Program-made: the position numbers and the translations under genes
IMG/VR virus record: IMGVR_UViG_3300050821_004062
Location: 1 to 43,500 of that record
Reading direction: 5' to 3' (one strand)
From: a virus
Length of the DNA: 43,500 nt
Shown: piece after piece, positions 1 to 43,500 of the stretch
How positions within the stretch are numbered: the first letter of the stretch is position 1
Layout: each line of letters opens with the position of its first letter
The notes under the pieces: generated by a model
The model's input: the letters and a program-made list of their open reading frames with translations, nothing else
The model's database searches: none
Told to the model about the DNA's origin: nothing

Positions 1-378
1 TTTATGTCCCAGAGTTTAGCACGGCTCCATCCTTAAAGTCAAGGGCCAATCTTAATGATCGCATCGTGACTAGCCGAAGGCCGGTCGCGCTCAAACCTTT
101 GGTCCATCCCCCTACCCCCATGTGACATTTGGGACCCCTATGTAACATTGTTACACCGAATGAGAGTTTGTGTGACATAGCGTTTTCATAGTGTTACGCG
201 ACGTGAAACATCTGTTCGACATACGCTACATGCGGTGTGGTCATATCTTAACGCGAACAGACGGCGAATATACCTACCGGGCGGTCGGTTGTTTCGTGTG
301 CCACTTTACCACACCACTGAGATGTTTTGCGAAACACGCTGGCTTTGGATCTCCAGTGTCCGATAACGCGCAGGACTT
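1..378. other. Left non-coding region
   Basis: This stretch has no gene I can support. It carries a palindrome and phased boxes at 121-178 and then runs into the left arm of the inverted repeat at 379. A 68-codon reading frame opens at a GTG at 191, but it has no ribosome binding site, resembles no family I know, and runs through the boundary of the repeat. Confidence 0.5.
121..178. promoter_or_regulatory. Candidate operator: palindrome plus phased TGTRACAT boxes
   Basis: TGTAACA-T-TGTTACA at 141-155 is a perfect 15-bp palindrome with 7-bp arms. Boxes of the form TGTRACAT start at 121, 141 and 171, spacings of 20 and 30 bp, so all would lie on one face of the helix. This is what a dimeric repressor or cooperative regulator site looks like. 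No protein is assigned; the HTH protein at 37925 and the RHH proteins at 1368 and 37603 are the candidates in the window. Confidence 0.45.
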
Positions 379-574
379 CGCAATCCTAGGCGATTAGAGC
401 GATTATTTTGTGGCCTTGCGTGGTTTGGGGCTTGCCGGCCGAGTTCGGGGCTCAGAGGGCAGGGAAACGCAATCTACGGTATATCCTGTAGCGCGATCCG
501 GTATCAGTTTCAGCCTGGCGTTCTCCAGTTCGAGCTCGGCCGCGGCCATACGCTGGATGGGAGAGGGGAGAAGT
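379..574. repeat. Left arm of 196-bp inverted repeat
   Basis: Positions 379-574 match the reverse complement of 43305-43500 at 195 of 196 bases. The single difference is at 477 (C here; the partner base is 43402). The arm covers the 3' part of the small minus-strand gene 403-675 plus 24 bp beyond its stop. Identity stops abruptly at 574/575. The right arm ends at the window edge, so the true repeat may be longer. Confidence 0.9.
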
Positions 575-675
575 TCGGTGAGAGCGGCGTAAATTAAATC
601 GCCGACAATCGGGCTCCAGCGCGGATCGCGCTCTCGCCTTACGGTTGTGTAGTCTGGTTCGTTTTCGTAGGTCAT
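403..675 (-). CDS. Hypothetical protein, 90 aa, partly inside the inverted repeat
   Basis: I do not recognise this protein. The ATG at 675 overlaps the stop of the upstream DUF1376 gene as ATGA, and AAAGGAAAAAAG precedes it as a ribosome binding site, so the two are translationally coupled. The sequence is MTYENEPDY-type, charged, with a short helical stretch (AAAELELENARLKL) around residues 38-50 and a Pro/Lys-rich basic tail ending KPRKATK. The last 57 codons lie in the 196-bp repeat, and a second copy of just this 3' part is at 43305-43476. The position, downstream of a replication-type gene, suggests an early role, but nothing more specific can be said. Confidence 0.6.
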   Translation of the reverse strand: MTYENEPDYTTVRRERDPRWSPIVGDLIYAALTELLPSPIQRMAAAELELENARLKLIPDRATGYTVDCVSLPSEPRTRPASPKPRKATK

Positions 676-1313
676 TTCTTTTTTCCTTTCTTGAGTCCGT
701 CGCCCATCCCGGCCTGATCCACTGCGGCACGGGCGGATTCTATCGGCAGGAGCAATTCGGCGCACGCCGTCTGTAGAGCTTCTTCGAGAGGCATCGCGCA
801 GTTCTTGTCCATCAACCGCCAAATTTCTTCGTTGAGGCGCCTTCGGTCGCGCACGGTCAAAATTCCATTCGACCCATTCCGGGGTGGAGGGGGGGATATG
901 GGGGGGTTAGGTTTTGTATTACTGTGATTGTGATTGTGTAGGTTTTTGCTAGAGCTTGTGCTAGCCTTTTGCTCTAGCAAACGGCTAGCTTTTGCTAGAC
1001 CGCCCTTCTGGCCATATAACTTCCTTTGTTCTCTAATACTTACTCTCTTGGCGATCTCCTCATCGGCCCTCTCGTGGTGGTAGAAATCGCCCTTCCTGAC
1101 GAAAAATTGGTCGAGCACCAGTTGCACATCGGCAGCATCTGCCTCGCTTTTGCTCTGGCAAACGTTTAGCAAAGGGGTAGCTTTTGCTAGGAATGGCCCG
1201 TTGATGTAGTACTCCCACAGCAAAAGCAGGTAGGCACCATGCTGCGCCATTGTGAGCGTGCGGGTCTTATTGATGTAGTCGCCGGGGTACCAAGCGATCC
1301 AAGGATTTTCCAC
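672..1313 (-). CDS. DUF1376 (YdaU-like) phage replication-type protein
   Basis: The N-terminus has the DUF1376 signature: NPWIAWYPGDY, then LTMAQHGAYLLLLWEYY. A Ser/Asn/Pro-rich linker and a charged helical C-terminal half follow. Proteins of this family sit in phage replication modules, often in place of an O-type initiator; the exact role is not established. The frame is open up to an ATG at 1439, but that would overlap the divergent RHH gene and lie upstream of the leftward promoter. I prefer GTG at 1313, four residues before the domain begins (V-E-N-P-W). With the -10 box at 1323-1328 the message would start about 3 nt before this GTG, so it would be almost leaderless. About 213 aa. Confidence 0.75.
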   Translation of the reverse strand: MENPWIAWYPGDYINKTRTLTMAQHGAYLLLLWEYYINGPFLAKATPLLNVCQSKSEADAADVQLVLDQFFVRKGDFYHHERADEEIAKRVSIREQRKLYGQKGGLAKASRLLEQKASTSSSKNLHNHNHSNTKPNPPISPPPPRNGSNGILTVRDRRRLNEEIWRLMDKNCAMPLEEALQTACAELLLPIESARAAVDQAGMGDGLKKGKKK

Positions 1314-1322
1314 GAGGAGTTG

Positions 1323-1361
1323 AAAATAATACTTGACACAAATTTTGTCAAGTAGTAAATT
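1323..1361. promoter_or_regulatory. Divergent promoters sharing one palindromic operator
   Basis: Rightward: TTGACA at 1333-1338, a 17-bp spacer and TAAATT at 1356-1361. Leftward, read on the minus strand: TTGACA at 1351-1346, a 17-bp spacer and TATTTT at 1328-1323. The two -35 boxes are the arms of one perfect inverted repeat, ACTTGACA (1331-1338) and TGTCAAGT (1346-1353), 7 bp apart. A dimeric repressor bound here would block both directions. The first rightward gene encodes an RHH protein, the obvious candidate autorepressor. Confidence 0.75.
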
Positions 1362-1367
1362 GCGTGC

Positions 1368-1541
1368 ATGCCTAACACAGCCCAAGGAGAAACTCAAAAC
1401 ATCAGACTCAGCAAGGTGCCGGTATCGGCTGTTCGCCAAGCGAAATCGAAAGCGGCGCTGCTGGGCGAGACGCTAGAGGAGTTTTTGACCAATCTTCTGA
1501 CGGAACTACTTTCCGCAGAAACCGAAGATGATGAAAAGTAA
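1368..1541 (+). CDS. Ribbon-helix-helix (CopG/Arc-type) repressor, 57 aa
   Basis: A short protein with a beta-strand segment NIRLSKVPVSA followed by two helices (VRQAKSKAALLG, then TLEEFLTNLLTELL) and an acidic tail, the plan of RHH repressors. Dimers of this fold insert a two-stranded ribbon into the major groove of palindromes. The ATG lies six bases after the -10 box TAAATT, so the transcript would begin at the A of the ATG and be leaderless. No ribosome binding site is present. It is first in the rightward operon and its 3' end overlaps the HNH gene by 14 nt. A second module with the same plan is at 37568-37743. Confidence 0.75.
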   Translation: MPNTAQGETQNIRLSKVPVSAVRQAKSKAALLGETLEEFLTNLLTELLSAETEDDEK

Positions 1542-1989
1542 ATGGTCTACCAGAAAAGCTCTCAAACTGATTATCGAGTGGAAAGAATCTCGGCCATGTT
1601 GCGACTGTCACCTGTTCTATCGCTACTTCCAAATTGAGGCAGATCATGTCCCAGAGCGCGGCAAAAAAATCTACGTCCTCGGCTCCCGGCAAGCCCGCAA
1701 ACTCGACGAAGCAACTCTCCGCCGCGAACTGGCGAAGTGTGACGCGGTTTGTCGAAACTGCCATTCGTTCCGAGGCGATGCTCGTCGCCGTCGATCTGGA
1801 TTCCGTCCTGCTCTACCACGAACCAGCGGACGGGGATTACCGCCTGGGGCGAGTGTTACCCCTTGGACTAAAACTCTGCAAACTCCTCAAGAGCCGCGGC
1901 TATCAGGTGGTCGTTTTAACAGCACGCAAGGGGCTGTACAATCACGGCCGGATCTTCGAACACCTGCGTTCTCGCGGATTTCCCGTTGA
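1528..1989 (+). CDS. HNH endonuclease-like protein with out-of-frame tail
   Basis: Residues 1-85 are a small HNH-type zinc protein: CCDC near residue 24, then ADHVPERGKK, then KCDAVCRNCHSFRG, giving two CxxC pairs around a DH motif. Such proteins nick or cut DNA and are common in phage early regions. Family members normally end soon after the NCH motif. Here the frame continues about 65 more codons as Arg/Pro/Ser-rich sequence with no family resemblance, lying on top of the HAD gene (1778-2071) in another frame. The tail is probably non-functional readthrough after loss of a stop. Two ATGs (1528, 1531) are possible starts. Confidence 0.65.
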   Translation: MMKSKWSTRKALKLIIEWKESRPCCDCHLFYRYFQIEADHVPERGKKIYVLGSRQARKLDEATLRRELAKCDAVCRNCHSFRGDARRRRSGFRPALPRTSGRGLPPGASVTPWTKTLQTPQEPRLSGGRFNSTQGAVQSRPDLRTPAFSRISR

Positions 1990-2071
1990 CCGCGTAACCA
2001 ACCGGAAACCGCCGGCTGATGCGTACTTTGATGACAAAGCGTTTCGAGTTCCGAAAAACTGGGCATTCTAG
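1778..2071 (+). CDS. HAD-superfamily phosphatase-like protein, 97 aa
   Basis: HAD motifs in order: DLDSV near residue 6 (nucleophile and acid/base aspartates), LTAR (motif II), NRK (possible motif III lysine) and YFDDKA (motif IV acidic pair). The protein is a minimal core with no cap domain. Its substrate cannot be told; nucleotidase or polynucleotide phosphatase are common phage roles. The frame is open from 1634, but the fold begins at the ATG at 1778, which has GAGG just upstream. The first 212 nt overlap the HNH gene's tail in a different frame. Confidence 0.6.
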   Translation: MLVAVDLDSVLLYHEPADGDYRLGRVLPLGLKLCKLLKSRGYQVVVLTARKGLYNHGRIFEHLRSRGFPVDRVTNRKPPADAYFDDKAFRVPKNWAF

Positions 2072-2108
2072 GGGCAGCCCTCCCGTATGGGCTAGAAGGG
2101 GTGGAAAG

Positions 2109-2834
2109 ATGAGCGAAATCTTGGAACTGGAAACGATGGGCAGTGAGCACATTTCGGTTGTGTGCGAGAAAGCCGCAGAGAAGGCAAAAGCCGCTGGAGT
2201 CGCAGTTCATTTCGTATTCAACGAAACGGATGTGACGGCACAGCCGGGAGAATCGGCGCAGGTTCTTGAGGCACGATGGCGCGCTGATTATGAGGCCAAA
2301 GCTAAGGCGTGGCGCGAGTCTCCTGAATATGCCGCGCGTGAGGCCCAGAGAGTAGAAGATGACCGTCGTGCTCGTGAAGCACACATGACTGAGGGGGCCA
2401 GCACCGAGGCTGAATTACGGGAAGCAAAGGTTCCGTGGCCTCTCACCGAAGCACAGTTAGCAGAGTATATCGAATCGCTCGTGAGCAAAACGCACGATTA
2501 CGGAACCTGCGTCTATGCCATGAGCATGGCGGCTGAGGCCGCATTCAACTACGTGGCTGGCAAGTTAGGCGTCACTGGCTTCCAAGCCTCGTGTGCTGAT
2601 CTGGATTTTGTCCGGCGCGTGCGGAATCTCAATGGGCCATTCATTTTACTTAAAGGCGAGGATGCCTTGTATCCGCAGTACGACCTTCCGAAGAAACTGC
2701 AAGAGGCGATGGAATCATGGAAGCCGTGGCTCGCAGAACAAGCGGACAAGAATCTGGCAGACAAAGGTCCTGTGCATCCTGAAGTTGTAGCGCATTGGAG
2801 AAAACTAGCCACGAGCAAGGCTGAAGTCAGGTAG
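2109..2834 (+). CDS. Conserved phage hypothetical protein, 241 aa
   Basis: Start chosen at ATG 2109 (GTGGAAAG upstream). The first 100 residues are charged and Ala/Glu-rich and look coiled-coil-like. The second half contains DYGTCVYAMSMAAEAAFNYVA, LGVTGFQASCADLDF and FILLKGEDALYPQYDL, blocks I recognise as recurring in unassigned phage proteins. No catalytic signature is evident. It sits in a run of small early genes. Confidence 0.65.
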   Translation: MSEILELETMGSEHISVVCEKAAEKAKAAGVAVHFVFNETDVTAQPGESAQVLEARWRADYEAKAKAWRESPEYAAREAQRVEDDRRAREAHMTEGASTEAELREAKVPWPLTEAQLAEYIESLVSKTHDYGTCVYAMSMAAEAAFNYVAGKLGVTGFQASCADLDFVRRVRNLNGPFILLKGEDALYPQYDLPKKLQEAMESWKPWLAEQADKNLADKGPVHPEVVAHWRKLATSKAEVR

Positions 2835-2836
2835 GT

Positions 2837-2977
2837 ATGACGGACAAAGAAAGACAACGCGCTCACTACTATAGGGTCAAGGCCGACCCTATTCGATATG
2901 CCGAGTACCTAGAACGGCGGCGCAGAGAGCGCCGTAAACGACAGTCTGAATCAGGAACTCGCTCGGATTCGGACTAA
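2837..2977 (+). CDS. Small basic protein, 46 aa
   Basis: Starts 2 nt after the previous stop, with AGGTAGGT as ribosome binding site. It is very basic, with an RYAEYLERRRRERRKRQ block, and resembles the short YxKxDPxRYAEYLERRR proteins or HNH-protein tails seen in phages. Nucleic-acid binding is plausible from charge alone. Confidence 0.5.
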   Translation: MTDKERQRAHYYRVKADPIRYAEYLERRRRERRKRQSESGTRSDSD

Positions 2978-2991
2978 AGCGTGGTTACGAG

Positions 2992-3093
2992 ATGCTAGAA
3001 ATTCTCCTGGTCACGCACGGCGGAGCGCATAACGACACGATTGTTACCGTGGAGAGAAAGACGCCTAATCTGTTCTCGGAGCCAAAGCCATGA
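2992..3093 (+). CDS. Possible 33-aa protein
   Basis: ATG at 2992 to TGA at 3091-3093. No clear family and no strong ribosome binding site. The stop overlaps the next ATG (ATGA), which is the main reason to take it seriously. Confidence 0.3.
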   Translation: MLEILLVTHGGAHNDTIVTVERKTPNLFSEPKP

Positions 3094-3176
3094 CTGCGAA
3101 AGAATAGGCAGAAGCGTTTGCCAATGTGCCCTACGAAAATATCGAGCCTATGGTGTTTGTAAGGGTTAGAAAGTGA
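3090..3176 (+). pseudogene. 28-codon frame interrupted by an in-frame TAG
   Basis: The ATG at 3090 overlaps the preceding stop as ATGA. After five codons (MTAKE) a TAG occurs at 3105-3107, and the same frame then stays open for 22 more sense codons (AEAFANVPYENIEP and onward) to a TGA at 3174-3176. This is a small gene broken by one amber codon, a sequencing error, or chance. TAG is an ordinary stop for other genes here (portal-adjacent terminase, 20632, 21304), so genome-wide amber recoding is unlikely. Confidence 0.25.
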
Positions 3177-3257
3177 TCCCCTGTATCTCAGGGAGAAAAG
3201 GTGGAGGTGGGGTAAACCTTTTTTCGTCTACGAAGCAGTTTTGTTGGTGAGTGCAAA

Positions 3258-3596
3258 CCGGGTCCCTGCCCTCAATCAGGGAGAGAGGTGGTAAGAGTTG
3301 AAACCATCAATTGGAAGAATCGTTCACTTTGTACAAAAGAAGCCCCCGACATATGGGACCGGGTTCGTTCATCTCCCTGCAATCATCGTCGCTGTGTGGG
3401 GCGATACGTGCGTTAATTTGCAGGTTTTCACTGATGGCGGTAACTCTGAAATCGACGGCACTAACTTCCCGAATGTGAAGTGGGTAACCAGCGCATCCTT
3501 GGATGAAAGCGCAACGCTGGATCGCACGTGGCACTGGCCGGAACAGGTCTGAAGGACTCTCGCTCGGGTCTCGGTCGATGGCGGGCAGGGACCCGG
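3258..3596. repeat. 14-bp inverted repeat flanking one gene
   Basis: CCGGGTCCCTGCCC at 3258-3271 and its exact complement GGGCAGGGACCCGG at 3583-3596 bracket the gene at 3298-3552. A local hairpin (CCCTG/CAGGG) lies beside the left copy. The segment between 3177 and 3297 holds no gene I can support. Confidence 0.55.
3298..3552 (+). CDS. Conserved phage hypothetical protein, 84 aa
   Basis: TTG start with GAGAGGTGG upstream. The sequence begins KPSIGRIVHFV, contains PAIIVAVW and VNLQVFTDG, and ends TWHWPE. I recognise this layout from small all-beta phage and prophage proteins of unknown function that occur widely. It is one compact domain and its function is unknown. The gene is bracketed by the inverted repeat at 3258/3583. 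Confidence 0.6.
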   Translation: MKPSIGRIVHFVQKKPPTYGTGFVHLPAIIVAVWGDTCVNLQVFTDGGNSEIDGTNFPNVKWVTSASLDESATLDRTWHWPEQV

Positions 3597-3642
3597 CGAG
3601 GTCTAACCAGCAGAAATACTTTGTAGACGATGAGAGGTTTGT
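3553..3642. other. Gap with right copy of 14-bp repeat
   Basis: Ninety bases without a gene. They contain GGGCAGGGACCCGG, and a local CGGGTC (3565-3570)/GACCCG (3590-3595) pair that could form a competing hairpin. Confidence 0.4.
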
Positions 3643-3864
3643 ATGTCAGAAAGAACCAGCGCTTCCAGAGAAAGGCGGACTGAAGAAATGAGCGCCCACA
3701 AAGATTGTCCGCAGTGCGGCAGTGACGATCCCGCCTACCCTTTGCTTGTTAGTTGGAGGGTCAGCAGGGCAATGTGTGCTCACGAATTTCACAAATCTTT
3801 TCTTGAGATGATGCTGCGCCCAACTCTATGGAGGGTTATTGCGTATTGGTGGAGGGGCCGATGA
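3643..3864 (+). CDS. Small zinc-ribbon-like protein, 73 aa
   Basis: ATG at 3643 with GAGAGG 5 nt upstream. A CPQCG knuckle sits near residue 22, and a later CAHEFH could supply more metal ligands. The C-terminus is Trp/Arg-rich (LWRVIAYWWRGR). No known family. Its end overlaps the next gene by 4 nt (ATGA). Confidence 0.45.
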   Translation: MSERTSASRERRTEEMSAHKDCPQCGSDDPAYPLLVSWRVSRAMCAHEFHKSFLEMMLRPTLWRVIAYWWRGR

Positions 3865-4751
3865 GCGAGCGAGTACAGCCGGAGCACCTGAGAGCGGCGG
3901 ACAGGATTCTGAAAGGAATCTGGGGCGATAGTATTTCTCTTGTTGATCCGCAACCATTGGCGCAGATCATGGCGGACTGCGGACTAGTAGCGAAGGAGGT
4001 GATGCCCAATGAACGATCGGGACAGACCGAATCCTTACAACCCCAGAGTGACCTGTCGGGGGCGGCGCGTCCGAATAAACACGCTGCGAGTGAGGTAGGC
4101 GTACAAGCTCCCATCGAGCCGCCCAAGTCCCCCGTAACGCTCTCCCCAACAAGTCAAATGTTGAGGCAGGCTCGGGATAAGTGGATTGGTGACGAATACA
4201 GAGCAGCGCGTATGCCCATAGCTGAACGGGACGCTTTCGATGCGGGGTGGAATGCGGCTCTTGGCATTATCCCTCCGACAAAGATTTGCAAGAACTGCAA
4301 GCAAGTAAAAGGGCTGCCAGATACAGGCCAGATTTGCTGCTCAGGCGTTAGCGTCCACCACAAGTGGGAGGACTGGCCAGAGCAAGAGAATTGTGCCTGT
4401 AGTCCATTTGGCCACGAGCCAACCTGTATCGAGTCCGCACAAACACGCAGCGGGGGAACGCTCTCAGCGCAGGCACAGCAAGCTGGCTCCAATTCCTCCG
4501 CTCCCATCGAGCCACGACTTCCAGGAGAGCATGATTTGCTGCGCTTGGCTCAGGAATTCGTTCGCATGATCGACGACAACTGGGAACTCCCAGAAGAGAA
4601 GGTATTCGAGGACATCACCAACGACTGGTTCCTAGCGTGGTTCAAATCTTTTAAGCGCGAAATCAAACGGACTGCCGATTCTGAGGCCGTGGCCTCCGCT
4701 CCCATCTCCAAAGCGGAAGCGCGGAAGGATGCGACGAAAGGGGAGTTATGA
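3861..4751 (+). CDS. Mosaic hypothetical protein with API linkers, 296 aa
   Basis: Start taken at the ATG overlapping the previous stop. Three segments are separated by similar linkers (QAPIEP, SAPIEP, SAPISK). The first is a short helical region (EHLRAADRILKGIW). The middle has AERDAFDAGWNAAL, a phrase common in phage proteins, followed by a Cys/His cluster (CKNCKQ, CCSG, CAC, HEPTC) that probably binds zinc. The last is acidic and helical (LAQEFVRMIDDNW). It looks like small phage modules stitched together. Function unknown. Confidence 0.55.
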   Translation: MSERVQPEHLRAADRILKGIWGDSISLVDPQPLAQIMADCGLVAKEVMPNERSGQTESLQPQSDLSGAARPNKHAASEVGVQAPIEPPKSPVTLSPTSQMLRQARDKWIGDEYRAARMPIAERDAFDAGWNAALGIIPPTKICKNCKQVKGLPDTGQICCSGVSVHHKWEDWPEQENCACSPFGHEPTCIESAQTRSGGTLSAQAQQAGSNSSAPIEPRLPGEHDLLRLAQEFVRMIDDNWELPEEKVFEDITNDWFLAWFKSFKREIKRTADSEAVASAPISKAEARKDATKGEL

Positions 4752-5077
4752 GCGATACGAAATTTACGTCGGGGCCGTGGGAATTCCATCACGACATGGA
4801 CGGCGACTTCGCGATATTCGCCGGACCAAAGATCATCGCTAGTACTAATCTTGATCGCGACGTGGACCAAGCGAACGCCCGACTGATCTCCGCCGCTCCC
4901 GAGATGTACGAAGCGCTGGAGTCGATGCGCCACGCCATGAAGGAAGGCTGGATTACGCCCGAAGATAAGCCGACCGACTGGGAACTCGGCTGGGAAGCTG
5001 CCTGCCGTCAATTCCAAATCGCCAAGGTAAACGAAGTAGCTGAGGCAGCCCTGCGTAAAGCCCGTGGCGAGTCGTGA
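4748..5077 (+). CDS. Conserved phage hypothetical protein, 109 aa
   Basis: Overlaps the previous stop as ATGA. It contains FTSGPWEF, IIASTNL and ARLISAAPEMYEALE, a signature I recognise from a very widespread small phage protein family of unknown function. The C-terminus is helical and Ala/Glu-rich. Expression is coupled to the flanking genes. Confidence 0.7.
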   Translation: MSDTKFTSGPWEFHHDMDGDFAIFAGPKIIASTNLDRDVDQANARLISAAPEMYEALESMRHAMKEGWITPEDKPTDWELGWEAACRQFQIAKVNEVAEAALRKARGES

Positions 5078-5090
5078 TTCTGAGAGCTAG
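5075..5090 (+). repeat. 16-bp direct repeat, copy 1
   Basis: TGATTCTGAGAGCTAG here recurs exactly at 5592-5607. In each place it encodes I-L-R-A directly after a potential GTG or ATG start. Confidence 0.7.
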
Positions 5091-5103
5091 TGAAAGGTCG
5101 ATC

Positions 5104-5586
5104 ATGAAAACGGACGCCTATTTATCGAATGACCGAAAGTACCGCTACTGGCTGCTTCGCATTTGGGACGAGTCTCTTCCAGTGAACTGCACGTGTGGCG
5201 TAAATCCATCAACTGCGGATGAGAGCGAAAACGACCCGACGATTCGCAAGGATATTGGATTTTCGGAGCGGCAGGGATTCGGCGGATTGCTCAAGGTGAA
5301 TCTGTCGGCGTTTCGCAGCACTGATCCGAAGGGTGCGCGGTATCAGCCTATCGGAGAATTCAATACACCCGCCCACATCCGCAAGTATTACGACACGTTC
5401 AAGGCTACGCAAATGACATTCTGTTGGGGAAGAAATGGGAGTCGATTCTTTACTCAGGCGTCGAACCTACGAGCGGAATTCCCGAAGGCGATGTGCTTTG
5501 GGAAAAACCCTGACGGGACTCCGCGCCACACATTAATGCTTCCGTACACGACCAAGATTGAACTTTATGAACCAATCCCCTACTGA
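5104..5586 (+). CDS. DUF1643 family protein, 160 aa
   Basis: The sequence follows the DUF1643 plan: RYWLLRIWD at the start, CGVNPSTADESENDPTIRKDIGF (NPSTAD core), then GGLLKVNLSAFRSTDP and FCWGRNG. The biochemical role is unknown. I start at ATG 5104 (AAAGG 8 nt upstream) because the family sequence begins there. A GTG at 5074 overlapping the previous stop would add ten residues, MILRASERSI, which match the start of the next gene. Confidence 0.75.
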   Translation: MKTDAYLSNDRKYRYWLLRIWDESLPVNCTCGVNPSTADESENDPTIRKDIGFSERQGFGGLLKVNLSAFRSTDPKGARYQPIGEFNTPAHIRKYYDTFKATQMTFCWGRNGSRFFTQASNLRAEFPKAMCFGKNPDGTPRHTLMLPYTTKIELYEPIPY

Positions 5587-5881
5587 CGCGATGATTCTGA
5601 GAGCTAGGGCGAAGCCGTTGGAGGAGATTCCCGAGGAATGCTTCTGCTGCCCTTCCATGCGAAAAAGATTAATAAATCGCAGCGCCAAGAGGGCAATCGT
5701 GAGAGTACATTCAACTCCGGTGGTGTCCGCCCCGCCGTGCATTTATTGTGGGCAGCGTGACGGCGCTGGATTGGTCAAGGTTGATGGCTACGGTTCGATT
5801 GATCCCCGAGCCTGGGATATAGAAGAAGCACCGGAGAGTCCTGAGTCTATGAGGGAGGCCAGCGATGAGCGACAAGGCTGA
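5567..5881 (+). CDS. Small cysteine-containing protein, 104 aa
   Basis: Contains CFCCPS and a CIYCGQRDG knuckle, so a zinc site is likely. Ends in an acidic tail. Starts at 5567 or 5591 are possible; the second gives MILRARAKP, whose first codons are the second copy of the 16-bp repeat. No ribosome binding site is clear for either, so coupling to the preceding gene is likely. No family recognised. Confidence 0.45.
   Translation: MNQSPTDAMILRARAKPLEEIPEECFCCPSMRKRLINRSAKRAIVRVHSTPVVSAPPCIYCGQRDGAGLVKVDGYGSIDPRAWDIEEAPESPESMREASDERQG
5592..5607 (+). repeat. 16-bp direct repeat, copy 2
   Basis: Exact second copy of the sequence at 5075-5090, again spanning the codons after a candidate start. 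Confidence 0.7.
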
Positions 5882-6170
5882 GGGAGCGCCACGAAGGATT
5901 CAACGCAAGCGCGCGAAGGGATGGAAGATGCCGCCGAACACGATCTATGTGGGCAGGCCGACGAAGTGGGGAAATCCTTGGCAGGTGGGAGATGTGATAG
6001 ATGGGCAGGTTGTGACGCCAGAAGTAGCGGTGGAGTGGTATCGAATGGTGGTTCTGACGCCGGAAAATTCCAAACGCGCCGCCGAACTTCGCGGTAAAGA
6101 CTTGGCTTGCTGGTGCCCACTCGATCAACCCTGTCACGCCGACGTACTACTGGAGATCGCCAATGGATAA
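5865..6170 (+). CDS. DUF4326 family protein, 101 aa
   Basis: Family landmarks are all present: RIQRKRAKGWKMPPNTIYV, GRPTKWGNPW, ELRGKDLACWCP and CHADVLLEIANG. DUF4326 is a common phage and bacterial domain of unknown function. The conserved Cys/His residues near the C-terminus (CWCP, CHAD) may bind a metal. ATG at 5865 has GGGAGG upstream. The gene overlaps the previous one by 17 nt and the next by 8 nt. Confidence 0.75.
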   Translation: MSDKAEGAPRRIQRKRAKGWKMPPNTIYVGRPTKWGNPWQVGDVIDGQVVTPEVAVEWYRMVVLTPENSKRAAELRGKDLACWCPLDQPCHADVLLEIANG

Positions 6171-6279
6171 CTCAAAAGTGGTGGCCGAGGGAGCGCGGCA
6201 GCATATCATCAACCCGGTTACTGACCGATGCGTGCGGTGCGGACGCAATGCCTTCAACCGCGTAGTTAGATTTTTCTGA
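6163..6279 (+). CDS. Small CxxC protein, 38 aa
   Basis: The ATG lies inside the last codons of the DUF4326 gene. The protein has one CVRCG knuckle near residue 23 and ends in VVRFF. It is too short to assign. Confidence 0.4.
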   Translation: MDNSKVVAEGARQHIINPVTDRCVRCGRNAFNRVVRFF

Positions 6280-6540
6280 CGCTCTGCGGGCGAAGGTGGA
6301 GGGACGAGATCAGTAACAAGTTCGTGCGGCGGCGTTCACGCGGAACGCATCTAGTTGCCCTCGTATGGTGGGCACGGGCGTAAAGAGCAGCGGATTTTTA
6401 ATCCGAAGGTTGCCTCTGGCCCGGAGGCTGGCGTCAGGCAACTCCGATGCCATAGCTCAAAGCCCACGGTCGGTAACCAATCCGGCCCGCACGATTCATT
6501 TTTGACTCTAGGGGTACGCGCTGCGAATACGGAGGAGAAC
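6280..6540. other. Gene-free region around the tRNA-like locus
   Basis: No protein gene is supported here; the frame that crosses it belongs to the gene starting at 6541. It holds the permuted tRNA-like structure and an alternative long stem made by GCATC (6347-6351) and AGTTGCC (6353-6359) with GGCAACT (6437-6443) and GATGC (6446-6450). I see no convincing promoter. Confidence 0.5.
6368..6467 (+). tRNA. Candidate circularly permuted tRNA-Lys (UUU)
   Basis: The 3' half of a tRNA comes first: D-stem 3' strand GAGC (6385-6388), A26, anticodon arm GCGGA-TTTTTAA-TCCGA (6390-6406, anticodon TTT at 6397-6399), variable loop AGGTT, T-arm GCCTC-TGGCCCG-GAGGC (6412-6428), acceptor 3' strand TGGCGTC (6429-6435) and A73. 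Nine bases later the 5' half follows: GATGCCA (6446-6452), TA, GCTC (6455-6458). The two acceptor strands pair over 7 bp with one G-U, and GCTC pairs with GAGC. All arm and loop lengths from 22 to 73 are canonical. The open ends are closed by GTGGGC (6368-6373) with GCCCAC (6462-6467). Odd points: T-loop TGGCCCG is not TTCRANY, position 27-43 is mismatched, and CCA is not encoded. Confidence 0.6.
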
Positions 6541-7206
6541 ATGGTCGAGCCGGCGAGCGATAGTTACGACATTGTAGCGTTTGCGCGTGACGATCCGCGG
6601 CGCTTTTTTGAACTGGTCGAACACCTCTCGCCGCGAGATGCGGAAATTATTCTGTGCTTCGCTCTCCTCCAAAAGCGTCCTACAGATTTGTCAATACTAT
6701 TCGGAAAGGCAGGGCACCGTGCAGAAGAAGATTTACACAAAGCAGCCCACAAACTCGCCGGACTTATCGAGTTTGGTCCGAACCCCGACGTGGAAAAAGT
6801 TGAGCCGATACTTGCGCGGATCGGGGCCGATCATCTCCATGAGGGTGCCGTGGGATATTCTCAGGCCCGTAACTTCGAAGGATTTCCCGGACTCCGCCAA
6901 CGAATGTTCCGCGCGTTCAAAAAACTCCACGCCTCGGAAGGGCGCGAAGAAGGGCTGCTAGCAGGGTGGCTTCTGTGGCTCGTAGACGGCTCCGATCCGC
7001 AAGGGAAGGGCTGGCGCAAACGAAAATCCAGCGGTACGGTATATAAGTTAGGGCCAACGGTGTTTGGGAAAAGTCCTGACTTGCCACGATACGAAGGTGA
7101 CAGGTGGACCGGAGGCGGGCGGGTGAATTCTCGGGGCGGGCAGGGGCAAATTGCGATGCAGACCAAAATCGGCCGCAAGTTGAAATTCTTGTTGAGGGAG
7201 AAGTAA
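6541..7206 (+). CDS. Hypothetical protein with HTH-like segment, 221 aa
   Basis: ATG at 6541 with a strong GGAGGAG site. Residues 28-65 (LSPRDAEIILCFALLQKRPTDLSILFG and onward) read like a helix-turn-helix of sigma region 4 or small-terminase type, with an LSxLFGxAG turn. The C-terminal half has a GWLLWLVDGSDPQGKGWRKR block and a basic tail. It lies upstream of the packaging genes and no other small terminase is visible, so small terminase or late regulator are both possible. Neither can be shown from sequence alone. Confidence 0.5.
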   Translation: MVEPASDSYDIVAFARDDPRRFFELVEHLSPRDAEIILCFALLQKRPTDLSILFGKAGHRAEEDLHKAAHKLAGLIEFGPNPDVEKVEPILARIGADHLHEGAVGYSQARNFEGFPGLRQRMFRAFKKLHASEGREEGLLAGWLLWLVDGSDPQGKGWRKRKSSGTVYKLGPTVFGKSPDLPRYEGDRWTGGGRVNSRGGQGQIAMQTKIGRKLKFLLREK

Positions 7207-8478
7207 ATGCCTGACGGCCAGATGATGACGAAGGCCATCGCGAAGCAGCAATTAGCGTACTGGCGAAACATGAACGTGCTGCACCCGGAAGATGCGGAAG
7301 TCATGCAAAATTTCGCCTCGTGCCTGTTCACGCTGGGTGAGCACGAAGAAGCCATGAAGGTTTTCCCGCTCGCCTACGACTTAAACACATCCTCGTCCGC
7401 GATCGCGATGAACTACGGCATGATTTTGAAGGAACTCGGCCAGTTCGCAAAAAGCGCCGAAGTGGTACAACACGCCTACAACCTTGAGCCAGAGTTTTTC
7501 TACCTAAGACTCGGCTGGGCGGAATCGCTGCTCAGAAATGGCAACTGGCGCGAAGCGTGGCTGCTCTACGATGAAGCGCGGCCCTCGACGAAGTTTGGCG
7601 CACGCGACAATCTCGGACTGCCGGAAACGATCAAGCTCTGGAAAGGCGAACCGCTAACGGCGCCAGAGAACAAGCTGCTGGTGCTCGGCGAAGGCGGAAC
7701 CGGAGATCGCATCACGTACTCGCGCTGGTTGCCCGAACTGGACAAACTCGGCATCGACTGGATTTACTTCCCTGACGCGATTCCGGGAATACCTGGATTG
7801 CAGAGCCTGTTCGATCGCGTTCCGTGGCTGAAGGGGAAAACCAAGAAGCTCGGAGAGGGCTACGAAGTGTCCCATTGGACTACATCGTTCAGCCTGCCAG
7901 CCGCGTTCATGGCGATCCCGACGCAAATCCCGAAGTACCCGAGTTTCTTCGAGCCTGACCCCGAATTGAAAAAGCAATACGAGATCAAGCGTACAGACGA
8001 CCTTCCGGTGTACGGGCTGATCTGGGGAGCGAACGAATTATTTGAAGGTGGAATGAAGTTCCGGTCGCTGTTAGAATCGCAGGCGATGCGGCTGGTGCTG
8101 ACGACCTCGGACAAATGCCACTGGGTAAACTGCTGGATGGGAGACACGCATGGAAACAACTCAAAACTCGGCTTCCCGGTTCTCAATCCGAAATTTGAAA
8201 ATTGGGAAGAGACTGCGGCTCTGCTGGCGAATATGGACGGCATCGTCACAACAGATAACGGCGCTGGATGGCTGGCTCAAGCTCTCGGGATACGTTGTTC
8301 AATATTGCTTTCTGGAAACAGCGACTGGAAGTTCCTTCGTGGAAGTGAAAAAAGTTATTGGCATGAGCGATCTCGCCTTTTCCGCAACGACGGACAAGGC
8401 TTCGAGAACGCCATCGACAAATTGATTCTCTCCATCAGGAATGGGGAAGGGGTGGGGCGATGTGGACGTATGATATAG
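7207..8478 (+). CDS. TPR-containing GT9-like glycosyltransferase, 423 aa
   Basis: Residues 15-120 form TPR-like helical pairs (ASCLFTLGEHEEAMKVF, GMILKELGQFAKSAEVV, WAESLLRNGNWREAWLLYDEA). The C-terminal half resembles glycosyltransferase family 9: a GEGGTGDRI entry, DGIVTTDNGAGWLAQALG matching the DTGxxHLAxALG donor site but with W in place of the usual His, and a late NSDWKFL. GT9 enzymes transfer heptose in LPS synthesis; TPR fusions also occur in flagellin glycosylation. Such a gene in a phage could modify the host surface. It connects with the HldE-like genes at 41265 and 42530. The stop overlaps the next gene by 19 nt. Confidence 0.65.
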   Translation: MPDGQMMTKAIAKQQLAYWRNMNVLHPEDAEVMQNFASCLFTLGEHEEAMKVFPLAYDLNTSSSAIAMNYGMILKELGQFAKSAEVVQHAYNLEPEFFYLRLGWAESLLRNGNWREAWLLYDEARPSTKFGARDNLGLPETIKLWKGEPLTAPENKLLVLGEGGTGDRITYSRWLPELDKLGIDWIYFPDAIPGIPGLQSLFDRVPWLKGKTKKLGEGYEVSHWTTSFSLPAAFMAIPTQIPKYPSFFEPDPELKKQYEIKRTDDLPVYGLIWGANELFEGGMKFRSLLESQAMRLVLTTSDKCHWVNCWMGDTHGNNSKLGFPVLNPKFENWEETAALLANMDGIVTTDNGAGWLAQALGIRCSILLSGNSDWKFLRGSEKSYWHERSRLFRNDGQGFENAIDKLILSIRNGEGVGRCGRMI

Positions 8479-8837
8479 GTTCCGGGCGTTTGTACGCCGA
8501 TGGAGGGGGTTTAGTCGGCGTGGGGTACTCTGGGGTGCCTGAATTCAAAAATGACTACGGGGCGGGAAGTCTGGTCGATCAGGGGCCGATTCCTTCGGGG
8601 CTTTACACCATCGGCGCTCCGGTCGATACCGAAACTCATGGACCATACGTTTTGCCGCTCACCCCGGACCCTTCCAACCAGATGTTCGGCAGATCGGGAT
8701 TCCTCATCCACGGTGATTCCATAGCGGCTCCGGGCACAGCATCAAAAGGGTGCATAATTCTAGCGCGTGACGTGAGAGAGAAAATCGGAACGTCAATGGA
8801 TCACGACCTGCAAGTGGTCATCAGGATGGCACCATGA
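8460..8837 (+). CDS. DUF2778/Tlde1-like peptidoglycan enzyme, 125 aa
   Basis: GSGRLYADGG near the start, GPIPSGLYTIG in the middle and the hallmark FLIHGDS ... ASKGCIIL near residues 82-102, giving His and Cys of an L,D-transpeptidase-type active site. DUF2778 proteins cut or exchange bonds in peptidoglycan peptides; known members include type VI secretion effectors. No classical endolysin is seen on the plus strand, so this is the best lysin or virion-associated wall enzyme candidate. No signal peptide is evident. Confidence 0.65.
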   Translation: MWTYDIGSGRLYADGGGLVGVGYSGVPEFKNDYGAGSLVDQGPIPSGLYTIGAPVDTETHGPYVLPLTPDPSNQMFGRSGFLIHGDSIAAPGTASKGCIILARDVREKIGTSMDHDLQVVIRMAP

Positions 8838-9124
8838 GCTTTTCCAACATCACCCAAAACCCGCCACTCGGCCAAATGAACATCGAGCCGATGGATCAGT
8901 GGTACGCGGCCATCGAAAACCTGACGGCTGAGGGCGATGCGAACTCCGTCAACATTCCGTGGCTGCTGTCGATTTCAGTTTCAGTCGGAAACGCCACAAC
9001 GGAAGCAATCGCCAAAAACTGCGTCGTGTTTGTAGATCCTGAGTGGGGCGAAGTAACAGGCATGGGCAAGGCCGGAATGGGCTCGGGATCGGGTGAGGGG
9101 GGAGGGGTTTATGTCGGTTGGTAG
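8834..9124 (+). CDS. Hypothetical protein, 96 aa
   Basis: ATGA overlap with the previous gene. A mostly polar, beta-rich-looking sequence with IPWLLSISVSVG in the middle and a long Gly/Ser/Met tail (GMGSGSGEGGG). No family recognised. It lies between the wall enzyme and a membrane protein, which fits a lysis-region accessory role, but that is position only. Confidence 0.5.
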   Translation: MSFSNITQNPPLGQMNIEPMDQWYAAIENLTAEGDANSVNIPWLLSISVSVGNATTEAIAKNCVVFVDPEWGEVTGMGKAGMGSGSGEGGGVYVGW

Positions 9125-9377
9125 GCTGGCGGCGCTCGCGGTAATCAATGGGATATGGCTGCTCTTTAATTTCTCGCTGTCATGGCAAAATCTCAACTGG
9201 CGGAAGCGTGAGCGAGAACTTTTCCTTCAGGCCGAAGCTCTGGTCAAACAGGCCGAAGAAACTCTCGCTCAGGCCCGGTCGTGCGAGTACAAGGTCTGCC
9301 CGACGTGCGGCAAGATCGTGCAGGGCGTGTGCCTGACGTGCTTGCAAGCCGTGCCGTCTAACGCTATTGAGGGCTGA
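9111..9377 (+). CDS. Membrane protein with coiled coil and zinc knuckles, 88 aa
   Basis: ATG 9111 follows a GAGGGGGAGGGG site. One N-terminal membrane helix (LAALAVINGIWLLFNFSL), then a charged coiled-coil stretch (RKRERELFLQAEALVKQAEETLAQA), then CPTCGK and CLTC. Membrane helix plus coiled coil is the plan of an Rz-type inner spanin, and a lysis gene is upstream, but the C-terminal zinc site is not typical of Rz. The last codons (AVPSN) coincide with a GTGCCGTC element. Confidence 0.5.
   Translation: MSVGRLAALAVINGIWLLFNFSLSWQNLNWRKRERELFLQAEALVKQAEETLAQARSCEYKVCPTCGKIVQGVCLTCLQAVPSNAIEG
9349..9373 (+). promoter_or_regulatory. GTGCCGTC late element, copy 1
   Basis: GTGCCGTC at 9351-9358 followed by TAACGCTATTGAGGG. 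It is inside the end of the preceding gene and 8 bp before the ATG at 9381. Its tail is the most divergent of the eight copies. Confidence 0.45.
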
Positions 9378-9380
9378 GAA

Positions 9381-9680
9381 ATGTCCAACACTTTAACCAC
9401 TAACCCGCTCGTTCTCGATACTGCGGCCACCATCGCGTTCAGCCGCCCATTGCTGGCGAAGCGCATCGACTGGGTAGGCGCCGCGACTGTCGGCAACGCC
9501 TGCGTAATCGCGGACCTCGGCGGAAACATTCTCACTAAGGGAACGTGCTCGGTTGTCAACGCGGTCGTGTCGCTCTGGAATGGGCCGATCAAGTTGACGC
9601 TTCCGGGCAAAGTCGGGAATCCGAACGGGTCATGGCAGGTATCGACGATTCAGAGCGGCCAGATTTTAGTCTGGTTCTAA
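9381..9680 (+). CDS. Hypothetical virion-type protein, 99 aa
   Basis: Short beta-rich sequence (TAATIAFSRPLLAKRIDWVGA, VIADLGGNILTKG) ending ILVWF. It could be a small decoration or head-completion protein. No family recognised; the guess rests on position and composition. Confidence 0.5.
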   Translation: MSNTLTTNPLVLDTAATIAFSRPLLAKRIDWVGAATVGNACVIADLGGNILTKGTCSVVNAVVSLWNGPIKLTLPGKVGNPNGSWQVSTIQSGQILVWF

Positions 9681-9690
9681 GGGGGAGAGC

Positions 9691-9918
9691 GTGGACATCG
9701 TAGGCAAGCGCGGCGTCAAAGGCGGACAGGGAAACCAGGCTTCGCACTACTCTGATATCATCGCTCGGGCAGGATCGTGGCAGTACGGAAACGATGCCCA
9801 GTACGCGGACATTGAAGCCGAAAAAAAGGAAGAAGATTTGAAGTTCGGAGTTCCGAACGATTTCAGCGGACGGCCCGAGGAAGAACACGATCCGGGCGGA
9901 ATCAAAGGTGGGAAATGA
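9691..9918 (+). CDS. Hypothetical protein, 75 aa
   Basis: GTG start preceded by GGGGGAG. Gly/Lys-rich ends flank an acidic centre (ADIEAEKKEEDL). Predicted to be largely unstructured. Overlaps the next gene by 4 nt. Confidence 0.45.
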   Translation: MDIVGKRGVKGGQGNQASHYSDIIARAGSWQYGNDAQYADIEAEKKEEDLKFGVPNDFSGRPEEEHDPGGIKGGK

Positions 9919-10169
9919 GCGAGTACAAGCGACACGACGAACTCGTGAAAGACAATCCCGGCGGACTTGATACGCTGGAAAATCCGCACAACTTTTCTTC
10001 CAATCCCGGCTTCATATCCACAGCGGGAATGCTTGGCGCTTCGACGCCAGCGGGCGGCGGCGTAACTCGCGGCACGTCTGCAAGGGGGTCACTTCCCGCG
10101 AGGCCGATCCTTGGCAAGCCGTTCAGCGGAGGCCCGGCGCATCCCCTCGGACTCTACAACCGGGGATGA
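9915..10169 (+). CDS. Hypothetical protein, 84 aa
   Basis: ATGA overlap with the previous gene, and GGTGG upstream. Gly/Pro/Ser-rich and probably disordered. No family recognised. It belongs to a run of small proteins between the lysis and packaging regions. Confidence 0.45.
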   Translation: MSEYKRHDELVKDNPGGLDTLENPHNFSSNPGFISTAGMLGASTPAGGGVTRGTSARGSLPARPILGKPFSGGPAHPLGLYNRG

Positions 10170-10187
10170 CCGACCAGATACGGGATC

Positions 10188-10424
10188 ATGGGGCGGAACG
10201 GACGAAAATCCCCAAGGACCAAACGAAAGCACGACATGATTGAGCGACTGGGAAACGGTAGAATTTTCGTTTCAAAAGGGACGCCAATTCCGTACCTTTG
10301 TCCGAAGTGCGATGCGATAATACCGTACGTAATAGTGGAAATCGTGACCTGTTGGGCGTGCGGCCACGAGGCTCCCGTCGCAGAGTTTGACGATATTGAA
10401 TTTATTCCACGGAAGGCTCAGTAA
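10188..10424 (+). CDS. Zinc-ribbon protein, 78 aa
   Basis: Basic N-terminus (RNGRKSPRTKRKHD), then CPKCD and CWACG 20 residues apart, a four-cysteine zinc ribbon, and an acidic C-terminus. Nucleic-acid or protein binding is plausible. The stop is directly followed by the next ATG. Confidence 0.55.
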   Translation: MGRNGRKSPRTKRKHDMIERLGNGRIFVSKGTPIPYLCPKCDAIIPYVIVEIVTCWACGHEAPVAEFDDIEFIPRKAQ

Positions 10425-10739
10425 ATGGAACACCGCGAAGATGGTTTGATGGTCGATTACTCCGGTACGGAATTGCAGAGCACCGGAACGCGCCAAGGCA
10501 ACTACCCCGTCGTCTACAGCGTGAAGCAGGAGAAGGAACTGGGCGCGTTCGACCAGGAGAAAGCGCTAATGAAGGCCATGAACGAAATCCGCGAGTACAC
10601 GCCAAAGAGCATGACCCCAAGCGTGCGCGAAAAATTCTCGATCATGTGCGAGAACATTTTCAAGAAACACGGCATCACGGCGGACAAATATCAGCAGTAC
10701 TTCGGGCACTTGGGAACCACGGATCAGCTTCACCGTTAA
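10425..10739 (+). CDS. Hypothetical protein, 104 aa
   Basis: Starts straight after the preceding stop with GAAGG upstream. The C-terminal two-thirds is helical (FDQEKALMKAMNEIREY, SVREKFSIMCENIFKKHGI). No family recognised. The stop is three bases before the second GTGCCGTC element, so this gene probably ends one expression unit. Confidence 0.5.
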   Translation: MEHREDGLMVDYSGTELQSTGTRQGNYPVVYSVKQEKELGAFDQEKALMKAMNEIREYTPKSMTPSVREKFSIMCENIFKKHGITADKYQQYFGHLGTTDQLHR

Positions 10740-10742
10740 CCC

Positions 10743-10769
10743 GCGTGCCGTCTATCTAGGTTATGAAGG
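10743..10769 (+). promoter_or_regulatory. GTGCCGTC late element, copy 2 (contains start codon)
   Basis: GCGTGCCGTC at 10743-10752 followed by TATCTAGGTTATGAAGG. The ATG at 10763 inside the element is the start of the next gene, with no room for a normal ribosome binding site. Confidence 0.6.
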
Positions 10770-11020
10770 CGCACACTCCACATACGCAGCCAGTAAAGAC
10801 GGGACCGTTCGGGCCGAAGCTCGACAAGATGGACATGCAAAACAACCCGTTCCGCGCCGCGTACCACACCGGGCACGACTTGAACGAGTCCTACAAAATG
10901 CCAGCGCCGAACGCCAGCGGGAAAAACCACAGCTACATGCACCCCACGGGCGCACCATCGCAGAGCAAAGGAAACAAAACTCCGGCTGGTCCGATTCAGA
11001 CGGGGAAGAATACTTACTAG
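10763..11020 (+). CDS. Hypothetical protein, 85 aa
   Basis: Start codon lies inside a GTGCCGTC element. His/Pro/Asn/Lys-rich, with no hydrophobic core (TPHTQPVKTGPFGPK), so probably disordered in isolation. It may be a small virion or assembly protein. No family recognised. Confidence 0.45.
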   Translation: MKAHTPHTQPVKTGPFGPKLDKMDMQNNPFRAAYHTGHDLNESYKMPAPNASGKNHSYMHPTGAPSQSKGNKTPAGPIQTGKNTY

Positions 11021-11028
11021 GAGGCATC

Positions 11029-11313
11029 ATGGCAACTCTCGTCGAATCCGGTAACAAGAAAGTTTTCAAAGCGCCCACTCCGAACTCCTCGACCTCGCGG
11101 GAGAACACCATCATCGAAAAAACGAAGGCTCTGGCGTTCGACGTGGGCCCGGTGATCTCGCACGAAAATTTCGAGCACAAGGGCGACCGGCCGGCTGGCT
11201 CGCAGAACTCCATCGCGGACATGGAGAATCTGAGCGGCAAAGAACTCCAAGAATCCTACCGGGCCGGATTCCCCATGAGCGCCGCGCACATGGACAAAGT
11301 TTCGGACCGCTAA
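11029..11313 (+). CDS. Hypothetical protein, 94 aa
   Basis: Excellent AGGAGG site before the ATG at 11029. Polar and mostly helical, ending in LSGKELQESYRAGFPMSAAHMDK. It is the last gene before a strong terminator. Function unknown. Confidence 0.5.
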   Translation: MATLVESGNKKVFKAPTPNSSTSRENTIIEKTKALAFDVGPVISHENFEHKGDRPAGSQNSIADMENLSGKELQESYRAGFPMSAAHMDKVSDR

Positions 11314-11323
11314 ACCGGGGGAT

Positions 11324-11369
11324 GGGGCGCGTGGGTTGCTAATCTAATCCTCACGCGCCCCGACTTTTT
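11324..11369 (+). terminator. Rho-independent terminator
   Basis: GGGGCGCGTG (11324-11333) pairs perfectly with CACGCGCCCC (11352-11361) over 10 bp with an 18-nt loop; GAC then TTTTT follows. It sits 10 bp after the stop of the 94-aa gene, and the start codon of the next gene abuts the T-run at 11370. Confidence 0.85.
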
Positions 11370-11528
11370 ATGAGCGTAGAATCCGTGCTCGGCAGTCCGC
11401 AAACCGCGCAGATGATGCGAGATTTTAAGAATGGAAAGCTCCGACGAGGCTCCGCGAAAGTCACGCGCAAAAAAGACGCCATCAGCCTCGCCCTCTCCCG
11501 ATCCCGAAGAACTCCCAAGCAAAGCTGA
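11370..11528 (+). CDS. DUF6496-like small protein, 52 aa
   Basis: Contains MMRDFKNGKLRRGSAKVTRKKDAISLALSRSRR, which matches the 'FKxGxLxSGSxxxVxxxxQAIAIALSEAR' pattern of small DUF6496-type phage proteins. Highly basic; function unknown. The ATG directly follows the T-run of the terminator and the gene overlaps the terminase start by 98 nt in another frame, so readthrough or a promoter at the terminator is needed. Confidence 0.55.
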   Translation: MSVESVLGSPQTAQMMRDFKNGKLRRGSAKVTRKKDAISLALSRSRRTPKQS

Positions 11529-13209
11529 AATCGAGAGACTTCTAAAGTGGAAAGCCTCGATTGAGGCAGATGATCCCGCCACGCCTAAAGTGTGGGAACC
11601 GGAACTACCAGAGACGCCAGCCGTCGCGCCGTGCATATCCATGAATGAATCCTCGGCAGATCGCGGTCGTCGCGATCTGTTCTTCTTGGCGAAAGACATT
11701 CTAGGCTACAAAGATATGATCCCCCGAGTGCATCAACAGGTGTGCGACATTTATGGTCCTGTCGATCCGGGGAAGCCATTGCAGGATCAGGATACGGTAC
11801 ACAATTACTTGATTATTGATCCTCGCGGCGAGTTCAAAACTTCGATTTCACTGGCGAAGACGATTCAAAATTGGGTCAACTTTCCCGAAGCCGCTACTCT
11901 CCGCATGGCTGGTAAAGAATCGCTCGTGCAGGGCATGGTGCAGGAAATCAAAGATCAAATCCTCACGAACACCACGTTTCGAGAACTGTATCGCGAGCAC
12001 GTACCGTGGAGCGAAAAAAAAGGGCAGGAAGGCGAGCCGCCATCTGATTTCGGATCGGCCTACAAAATGACCAATCCCTCCCGGAAGAAGCCGCGTAAAG
12101 AAGCAACAATTTCCATTTCTACTCTCGAATCTGCGAAGGCGAGCACGCACTACGAGTGGATCACTGGCGACGATCTTGTGCATGAGACGAATTACCAGAC
12201 ACGAGAACTTCTTCTGAAAACTATCGAACAGTGGGATCTGTCGCGCAACTTGCTAAACCCTCGCGGATATCGAGAACTGCTGGGAACGCGCTATGACTGG
12301 TCGGACTTGTACGGACACATCATCGAAAAGAACAAAGGCCAGTGGCGCGTAAACTGTCGGCCGATCTGGACGGAAGATTTGGATTTCGCCAAGGCGAACG
12401 GGTTTTTAATCCCGGACGATTACAAAGAAGGCGACCTAATACACCTTCACCCGGAACGCTGGAGCTTGCAGGAACTGGCTCAGATTCAGGACGAAAACCC
12501 GTTCCTATTCAACTGCCAGCGGCTAAATAACCCAGTTCCCGCCAGCGCCGACAACTTCCCCATGCTCGAACTGGTGAAGCATACGGTGAAGCGCGAAAAG
12601 TATCCTGACACCGGCCTGCTCAACATCTTCATGGGCTGGCGCTTCGACTTCATTGACCCGGAATCCGATCCGGCCTGCGGCGTAGTAGCAGGGTGGGATT
12701 CGAAGGGCCGGCTGTTCGTGATCGACTGCGTTATGGGAAGGTTCAAGCCCTCGCAGATCATCGACCTGATGGTGCAGTTCTGGCAGAAGTGGCCAATCTC
12801 GCGCATGGTGCTCGCCGACAATAAGCGGGAGAGGATGCTGGAGGCGGGGTTGATGTCGCGGCTCCGGCAGTTGCGGCTTTCGTTCCCGATTGACTGGGTA
12901 AAGTTCGGCGGGGTCGATCAATCAGAAGATGCGATGATTAGCCAGGTGCTTTCTCTCGAACCGCTGCTCCGGGAAAATCAGCTATGGTTCCACAGCGAAC
13001 TTCCGCACCTGACCAACTTGTACCTGCAATTCTCGCGCTTCCCCAAGTTCAAGATGCGGAGCATTCCGTACGCGATTTCGCGGCTGATGCACTATCGAAC
13101 GATGACGCAAAACAACGCGGCGTTCGCGGCCTACGGAGTGGAACTCTACAGCCCTTCGCTATCGTGGAATCACGAGGACATGGAGTTGGGAGCGGGGCTG
13201 ACGGGCTAG
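11431..13209 (+). CDS. terL: Terminase large subunit
   Basis: The 592-aa packaging motor. A disordered charged N-terminus is followed by IIDPRGEFKTS near 128-138 as the ATP-binding loop (a variant Walker A), WITGDDLV near 235 as Walker B, and a C-terminal RNase H-fold nuclease beginning FMGWRFDFIDPES, with a second acidic block at VVAGWDSKGRLFVIDCV and VLADN further on. It cleaves concatemeric DNA and drives it through the portal encoded next. The stop is directly followed by a GTGCCGTC element. The ATG at 11431 is not well supported by a ribosome site, and the true start could be slightly different. Confidence 0.85.
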   Translation: MESSDEAPRKSRAKKTPSASPSPDPEELPSKAEIERLLKWKASIEADDPATPKVWEPELPETPAVAPCISMNESSADRGRRDLFFLAKDILGYKDMIPRVHQQVCDIYGPVDPGKPLQDQDTVHNYLIIDPRGEFKTSISLAKTIQNWVNFPEAATLRMAGKESLVQGMVQEIKDQILTNTTFRELYREHVPWSEKKGQEGEPPSDFGSAYKMTNPSRKKPRKEATISISTLESAKASTHYEWITGDDLVHETNYQTRELLLKTIEQWDLSRNLLNPRGYRELLGTRYDWSDLYGHIIEKNKGQWRVNCRPIWTEDLDFAKANGFLIPDDYKEGDLIHLHPERWSLQELAQIQDENPFLFNCQRLNNPVPASADNFPMLELVKHTVKREKYPDTGLLNIFMGWRFDFIDPESDPACGVVAGWDSKGRLFVIDCVMGRFKPSQIIDLMVQFWQKWPISRMVLADNKRERMLEAGLMSRLRQLRLSFPIDWVKFGGVDQSEDAMISQVLSLEPLLRENQLWFHSELPHLTNLYLQFSRFPKFKMRSIPYAISRLMHYRTMTQNNAAFAAYGVELYSPSLSWNHEDMELGAGLTG

Positions 13210-13210
13210 G

Positions 13211-13236
13211 GCGTGCCGTCTAAGTCTAGTGTATGG
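13211..13236 (+). promoter_or_regulatory. GTGCCGTC late element, copy 3 (contains start codon)
   Basis: GCGTGCCGTC at 13211-13220 then TAAGTCTAGTGTATGG. The portal ATG at 13233 is inside it. Confidence 0.65.
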
Positions 13237-15323
13237 CTCTGATTGAGTCCTCGATCTCGTTCGCGCAGGAACTAAAAGCCAGTGACATTCCCCTGCCTCC
13301 AGCGCTTCCAGAGGACGAAAAATTCAAAGAACTCATCCTGAAAGATTTGAACCGCGGCGAATACTATCTTCTCGCCAAGGGCATGAGCGTGGAGTGGGAC
13401 GCGGACGACAGGCTCTACTTGTTTCGCGTGCCGCAAGGATTCTGGGAAGGGTCATCGGTTCCTCGCGCTTCGCTGGGCGTGCCGCTGATCTACGAGCACA
13501 TTGAGAGCCTGATGCCGCAAGTTATGTCCGCACTTTTCGCGGACGATCCTCCGTTCGAGATCATCTCCCGGCCCAAGACGAAGCAGAACGTTGCACGCGC
13601 CTGCAAAGAACTCATCAGCTACCAGCTTCAGCAGATGGGATTCCGCGAGGAGTTGCGGAAGTGCATCAAGGAACTGATGGTCTACGGGACGTGCTACATG
13701 CGTCTCGGGTGGAGGAAGTACAAAAAGACGATCCGCAAGCGCGTGCGGCGCGGCACTCCGAGCGTGCAACTGGTCAATGGGCTGCCAGTAAAAAGCTACG
13801 CCAAAGGCGACGGCAAGTGGATGATGAAGAACGTGGAAGTCGAAGTCAACGAGCCGTTCTGCGAGTCAGTGCATGTGCGGTACGTTATTCCTGACCCGAA
13901 ACTTCGCTGCCCGGACGTGCGTCAGTCGAAGGGGCCGCTAATCCATCGGGAGTACATGGGGGTTGAAGCTCTTGAGCAAGCGTTTCGATCGGTGCCCGGA
14001 AACAAGCTGCCTGATACTGAGACGCTAAAATCGTTCTTTGAGCAGCCGAAGGAAAGTCCCGAGCGCTCGATGCTTGAAGGTCGGAGCACGACCTCGGTGA
14101 TGAACACTGGGATTTCATCGCTCGATCTAAACATGGAATTCAAGGCGATGCCCCGCTACCAGGAATCCACTTCCGACCCAAACCGGATGGAGTTGGAAGT
14201 AGTAGAATACTGGAACGAGGATCGACATGGCGTATTACTCAACCGAAAAATTGTCATCATCAACGAAACGAACACGTACAACGAGATTCCTTACCGATCT
14301 TGCTGCTTCACTGACGTGCTCGATTCCTTTTTCGGAATTGGCCTCGCCAGACTCCTCAAGGGCGAGCAGCGCCTACAGCAAGGCGTTATCAATGGCCGTC
14401 TTGACGACCTCTCTCTTCGGCTCAGTGGAAGTTTCATCCGCAAACGGGGTTCTAACACTCCGGCCCAGCAACTTCGATTCCGGCCGGGCGGCATCATCGA
14501 CACCGACGACGCCGAAGGGATCAAAATGATTGAGTATCCTCCTGCACTGGAGGATGCGTTCACGGAGGTAGAGGCATCAGACAGCAGAGCGCAAAGACGA
14601 AGCGGAGCAAACGAATTAATCACACAGGGTGGGCAGCAGGGACCGAGTTCCATTACTCGCACAGCGACCGGGATGAATGCCCTTTCTGCTGGAGTGGGAG
14701 CCCGACTCGGATACTTGATCGACTTTATCTCCGATCTGATCTTCGTTCCCACTCTCGAATTCATTCAGGACTGCAACTCAAAGTGGCTGGACGAAGAAAC
14801 CATCACCAGCATCCTGACTGACGAACTCGCGCACGACTACGACGGCGACATGCTCGACGTTGTAAATGCGAAACTGAAATTCCGAATGCTCGCCAGCGCG
14901 AAGGCGAAAGCGCGTCAGGCTCTCGCGCAGAACCTTATGCCCATGCTACAAATCTTGCAGCAGCAGCCAGTGCAAGAGGCGATGCAGCTTCAGGGGCTCA
15001 AGACTGACTGGGTTGAAATCGCGCAAGCGGTTGCGGACATTTCCGAAATCGCCGGAACGCAAAAGTGGGTCGTGCCGATGACGGAGCAGGATAAGCAGGC
15101 CGTGAAAGCCAAGAGCGAATTCCAGCAGTCAATGATCTCGGGCGCAGTGGACAACCAGCATCAGTTGCAGCAGATCGCGGCTACTGGAAAATCACAGGCG
15201 CAGACCGCCATGGTAAAAGAGATCGTCAAGGGCGTAGTCGAAGAACTGAAAGAGGGCGCAGACCCGATCTCAGGCGAGGCGAGCGAATTGCAAACAGAGG
15301 AAGCGCAGCCAAGTGGCGGATAA
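13233..15323 (+). CDS. Portal protein
   Basis: The 696-aa ring protein at the capsid vertex that connects head and tail. Length and features fit podovirus-type portals: an N-terminal alpha/beta core with YEHIESLMPQVMSALFADDPPFEI, then YGTCYMRLGWRKYKK, a long central stem region, and a C-terminal Gln/Ala-rich helical 'barrel' (LMPMLQILQQQPVQEAMQ). It directly follows terL, as is usual. The start codon sits in a GTGCCGTC element with no clear ribosome site, so translation may be leaderless. It overlaps the next gene by 11 nt. Confidence 0.85.
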   Translation: MALIESSISFAQELKASDIPLPPALPEDEKFKELILKDLNRGEYYLLAKGMSVEWDADDRLYLFRVPQGFWEGSSVPRASLGVPLIYEHIESLMPQVMSALFADDPPFEIISRPKTKQNVARACKELISYQLQQMGFREELRKCIKELMVYGTCYMRLGWRKYKKTIRKRVRRGTPSVQLVNGLPVKSYAKGDGKWMMKNVEVEVNEPFCESVHVRYVIPDPKLRCPDVRQSKGPLIHREYMGVEALEQAFRSVPGNKLPDTETLKSFFEQPKESPERSMLEGRSTTSVMNTGISSLDLNMEFKAMPRYQESTSDPNRMELEVVEYWNEDRHGVLLNRKIVIINETNTYNEIPYRSCCFTDVLDSFFGIGLARLLKGEQRLQQGVINGRLDDLSLRLSGSFIRKRGSNTPAQQLRFRPGGIIDTDDAEGIKMIEYPPALEDAFTEVEASDSRAQRRSGANELITQGGQQGPSSITRTATGMNALSAGVGARLGYLIDFISDLIFVPTLEFIQDCNSKWLDEETITSILTDELAHDYDGDMLDVVNAKLKFRMLASAKAKARQALAQNLMPMLQILQQQPVQEAMQLQGLKTDWVEIAQAVADISEIAGTQKWVVPMTEQDKQAVKAKSEFQQSMISGAVDNQHQLQQIAATGKSQAQTAMVKEIVKGVVEELKEGADPISGEASELQTEEAQPSGG

Positions 15324-15639
15324 GTTTGAACTGACACAGCACGAACTCGAATATCTCCATGACATTCACCGGGCGCGAGCGCTTAAAGAATTAACGCAGC
15401 ATCCGGGATGGGAGTTTTACAACGAGATCATCGACCGGGTAATTGAGCGGCTTCAGGCGCAGCACTTGCAATTCTCGCGGAAGGCAACACGAGATGCGTA
15501 CTGGCTTTCTGGCGCTCGACTCGACGCAATATCGGAGTTCGTGAAGATTCTCAGGGAGCAGGTAATCGGTTCGGTGGGCCTGCTCGACCAGCCCCTGATT
15601 CCGCCAAGCAGAGATGGGCGAAGGTCCGACGAGGAGTGA
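15313..15639 (+). CDS. Hypothetical protein, 108 aa
   Basis: GTG start within the portal 3' end. All-helical, beginning LTQHELEYLHDIHRARALKEL, with an IIDRVIERLQAQHL helix. Small helical proteins in this place are common in podovirus-type genomes and may help head assembly. Function not known. Confidence 0.55.
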   Translation: MADKFELTQHELEYLHDIHRARALKELTQHPGWEFYNEIIDRVIERLQAQHLQFSRKATRDAYWLSGARLDAISEFVKILREQVIGSVGLLDQPLIPPSRDGRRSDEE

Positions 15640-15642
15640 AGC

Positions 15643-15882
15643 ATGTTTGTATTTGCAGAAGATGGGGATTTTATTTTCATCGTGACGCACAGCAATGGGC
15701 CAAGCGTGGCTGACCCGACTAATGTAGTTCAAACGACAGTAACGAAGTTCAAGCTGATTGTGGAAGAAGGTGGAGAGGGCCGCGCTCATCTGCTTCCGCT
15801 CGCCGCCAAGCCGGATCGCCTCTCAGATATAGCTCGAAACGAAACTGAGTTGCGTAAGATTTACAAGAACCGAGGGTTTTAA
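15643..15882 (+). CDS. Hypothetical protein, 79 aa
   Basis: Three bases after the previous stop; GAGGAG upstream. A beta-rich N-terminus (MFVFAEDGDFIFIVTHS) and a short basic helical end. No family recognised. Confidence 0.5.
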   Translation: MFVFAEDGDFIFIVTHSNGPSVADPTNVVQTTVTKFKLIVEEGGEGRAHLLPLAAKPDRLSDIARNETELRKIYKNRGF

Positions 15883-15884
15883 TT

Positions 15885-16760
15885 ATGGCAATCGAAATTA
15901 ACAAAGGCATTGAGCCATTCGAAGAAGCAACCGACTTCACGCGCGGCAACCCGAATCGCAAACCTTGGGGCAAGAGCGAAAGCGCGGCGAGCCTGCATCT
16001 GGGAGCGGAATACGACGTACCAATATCAGCCCCGGAGCCGCCGCCCGTCGCGCCGCCGCCGCCGGTGAACGCACCCGAGAAAAAGTTCACGCACAAACTC
16101 GCGAACGGAACCGTACTCGAAGCCGCGACCGTGGAAGAACTCGCTTCGCAGATCGAAAAATCTCTCGTGCAAACCCCGCCGCCAGTGCATGAGGACTTCG
16201 ACGACAAGCCCGTCTACCAGCCCTACAAGTTTGAGCCGAAGGAACTCACCGTACAGCAGAAAGCCGACATCCTCAACCTCTGGAAAGAAGATCCACAAAA
16301 AGCAGTTCGCATGTTGCAAGAGGCGGAAATCGGAGCGCCGATCTCAGTCGTAATCCAAAAGCTCGAAGAAGCTCAAAATGTGAACCGCATGAAGGCGGAA
16401 GAAGAAGCGGCGGCTGAGTTTCTGATGGAAGAAGAAACATACAGCGCAACCCGAGCCAATGGGGCAAAGATCACCGAGTATCTGAAGTCCAAGGGCAAGC
16501 CGGTGACAAAGCGAAATCTCGCAGTCGCGTTTCATCAACTCGTCGCGGCGGGAGACAAAACGCTGCTCAAGAAAGTGGATGAACCGGTAGCGCCACCGGA
16601 CCCGGAATTGATTGATGTGCCGCCGCCTCCCGTCTTAGTTCCCTCAAATATGGGAAGGCCCGAAGCGCCCACCGAGCCGAGCGTGGACGTGGCAAAATTT
16701 GCGAACCTTTCGCTGGGTGAGCAGAAGAACTTTTTCGCACGAGTGAAGCGCGGCGCATAA
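15885..16760 (+). CDS. Candidate scaffolding protein, 291 aa
   Basis: Acidic, Pro-rich and low in hydrophobics (PEPPPVAPPPPVNAPE), with central helices (VIQKLEEAQNVNRMKAEEEAAAEFLMEEE) and a small C-terminal helix-basic end (FANLSLGEQKNFFARVKRGA). This composition and the position directly before the capsid gene are typical of phage scaffolds, which bind capsid subunits through a basic C-terminus and leave before packaging. There is no sequence signature to prove it. Confidence 0.6.
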   Translation: MAIEINKGIEPFEEATDFTRGNPNRKPWGKSESAASLHLGAEYDVPISAPEPPPVAPPPPVNAPEKKFTHKLANGTVLEAATVEELASQIEKSLVQTPPPVHEDFDDKPVYQPYKFEPKELTVQQKADILNLWKEDPQKAVRMLQEAEIGAPISVVIQKLEEAQNVNRMKAEEEAAAEFLMEEETYSATRANGAKITEYLKSKGKPVTKRNLAVAFHQLVAAGDKTLLKKVDEPVAPPDPELIDVPPPPVLVPSNMGRPEAPTEPSVDVAKFANLSLGEQKNFFARVKRGA

Positions 16761-16764
16761 AACC

Positions 16765-16791
16765 GCGTGCCGTCAATCGAATAGTGTAAGG
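16765..16791 (+). promoter_or_regulatory. GTGCCGTC late element, copy 4
   Basis: GCGTGCCGTC at 16765-16774 then AATCGAATAGTGTAAGG, ahead of the capsid gene. It shares a longer upstream match (CGCATAAAACC) with copy 5. Confidence 0.65.
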
Positions 16792-16811
16792 CGTTCCCAG
16801 GAGGATTCACC

Positions 16812-17804
16812 TTGGCATACCAACCGGCATCAGTTCTCACATCGACTGCGGGACTCTCGCATCTCTCTTCGATCTACTACGACCGCGTGGGCGTGGAGAA
16901 CTTGAAGGCCAACCTGCCCTACGTGGCGACGACCTCACGCCGAAAGTTGCCGGATCGCAACGGTCGCACCATTCAACTCTACAGCTATGACTTGCTGGGT
17001 GTGGCCTCGACGCCAGGAACGGAAGGCACTGTCGGGACTGGCGAAAATCCGACGACCTCAATCCGCAACGTCAGCGTTCAGCAGTTTTTCAACTTCGCTT
17101 CGTTCTCTGACATTCTGGTCGAAACCGCCATCGACCCCATTGTTGAGAACACCGCCGCCGAAATGGGCTATCAGGCCGCGCTGACCGCAAACTTCCTCGC
17201 TCGCACCGAGTACGAGGCAGAAGCTCTGGCCGATACCTCCGTCGTCGTGTCCTGCACCGACAACGAATTTTTCTCCGCATCTCTGGTTCGTCAGGGCGCG
17301 ATGTCGCTTCGCAACGCTGACGTGCGGCCACAGTCTGACGGGATGTTCGTGGGCGTCATCTCTCCCGCCCCGGCCTTCGACCTGTTGAACGACAACACAG
17401 CCGGCGGAGTAATCGACATTCTCAAGTATCACCGAGAAGGCGCTGAGGAGTTGATGCGCGGCGTGCAGGCGTACCGCGTGATCGACGTGGCCGGAGTTCG
17501 GTTCATCGAAACCACGACCGCCTCGACCTTCGCCAACTTCCCCTCGGGCACCAAGACTGGATACGGAACCTACATCATCGGTCAGGATGCGGTGTTCAGT
17601 GTCTCTCTGGGCGCAACGGAAATTCCAGAACAGCGGAATTTCCAGATCACCGTGCGAAACTGGGAGCCGAGCGTGGCGGACCCGGCGCGTGTCGTTGGCG
17701 CATCGGCTGCCTACAATTTCAAGTACGCCGCAATGCGTGTGCCGCAGAACGCTTCACTGCACCCGCGATTCCGGCAATTCAAGAATGAGGCGTCCATCGC
17801 CTAA
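16812..17804 (+). CDS. Major capsid protein (N4-gp56-like)
   Basis: 330 aa. Contains QLYSYDLLGVASTPGTEGTVGTG, FASFSDILVETAIDPIVENTAAEMGYQAAL, and a late VISPAPAFDLLNDN segment, matching the N4-gp56-type HK97-fold capsid proteins. It follows the scaffold candidate and is preceded by an AGGAGG site and a GTGCCGTC element. The start is TTG, unusual for a highly expressed gene but placed 6 nt after the ribosome site. The stop overlaps the next ATG by 1 nt (TAATG). Confidence 0.8.
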   Translation: MAYQPASVLTSTAGLSHLSSIYYDRVGVENLKANLPYVATTSRRKLPDRNGRTIQLYSYDLLGVASTPGTEGTVGTGENPTTSIRNVSVQQFFNFASFSDILVETAIDPIVENTAAEMGYQAALTANFLARTEYEAEALADTSVVVSCTDNEFFSASLVRQGAMSLRNADVRPQSDGMFVGVISPAPAFDLLNDNTAGGVIDILKYHREGAEELMRGVQAYRVIDVAGVRFIETTTASTFANFPSGTKTGYGTYIIGQDAVFSVSLGATEIPEQRNFQITVRNWEPSVADPARVVGASAAYNFKYAAMRVPQNASLHPRFRQFKNEASIA

Positions 17805-18478
17805 TGTATTACTCCCCCTCGTCGCTGCTCAACCCGACGCAGGATTTTGGCGGCGCTCCGAAAATTGGAGCGCCGATTCTTTATGTCGTGCGCCACGCCC
17901 AAAACGACGACGACGCGAACGACCGCATCCGCGGACTCAAAGATCAGCCACTCAACGAAGCCGGAGAAAAGCAGCTAGAAGCCCTCAGGGAGTTCTTTTC
18001 CGAGCGTCCGGTACTTGGGATATACACCGACGACCTTTCGCGCACCAGAGCGACTGCAATGGCAATAGCGGGGGTGTGTGGATGCGGAGTGGAGACAGAT
18101 ATCGGGCTGCGATCGTGGGATGTGGGATCGAAGCTCGAAGGGCGCTCGATGGCCGCGCACAAACTCGAAATTCAGGATCTGAAAACTCACCCGGCAAAAG
18201 TTCCGGTCGGCGGACAGTCGTGGGCAGATTTTGAGCGTCAGGCCGGAGAAGCCATAGAGCGAGCGGTGCGGCGCGGCATGGAAGCCTCAGCGCCAGTGTG
18301 CGTCGTGACGCACGGATCGCTAATTCAAATTTTCTTCCAGCGCTACGGCGAACTGGACAAGAACGCAGACTATGATCACACGCCACTGGATCAAGCCGGA
18401 GTCGGGGCGCTCTACCTTACCCGAAGCGGAATGGAAACAAAGATTCTGAAAGGCGCAAAGGCTGAAGTCGATGAGTAA
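17804..18478 (+). CDS. Histidine phosphatase family protein, 224 aa
   Basis: A phosphoglycerate-mutase-like enzyme: LYVVRHAQND near residue 28 (RHA motif with catalytic His), RGLKDQPLNEAGEKQ, TDDLSRTRATA, LRSWDVGSKLEG, and VVTHGSL with the second histidine near residue 168. All key residues are visible, so an active phosphohydrolase is expected. Substrate unknown. It is translationally coupled to the capsid gene (TAATG), an unusual place for a metabolic enzyme. A role in nucleotide or sugar-phosphate turnover, or incorporation in the virion, cannot be decided. Confidence 0.75.
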   Translation: MYYSPSSLLNPTQDFGGAPKIGAPILYVVRHAQNDDDANDRIRGLKDQPLNEAGEKQLEALREFFSERPVLGIYTDDLSRTRATAMAIAGVCGCGVETDIGLRSWDVGSKLEGRSMAAHKLEIQDLKTHPAKVPVGGQSWADFERQAGEAIERAVRRGMEASAPVCVVTHGSLIQIFFQRYGELDKNADYDHTPLDQAGVGALYLTRSGMETKILKGAKAEVDE

Positions 18479-18635
18479 CATAACGGTCGAAGTAGTCAAA
18501 CTCAGAAACCCGGAACTGATACGGACTGTGATGGGCGTCCAAGATCGCCGCGTTGTTTCCGAAGAAGAAGCGAAGGAAATGGGACTGGTCTGGGGCGAAG
18601 ACAGAATCGCGAGGGTGGCGGACCTCTATGAGTAA
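18471..18635 (+). CDS. Hypothetical protein, 54 aa
   Basis: Overlaps both neighbours by 8 nt (ATGAGTAA at each end). Sequence begins SNITVEVVKLRNPELIRTV and has a VVSEEEAKEMG helix. No family recognised. Confidence 0.5.
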   Translation: MSNITVEVVKLRNPELIRTVMGVQDRRVVSEEEAKEMGLVWGEDRIARVADLYE

Positions 18636-19290
18636 GATCGTGCTGGCCGGAAAATACGCTCAGGTGAGCAAGCTGACCGTTCACGCAAAGAACTGGGCAG
18701 TTCGGCCCAAGAAGCCGATGCTGGAACGCGACCGAGTTTTGAAGGGCGGTCACGTCACCGTAAAGCGCGGCCACTCCTACTTGACCGACAAAGTTTCGAC
18801 CGTCACCTACGACAACCCGGAAGAAATGCTCAAGGGGATGCACAAAGAAACCGACAAGCAACTGGAAAAGTTCCGCTATCCCGGACAGGAAGCGTTCAAA
18901 AACTACGAGAAGCAGACGGGCCGAGGCATGTGGTCAAACGAACTGGTGGGGAGAATTCTAAAAGCGAATCCCTACCTGTTCGTCGAGGATTCCATCAACG
19001 CGCCGGGCTGCGCGGGATTTTACAAAATGGTTGGCGGGGTGAAGGTTGCGGCCGGAAAGCCAAACGCCTCTTTCCGCCACGGCTGGATGCCGGAATGCAC
19101 ACTGAAGAAAATGGACAAGGCCGATCTCATGGTCGAGTTCGTATTCGGATGGCGGCAAGTTTTGATTCGTCTACGCCGGAGCTTCGACCTCTCGGCAACC
19201 AGCTTTCAGAAACTTTACGGCGTGATGGATTACAGCGACGAGCGCGGCCAGCACTTAGCATCAGACCTTGGAGATTTCAAGGTCGCATAA
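18628..19290 (+). CDS. Hypothetical protein, 220 aa
   Basis: Start at ATG 18628 overlapping the previous stop. Basic throughout (pairs such as VRPKKPMLERDRVLKGGHVTVKR). Further features are MWSNELVGRILKANPYLFVEDS and a late WRQVLIRLRRSFDLSA. Family unknown. Its place between the capsid and small beta-rich proteins suggests a head-associated role. The stop lies five bases before a GTGCCGTC element. Confidence 0.5.
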   Translation: MSKIVLAGKYAQVSKLTVHAKNWAVRPKKPMLERDRVLKGGHVTVKRGHSYLTDKVSTVTYDNPEEMLKGMHKETDKQLEKFRYPGQEAFKNYEKQTGRGMWSNELVGRILKANPYLFVEDSINAPGCAGFYKMVGGVKVAAGKPNASFRHGWMPECTLKKMDKADLMVEFVFGWRQVLIRLRRSFDLSATSFQKLYGVMDYSDERGQHLASDLGDFKVA

Positions 19291-19294
19291 AACC

Positions 19295-19321
19295 GCGTGC
19301 CGTCAATTCAATAGTGTAGGG
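19295..19321 (+). promoter_or_regulatory. GTGCCGTC late element, copy 5
   Basis: GCGTGCCGTC at 19295-19304 then AATTCAATAGTGTAGGG; a CACAGGAGAA ribosome site and ATG at 19338 follow. Confidence 0.65.
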
Positions 19322-19337
19322 CACAGGAGAACCGACG

Positions 19338-19790
19338 ATGACTGTCTATGGCACCCTTGTAGCGAATCAACCTTCCGGTATCGGGCTTTGGTCCGAATGC
19401 ACCGTGGCGACCGCGATCCCGGTAACCGGAACGACGACCGCCGTCGCATCCATCGTCTACAACAACACTTCCGCTCGCGTGTTTCAGCCCTCGCTGCCTG
19501 TGGCCGTCACCGTGCTTGTGCCGGGAACGATCACTTCCGCCGCTGGCACCGCGTACAACAGTTTGCAGAACGGCTCGAACAATCTTCTGGCCGCGCAATC
19601 AACCGTCACTGGCGGCATCGGCTTGGCATCGGCAATTTTGGGCACCACTGCCGTGCAGACCAACACCGCGAACGGCGTCATCAGCTATCAGGAAACGGGC
19701 ACGCTGACGCTGACGTTTGTGAATGCTGGCGCCAATGCAACAGTTTCGGCTGGCACTCGTTTGCTGTTCACGCAGCCGCAAGGCAACTAA
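19338..19790 (+). CDS. Virion-type beta-rich protein, 150 aa
   Basis: Thr/Ala/Val/Gly-rich beta sequence (ATAIPVTGTTTAVASIVY, GTLTLTFVNAGANATVSAG) with no charged core, like small head decoration or fibre-head proteins. AGGAGA upstream. No family recognised. The next gene has a similar composition and may be a partner. Confidence 0.5.
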   Translation: MTVYGTLVANQPSGIGLWSECTVATAIPVTGTTTAVASIVYNNTSARVFQPSLPVAVTVLVPGTITSAAGTAYNSLQNGSNNLLAAQSTVTGGIGLASAILGTTAVQTNTANGVISYQETGTLTLTFVNAGANATVSAGTRLLFTQPQGN

Positions 19791-19799
19791 GGGGGAGTC

Positions 19800-20180
19800 A
19801 TGGCCTGGGTCAATTTTCAGAAATCGAATTGGACACGCGGCACCGCGCCGATGCACGCGCGGCAGTACTTCCCGGCCTCCGTACAGAGCACCGTGACGGG
19901 GAACTTGACCTTTGCGGCGGGCGCAACCAAGCTGATTACCTTGACAGCAACATTTCAGTTTCAGGGCAACGGGCCTGTGTTCGTGACCGCGCCCGAAGGC
20001 GTTTCGAATTTCCAGACCGCCGCCGCGCAAGGTGTGGTCATCGAAAACGCATACCTGACCGGACCAGCCTCCGGTAGTTACGCTGCTGGAAATCACCCGC
20101 TGATCGTGGTGGGTATTTCCGCCGCTTCTGCGCTCACCACAGCCGCGACCGGATTCGATCTGATCGCATGGCAGTACTAA
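19800..20180 (+). CDS. Virion-type beta-rich protein, 126 aa
   Basis: GGGGGAG site before the ATG. Sequence has VQSTVTGNLTFAAGATKLITL and a Gly/Ala-rich beta C-terminus. It resembles its upstream neighbour in composition, not clearly in sequence. Decoration or head-fibre protein is a guess from position. Confidence 0.5.
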   Translation: MAWVNFQKSNWTRGTAPMHARQYFPASVQSTVTGNLTFAAGATKLITLTATFQFQGNGPVFVTAPEGVSNFQTAAAQGVVIENAYLTGPASGSYAAGNHPLIVVGISAASALTTAATGFDLIAWQY

Positions 20181-20188
20181 GAGAGATC

Positions 20189-20632
20189 ATGGAAAAAGCA
20201 CTCGAAGCTCCGCTCACAATGTCTCAAATGCTCTCGTTCTTCGAGAAGATGATGGAGAAGAACGCAGTGCAGACGAAAGAGATGATTCAGACAATCGTCT
20301 CGGAAATCCGCAAGCCTCCTGTCGATCCGGTCAGAGAAGTCACGAAAAAGCGCGAGAAGGAAAGCAAGGAAAAGAACGAGAAAGAGTACTGGGAAAAGAA
20401 CCTCTGGAAGTTGCTCAACTGCAAGCACGAGCGCGAGGATGGAACCTGTGTCGTCGGGTGGGCTACTCAGTCAGACGGAAAAGAACGCGGATACTGCCCG
20501 AATTGCAATAATGGAATCGGCCCTGAGCTCGCCATGACTTACCCGGAGCGCGCCGAAGAAATGACCGCTCTTTATCAAGAAATGCGCCGCCGCCCGCGCG
20601 GGCGCAAGGAAAATGTCCGCTACGTCGCTTAG
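20189..20632 (+). CDS. Coiled-coil zinc protein, 147 aa
   Basis: An N-terminal helix (MSQMLSFFEKMMEKNAVQTKEMIQTIVSEI) and a very charged Lys/Glu coiled coil lead to CKHEREDGTC and CPNCNNG, a likely zinc site, then a basic end (RRRPRGRKENVR). An earlier ATG at 20168 is possible. The stop overlaps nothing; a GTGCCGTC element follows at once. Function unknown. Confidence 0.5.
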   Translation: MEKALEAPLTMSQMLSFFEKMMEKNAVQTKEMIQTIVSEIRKPPVDPVREVTKKREKESKEKNEKEYWEKNLWKLLNCKHEREDGTCVVGWATQSDGKERGYCPNCNNGIGPELAMTYPERAEEMTALYQEMRRRPRGRKENVRYVA

Positions 20633-20633
20633 G

Positions 20634-20658
20634 GCGTGCCGTCTATCGTTTTATGAGG
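20634..20658 (+). promoter_or_regulatory. GTGCCGTC late element, copy 6
   Basis: GCGTGCCGTC at 20634-20643 then TATCGTTTTATGAGG, ahead of the fibre genes. The GAGG at its end serves as ribosome site for the ATG at 20669. Confidence 0.6.
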
Positions 20659-20668
20659 CTTGAATGCG

Positions 20669-21304
20669 ATGGGCGTTGCCACAGGCGTTTTCCAGACAGT
20701 AGACGGAACTCCCGTCGCCAATGGGCGCTACCAGTGGAAACTAAGCTCTGACGCGATTAATGTCGGAAGCGCCTGCTGCTCTCCAAGACTCATCAGCGGA
20801 TACCTGGACGCGAATGGCAGCATGTCCGCTACCTTCACGTTCAACGATCAATTAGTCACGGCTGGCGGGACAAGCACCACCTACCAGTTGACGGTCAAGG
20901 ATTCTGGCGGTGGGCAGGTTTGGAACGAAAATTACTTCCTGTCGGGCGCGGCAGCCAATCTTAACGCCATCGTGCCGCTCGGCATCGGAGTAGGTGGAGG
21001 GTTGGGTGTGAGCCTGAGCGATTCCGTACAGACCATAAACTCATCGCAGACCATTGGATTCGCCGGAGCGCTGAATACTTTCATCAAGGCGACCGCCGGC
21101 GCTTCAGGAATCGCCCTCGCACTTCCGCCCGCCCTCGCATTCCCCGGACAGGTGATTAAGGTTGTGATGATGGACACCGGGCCCGGTGCGGTGACGATGA
21201 CAGGAAGTTTGGCATTGAGGACAAATTATGTGTTGTCGAATCAAGGGCAATTTGTGCAGTTGGAGTCTGACGCTAGCAACTTCACTGTTGTGGGCGGCAA
21301 CTAG
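20669..21304 (+). CDS. Fibre-associated virion protein, 211 aa
   Basis: Begins MGVATGVFQTVDGTPVANGRYQWKLS, a beta-sandwich-like fold, and ends with a module (GQVIKVVMMDTGPGAVTMTG, YVLSNQGQFVQLESDAS) like the C-terminal caps of tail-fibre proteins. ATG 20669 is favoured because GAGG lies 10 nt upstream; TTG 20660 in the same frame is possible. The last 77 nt overlap the next gene in another frame. Confidence 0.55.
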   Translation: MGVATGVFQTVDGTPVANGRYQWKLSSDAINVGSACCSPRLISGYLDANGSMSATFTFNDQLVTAGGTSTTYQLTVKDSGGGQVWNENYFLSGAAANLNAIVPLGIGVGGGLGVSLSDSVQTINSSQTIGFAGALNTFIKATAGASGIALALPPALAFPGQVIKVVMMDTGPGAVTMTGSLALRTNYVLSNQGQFVQLESDASNFTVVGGN

Positions 21305-23411
21305 CTGGGCGCAAGTGCCTACGCCAATTCGGACGGTGACGACGCTTCCCGCAACCTGCAATGGCGGGACGATTGGAGTTGCCACGGATAAGGTTGTCGT
21401 GGTTTCCGCTGGAGTCGGAACAGAATATACCTGCACCGCGCCGAACACCTGGACAGCGAGCGGCAACGTCAATACCGGCGCGAACAACACCTTCACCGGA
21501 ACCAACGTTTTCAGTGGCGCGTCATCTTCCTCGTTTGGCTACGATATTACGGTAGATGGAGTGCCAGTCACCCACGGTACGACGGTGCCAACGGTTTCGG
21601 CCACGACCGCGCTCAATGCGATGATTGCGAATCGCTGCCCTGTACTCGGGACCGGTGCTGGGTGTCAAATCAATTTCCCGCCGAACACGAATATCCTTCT
21701 CACCGCCGCGGCTGGAGCACAGTCGGCAATTCCCATCTTGAGAGATGGAGTCAGGTTCAACTGTGCCGGTGGTCACGCTCCGCAGTACACCAGCACCTTC
21801 GGAACGGCGAGTTGCAACATCGTCATTGGCACCGCAGGGATCTATGCTTTCTCGGTGGGGCAGTTGGGCCTTGTACCACTTGAAACCACTCCCTCAGCCG
21901 GACCGCTGTTCGAAGGCTTCGAATTCTACGACAACACGACTCTGCATAACGCAGGCGGCGGAATCACGGTAGCGGATACGAACAAGGTGCGCGGAAGTGG
22001 GATGGCGCTGGTAAACGGATTTCGTCAGCCCGCAGTGAACGCGCCTTCCGCGCCAACGTGCAGCATCGTCGCGGGCGGCTCGCTGGCTTCGGGCGATCAG
22101 GTGAATGTGGAACTCGAAGCTGTGACGACCAGCGGATCATCGCTTCCATCCGCGCCAACGAATTGCGGAACGACCTCGGGCGGAAACCAGTCTGTGTCGA
22201 TCACGATTCCAGCGCCAAGCGGCGTAATCATCGGCTATGAGGCATTGTGTCAGGTGGTCGGCGTAAACGCCCAAGTGTTTACCTGCTCGCCGAATCCGAC
22301 CTACACCATCAACGGCGATGGCAGCCAGACAATCAACTGGCAAACGACTTCGCCGTTGGTAGTCTCGGCCCCGGCTCAAATCGGAACGCGCGTGGCAATG
22401 AATATCGACGACTCGAAAACGGGAGGATTTCACTTTGCGGGCAGCATCGGCTTTCCGGGAACTCCGGTAAAGGCGGGATTCTCGAACGGCATCTACTTCG
22501 AAGAAATTTCTTGTCAACTGGTGCAGGGCTGCGTAGTCGCTGGAATCGGATCGGCGACAGTGACATTCGACAATTTGGAAGTGGATGCCTGCGACGTGGT
22601 ACTCGCGACGGGTCTGTGCGGCGGCTCAACTTCCCCGGCGAACGGGACAACGATCTTCGCCACGCCCGGCGCTGTAATAGGAACCTCCGATCTGCGTTTG
22701 AAGAATGTGCATGGCACAGGCTTCAACGACACGAATCTGAACTCATCGAGCGGGTGCTTGATTGGCTTGAGAGGCTTCAACAATCAGATTCTTGGCGGAA
22801 CGATCCAGTCGGGCGGCGCGTCCATCGAGAGCGGTATCTGCATGGTTTCCGCGACGAACAGCGCCGTACTCGGAATCATCGTGTCGAACTATCAAAACTG
22901 CTTCACCGCCGATTCGAACTCGAAGCAAAACTATACGCTCTGGGTCGATAACGGAACGTGCGGAACCTCGCCAGCCTTCACCGACAGCGGCGGCGTGGCG
23001 AATGGGAATCAGTGGATCAATGGCGGGAAGGGATGGACGTTCGGAAAATCTTTCTTTCTGAATATGTCCAACACGGTCATCTCCGGGACTTTCCCAAGCA
23101 TCGCGGCTGGCGGTTGCGGCGGATCAGGGGCGGCTTTGAGCGGCACTCCTTCGGGAACCATGTCGTTCGCAATTAACACGGGCACCGGGCCGGGGACAAC
23201 TTGTACGGTCACCATGCCAGCAACGGGAAGCGGATGGATATGCTCTGCTTACGACGCAACGATTCGCACGACGACTGACGGGAGTTGGGATGTTAAGCCG
23301 GACCCGACCAGTACCAGCAGTTCGCTCGTATTGAAATTCTTTGCTTCGAGTGGATCGCCCACGGCTCCTCCGGCTAGCAACGTGATTCGCATTTCGTGCA
23401 TGGGCTACTGA
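21228..23411 (+). CDS. Long fibre/spike-like protein with signal-peptide-like start
   Basis: About 727 aa, Gly/Thr/Ser/Asn-rich with beta-helix-style repeats (NNTFTGTNVFSG; many short G-x-I/V-x turns), as in tail spikes that bind surface polysaccharide. Several Cys pairs occur, unusual for cytoplasmic fibres. The N-terminus (SLTLATSLLWAATSWA before QVP) reads like a Sec signal peptide with an AxA-type site, but it overlaps the end of the preceding gene, so the exact start is uncertain. The next gene has an even clearer signal peptide. The stop overlaps the next start (TGATGA). Confidence 0.65.
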   Translation: MCCRIKGNLCSWSLTLATSLLWAATSWAQVPTPIRTVTTLPATCNGGTIGVATDKVVVVSAGVGTEYTCTAPNTWTASGNVNTGANNTFTGTNVFSGASSSSFGYDITVDGVPVTHGTTVPTVSATTALNAMIANRCPVLGTGAGCQINFPPNTNILLTAAAGAQSAIPILRDGVRFNCAGGHAPQYTSTFGTASCNIVIGTAGIYAFSVGQLGLVPLETTPSAGPLFEGFEFYDNTTLHNAGGGITVADTNKVRGSGMALVNGFRQPAVNAPSAPTCSIVAGGSLASGDQVNVELEAVTTSGSSLPSAPTNCGTTSGGNQSVSITIPAPSGVIIGYEALCQVVGVNAQVFTCSPNPTYTINGDGSQTINWQTTSPLVVSAPAQIGTRVAMNIDDSKTGGFHFAGSIGFPGTPVKAGFSNGIYFEEISCQLVQGCVVAGIGSATVTFDNLEVDACDVVLATGLCGGSTSPANGTTIFATPGAVIGTSDLRLKNVHGTGFNDTNLNSSSGCLIGLRGFNNQILGGTIQSGGASIESGICMVSATNSAVLGIIVSNYQNCFTADSNSKQNYTLWVDNGTCGTSPAFTDSGGVANGNQWINGGKGWTFGKSFFLNMSNTVISGTFPSIAAGGCGGSGAALSGTPSGTMSFAINTGTGPGTTCTVTMPATGSGWICSAYDATIRTTTDGSWDVKPDPTSTSSSLVLKFFASSGSPTAPPASNVIRISCMGY

Positions 23412-26089
23412 TGAAAAAACTCATACTCTCGGCGCTAGTGGTCCTCATTCCGTTCATGGCAGCGGGGCAGCAGGTTGTTGCTCCGACCGCGACGAATCAA
23501 AACGGTGTCCCCACTGCCACGGTTGTGACCATCTGTACCACGAATCCAGGCGCGGGAAGTTGCCCAACAAAAGTCACGATCTACACCGACTTCACCGTCG
23601 CAAACGCTTGCACAGGAACGAATGCAGCCTTGAACAATACGGCGAATCCGAGCGTAACCACGGGCTGCTCAAACCCCGGCTCGACAGACGCACAGGGAAA
23701 CGTAGTCGCTTTCGCGGCGGCTGGATCGTACTGGTGCCAATATTCAGGATCAACCATCAGTCCGTATTCGAAGCCGTGTCCGGTTGGCGGTGGCGGGAGC
23801 GGTGGGAGTGTAGCCTTCGGATCGGTCACGTCTGGCACGAATACGACCTCTCTCGTAATTGGCAATAGCGGCTCATTCAGCGCAACAGGATCGGGAAGCA
23901 TCACAGCGACGGCGCTGCCGTTTTCCGGCTTTACCTCCGGCACAAATACTCAGGCGGCGGCGATCATTGGAACTGGAGCCAGTCTGGTGACTCAGCCCTC
24001 GGGCCAGTTGACTGGAGACAGTTCGTGGTTTCCGTTCGCGCTCGCGGACAATCTGCCAACGGCTCCGACTCTCACGGCGGCATCGAGCGGCGGAACTCTC
24101 TCAACCGCGAACAGCGTCTATGTGCGAATCACGTTTGTGGGGCCGTCGAACCTCGTACCCTCGCCGGAAATTCTTATCAACTTGAATTCCACGACAGGCT
24201 GCACAACCTCAGCCTGCACGGTTACGGTCACTCTGCCGTCATCCTGCACGTCTCCTGTGGCTCCGGTAACGGGCTGCACGGTATGGGATTCAGCGACCAG
24301 CAACGGAGAGAAACAGCAAGCGGCCTCGGCGGCGTGCGTCAACATCACGACCTCGACTTGCGTCATCGGCACGATTGCGGCTGGATCGCTGCTTTCCTCG
24401 GTTGTCGCGGCGACCAGCGGCATTAACCCGCCCAGCATGGTTGCCACAACTCCGCCAGACTTCATCATCCCGAGCGCCTTCATGCAAAAGGCGAATGGCT
24501 ACTACGCTCTCGCCGGAATCGACACCAGCGGCCTGAATCTGATTTCTTGCTGCTACACCGCGCAAGCTGTAACCCCTCCAACAAAGGGCGGAACAAACAA
24601 CGGCACATTCACCTTTCTCGACCGTGTATTTTTCAATGACGACATTAACCCGCCTCCGATCTCAAACGCTCTCATCTCAATCAAGCACGAATCGGGTGCG
24701 ACGACTTCCACGCTGACCTCAGCCGGGGCCGGAGTGGATGATCGCGCAATCGCCGTCAGAATCGACAACGACCTCACCTCGAATCCGAACTACGAACAGT
24801 ACCTCGGGATCTATGTTGAGAACTTCGTAGACAACAATGCGACGACCTGCGCCCCGATTGGAAACCAAACGGCAGTGGGCGAAAGTTGCAGCGCAGCCGT
24901 CCGAGGAATCACCACAGACAAGCGCGTCACTGGCGCGAACGCGATGACCCTCGAAGGCGTTACGGGAGTAGCTAGCACCACAACTGCAACCCCGAATCTT
25001 CCGGGCGGAGCGTTCAGCGTGGTCGGCGTGAAGGGCGGGGCGTTTGAATCGGCTTCGAGCACGAACGGTGCGAATGCGAACTTCGTCGGCGTAGTGGGCG
25101 GCATCAACGCAGCCTCTGGCAATACCGCAGGAACTGGAATTTCGCTTCTGGCCACAGCGCCTACGACCAGATTCGCCACCCAGAATATCGGACTGAGAGT
25201 CGCTGACTTTGGAGCCAACGCCGCGGATTGGGACGTGCTCACAATCTCAAGCAATGTGGCCGCTGGAAACGGAGCGAGCTACTTCGAAGGGAACGTATAC
25301 CTGCCCGAGATTGTGGGCAGCAACAGCACAATTCCGATTCTTGAAAGCATCAACGTCACCGGAGGCATTGCCACAACTCAGCTTTCCGCGCCAACGATTT
25401 CCGCGACCGCGCCGGCCAATCCAGGGGCTACGGTGTGCGACTGGAAAGCGACAGCGGTAGACGTGAACGGAAACGAGAGCGCGGCGTCCGCACAGAACGG
25501 CGGAGGCACCTGCAACGCCAATCTGACGGCCACGAACTTCGTCACAATCACGATTGCTTCCCAGCGTTCAGCGACAAGCTACAACATCTACCGCACAGTG
25601 GAAGCGGGGAACTGCAACGGAGTGGCCTGCACCAACGGGAAGATTGGCAGCGTGACCGTGCCGACTATGCTGACGACGCAAAACAGTGCGGTAACCTTCA
25701 CCGATACGGGGCAGGTGGGAGATGGAAATACTTCAGTAGCGCAGCCGAACCAAACGGGCGGAATCAAGCCGTTCAACTACCAGACGAACACGAATTGCGT
25801 CTCGTCTGCTTCGCCTGCTGTGTGCGGATCGGCGGCGTCTGGTGGCGTGGCCTTGCCTACAGGAGTGAACCCAACGCTTCAGGTCAACACGACGGCGGTA
25901 ACGGCCACCTCGCGCATCTTTCTGAATGTGGATGAGAGCCTGACGGGCTTGGGAACATGCAACACGACGCTCTCAACCTTGCTCAATCCGGTGGTGACGG
26001 CGCGAGTCGCGAACGCATCTTTCACCTTTACGATCAATGCAACGCTTGCCGTGAATGCGGCGTGCGTGAGCTACTTTATTGTTAACTAA
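23411..26089 (+). CDS. Large fibre-like protein with Sec signal peptide, 892 aa
   Basis: Starts MKKLILSALVVLIPFMAAG followed by QQ: positive n-region, hydrophobic h-region, small residues at the cleavage site, a textbook signal peptide. The mature part has Ser/Gly/Thr repeats (FGSVTSGTNTTSLVIGNSG, FTSGTNTQAAAIIGTGAS), many cysteines (CTTNPGAGSC, CTTSACTVTV) and a late Fn3-like stretch (CDWKATAVDVNGNESAAS, SYNIYRTVEAG). It is probably a surface adhesin or fibre. Exported and Cys-rich proteins are not expected of virion parts assembled in the cytoplasm, so either the protein is made for the periplasm or the signal is inherited from host adhesins. Confidence 0.7.
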   Translation: MKKLILSALVVLIPFMAAGQQVVAPTATNQNGVPTATVVTICTTNPGAGSCPTKVTIYTDFTVANACTGTNAALNNTANPSVTTGCSNPGSTDAQGNVVAFAAAGSYWCQYSGSTISPYSKPCPVGGGGSGGSVAFGSVTSGTNTTSLVIGNSGSFSATGSGSITATALPFSGFTSGTNTQAAAIIGTGASLVTQPSGQLTGDSSWFPFALADNLPTAPTLTAASSGGTLSTANSVYVRITFVGPSNLVPSPEILINLNSTTGCTTSACTVTVTLPSSCTSPVAPVTGCTVWDSATSNGEKQQAASAACVNITTSTCVIGTIAAGSLLSSVVAATSGINPPSMVATTPPDFIIPSAFMQKANGYYALAGIDTSGLNLISCCYTAQAVTPPTKGGTNNGTFTFLDRVFFNDDINPPPISNALISIKHESGATTSTLTSAGAGVDDRAIAVRIDNDLTSNPNYEQYLGIYVENFVDNNATTCAPIGNQTAVGESCSAAVRGITTDKRVTGANAMTLEGVTGVASTTTATPNLPGGAFSVVGVKGGAFESASSTNGANANFVGVVGGINAASGNTAGTGISLLATAPTTRFATQNIGLRVADFGANAADWDVLTISSNVAAGNGASYFEGNVYLPEIVGSNSTIPILESINVTGGIATTQLSAPTISATAPANPGATVCDWKATAVDVNGNESAASAQNGGGTCNANLTATNFVTITIASQRSATSYNIYRTVEAGNCNGVACTNGKIGSVTVPTMLTTQNSAVTFTDTGQVGDGNTSVAQPNQTGGIKPFNYQTNTNCVSSASPAVCGSAASGGVALPTGVNPTLQVNTTAVTATSRIFLNVDESLTGLGTCNTTLSTLLNPVVTARVANASFTFTINATLAVNAACVSYFIVN

Positions 26090-26712
26090 TGAGCTATGAT
26101 TGCCTGACACCGGAGCAGCAAGCGATTGTAGATGTTCTGATGATGCAGCGCGGCAAGAGAGACAGATTCGCGATCATGCCATCAAAGAAAGAGCATATCC
26201 GAAAGCTGGCAGAAATCTTCCCGTGTAAAGAGAGGACTATGAAAAACAACCTCGCTAAGATTTACCAGAAGTACGGAATTGGAACCGACCGCAACGCTCC
26301 ATTTCTGCCGATGATTCGCCTCGTTTGCCTTCGTGCTCGCGAACTCGGCTTGTTGGCCGTCTGCCTGTCTGTACTCTGTGCGATTGGGTATGGGCAAGCG
26401 GCGAATGGCTTTGTAAAGATCGCCAGCGGCGTCACGGCCACTAAATATACCGACGCAAGTTGCCCGGACCAAGTGACCTGTTATTACGAAGTCACTGCGG
26501 TGGATAGTGCGGGCTTCGAATCTGGGCCGTCAACTTGTCTGTCCACGTCGCCCTGCATTGCGAATGTGGAGTTAATTGTGGGCATGCCTGTCAGCGGAAC
26601 GCATACGGTCGCGCTGACATGGGTAGCATCTAATTCAACGGGGGTGAGCTATAACGTGTATCAACACGTTGGCCCTTTTCCTGCGTCGAATCTAGGGGGA
26701 ACGGTAAACTGA
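26089..26712 (+). CDS. HTH - membrane segment - Fn3-like fusion, 207 aa
   Basis: Residues 1-85 look like a LuxR-type HTH: LTPEQQAIVDVL, then FPCKERTMKNNLAKIYQKYGI in the position of the recognition helix region. Residues 87-105 (ELGLLAVCLSVLCAIGYGQ) form a membrane or signal segment. The rest (TDASCPDQVTCYYEVTAVDSAGFESGPS, then VALTWVASNSTGVSYNVYQ) is an Fn3-like domain similar to the C-terminal part of the preceding fibre. The combination places a DNA-binding domain and an exported domain on one chain, as in ToxR-like regulators. It could also be a recombination product. TAATG overlap couples it to the fibre gene. Confidence 0.6.
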   Translation: MSYDCLTPEQQAIVDVLMMQRGKRDRFAIMPSKKEHIRKLAEIFPCKERTMKNNLAKIYQKYGIGTDRNAPFLPMIRLVCLRARELGLLAVCLSVLCAIGYGQAANGFVKIASGVTATKYTDASCPDQVTCYYEVTAVDSAGFESGPSTCLSTSPCIANVELIVGMPVSGTHTVALTWVASNSTGVSYNVYQHVGPFPASNLGGTVN

Positions 26713-26769
26713 CCATCGTTTGCCCGATACCATTTCACCCTTGATTCGACTGCTCGGTAGCCTACTAAA

Positions 26770-27792
26770 ATGCCGTCCAACATCTCGCTCCAATCCGTGA
26801 TCGACTGGGTAACCACGAATGTCCGTGGGGCGAACCTGCAAGACGTGTTCGGCGTCCAAAACGAGCCAGCACTCTCAATCTGCAATGATGTCTACCAAGA
26901 AACATTGCAGCGCCCGCTCACGTGGAGATTCAACAAGGCGAACGCGGCCAACACTGGGCTCGGGATTCTCTACTGGACCACGGCGAACTATCAGCAGGAC
27001 TACCCACTCACAAACGCAACAGCAGCCGGATCAGGCTCCGTCGTCCACATCCCCACGGTAGCGAATAGCGGCCTTGTCGTCGCGGCCGGAGTTGCGACCG
27101 TGACAACGAACTGGCCGCACGGCTTCGCGCCCGGAGCGAAGGCCACGCTTTTGAATGTTGGCCAGTGGGCAGCCGGCGGAGTTTTCACGCCAACCGCGGC
27201 GCTCAATGTTTCCTCGACGATTATCAGCGTCCCCACTCCCACGAGCTACACCTTCGCCACAGCCGCGCCAACGGGGACTTACGGTGCACCGGGCATCAAT
27301 GAGATTGGATGGATTGAGCGGTGCGTGCTCGAAGATTTCAACTCGACCGCGACCGTCAAACCCCGGCACTCGATTGAAGTCACGATGAATTTGGAACTGG
27401 AATCCATCATCCAGCCTTCATTTAAAATCGCCTACCAGTACACGAACACCGACGCGGCGGCGGCGACGAATGCGCTCGTACCCTCGACTACCGCAGTGTT
27501 TCGCTTGTGGCCCATCCCCTCGACCCAGACTTGGGGGGTAATGATTGACTTCCAGCTTGCGCCGAAAACCTTCACCGATTTAACGAACACGTGGGGAGTG
27601 TGGCCCGACCCGCTAATTTTCGTGATCCGGCAAGGCGTGAAAGCGGCGGCGCTCGACTTCGTAGAAGATCCCCGCTCCGTCACCGAGTACCAGTTATTTC
27701 AAACGAAGCTCGACCAGGTAAGAGAAATCCGGGATCAGGAGCGGCCCAGCCAAACGATCTTTCCCGACCGTCCCATACTGTTTGGAGGCTAA
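26770..27792 (+). CDS. Head-tail connector/tail tubular-like protein, 340 aa
   Basis: N-terminal helix-rich start (SLQSVIDWVTTNVRGANLQDVFGV), a long beta-rich insert, and a C-terminal helical part (PLIFVIRQGVKAAALDFVEDPRSVTEYQLFQTKLDQVREI) recall podovirus tail tubular A or connector proteins, but the match is by feel. It lies between fibre genes and the propeller-like tail protein. Start at ATG 26770; ribosome site weak. Confidence 0.5.
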   Translation: MPSNISLQSVIDWVTTNVRGANLQDVFGVQNEPALSICNDVYQETLQRPLTWRFNKANAANTGLGILYWTTANYQQDYPLTNATAAGSGSVVHIPTVANSGLVVAAGVATVTTNWPHGFAPGAKATLLNVGQWAAGGVFTPTAALNVSSTIISVPTPTSYTFATAAPTGTYGAPGINEIGWIERCVLEDFNSTATVKPRHSIEVTMNLELESIIQPSFKIAYQYTNTDAAAATNALVPSTTAVFRLWPIPSTQTWGVMIDFQLAPKTFTDLTNTWGVWPDPLIFVIRQGVKAAALDFVEDPRSVTEYQLFQTKLDQVREIRDQERPSQTIFPDRPILFGG

Positions 27793-27798
27793 TGTCAA

Positions 27799-28005
27799 AT
27801 GAGCAAGATGGAATTTTACCGCAGAGAGAACGGATTCGAGCTAACAGGCAGCCTAAAGTTCAAGGATTACAGCGAGATCGAGGCATTTTGCGACCAAATT
27901 ATGCGCTATCCCAAGCTCGTTGTCGTGCATCCGGGCAGTGAATTGATGGTGCAGGACGCTCCGCAAATCGGATCGCCGTTAGTGATTGATGACGAGGGGG
28001 ACTAA
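27799..28005 (+). CDS. Hypothetical protein, 68 aa
   Basis: GGAGG 10 nt before the ATG. Compact alpha/beta sequence (EFYRRENGFELTGSLKFKDYSEIEAFCDQIM). No family recognised. TAATG overlap with the methyltransferase gene. Confidence 0.5.
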   Translation: MSKMEFYRRENGFELTGSLKFKDYSEIEAFCDQIMRYPKLVVVHPGSELMVQDAPQIGSPLVIDDEGD

Positions 28006-28583
28006 TGCTAACGTGTCCAGTGACGCTTCAATTGCAATCTGACGCTTCCCAAGAGCAGTTAGAACTTCTGCTCGAAATGGTGAAGCAAACGAACCACATT
28101 GCGGGAGACATCGTAGAAATCGGCTCGTGGAAGTGCGGAACTTCCTGCCTCATGTCGATTGCCAGCCCATGCAAAACTGTGTGGGCCTTCGATCTGTTCG
28201 GCGGCTTGCCCTACGGCCCCGGAGTCGGCTTCGAAAACTTCGCCGACACAGACTGGAAAGAAATTCAGGAGACAACGGCACCATACAAAAACCTGCAATT
28301 AGTGCGCGGCTTGCACGAGCTCACAGTCCCGGAATTCGCGGTGAAGTGCGGCCCTCTGTCGCTGATCTTCCTCGACTCCGATCACTACTCATCTCACCGG
28401 GTAACGCTCACCTACTTGGCTCCGCTGCTCTCACCGGAAGGCATGATCGTGTTCCATGACTGGACGTTCTCAGATGTGCAGAAAGCGGTGAGTGACGCTT
28501 TGCCAATCGACGAATACGAAATGCTGAATCGCCCCGAGATGCACCACATGGGCGTACTCCGCAAGCGCGTGCCGTCTATCTAA
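28005..28583 (+). CDS. Class I SAM-dependent methyltransferase, 192 aa
   Basis: The SAM site GDIVEIGSWKCGTS near 34-47 is the glycine-rich motif I. WAFDLFGGLPYGPG and LIFLDSDHYSSHRV (post-motif acidic residues) and FHDW near 149 match the TylF/MycF-like or Methyltransferase_24 group that methylates sugars and small molecules. It could modify a carbohydrate together with the glycosyltransferase and heptose genes. Its last codons (RVPSI) coincide with a GTGCCGTC element. Confidence 0.7.
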   Translation: MLTCPVTLQLQSDASQEQLELLLEMVKQTNHIAGDIVEIGSWKCGTSCLMSIASPCKTVWAFDLFGGLPYGPGVGFENFADTDWKEIQETTAPYKNLQLVRGLHELTVPEFAVKCGPLSLIFLDSDHYSSHRVTLTYLAPLLSPEGMIVFHDWTFSDVQKAVSDALPIDEYEMLNRPEMHHMGVLRKRVPSI

Positions 28584-28592
28584 TAGTGAAGG
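28567..28592 (+). promoter_or_regulatory. GTGCCGTC late element, copy 7
   Basis: GCGTGCCGTC at 28567-28576 then TATCTAATAGTGAAGG. It overlaps the end of the methyltransferase gene and precedes the propeller gene by 50 bp. A GGCCG/CGGCC pair in the leader could form a hairpin. Confidence 0.6.
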
Positions 28593-28641
28593 CCGCGCAT
28601 AGGCGCTCTTAAAATTCCCACGGCCTGATCGAAGTGAGCGA

Positions 28642-31122
28642 ATGCCGTTTATCAGCGAAGTCGGCCCGATTTTTATTCAGCGCTTCTACACAGGCTGGAT
28701 CACCCTCCGAAACCAACTCACTACTCCCATCAAGCTCATGGGTCGGCGTGTCATTGAGTTGTACGACGCACTGATCGCCGGGAACGACTGGGAAGTCACT
28801 CCCTCGCTTTCGCTGAAGCGCCGCGCGGGCCACACCGCCTACGTGACCATCAACGCACCCGCCCAAAATCTCTACTCGTGGAAATCGAACACAATGGGCA
28901 CAATCCCCATCATCGACACCACGGCTGACGTGGAGTATGTGAACTCGTCCGGGACGACGACGGTGATGACGACGAAGCCGCTTTTCGTGCAGGGGCAAAC
29001 GAGCTTGCTCGGAATCGGAAACTATCTCTACGCGGGGAATGGGAGCCGGGTATTCAAATGGGATGGCCCCACAGGCCCACAGGGCGTCACTGGGTGGGGT
29101 ATCTCCAGCAGCGCGGCCACAAACGTCATCGGCCCGGACAACGCAGGCGCAGGCGCCAACAATCCGGCGTATGGGGTCGGAGCGTGGGCGAACCCCAACA
29201 ACGTGACTTCGGCGGTAAGTTTCTGCACCGTCACCGTCACAGCGGCCTCTAATCCGAGCATCATCTTAATCGCGCAATCCAACCCCGACGACGCGACCAC
29301 GTTCGGCTTCTCAGTGGGAGCGCAGGAGAAAATCACCGGAATTCAGTTCACGCTCAATGCCTTCGTTGACAACGCCTTTGCCGGGGCATCTTCGCTGGTC
29401 GTGACTCTGCTCAAAAACGGCTTGCCCGTTGGCACGTCAAAATCTATCACGCTGACTTCCGTAAACACCTCCTACACTCTCGGCTCCGCCTCCGACCTGT
29501 GGGGAGCAACATGGGGTCCGGTCGATGTAAACTCGACCACGTTCGGCATCGCTATTCAGGGGCAGGTGGTCAATGCCTTCGGCTCCTCTCCACTCGTCCG
29601 AAATTTCAGCATGAACAATGTGGCGTGCTCGATCTTCGGCGTGGGCGGACCGTCAGCAACTCCGACAGGGACTGGCAGCTTTTCAGCAGTGAACGGCTAC
29701 AGCTATGTTGTGGCCTACGGAAATTCCGCATCGGGCGAAATCTCGAACGGCTCTCCAGTCTCGGCGAATACCGGACCGTTCACCAACAAGGCGTATGTAG
29801 GCATCGGCGTGACAGCCTCCAGCGATGCTCAGGTGAACCAAATCAGGGTTTACCGAACGACCGACTCAGGCGGCGGCAATGAGTTCTTCGAGATCGGCAA
29901 TTCGCCCTTCCCCAACACAACTGCCACGGTGCAAGACACCACGCCGGATACGGGATTGCAGGTAACCTCGCAGGCGGAAGTGAATCTCGGCAACACGCCG
30001 CCTCCGGTCACACTCACCAACCTTGAGTGGTTCGCAGGGCGCATGTGGGGAAGCGCGAACAATCTGCTTTTCGCCTCGACCGGGCCAGAGACGATTTCCG
30101 GCACAGCGCCAAACTCAAACTGGAATCCAGACTTTCAATGGGTCATTCCGGGAGTGGTCATGCGGAACGTGACCGGGCCAAACGGGATGCTGGTTTTCAC
30201 GCAAGACGACTGTCTTATCGTGCGCGGAACCGACATCACAAATTACACGGTCAACGAGTTCGTAAAGGACTTCGGAATTCGTACATACAATGCCGTCGAT
30301 ACAGACGGAACGAATATCTACGTGTTCACGTCTGACCGCCAGTTCATTGTGCTGTCATCCTCCGGGGCGCAGGACTTGGGCTTGGCCATCGCGGACCAGT
30401 TGGCCAATGTCGATCCGACCGTGGTCTATGTGAAAGTGAACCGCTACGGCCTCGACTCCATCGTGCGAATTTTGGACACGGCAAACAACGTCTACTACGA
30501 CTACAACCTGAATCAGCAATGCTGGAACCTGCCCGGCATCCTTAAGATGGCCGCGTGCTCGGCGATGGGTAGCATTGAAGTTTCGCCGGGAGTGTGGAGG
30601 CTCTTGCTAAGTTCGACGAATAGCGGAGTTTCAAAGTTGGCATACCGGGATATAACGAACTTTCAGGACTTGGGCACAAGCTACTCTCCGGTCGCAGTGT
30701 TCGGCTCGATCCAGTTGGCCGATCCGGGAACGCTGGCGAAAATTGGGGCGCTTGGCGGCTTCTGCCTTCAGTTCACCAACGCCGGAATTGTGCCAACGCT
30801 CTCCGTCTTGCCGAATGACATTGGCTGCACCATGAGCAACGCCGTGGGATCGCAGGTAACAGGGCAGTTTGTGAGCCTGAGTGTGGGCAGAAATCCGTTC
30901 CCAGTTCCTCCGACGCTGGGCAACCAACCAGTCGGCTATCGGAGCTTGGGCTATTACTACATGATGGCCAAGGGGCTGAGTGGCTTCGTGCAGAACCTGC
31001 AATTCCAGTTGGTAGCGCCAGCCGAGAACACAGCGCTAGAATTGCTCGGCTTCGGGATCTTTGGAGACATGAAGCAGGAAACAGAGCAGGCTGGACAGTT
31101 GCCACAGTTACAGGGGCGATAG
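28642..31122 (+). CDS. Tail hub/stabilisation-like protein, 826 aa
   Basis: N-terminal part has repeated four-strand blade-like segments (NLYSWKSN..., LLGIGNYLYAGNGSRVFKWDG, and later NIYVFTSDRQFIVLSS, NVYYDYNLNQQCWNL) that suggest a beta-propeller, as in P22 gp10-type tail proteins. A central Ig/Fn3-like stretch (GSFSAVNGYSYVVAYGNSASGEISNGS) lies between. The usual order (connector then propeller tail protein) agrees. Probably forms the short tail tube or plug. No catalytic residues seen. Confidence 0.6.
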   Translation: MPFISEVGPIFIQRFYTGWITLRNQLTTPIKLMGRRVIELYDALIAGNDWEVTPSLSLKRRAGHTAYVTINAPAQNLYSWKSNTMGTIPIIDTTADVEYVNSSGTTTVMTTKPLFVQGQTSLLGIGNYLYAGNGSRVFKWDGPTGPQGVTGWGISSSAATNVIGPDNAGAGANNPAYGVGAWANPNNVTSAVSFCTVTVTAASNPSIILIAQSNPDDATTFGFSVGAQEKITGIQFTLNAFVDNAFAGASSLVVTLLKNGLPVGTSKSITLTSVNTSYTLGSASDLWGATWGPVDVNSTTFGIAIQGQVVNAFGSSPLVRNFSMNNVACSIFGVGGPSATPTGTGSFSAVNGYSYVVAYGNSASGEISNGSPVSANTGPFTNKAYVGIGVTASSDAQVNQIRVYRTTDSGGGNEFFEIGNSPFPNTTATVQDTTPDTGLQVTSQAEVNLGNTPPPVTLTNLEWFAGRMWGSANNLLFASTGPETISGTAPNSNWNPDFQWVIPGVVMRNVTGPNGMLVFTQDDCLIVRGTDITNYTVNEFVKDFGIRTYNAVDTDGTNIYVFTSDRQFIVLSSSGAQDLGLAIADQLANVDPTVVYVKVNRYGLDSIVRILDTANNVYYDYNLNQQCWNLPGILKMAACSAMGSIEVSPGVWRLLLSSTNSGVSKLAYRDITNFQDLGTSYSPVAVFGSIQLADPGTLAKIGALGGFCLQFTNAGIVPTLSVLPNDIGCTMSNAVGSQVTGQFVSLSVGRNPFPVPPTLGNQPVGYRSLGYYYMMAKGLSGFVQNLQFQLVAPAENTALELLGFGIFGDMKQETEQAGQLPQLQGR

Positions 31123-31773
31123 ATGGCGAAACAGACACTCACCGATCGCATCAACTCAGCCATTAGAGCGAACAACTCGACGGATGGCCGCGTGCCGATG
31201 GGGAAAGGCCCGGTGCTCGTTCCGGCCCGAACCTACGTCTCACCCACGGACGCCTACGACGACGAGATCAGCCAAGACTCGCCGATCTTCTCCTTCGCGC
31301 CGGGAGCGAACCGCGGCATGTGGGTTGTGCTCGACCAGCAGCACGCCACGGTTCCGGTAACGCAGTTGACCTCCTCGGGTGAGACGCAAACCAACTTCTT
31401 CGCAGCCATCCAAGGCGGAATCGCGCAGAATCCGCAAGCTCCGGCGACGACTTGGGCTGCGGTGCCTTCGATGATCGTCTCGCAGCAGACTTCCGGCCCG
31501 GTCATCATTTCAGCGAATGTGTCAGTGCAGTCGAGCGCCGTGAGCGATACGGTAGGTTTCGCGATCTACCGGGACGGCCAAGTAATCGGCAACCATTTGA
31601 CGCACACCTTGCCAGCCACGGCCTCAGCCTCATCGCTGGTGCAGTTGAATGCAATGGACAATCCCCCCTCCGGCCAGCACACCTATGCGCTCTACTGGAG
31701 TCCTGGGGCGGGAACGCTGGTAGCGACCAGCAACCAGCGAAATTTGTACGCAATCAACCTGACTCCAAGCTAA
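31123..31773 (+). CDS. Tail-associated protein, 216 aa
   Basis: Begins at the base after the previous stop. A polar N-terminal anchor-like segment is followed by a beta-rich part (MWVVLDQQHATVPVTQL, VSDTVGFAIYRDGQVIGNH, HTYALYWSPGAGTLVATS) of jelly-roll or fibre type. No family recognised. Likely a small fibre or tail decoration. Confidence 0.5.
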   Translation: MAKQTLTDRINSAIRANNSTDGRVPMGKGPVLVPARTYVSPTDAYDDEISQDSPIFSFAPGANRGMWVVLDQQHATVPVTQLTSSGETQTNFFAAIQGGIAQNPQAPATTWAAVPSMIVSQQTSGPVIISANVSVQSSAVSDTVGFAIYRDGQVIGNHLTHTLPATASASSLVQLNAMDNPPSGQHTYALYWSPGAGTLVATSNQRNLYAINLTPS

Positions 31774-31775
31774 GG

Positions 31776-31799
31776 TCGTGCCGTCTAACAATAGTATGG
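31776..31799 (+). promoter_or_regulatory. GTGCCGTC late element, copy 8 (contains start codon)
   Basis: TCGTGCCGTC at 31776-31785 then TAACAATAGTATGG. The ATG at 31796 inside it starts the next gene. Confidence 0.6.
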
Positions 31800-32029
31800 A
31801 CCTCCTGAAGCTGGGAACGGAGATCATCGCCGGAGCCTCAATCGCGCACACCTTCTTGCCACCGTGGGAAGCGTTCAACGATTTCCCGACCGTGCAAAAG
31901 TACTACAAACTTTTCGTTTATATCGTTGGCTATGTGGCCCTGAACGGGCGCAGCACGGTATACTCGTCCATCTCGACCGCCTCCGGTTCCAAGGTTTCTG
32001 ACGCGGCGAGCACAGGAGCAAAACAATGA
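31796..32029 (+). CDS. Small membrane-type protein, 77 aa
   Basis: Starts inside a GTGCCGTC element. Two mildly hydrophobic segments (LGTEIIAGASIAHTFLPPW and LFVYIVGYVALNG) could cross or bind membrane. A holin-like role is possible but the segments are weak. Overlaps the next ATG by 4 nt. Confidence 0.45.
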   Translation: MDLLKLGTEIIAGASIAHTFLPPWEAFNDFPTVQKYYKLFVYIVGYVALNGRSTVYSSISTASGSKVSDAASTGAKQ

Positions 32030-32397
32030 GCTTTAAGAGTTTTCTACAGGCAGTCGGGCACGACTTCAAGGTCATCGGGCAGGACATCGAAAAAGCGATG
32101 CCTTACGTGATGACCATTGGCGAAGCCGCCGTGAAGCAGTTCTTTCCGTTCGCTAGTCCGCTGTTCAATTCGACCGCCAGCGCCATCATTATGGCAGAGC
32201 AGGCGTACCCGAATGTGAGTGGAGCCAAGACTGGCTTACAAAAATCAGCGGCGGTTTTGGGCATGATCGGGCCGCTGATTAAACAGGGCCTTGCGGATAT
32301 CGGAAAGCCTAACGATGATGCGGCAGCTCAAAAATATATCGACAGCGTCGTGACAGTTCTCGATTCGTTCCCGGCACCGCCGACCACGACAGCGTAA
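32026..32397 (+). CDS. Hypothetical protein, 123 aa
   Basis: Ala/Gly-rich helical protein (FLQAVGHDFKVIGQDIEKAMPYV, AAVLGMIGPLIKQGLADIGK) with moderate hydrophobicity, ending in a Pro/Thr tail. ATGA overlap. It may be membrane-active, or an internal virion peptide. No family recognised. Confidence 0.45.
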   Translation: MSFKSFLQAVGHDFKVIGQDIEKAMPYVMTIGEAAVKQFFPFASPLFNSTASAIIMAEQAYPNVSGAKTGLQKSAAVLGMIGPLIKQGLADIGKPNDDAAAQKYIDSVVTVLDSFPAPPTTTA

Positions 32398-32407
32398 GGA
32401 GGGCTAC

Positions 32408-32566
32408 ATGGCAGTAATTTGCGACATCTGCGGGGCGGAAGTTTCCGACATGGCTCAACACTTGAAGGAAAAGCATCCGAACCGCCCAGACGAAACGGCG
32501 AGACTCGATAGTCCGCCGACACCGAAAACGCCAGCCAAACCGAAACAGACATGGCCTCCGAAATGA
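32408..32566 (+). CDS. C2H2-like zinc-finger protein, 52 aa
   Basis: AAGGAGGG precedes the ATG. CDICGAEVSDMAQHLKEKH is a single C2H2-type finger (two Cys, two His), followed by a Pro/Lys-rich tail. Possibly binds nucleic acid or a partner. Confidence 0.6.
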   Translation: MAVICDICGAEVSDMAQHLKEKHPNRPDETARLDSPPTPKTPAKPKQTWPPK

Positions 32567-32625
32567 GGATCGAATCGGAGTTGCTGCACATCATCGAACA
32601 ATTTCTGCACCGAAAGGAATTCCAT

Positions 32626-32979
32626 ATGGCTACGGTTCAACTGTCCGTCACATTCAACGTCGTATCGAACGCTCCGCCGCCGAATCCGCTGGTTGTCACT
32701 CCGGCGAGCGCAACCGAAAATCTCACCGTGGGCACCGCTGCCGATGGAACGGCTGTCGCCGCGGTCACTGGTGGAACGCCGCCCTACAGCTACGCGCTCG
32801 ATCCGTCATCCGGGCCGTTGCCGACTGGCATCAACTTCGCGGAAGATTCCAGCGGTAACATCACTTTGGCAGGAACGCCGACCGTGGCCGGAAATTCGAC
32901 CACGCCCGTCCTGCTCAACATCACCGACTCAGCCGGCGGAACCGCGCAGTTGAGCGCAGCCGTGAAGATCATCAAATAA
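32626..32979 (+). CDS. Putative Ig-like domain protein, 117 aa
   Basis: TGGTPPYSYALDPSSGPLPTGINF ... LAGTPTVAGNSTTPVLLNITDSAGG is the He_PIG-type Ig repeat common on bacterial surface proteins and phage virions, where it may bind carbohydrate. ATG 32626 has AAAGGA upstream; an ATG at 32551 in the same frame would add 25 helical residues overlapping the zinc-finger gene. Confidence 0.65.
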   Translation: MATVQLSVTFNVVSNAPPPNPLVVTPASATENLTVGTAADGTAVAAVTGGTPPYSYALDPSSGPLPTGINFAEDSSGNITLAGTPTVAGNSTTPVLLNITDSAGGTAQLSAAVKIIK

Positions 32980-32981
32980 CC

Positions 32982-33368
32982 ATGCTCTCCGTCCGCAAGG
33001 TGGAACCGACCGACAGGCCGCTACTTGATGCAGCCGCTGAAGCCGATCCTTACCACCGCGCGGCTGGACTAAAAGGGAGCCACTGGGCCGGAGAGGACTC
33101 AATCTTCTATGAAGATGGGACTGGCCCAGTGGTAGCCCTCAAAACTACGAGCGTGGTGCGCGTGGACGTGCAATTTCTGACGCAGGACAAAGAGCGAAAC
33201 GGGCGTGCGCTGGTCGAGGGATTTTATACGTATCTCGGGATCTTGCATCGGCGCGGCGTGAAGGAAGTGATTTTCAATACGGAATCGCCGGAAGTCGCGC
33301 ACTTCTTCACCAAGCGATTTCACTTCCGGGAAGTGAGCAAGGGAACGTTCAGCCTGTATATGGGGTGA
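32982..33368 (+). CDS. GNAT-like acetyltransferase, 128 aa
   Basis: Begins LSVRKVEPTDRPLLDAAAEAD, has FLTQDKERNGRALVEGFYTYL (in the place of the acetyl-CoA loop) and VIFNTESPEVAHFFTKRFHF with a typical late beta-bulge. This matches compact N-acetyltransferases often found next to virion genes in podovirus-like phages. Substrate unknown; the Q/RxxGxG/A motif is weak, so activity is uncertain. Confidence 0.6.
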   Translation: MLSVRKVEPTDRPLLDAAAEADPYHRAAGLKGSHWAGEDSIFYEDGTGPVVALKTTSVVRVDVQFLTQDKERNGRALVEGFYTYLGILHRRGVKEVIFNTESPEVAHFFTKRFHFREVSKGTFSLYMG

Positions 33369-33371
33369 GAG

Positions 33372-33986
33372 TTGGGTGGACCATCAAAAGCCGAAGAGAC
33401 ACTTCAGACTGAGCAAGCCGCCGAAACTCAACAGTACATGCAGCAGCAGTCCACGCTGTACTCCGAGTCTCAGGCGTTGCAGGCCACCCTCACGCCTTTG
33501 CTCGAATCGCAAATTAATAACCCCACAGGCTTCACCCCGGCAGAACTGGCAGACCTCAACGCCTCAAACGTAAACACCACAGGCGCACAGTACGCCAACG
33601 TCCAAAAGCAACTCAACCTGGCGAACTCGTCGAACAACATGGCGGGGCTGACCTCGGGCGTGGCGGCGGGAGAAACGGCGGAATTGCAGGGCGTGGCGGC
33701 GGGCACAGTGGCGTCAAATGCGACAAACGTGCAGATTGCGAACGCGCAACTCGCGCAGCAGAACAAGACGACCGCGCAGGGGGAACTCTTAGGGCTTGAA
33801 GGCGGCGACACCGGAGCAGCGATCAGCGAAGGCCAAGTCGAGAACACGTCAGAGAACAACGCCTTCAACCAAGCCTATACTGAGCAACAGCAAAGCTCAC
33901 AGTTGATGAACACGATTGTTGGGGGAGTGATTGGGGCCGGAACAGCGTTTGCAACTGGCGGCGCTTCGGCTCTAATCAATAAATAA
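33372..33986 (+). CDS. Candidate internal virion (ejection) protein, 204 aa
   Basis: TTG start after GGTGAGAG. Gln/Ala/Asn-rich and helical (QTEQAAETQQYMQQQSTLYSESQAL), ending in a hydrophobic Gly-rich helix (IVGGVIGAGTAFATGGASAL) that could insert in a membrane. This is the pattern of small ejection proteins delivered with the DNA. No family signature. Confidence 0.5.
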   Translation: MGGPSKAEETLQTEQAAETQQYMQQQSTLYSESQALQATLTPLLESQINNPTGFTPAELADLNASNVNTTGAQYANVQKQLNLANSSNNMAGLTSGVAAGETAELQGVAAGTVASNATNVQIANAQLAQQNKTTAQGELLGLEGGDTGAAISEGQVENTSENNAFNQAYTEQQQSSQLMNTIVGGVIGAGTAFATGGASALINK

Positions 33987-35737
33987 TGCCAGACGGACAA
34001 GACAGCGCGGCACAGACTGACGAGCAGGATTTCTCTATTCCCGGCCAGAACGATGAAGCCGACGAGAATCAGGGCGGCCCTTCGTCTGCTCCTCCGGGAG
34101 CTACTGCCGGCCAAACCTCGCCCCAGCAGCCTGCAAACGCAGCGGCGAGCCCTTCTACGAGCATAGCGCCACCCGGAGGATACACCACAGACGACTACGA
34201 CGCGGCTCACCATGACGCCAAGGTTTCAGGGCGGGCGATGTTCCTCGGAAATCTTCTGCGTACGATCCTATCCGGGGCTGGTGCGGGAATGGCGAGTAGC
34301 GGAACAAGGTTTGGCAATGCAGTCAAAGCTGGCCAGCAGTCAGCCGATCCCGTCGCGCAACAATTGAGGCAGGCCAGCGTCTCAAAGGCACTGAGCGAAG
34401 CGGATCAGGCAAAAATTCAGACCTCGATCACGGGGATGAAAGCGCTTCAGTACGAATACCTGCTAAAGCGACTCCCGCAAGATGACCAGAACGCGCACCT
34501 GAAGTCTATCTCCGACTTCAAGCAAAACCTCATCAAAGAAGGAGCCTCAGTCGAAGCGGAAGGAGACGACGAGAAAGCCTCCGACGCGCAAGCGTTTCAC
34601 CTGAACGGAACCGACCCACGCGCGACGAATCACGAAGGGCGATTCTACTCCCTGCCCACAATGGATTCGAGCGGCAATGCCAAGTTCGACACGGTATACG
34701 TGCCTTCGAAGGACACGCTCCAAAGCGATTTCAAATGGACAGATGGAGAAGGGAACGAGCAAACGATTCCGGCCGGAACGCCGATGTCGGGAGCGCTGGG
34801 AAAGTTTGTCGAAGCGCAGCAAAAATCCGCGCAGAATCAGACAAAGGACCAGCACAAGCAGTTAGCGGACGCGCTTAAGCCCAACGTACCCGAGGGCGAG
34901 ATTCCACAAACCGTTTCGTGGCTCGAAGATCAGCAGAAGCAAAACACGCCGCTCTACCAGCAGAACAAGGTCGCAGTCGATGGGCGCATCTCCAGTCTCC
35001 GGCAGGCGCAAAAGGAAACACAGGCGCAAAAGGAGCGCACAGCAGCCGCGGGTGCCGCGCGAGTAGAAGAACGAGGACTCAAGGGCAAGGACGTAATGGT
35101 CCATACCGACGACGGCGATGTCGTCATGTCGAGCAAAGAAGCGCAGGATCAGGGCTACGACGATTTCTCGACTCTGACCTCGACCGCCGCGCAGAACATG
35201 AAAGACAAGCGTGCCAATGCTGATGCCTCAATGGACGCGCTGAATCAATACGAATCAACGTTCCGCGAGAGTGCGCCCAAGCTGAGTTCGTCCGACCGTG
35301 ACTCGCTACGAGTTCTCACTTCGCACATGAAGGCCGATGCTGGCTCGGGAATTCTTGGTCCAATCCTCGAACAAATTCCTCTCGTGGGCCCGGTAGGATC
35401 GACAGTCAACAAGATCATGGAGGGAACTGTCACAAGTGACGCCTACAAGAGCATGTCGCCCGAGGGGAAGAAAATGCTCTCGCAGTACGCCATGGCAATC
35501 GTGGCGAACTTTGCGAACATGAAGCAAATGCTCGGATCGGTGGGCCGCAACCCGGCGATGATTCAGGCAGAAATGGCGCAAATCCCGCTTCCGTATCTCG
35601 ACAAGGAATCCGCGCAGGAGGCGTTCACGACGAAGAAAGACGACCTGATGAAGCGCAACAGTTCCATTCCAAAGGTCTACAACAAGCGCGATGAGAAGTT
35701 AAAGAAGGGGCTGAAAGGAACTGAGCGGAACAGGTGA
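33986..35737 (+). CDS. Candidate internal virion/ejection protein, 583 aa
   Basis: TAATG overlap with the preceding gene. Acidic, disordered N-terminus (EADENQGGPSSAPPG), then a long helical Gln/Ala/Lys-rich body and a C-terminal helical domain (MKADAGSGILGPILEQIPLVGPVGS, AMAIVANFANMKQMLGSVG). No enzymatic motif. Size, composition and place after the small Gln-rich protein suggest a DNA-ejection protein of a podovirus-type particle. Ends in a basic tail. Confidence 0.5.
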   Translation: MPDGQDSAAQTDEQDFSIPGQNDEADENQGGPSSAPPGATAGQTSPQQPANAAASPSTSIAPPGGYTTDDYDAAHHDAKVSGRAMFLGNLLRTILSGAGAGMASSGTRFGNAVKAGQQSADPVAQQLRQASVSKALSEADQAKIQTSITGMKALQYEYLLKRLPQDDQNAHLKSISDFKQNLIKEGASVEAEGDDEKASDAQAFHLNGTDPRATNHEGRFYSLPTMDSSGNAKFDTVYVPSKDTLQSDFKWTDGEGNEQTIPAGTPMSGALGKFVEAQQKSAQNQTKDQHKQLADALKPNVPEGEIPQTVSWLEDQQKQNTPLYQQNKVAVDGRISSLRQAQKETQAQKERTAAAGAARVEERGLKGKDVMVHTDDGDVVMSSKEAQDQGYDDFSTLTSTAAQNMKDKRANADASMDALNQYESTFRESAPKLSSSDRDSLRVLTSHMKADAGSGILGPILEQIPLVGPVGSTVNKIMEGTVTSDAYKSMSPEGKKMLSQYAMAIVANFANMKQMLGSVGRNPAMIQAEMAQIPLPYLDKESAQEAFTTKKDDLMKRNSSIPKVYNKRDEKLKKGLKGTERNR

Positions 35738-35794
35738 GTGAAATTTTTCCGTTTTTCGTAACAAGAAACTTTTTTCGATCTGGCCGGGGAGTCC

Positions 35795-36118
35795 ATGAAT
35801 GAACATCTCGCTATGCTTCTGGACGGCAACCCTGAACTCTGGCCCGTGGCATCTGCTGCACTGGCCATTGTTGTGGGTGGCCTTGTTCTTGCTTGGTTTA
35901 GCCGTCGCTCTCGGCATCAGGACGACCTTGAGAAGGCAGCGCAGACTGAAATCAAGACAGGAATGGATTTCATCAATCGACGGCTTGATTCCGAATCGGA
36001 ACAGCGTCGAAAAAAGGACGATGACCTCGGAGACGACATTCAAGACACACGCGGAGCGCTGGATCATCTCTGCGGGTCACTGGGCAAAGAACGTCCTTCG
36101 TATCGGAACAAAAGATAG
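35795..36118 (+). CDS. Membrane protein with coiled coil, 107 aa
   Basis: GGGGAG before the ATG. One membrane helix (LWPVASAALAIVVGGLVLAWF) followed by basic residues and a long charged coiled coil (FINRRLDSESEQRRKKDDDLGDDIQDTRGAL). Plan of an Rz-like spanin or a small membrane anchor. A long alternative frame overlaps it but has a poorer start. Confidence 0.5.
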   Translation: MNEHLAMLLDGNPELWPVASAALAIVVGGLVLAWFSRRSRHQDDLEKAAQTEIKTGMDFINRRLDSESEQRRKKDDDLGDDIQDTRGALDHLCGSLGKERPSYRNKR

Positions 36119-36125
36119 TGGGCGC

Positions 36126-36497
36126 GTGCGACCCCTAACGCCCCTTTTACTGATCTGTCTCACCTTCCCGTCGGTAATCGCCGGTTTCACGGCTGGCTTC
36201 TATGCCCGCGAGGCGCAACTGGCGCAGACGCGCGATACCTACACTTGGCTCAAAGTTCTAAAGGTCTATGATTCATGGGATTTCAAAGTGCAGTTCATCG
36301 CCGGCGGAGAGCCTTTCGACATGCACTTTTTACATGACGGATCAGATCTCAAACTTGGCTGGGATGAGGGCATGATCATCGAGTACGTCACGTTCGAGAT
36401 GCGTCCTAAAGGCCTCACTGTAGCTCAAAAGAATCTCGGAATGCAGGTGCATCGCAACGTGGCTACGTCTAAATTCATCGACTGGCGGGAACAATGA
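36126..36497 (+). CDS. Membrane-anchored hypothetical protein, 123 aa
   Basis: GTG at 36126 is chosen because the convincing sequence starts here: LTPLLLICLTFPSVIAGFTAGF is a signal anchor, then a soluble domain (DSWDFKVQFIAGGEPFDMHFLHDG ... IIEYVTFEM). Longer versions from 35799 would overlap the preceding gene. No family recognised. ATGA overlap with the next gene. Confidence 0.5.
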   Translation: MRPLTPLLLICLTFPSVIAGFTAGFYAREAQLAQTRDTYTWLKVLKVYDSWDFKVQFIAGGEPFDMHFLHDGSDLKLGWDEGMIIEYVTFEMRPKGLTVAQKNLGMQVHRNVATSKFIDWREQ

Positions 36498-36694
36498 ACT
36501 ACACCGAAGCAATCTCAGCAGTGAACTCCGGCTCGTATGCCTGGCGGGCGGCATGGGTGCCGGGTTACTACATCCACAAGAACGGGTCAATCAAGATTTA
36601 CGAGAACGAGCCTGTCGGCCTGCCTTACACCCCAACCCCAGCGGATGAAGATGCAACAGACTGGGATAGCGGGGACCATCCGCCCCACAAATGA
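36494..36694 (+). CDS. Tad2-like (DUF2829) protein, 66 aa
   Basis: MNYTEAISAVNSGSYAWRAAW at the start and PYTPTPADEDATDWD at the end match the two conserved ends of DUF2829. Members of this family include Thoeris anti-defence 2, which sequesters the cyclic signal made by the ThsB TIR protein. The middle is shorter than usual, so the ligand pocket may be altered. If real, it would act in the cytoplasm by soaking up a defence signal. Confidence rests on these two motifs only. Confidence 0.5.
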   Translation: MNYTEAISAVNSGSYAWRAAWVPGYYIHKNGSIKIYENEPVGLPYTPTPADEDATDWDSGDHPPHK

Positions 36695-36724
36695 ACCTAA
36701 CGGGAGACAAAAACCGGGAGTCGC

Positions 36725-37009
36725 ATGGCTGAAGAAAACGGTAATGGCAAGGGCAAATTCGATTGGCGGATGGCGATAGTCATCGTCGCCGGCTGGATTG
36801 CCCTTGGCCTTATTCAGTGGGGAACGACCTCGACGCAGATCGCGGACCATGCGCGGCGGATCGAGCTCATAGAAAACCAGTTGGCCCAGCGCAGCATCGC
36901 CCGAGAAGAATACGAGCGCCGCCACGAGGATCTGACGAAGCAGGTCGAGCAGGACCACTTGGACATCCGGGAGTTGGAGCGGCGGCTGAACGAGCGGGAT
37001 GGGAAATAG
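36725..37009 (+). CDS. Membrane protein with coiled coil, 94 aa
   Basis: GGGAG before the ATG. One membrane helix (MAIVIVAGWIALGLIQWG) then a strongly charged coiled coil (RRIELIENQLAQRSIAREEYERRHEDLTKQVEQ). Same plan as an Rz-type inner spanin; with the protein at 35795 it could make a pair. A lipoprotein partner is not visible. Confidence 0.5.
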   Translation: MAEENGNGKGKFDWRMAIVIVAGWIALGLIQWGTTSTQIADHARRIELIENQLAQRSIAREEYERRHEDLTKQVEQDHLDIRELERRLNERDGK

Positions 37010-37036
37010 CGATGTGTTACTATTCCCGAAACTCAC

Positions 37037-37564
37037 ATGCTCATCGCAAAGGGTAAAGTCGGTTCCGCCGAGCCGTGGAATATCCTAGAAGTGTCCATGA
37101 ACCAATCGCCAGATATCGTGGCGCAGCGGATGCAAAAAGAATTTACCCACCTGCACGAGCCCGCCGTCGAAGCGTTAATCCCCTACAAGCGAACCGTGAA
37201 CGGCGATCCTGAATGGATCGTGGAACAGGTTTACGTGCGCGGCGCGAATGGGTCACTCTCAAAGTTGGCGCGAGTTCCGGGCATCGACTTCATTCGCAAA
37301 GAGCGTGCGGACGAATCATGGATTACCCGCCTGTTGGAGCTTGAGCGCGAGCCTGACCCGCAGGAGTTGACGGCTGGCACCTTCGTGCGAGTGCTCGTGG
37401 GTCCGTGTTCCCGAATGTGCGGCCACGTCGCGCAGATCAGGGCGAACTCAGTCACAGTCAGCATAAAGATGCGAACCAAGCGCATCCGCGTTTACGCCTC
37501 CCCCGACCAGCTACAAATCGTCGATTGCCCCCCAGACCAGCAAACATTTTATTTTCAAAAATAA
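37037..37564 (+). CDS. NusG/RfaH-like transcription elongation factor, 175 aa
   Basis: PWNILEVSMNQSPDIVAQRMQKEF is like the NGN-domain start (W-x-V-L-x-V), with IVEQVYVRG ... LARVPGIDFIRK in the place of 'YVFV ... PGVxxFV'. The C-terminal FVRVLVGPCSRMCGHVAQIRANSVTVSIKM is a KOW domain. NusG paralogues bind RNA polymerase and act as antiterminators at specific sites. The phage copy lies just before the second RHH promoter. It could act at the GTGCCGTC elements; that is speculation. Confidence 0.6.
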   Translation: MLIAKGKVGSAEPWNILEVSMNQSPDIVAQRMQKEFTHLHEPAVEALIPYKRTVNGDPEWIVEQVYVRGANGSLSKLARVPGIDFIRKERADESWITRLLELEREPDPQELTAGTFVRVLVGPCSRMCGHVAQIRANSVTVSIKMRTKRIRVYASPDQLQIVDCPPDQQTFYFQK

Positions 37565-37567
37565 GTA

Positions 37568-37601
37568 TTGACACGTTGTACTACGTTTGATATACAACGT
37601 G
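37568..37601 (+). promoter_or_regulatory. RHH promoter with palindromic operator
   Basis: TTGACA at 37568-37573, 17-bp spacer, TATACA at 37591-37596. A perfect inverted repeat, CACGTTGTA (37572-37580) and TACAACGTG (37593-37601), covers the spacer and -10 region. The ATG is six bases after the -10 box. Confidence 0.75.
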
Positions 37602-37602
37602 C

Positions 37603-37743
37603 ATGGCGAATCAAGACAGCGTGTACAGGCTCAGATTGAGCGCCGCCTTGCTGAAGAAGGGCCAGAAGAAAGCCAAGGAAGATGGGCGAACTCTTGCCAA
37701 CCTGATCCGGCTGCTTCTGGTCAAGCATTTGGAGGGGAAATGA
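37603..37743 (+). CDS. Ribbon-helix-helix-type repressor, 46 aa
   Basis: SVYRLRLSAALLKKGQKKAKEDGRTLANLIRLLLVKHL has a short strand and two helices, the RHH plan; 46 aa is at the minimum for this family. The -10 box ends six bases before the ATG, so the message would start at the ATG. It resembles the module at 1323-1541 in layout but has a different operator, so each protein probably controls its own promoter. Its stop overlaps the next ATG (ATGA). Confidence 0.7.
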   Translation: MANQDSVYRLRLSAALLKKGQKKAKEDGRTLANLIRLLLVKHLEGK

Positions 37744-37934
37744 GTTGCGAAATCGAGCTTTCTTGGGGTCAAGACGGCTACCTGTGCGGCAAGATCGCGG
37801 ACCACTGCTGCGCTATGTGTGAATTGCCGATCTGCGAGAAGCATACCTATAACTGCTGCGGTGAGTCGTTCGGCGCGTGCTGCATTGGTGAGCACAAGTG
37901 CCGGGTGGCATTCATGGAGCTAACATGCGTATAG
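37740..37934 (+). CDS. Cysteine-rich zinc protein, 64 aa
   Basis: ATGA overlap. Twelve cysteines in 64 residues (CCAMCELPICEKH, NCCGESFGACCIGEHKC), a pattern like a small B-box or double zinc finger. Probably a protein-interaction module. Function unknown. Confidence 0.55.
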   Translation: MSCEIELSWGQDGYLCGKIADHCCAMCELPICEKHTYNCCGESFGACCIGEHKCRVAFMELTCV

Positions 37935-38146
37935 GGCAACTACTGGCGGACTGGCGGTTCTTGAAGAAGTGGAGCTTGCGCGAAGCTGGCGCACGCATCG
38001 GAATCTCGGCCTCGACGCTGATGTACATCGAGAAGGGGAAAATTCCTGACGGGGCTACGTTGCTGAAGCTGCAAGCGTGGCTGTTCGGAGAAAGCGAGGT
38101 TGCCAATGGCGGTCCAGTTCCAAGCAACACACAGCCGCACGAGTGA
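37925..38146 (+). CDS. Cro/CI-type HTH protein, 73 aa
   Basis: MRIGQLLADWRFLKKWSLREAGARIGISASTLMYIEKGKIPDGATLLKLQAWLF is a clear HTH_XRE domain (LREAGARIGIS as first helix, STLMYIEKG as recognition helix). Likely a regulator of an early promoter, possibly the left palindrome at 141-155. Overlaps both neighbours. Confidence 0.75.
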   Translation: MRIGQLLADWRFLKKWSLREAGARIGISASTLMYIEKGKIPDGATLLKLQAWLFGESEVANGGPVPSNTQPHE

Positions 38147-38858
38147 GTACCGGATGTTGCCCGAGGCGATTGTCATCAAACCCTCGCTGAACGGTCGGCA
38201 TGTCCTGCCGGATATCGAGCCGCTGATTCAGGATATTCTTCTGAATGGACAGCACACCCCGGTAGTGATCCGCAACGACGGCGGTCAGGCAGTCTTGTGT
38301 GCGGGATTCTCGCGGTGGCGGGCAATTAGCGAGATCAACAAACGGAAACTCGCGCCGGTTCCGCTGCAAGTGCGCTGCACCTACACGCAGAGCAATGAGC
38401 AGCAAGGGTTCCTGCTGGCAATTTCTGAGAATCGCAGCCGCAACGCGACAACCGAACTCGATGACGCTTACAACATCACGCGACTTATGAAGCAGTTCGG
38501 CATGACGGAGGAGCAAATTGCCGAGCAGTATTTCCCTGGTGGCGATCAGCGCGAAGCGATGCGGTTCGTCAAACAGAGGATGGCCTTGGTGAATCTCTCG
38601 CCTGAAGCTGAGAAGATGATGATCGCCGGAAGGCTCAAGGGATCGGCGGCAGTGAAGATCGCCAAAATGTCTCAGGCGCAGCAAAAGGAATATATTGAGA
38701 ACGCGCCAACGGCCAAAATCAAGGCTCCGGCGAACGGTCATGTTCCGCTGAAAAAAGTTCTAACGCAAGCACTCAAGGCGGAAAAGATCACGATTAAAGG
38801 CAAGGCGTTCGTGCTGCCGGATGAAGTTGTGGAGTGGTTGCAGGGATTGCTCAAGTGA
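38106..38858 (+). CDS. ParB-like DNA-binding protein, 250 aa
   Basis: An N-terminal ParB/sulfiredoxin-type domain (HVLPDIEPLIQDILLNGQHTPVVIRND, VLCAGFSRWRAI, AISENRSRNATTELDDAY) followed by an HTH region (YNITRLMKQFGMTEEQIAEQYF) and a helical C-terminus. ParB N-domains are CTP-binding switches. In phages such proteins act as partition factors or as replication and transcription regulators. No ParA is seen, so partition is unlikely. ATG 38106 is favoured over TTG 38100. Confidence 0.75.
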   Translation: MAVQFQATHSRTSEYRMLPEAIVIKPSLNGRHVLPDIEPLIQDILLNGQHTPVVIRNDGGQAVLCAGFSRWRAISEINKRKLAPVPLQVRCTYTQSNEQQGFLLAISENRSRNATTELDDAYNITRLMKQFGMTEEQIAEQYFPGGDQREAMRFVKQRMALVNLSPEAEKMMIAGRLKGSAAVKIAKMSQAQQKEYIENAPTAKIKAPANGHVPLKKVLTQALKAEKITIKGKAFVLPDEVVEWLQGLLK

Positions 38859-38922
38859 AGAAGTCGCGTCCCACTCAAGGCACTAACGGACACATGCACG
38901 CTGTCTTGTACCAGAGGAAGAA

Positions 38923-39579
38923 ATGCCAAAGAATCTCGCTGAAAAAATTGCTGAGGCCGTTGCTGAAGTTGGTGACGTTGCGAAAAAAGGGGACAACGGC
39001 GACTACACCTACATCCGCTCCTCAGACTTATTTCGGGAAGTTAGGAATAAACTTTTCAGCCGCGGAATCATCATCGCGCCGCACAAGATCATAGAGGTCA
39101 GGCGCTCGAATCCGTACCTCAACATCTCGGACAACATCATCGACGAAGTTGCAGTGACCGTGGAATTCAAGGTCACGGATGGAGTCGAGGAGATGTTGAT
39201 GCAATCGTCTGGCTGCGGTCAGGACTACAAGGGCAAGGCTCTCCCCATCGCAATGACAGGAGCCTTAAAATCGCTTCTAAAAGTCCTTGGCCTGATCGCA
39301 GCCTCAGAGGATGACGACGACTTGATCGCCGAGGCCCACGTACCTGAAGGGCTGGCAGAAAAGATCGACGAAATGGTCGCGAAGTGTGGCGACGACTCGC
39401 GCGAGTGGCCGATCAGCCGGCGTGACGTTGTAGCGTGGGGGCAAGCGTGCGTGCAGTCGAAGAAGCGCAACGCAGCACGCGAGAAATACCTGGAGAGTGT
39501 TGGCGTGGAGAAAATCTCCGACCTGAAGCGCAAAGACTTCAAGGCCGCAATGGAGTGGGCAACCAATGAAACGGCCTGA
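38923..39579 (+). CDS. erf: ERF-family single-strand annealing recombinase
   Basis: GDNGDYTYIRSSDLFREVRNKLFSRGIII, then VAVTVEFKVTDG, then SSGCGQDYKGKALPIAMTGALKSLLKVLGL: the ERF core with its G-x-D-x-x-x-K-A and TGAxK blocks. ERF proteins anneal complementary strands during phage recombination and genome repair. A C-terminal extension of helices (DDSREWPISRRD and onward) may bind host proteins. AGAGGAAG precedes the ATG. Overlaps the next gene by 14 nt. Confidence 0.8.
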   Translation: MPKNLAEKIAEAVAEVGDVAKKGDNGDYTYIRSSDLFREVRNKLFSRGIIIAPHKIIEVRRSNPYLNISDNIIDEVAVTVEFKVTDGVEEMLMQSSGCGQDYKGKALPIAMTGALKSLLKVLGLIAASEDDDDLIAEAHVPEGLAEKIDEMVAKCGDDSREWPISRRDVVAWGQACVQSKKRNAAREKYLESVGVEKISDLKRKDFKAAMEWATNETA

Positions 39580-39787
39580 GTGGATTCTGGAGCGGTCGAG
39601 CTTCACGAGCAACGGAGCACTGGCGCGTGAAGTTGAAGCGTGGCTCCAGTTCTCCGAATGCAAGATCATCGTTCATGTCTACAGCGATCGCCAGCAAGAA
39701 GAAATCTTCAACGAGTTGGAGTGCTTGCGAACGATGGGCCGGGTGAAGGTAGAGATGATCGACCGAACGCAGGTGGCAACGTTGTGA
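39566..39787 (+). CDS. Hypothetical protein, 73 aa
   Basis: Small alpha/beta protein (REVEAWLQFSECKIIVHVYSDRQQEEIFNELECLRTMGRV) with no signature. Coupled to ERF and to the next gene (GTGA overlap), so probably part of the recombination module. Confidence 0.5.
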   Translation: MKRPEWILERSSFTSNGALAREVEAWLQFSECKIIVHVYSDRQQEEIFNELECLRTMGRVKVEMIDRTQVATL

Positions 39788-40134
39788 TTCCCCGCTACGC
39801 GCCACTCAAGAGAACCTGGCTGAGGAAGAAGGCCAGACGGAAGCGAGAACTGTGGCGCACCGGGCGAGTGATGGAAGATGCGGCTGGAATGGCTGTGCTG
39901 AGAGAGGCCGCGTTCAAACGCGCAGATGGAAATTGCGAGCTTTGCCATGAGGAAGCACCGTGGTGGGATGGCGGAGGTCCAGCGCCGCATCCGTTCGGAG
40001 AATTGATTCACAAAGTTGCACGAGGCAAGGGCGGATCAGACATTCTAAAAAACGTGGAATGGGGTCATCATGCGTGTCACTTTAAGCGCGACCACCCCGG
40101 ACCACAATGGAGCAAGCGTGAGATCGAAAAATAA
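39784..40134 (+). CDS. HNH endonuclease-like protein, 116 aa
   Basis: GTG start overlapping the previous stop. Basic N-terminus (KRTWLRKKARRKRELWR), then ADGNCELCHEEA, FGELIHKVARGKGGSD and WGHHACHFKRD: an HNH with CxxC and C/H ligands and catalytic H in the 'IHKVARGKGG' position. May process DNA during replication or packaging. The start is inferred from the overlap. Confidence 0.65.
   Translation: MIPRYAPLKRTWLRKKARRKRELWRTGRVMEDAAGMAVLREAAFKRADGNCELCHEEAPWWDGGGPAPHPFGELIHKVARGKGGSDILKNVEWGHHACHFKRDHPGPQWSKREIEK
40109..40123 (+). repeat. 15-bp repeat carrying ribosome site and GTG start, copy 1
   Basis: GGAGCAAGCGTGAGA, identical to 40333-40347. It supplies the GGAG and the GTG start of the gene at 40118. 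Confidence 0.7.
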
Positions 40135-40345
40135 AAAACGGCTGACGTGGGAGCAAAAAGTGCGCCGCTGGGCGATGCGCTACCTTGTCGACTTGGACGA
40201 TGACGAATACGGTCAATTTATGGCGTCGGTGAGGCTGGGTCGAAACATGCCATTCGCTCGGATGTCGCGGCGCATTCCGATGCCTAAGGCCACGGGGAAA
40301 CAGATCCGCATGTATTCCTATGTCCCGAGCAAGGAGCAAGCGTGA
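40118..40345 (+). CDS. Small basic protein, 75 aa
   Basis: GTG at 40118 has GGAG 5 nt upstream. Very basic (SKNKKRLTWEQKVRRWAMRYLVD) with an acidic middle (DLDDDEYGQF) and a basic end. No family recognised; its place between HNH and PD-(D/E)XK genes suggests a nucleic-acid role. Confidence 0.45.
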   Translation: MRSKNKKRLTWEQKVRRWAMRYLVDLDDDEYGQFMASVRLGRNMPFARMSRRIPMPKATGKQIRMYSYVPSKEQA

Positions 40346-40347
40346 GA
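40333..40347 (+). repeat. 15-bp repeat carrying ribosome site and GTG start, copy 2
   Basis: Second exact copy of the sequence at 40109-40123, giving the GTG start at 40342. Confidence 0.7.
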
Positions 40348-40620
40348 CTGAGAGCGAGAATCGACAAGAACCAACCTGAGATCACTGCGGTGCTTCGTCG
40401 CGCCGGGTGCAGCGTCTGGATTACGAGTATGCACCCAACGGGCGTAGACATGGTAGTGGGGAAGGGCGGACGAAATTTTCTGTTCGAAGTGAAAGACCCA
40501 TCGAAGCCGCTCAACCAGCGCAAACTCACGGACGACGAGCAAGCCTTCCACGCCGCATGGCTGGGCCAAGTCGCAGTGATCGAAACAGCGGAAGAGGCGC
40601 TAAAAATTGTTAATTCCTAA
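40342..40620 (+). CDS. PD-(D/E)XK (VRR-NUC-like) nuclease, 92 aa
   Basis: DKNQPEITAVLRRAGCSVW, then PTGVDMVVGKGGRNFLFEVKDPSKPLNQRKLTDDEQ: D-x(n)-E-x-K is the catalytic core (VD near 36, EVK near 49). Small VRR-NUC proteins of this kind act as Holliday-junction or structure-specific nucleases in phages. GTG start with GGAG. Overlaps the next gene by 14 nt. Confidence 0.75.
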   Translation: MRLRARIDKNQPEITAVLRRAGCSVWITSMHPTGVDMVVGKGGRNFLFEVKDPSKPLNQRKLTDDEQAFHAAWLGQVAVIETAEEALKIVNS

Positions 40621-40993
40621 CGAGCCCGAGATCGCCCGCGCCGCGCAGAAAGTTGTGAAGAAGTTATGGGGCACCGAGTTTTGGATAGTAAATACGAAGA
40701 AGTACTGTCTGAAATTCTTGAAGGTGAACCCTAGCTTTCAGTCCTCGATACACGCGCACTCAAAGAAGGACGAAACGTTCATCGGAGTCGTGGGATGCGT
40801 GAGGCTGGACTTTCACGATCCTGCGAACAATGAGCGCACCGGCGGAGTAGTTCTCAGCCCCGGCGATTCGTACAACATCGCGCCCAAGATGTACCACAGC
40901 TTTCAGGCAATCAATGAATCGTGGGTGATGGAAGTGAGCACCCACCATGACGACGAGGATGTGACGCGGCTGCAAGAAAGCAGGAAGCTATGA
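40607..40993 (+). CDS. Cupin-domain protein, 128 aa
   Basis: TTG start overlapping the nuclease. The cupin motifs are HAHSKKDETFIGVVGCVRLDF (His-x-His ... Glu) and SPGDSYNIAPKMYHSF (second His). The WGTEFWIVNTKKYCLKFL lead-in recalls sugar isomerase-type cupins. It opens a cassette with the HldE-like genes, so a sugar substrate is likely. Metal binding is expected from the His/Glu set. Whether it is an isomerase, epimerase or sensor is unknown. Confidence 0.65.
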   Translation: MLIPNEPEIARAAQKVVKKLWGTEFWIVNTKKYCLKFLKVNPSFQSSIHAHSKKDETFIGVVGCVRLDFHDPANNERTGGVVLSPGDSYNIAPKMYHSFQAINESWVMEVSTHHDDEDVTRLQESRKL

Positions 40994-41265
40994 AAGTGAA
41001 GTCATTCAAGATTCCAGAGCGTGAGGGATTTGAGCGCGGCGCGGCTTTGGTCATCGTGCCGACGCCGAGCGGAAATTTCAACTACCTCTGCCACGCTTGG
41101 GAGATCGGGCCTACATCGTGGGTGTTGCAGTTGACGAGCGGCAATCAGGTTGAGATTCACAAGCCGGGCTCAATCTTCCTACACATCCCACAGAGCGGCC
41201 TCACGTTCGATTCGGACGGTAAATCCCGCGAGTTGAAATCCACTTCTCTGCTGGTGGTGAACTAA
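40990..41265 (+). CDS. Hypothetical protein, 91 aa
   Basis: ATGA overlap with the cupin. A beta-rich single domain (GAALVIVPTPSGNFNYLCHAWEIGPTSWVLQLTSGNQVEI) of unknown type. Its stop overlaps the next ATG by one base (TAATG). Part of the sugar cassette. Confidence 0.5.
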   Translation: MKVKSFKIPEREGFERGAALVIVPTPSGNFNYLCHAWEIGPTSWVLQLTSGNQVEIHKPGSIFLHIPQSGLTFDSDGKSRELKSTSLLVVN

Positions 41266-42410
41266 TGAAAATCCTCGTCATCGGCGACTTCATCAGCGAC
41301 GTTTACACCTTTGGTCGCGCAGAGCGTTTGTGTCCTGAAGCTCCTGTGCCTGTGCTGATACCGGAGAGTTGGAAACAATCATGGGGCGGGGCAGGGCTGG
41401 TGTTCGAGCAACTGTCAGCGCTCGCCGAAGAAGTGAGATCACGTTTTCTATCGTACTCAAGGAAGGAGCGATACTTCGCTGGCAGTCATTTGGTGTGCAG
41501 GGTTGATGATGACAATTGCGGTCCTATCAGGGCGCACGCGAATCTCATCATTCCGGTCGAAGTTGAGGATCTGAAATACTTCGACGCCTTCGTAATCTCA
41601 GACTATGGAAAAGGAGGAATGACGCGAGAGTTGGCGCGGCAGATCGTTGAGACCGGAAAGCCCTGCTTCGTGGATGCGAAGCACAATTGGCTGTGGTATG
41701 AGGGGATGCAGGTGGTGGCTTTTCCTAACGAGATTGAATTTCCATTTCGATTTTCAGTTCGGTACTACGCATTCAAAACGATAGTGAAAAAACTCGGCGC
41801 ACGCGGCTGCAAAATGGGCAATCTAGAATTACCCGCCACCGTGAGCGAAGTTGTGGACGTGACCGGCGCCGGAGATATCTTCATGGCCGCGTTCGTGTAC
41901 GCCTGGTCGATTCAGTTCACACCAGAAGATTGCCTTCGATTTGCGAATGAGTTAGCAGGAGAGTCGTGTCGGCATCGGGGAACGTTTGTGGTTGGTCGGG
42001 AATTCGCGCTATCAGTGCTCGATAGGCTTCGAGCTTCGAGAGCGTCTGAGCAGAAAGTTCGCGGGAGTTCTCTCGGTTCCACGCCAGCAGAGCATGCACC
42101 GTCTTCTCGACCGGATCAGTATGTGTATCCGAAATCGCGCGGAATAGACGGCAACCTTCACGCAGATTTACCTCTGGAAGTAGGAGGTCAGGAAGCGCAC
42201 ATTCAATATGATTCTGCCGCGCCCACTCTCCCCCAATCGCCATTAGTCCCCACTGAATCGCTCGCTGCTCAACCTCTACAGGTGAGAGCGAAGAATGCAA
42301 GTGGTAGGAAAGCGCAGAGCTCACAGCAAAGCCCGAGTTCCATTGCGTCCGAACGTCAATGTGAGCGCACACCAGGGCAGGATCAAGGGAAAATTCGTTC
42401 GCAACCGTAA
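41265..42410 (+). CDS. HldE/RfaE kinase-domain-like (PfkB family) protein
   Basis: KILVIGDFISDVYTFGRAERLCPEAPVPVL is the start of RfaE domain I, which phosphorylates D-glycero-D-manno-heptose 7-phosphate. FDAFVISDYGKGGMT follows, and DVTGAGDIFMAAFVYAW near residue 203 is the PfkB signature with the catalytic Asp. The region after GGAG is shortened relative to normal (about 255 versus 315 aa). After about residue 260 the frame runs another 120 residues of low-complexity sequence that lies antisense over the lytic-transglycosylase-like gene, so the true product may lack a proper C-terminus. Probably works with the nucleotidyltransferase at 42530. Confidence 0.7.
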   Translation: MKILVIGDFISDVYTFGRAERLCPEAPVPVLIPESWKQSWGGAGLVFEQLSALAEEVRSRFLSYSRKERYFAGSHLVCRVDDDNCGPIRAHANLIIPVEVEDLKYFDAFVISDYGKGGMTRELARQIVETGKPCFVDAKHNWLWYEGMQVVAFPNEIEFPFRFSVRYYAFKTIVKKLGARGCKMGNLELPATVSEVVDVTGAGDIFMAAFVYAWSIQFTPEDCLRFANELAGESCRHRGTFVVGREFALSVLDRLRASRASEQKVRGSSLGSTPAEHAPSSRPDQYVYPKSRGIDGNLHADLPLEVGGQEAHIQYDSAAPTLPQSPLVPTESLAAQPLQVRAKNASGRKAQSSQQSPSSIASERQCERTPGQDQGKIRSQP

Positions 42411-42447
42411 CGGCAAGTTTTACGAGTTCAGGTTTAGAGAGGAGCAT
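41917..42447 (-). CDS. Lytic-transglycosylase (SLT)-like protein, antisense
   Basis: 176 aa. AIQWGLMAIGGEWARQ and LPDLLLPEVNLREGCRLF are the conserved 'S-W-G-L-M-Q-V ... L-x-x-P-x-x-N-L-x-x-G' blocks of SLT domains that cleave the glycan backbone of peptidoglycan. The segment where the catalytic glutamate is expected reads HIDVRTQWN, so the usual E before the S/T appears replaced by R. Activity is doubtful. It is the only minus gene inside the rightward cassette and overlaps the kinase frame by 494 nt. No convincing promoter or ribosome site seen. Confidence 0.55.
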   Translation of the reverse strand: MLLSKPELVKLAVTVANEFSLDPALVCAHIDVRTQWNSGFAVSSALSYHLHSSLSPVEVEQRAIQWGLMAIGGEWARQNHIECALPDLLLPEVNLREGCRLFRAISDTHTDPVEKTVHALLAWNRENSRELSAQTLSKLEAYRALIARIPDQPQTFPDADTTLLLTHSQIEGNLLV

Positions 42448-42451
42448 TTCA

Positions 42452-42526
42452 ATGTTTGAACTTATCGCACTTTTGGCTCACTGGCTACTGCCAAAGCACA
42501 TGAAGCCGCACAGCTGGGAGAAATAG
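42452..42526 (+). CDS. Possible 24-aa hydrophobic peptide
   Basis: A good GAGAGGAG site lies 7 nt before the ATG. MFELIALLAHWLLPKHMK is hydrophobic and could sit in a membrane. The next gene starts 3 bp after its stop. It may simply serve to couple translation to the nucleotidyltransferase gene. Confidence 0.35.
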   Translation: MFELIALLAHWLLPKHMKPHSWEK

Positions 42527-42529
42527 GCG

Positions 42530-43000
42530 ATGGCTACGATCTTAGTGAACGGCTGTTTCGATGTGCTGCACATTGGCCACCGCCATTTTTTCCGAGCTGC
42601 CAAAAATCTCGGCGCGGAAATACTGTGGCCTGAAGGCCGCAATCCGAATCGACTCGTCGTAGGCGTGAACTCGGACCGATCCGCGCGTGCGCTCAAAATA
42701 GCCAAGTGGGGCGACAAATACCCCATCAACACCCAGACGCAGCGCATGGCCGCACTCGCACCCTATGCTGACGAAATTGTGGGATTCGATACAGAAAAGG
42801 AATTGCATGACCTCGTGGAGTGGCTGGCTCCATGTGTTCTGTGCAAGGGGCCAGATTACGCCGGAAAAGCTGTCACCGGTGACGATCTGGCCCCAGTTAT
42901 CATTCTGGACACGCCTGAGCCTGAGCAGGTGAAGCAGATGAAGATTCGCCTGTACGGCCAAGCCGCGTTTTGCACTCCGGGCAAGCCTTCGGATCGCTGA
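42530..43000 (+). CDS. HldE/RfaE nucleotidyltransferase-domain protein, 156 aa
   Basis: ILVNGCFDVLHIGHRHFFRAAKNLG carries the HxGH motif, followed by LVVGVNSDRSARALK, VGFDTEKELHDLVEWLAPCVLCKGPDY and VKQMK, matching RfaE domain II that makes ADP-heptose from heptose 1-phosphate and ATP. It is a stand-alone version; E. coli has both domains in one chain. Together with the kinase it could make an ADP-heptose-like donor for the GT9-like enzyme at 7207. Its 3' end overlaps a minus gene by 101 nt. Confidence 0.75.
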   Translation: MATILVNGCFDVLHIGHRHFFRAAKNLGAEILWPEGRNPNRLVVGVNSDRSARALKIAKWGDKYPINTQTQRMAALAPYADEIVGFDTEKELHDLVEWLAPCVLCKGPDYAGKAVTGDDLAPVIILDTPEPEQVKQMKIRLYGQAAFCTPGKPSDR

Positions 43001-43067
43001 CACGCGCAATCCATTCGTGGCCGCACTTCGGGCAAATCCGCGGCCCACAAGCTCCAACATAGCTCAT
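42900..43067 (-). CDS. Zinc-ribbon protein, 55 aa
   Basis: GGAAAGGAG ribosome site before the ATG. ICPKCGHEWIARVSDPKACPECKTR is a standard four-Cys zinc ribbon, followed by a Ser/Ala/Gln tail. Coupled to the upstream minus gene (ATGA overlap). The last 101 nt are antisense to the HldE nucleotidyltransferase gene. Confidence 0.65.
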   Translation of the reverse strand: MSYVGACGPRICPKCGHEWIARVSDPKACPECKTRLGRTGESSSASPAQAQACPE

Positions 43068-43261
43068 CGTCTGCTCCTTTCCATGTCATCCTCTACTCGA
43101 TCTCCGAAGTGTTTGTAGGCGAACTGCGTGCGGCCCTTGCGTCCGGGGCAATTATCGCCGAACTGTGAATGTTCATTCTCCGGCCGGCCGCAAATCGCGC
43201 ACACTCGCGGCGCAACCAATTGGTCATACCAGGCGTTTGGATCAGTGAGTATGTTCGTCAT
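43064..43261 (-). CDS. Small zinc-type protein, leaderless start, 65 aa
   Basis: Contains CAICGRPENEHSQFGDNCPGRKG, a Cys/His metal site, and ends DMERSRR overlapping the next gene. The frame has an ATG at 43288, but that lies within the promoter spacer, so I start at ATG 43261 (MTNILTDPNAWYDQL). The -10 box ends 7 nt before it, so the message is leaderless or nearly so. Function unknown. Confidence 0.6.
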   Translation of the reverse strand: MTNILTDPNAWYDQLVAPRVCAICGRPENEHSQFGDNCPGRKGRTQFAYKHFGDRVEDDMERSRR

Positions 43262-43268
43262 GAGATTA

Positions 43269-43298
43269 ATATTACTACTATCATTCATTTCTTGTCAA
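43269..43298 (-). promoter_or_regulatory. Leftward promoter for the right-end zinc genes
   Basis: Minus-strand TTGACA (43298-43293), 18-bp spacer, TAATAT (43274-43269), then seven bases to the ATG at 43261. It sits just inside the right arm of the inverted repeat. Confidence 0.65.
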
Positions 43299-43304
43299 CA
43301 AAAT

Positions 43305-43476
43305 ACTTCTCCCCTCTCCCATCCAGCGTATGGCCGCGGCCGAGCTCGAACTGGAGAACGCCAGGCTGAAACTGATACCGGATCGCGCTACAGGATATAC
43401 CTTAGATTGCGTTTCCCTGCCCTCTGAGCCCCGAACTCGGCCGGCAAGCCCCAAACCACGCAAGGCCACAAAATAA
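43305..43476 (+). pseudogene. Truncated copy of the 403-675 gene
   Basis: The right repeat arm carries the last 57 codons of the protein at 403-675 (from SPIQRMAAAELEL to KPRKATK and stop) on the plus strand. Upstream of 43305 the frame continues only about 12 unrelated codons before a TAA at 43267-43269. There is no start or ribosome site, so this is a gene fragment. One codon differs (Val to Leu, from the C/A change). Confidence 0.7.
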
Positions 43477-43500
43477 TCGCTCTAATCGCCTAGGATTGCG
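43305..43500. repeat. Right arm of 196-bp inverted repeat
   Basis: Reverse complement of 379-574 with one difference (43402). The match runs to the last base of the window. Confidence 0.9.

Follow-up and report, generated by a model that had tools for sequence, protein, structure and literature searches.

The window (the whole stretch of DNA analysed here, which is the entire 43.5-kb IMG/VR record) carries on its plus strand a tRNA-Lys whose two halves lie in swapped order: tRNA positions 22-73 come first and are followed by a 9-nt linker and then by positions 1-13 (6385-6458, read directly with the segments located by script). This permuted tRNA-Lys layout is real and not a product of chance; 20 of the 21 cloverleaf pairs are kept though the two strands of the acceptor stem and of the D-stem lie at opposite ends of the gene. 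From its sequence, we tentatively propose that the element is a gene for tRNA-Lys(UUU), circularly permuted with its opening in the D-loop, that may give rise to a charged, never-ligated two-piece spare tRNA. Genes with their tRNA halves in this order have so far come from algae and a few archaea, and the phage case would be new.

Layout and pairing of the permuted element

The non-coding stretch that carries the element and the parts of the element itself are as follows:

6281-6540, plus strand: non-coding stretch (260 nt) between a 38-codon ORF (6163-6279) and the gene that begins at 6541
6368-6373, plus strand: GTGGGC, 5' arm of an extra helix that prolongs the D-stem; exact complement of 6462-6467 (6/6 pairs)
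6375-6379, plus strand: CGGGC in the D-region, which may pair with the T-loop; exact complement of GCCCG at 6419-6423 (putative tertiary contact)
6385-6388, plus strand: GAGC, 3' strand of the D-stem (positions 22-25); pairs with 6455-6458; matched by the covariance model
6389, plus strand: A26
6390-6406, plus strand: anticodon arm GCGGA/TTTTTAA/TCCGA; 4/5 stem pairs
6397-6399, plus strand: anticodon TTT in the loop TTTTTAA
6407-6411, plus strand: variable loop AGGTT; length and sequence equal the consensus (covariance model)
6412-6428, plus strand: T-arm GCCTC/TGGCCCG/GAGGC with a non-standard loop; 5/5 pairs
6429-6435, plus strand: acceptor 3' strand TGGCGTC; 7/7 pairs with 6446-6452
6436, plus strand: discriminator A73; CCA not encoded
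6437-6445, plus strand: 9-nt linker GGCAACTCC (from the sequence), joining the tRNA 3' end to the 5' end
6446-6452, plus strand: acceptor 5' strand GATGCCA (positions 1-7); RNase P would be expected to cleave before 6446
6453-6458, plus strand: TA and GCTC (positions 8-13, U8 present); GCTC at 6455-6458 is the 5' strand of the D-stem (4/4 pairs)
6462-6467, plus strand: GCCCAC, 3' arm of the extra helix; complement of 6368-6373

The sequence-only reading that first described this DNA had named the tRNA segments and the outer helix, and every one of them was recovered in its place. The acceptor pairing over 7 bp that it described is complete (one of the pairs is the wobble U3-G70), as is the D-stem pairing over 4 bp, and the non-standard T-loop and missing CCA are both present in the sequence. 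It had also given the stems canonical lengths, which they have, without mentioning the G27-A43 mismatch in the anticodon stem, the sole failure among the 21 cloverleaf pairs. The 6-bp outer helix it pointed out (AAA and then GCCCAC follow positions 1-13 on their 3' side) pairs throughout and is by itself weak evidence, as a 6-bp run occurs at ~3% of the comparable places in the window.

Apart from the T-arm, the element retains the residues typical of a tRNA (U8, A14, A15:U48, A21, A26, U33, A37 and A73); G18G19 is undefined in the element, whose D-loop is open. With respect to the features by which permuted tRNA genes are recognised, the order is that of the class (3' half before 5' half, bridged at the acceptor end by a short intervening sequence), and the consensus residues U8, A15:U48, U33 and U54 are present but U55C56 is absent (the loop reads U54 G55 G56). 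No bulge-helix-bulge (BHB) motif was seen at the junction in the sequence and pairing of the D-stem and outer helix. Because the BHB motif and the TΨC residues fail the definition of the class, the element is best filed as a variant and not as a plain member; its earlier description as a circularly permuted tRNA-Lys gene thus stands for sequence and structure but not for membership in the strict algal and archaeal class.

The TΨC signature is normally important for folding, modification and ribosome use. In the element nearly all conserved T-arm positions are lost, and the invariant residues G53, U55, C56, A58 and C61 are all absent. The G53-C61 pair is inverted to C53-G61, so that both sides depart from the universal G-C and are still paired, a pattern more in keeping with a hairpin that has changed and is maintained than with decay. 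The GCCCG of the T-loop (6419-6423) exactly complements CGGGC at 6375-6379, the D-region site of the normal elbow contact, and may form a possible substitute for that contact; such a match is expected at ~2% of the window's comparable places. Together, this complement and the outer helix appear supportive, as weak and post hoc evidence.

The minimum-energy fold of the 260-nt intergenic stretch contains exactly the cloverleaf of the element, and the total folding energy of this stretch is ordinary (z -0.6). The 100-nt core alone favours a different fold by 3.4 kcal/mol, with the pseudoknot not counted. As a separate observation, AGTTGCC at 6353-6359 is the exact complement of GGCAACT (6437-6443) in the linker and could influence folding of the precursor.

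Comparison with chance and searches for further cases

A covariance search with a permuted model had been suggested by the sequence-only reading. We built such a model from 36 tRNAs of phage and bacterial contigs after opening each of them in the D-loop and connecting its former ends through a random 9-nt linker; the window was excluded. In an unfiltered search of both strands of the 43.5 kb, it matches 6382-6461 with 47.6 bits (E = 8.7e-11), and its second-best match in the window reaches 9.9 bits. Pattern scans for the permuted layout were also run, four on IMG/VR and one on ~85,000 GTDB genomes, and matches were scored by their acceptor, anticodon and T pairs (17 possible). The first IMG/VR scan gave at least 120 stretches. 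Among the matches listed from IMG/VR and the GTDB genomes, those that are not tRNA genes score at most 11/17 pairs and the window element 16/17; by inspection, the other listed matches above 11/17 are ordinary tRNA genes beside another TAGCTC, mostly that of the next tRNA in an array, and in the filtered scans their acceptor pairing does not exceed 5/7. A GCGC variant of the pattern gave 39 matches that score 3-10/17, with no tRNA junction among the matches listed. Chance is rejected because of the covariance E-value and these genome-scale null matches.

No second permuted case was found among the matches listed from the pattern scans of IMG/VR and ~85,000 genomes. L024/L100, which has a TTT "anticodon" and a 9-nt linker, is by inspection a chance match (acceptor 4/7, T-stem 4/5), and tandem tRNA arrays (L021-L140 and elsewhere) mimic the layout but have their own outer halves present. 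The 34 permuted tRNA genes compiled in a 2014 review come without exception from algae and a single archaeon (PMC3978253), and our full-text literature search, from which subscription papers and preprints were mostly excluded, found no bacterial or phage permuted tRNA gene by title or abstract. The earlier statement that no bacteriophage example is known therefore agrees with both the genome scans (matches listed) and the literature searched. The element could be the first natural circularly permuted tRNA gene of the bacterial world, giving a ligase-free two-piece phage tRNA in which a 5-bp kissing helix replaces the TΨC/D-loop contact, a composite claim that we regard as somewhat doubtful.

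The phage has no canonical tRNA. ARAGORN detected neither a tRNA nor a tmRNA gene in the window, and the Rfam tRNA model (RF00005) found none in the record in a search that was positive in 14/14 control genomes, so an overlooked canonical tRNA was rejected and the intact tRNA-Lys elsewhere in the phage that would have spoken against the sequence-only reading was not found by either program. Near relatives of the phage likewise have no canonical tRNA, and Rfam searches at the gathering threshold and at E<=10 gave no family match to the element. By blast, its 29-nt anticodon-arm core (6384-6412) is ~90-96% identical to phage tRNA genes, for example tRNA-Lys; the anticodon arm and D-stem are nearly identical over 25-29 nt to the tRNA-Lys(UUU) of Streptomyces phage Wofford and Erythrobacter phage XM05. 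These and other ordinary phage tRNA-Lys(UUU) genes, such as that of T5, differ from the element in their canonical half order and in a T-arm in the ordinary position; the XM05 match, the one unannotated match examined, is a tRNA-Lys in canonical order. AAA accounts for 163/383 lysine codons in the phage genes counted, a usage that on its own gives no reason why a tRNA-Lys would be needed.

A proposed two-piece tRNA-Lys and its alternatives

The proposed two-piece tRNA would arise as follows: the transcript would fold as a cloverleaf whose acceptor end is closed by the 9-nt linker, host RNase P would cleave before G1, and host 3'-end enzymes would trim to A73 and add CCA. Removal of the linker would leave two RNA pieces, a nicked and never ligated tRNA held together by the acceptor stem (7 bp) and by the D-arm with its 6-bp clamp (10 bp in all), and the 5-bp contact between T-loop and D-region could stand in for the normal elbow. 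Charged with lysine, such a tRNA might serve the phage as a spare, for example when anticodon nucleases cut the host tRNA-Lys. No RNA ligase or RNA kinase was found among the window proteins scanned (a subset of the ORFs), in keeping with the sequence-only reading, to which no ligase was visible; its side remark that an unligated two-piece tRNA resembling two-piece tmRNA might be made is favoured here, given the lack of a BHB and of a ligase among the proteins scanned. Points that count against a working two-piece tRNA are the TΨC loss, the G27-A43 mismatch, the alternative fold of the 100-nt core, the lack of a sigma-70-like promoter near the element and the fact that it is a single example.

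Like the permuted tRNA genes of algae and Thermofilum pendens (PMC3978253, PMC3218864), the element has its 3' half upstream of its 5' half, a short intervening sequence (9 nt; 1-74 bp in the algal and archaeal genes, PMC3978253) and, presumably, a single transcript; CCA is not encoded, as in the algal genes, and the junction is in the D-loop, as in C. merolae tRNA-Leu(UAA). Unlike them, it lies in a bacterial phage, has no BHB, carries the extra 6-bp clamp beyond the D-stem and has lost the TΨC loop, and no splicing endonuclease is expected to act on it. An engineered circularly permuted split tRNA-Pyl also has its 3' half, loop and 5' half in one transcript, and E. coli processes and charges it without ligation (PMC10794150). 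Its loop, taken from tRNA operons, is removed by normal tRNA processing to leave pieces on a stem lengthened to 10 bp (stems of 10-12 bp were best), and we propose that the element may be handled likewise. The engineered tRNA is artificial, opened at the anticodon and assayed for charging, whereas the opening of the element lies in the D-loop and its anticodon would be retained; its clamp of 4 + 6 bp is split by an internal loop (AAA facing 11 nt), compared with 10 continuous bp in the engineered stem (PMC10794150). Two-piece tmRNA, which is carried also by phage Melnitz (PMC9004378), is similar in that the gene is permuted with the tRNA 3' part first, is found in phages and is processed to two pieces; the element differs in having no recognised tag frame, a real anticodon arm and D-stem, and U3-G70 in place of the alanine G3-U70. 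An assignment as permuted tmRNA was rejected on the anticodon arm, on U3-G70 and on the absence of tmRNA in ARAGORN and Rfam searches.

A spare or a decoy tRNA-Lys is plausible because PrrC cuts tRNA-Lys(UUU), PARIS cuts tRNA-Lys, and the own tRNA-Lys of phage T5 resists PARIS (PMC10264068, PMC11455837). In the decoy version the anticodon arm and acceptor would bind an anticodon nuclease of the PrrC or PARIS type, or LysRS, with no role in translation; these known targets speak for it, as does the fact that the anticodon-arm region is best preserved (the 29-nt blast core), in contrast to the T-loop, which translation requires and which has been replaced. For a decoy, the 7/7 acceptor pairing, the 4/4 D-stem pairing and A73 would all be unnecessary, the host has no known nuclease of this kind, and the phage tRNAs known to act against such nucleases are resistant working tRNAs and not decoys (PMC11455837), and we consider this alternative unlikely. 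The element might instead be a relic of a tandem tRNA-Lys duplication that lost its outer halves, the surviving junction being accidental and non-functional. Junctions of tandem tRNA genes do resemble permuted tRNAs to the covariance model (up to 72 bits), and the degenerate T-loop, the G27-A43 mismatch and the absence from relatives would suit decay; the flanks, however, hold no trace of either outer half (local alignment scores are no better than shuffles), 20/21 pairs are intact despite change at nearly every conserved T-loop position when decay should hit stems too, and T-stem pair 53-61 is altered on both sides and still pairs; we consider a relic improbable.

The permuted tRNA genes described in the literature searched are believed to require the splicing endonuclease and a ligase, and maturation by ligation, in which, as in algae and archaea, cutting and joining of the ends in the D-loop would yield first a circle and later an ordinary linear tRNA, is very unlikely for the element: the AAA opposite an 11-nt strand is not a BHB, no ligase was found among the window proteins scanned, and the algal and archaeal splicing endonuclease is not known to occur in bacteria. 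In its favour, C. merolae has a permuted tRNA-Leu of type I (20/21) with its parts in the same order and an intervening sequence of 10 bp (PMC3978253). The end of the element lies 74 nt before the start codon at 6541, on the same strand, and the element could on that account be a tRNA-like leader that controls this gene, in the manner of tRNA-mimicking operators in synthetase mRNAs such as thrS; homologous genes in L009, L017 and L020 have no such leader and nothing ties the 6541 product to lysine or tRNA (no family match); a leader is the most improbable of these possibilities. We also rejected a prophage attP site copied from the 3' end of a host tRNA, as the T-loop lacks TTC, a complementary 5' half is adjacent and no integrase was found among the proteins scanned.

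If the proposed unligated two-piece tRNA-Lys is correct, permutation of the gene would be tolerable with ordinary tRNA end processing alone, as the artificial E. coli system suggests, and a natural two-piece tRNA would be available for study. Several phage-defence nucleases act on tRNA-Lys, and the element may therefore be a new shape of counter-defence.

Genome setting and relatives

The window terminase is 62-80% identical to those of a small set of IMG/VR contigs and ~25% identical to those of isolates. The phage is of a soil type with an uncultured bacterium as host, and an acidobacterial host is suspected. The element is absent from all relatives examined, which were found through the terminase and neighbouring genes. 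The gene that begins at 6541 (GGAGGAGAAC ATG) has a good ribosome-binding site; its homologues in L009, L017 and L020 have coding sequence directly upstream, without tRNA-like sequence, and the element is therefore an accessory insertion seen once. A coding role for the element itself was rejected: the frame 6355-7206 is open, but its homologues do not align upstream of 6541, which is preceded by the strong ribosome-binding site.

Several minor features were seen in the window and in other viral contigs. Near-perfect inverted repeats (11/12 and 11/13) at 6216-6243 and 6467-6493 flank the element in swapped order between the two places, and by a rough estimate each is individually near chance. 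A very stable hairpin in L017 (200-256, GAGATGAGCGGCTGCT...AGCAGTCGCTCATCTC) has a CCCCACC loop that complements the following GGGTGGGGAC and is likely a pseudoknotted RNA. In the phage tRNA array of L158 (~910-1360; IMGVR_UViG_3300033233_000010), one tRNA has a ~30-nt D-loop insertion and the tRNA next to it on the upstream side is interrupted in the anticodon region by a long insert that may be a group I intron. In the viral contigs L164 (2061, plus strand) and L165 (10171, minus strand), tRNA 3' halves stand with no recognisable 5' half and are probably attachment-site copies of host tRNA genes. In the window, PfkB-like and cytidylyltransferase-like genes near the right end, together with genes for a histidine phosphatase and a TylF-like methyltransferase (41265-43000, 17804-18478 and 28005-28583), suggest a possible phage system of sugar-nucleotide or surface-sugar modification.
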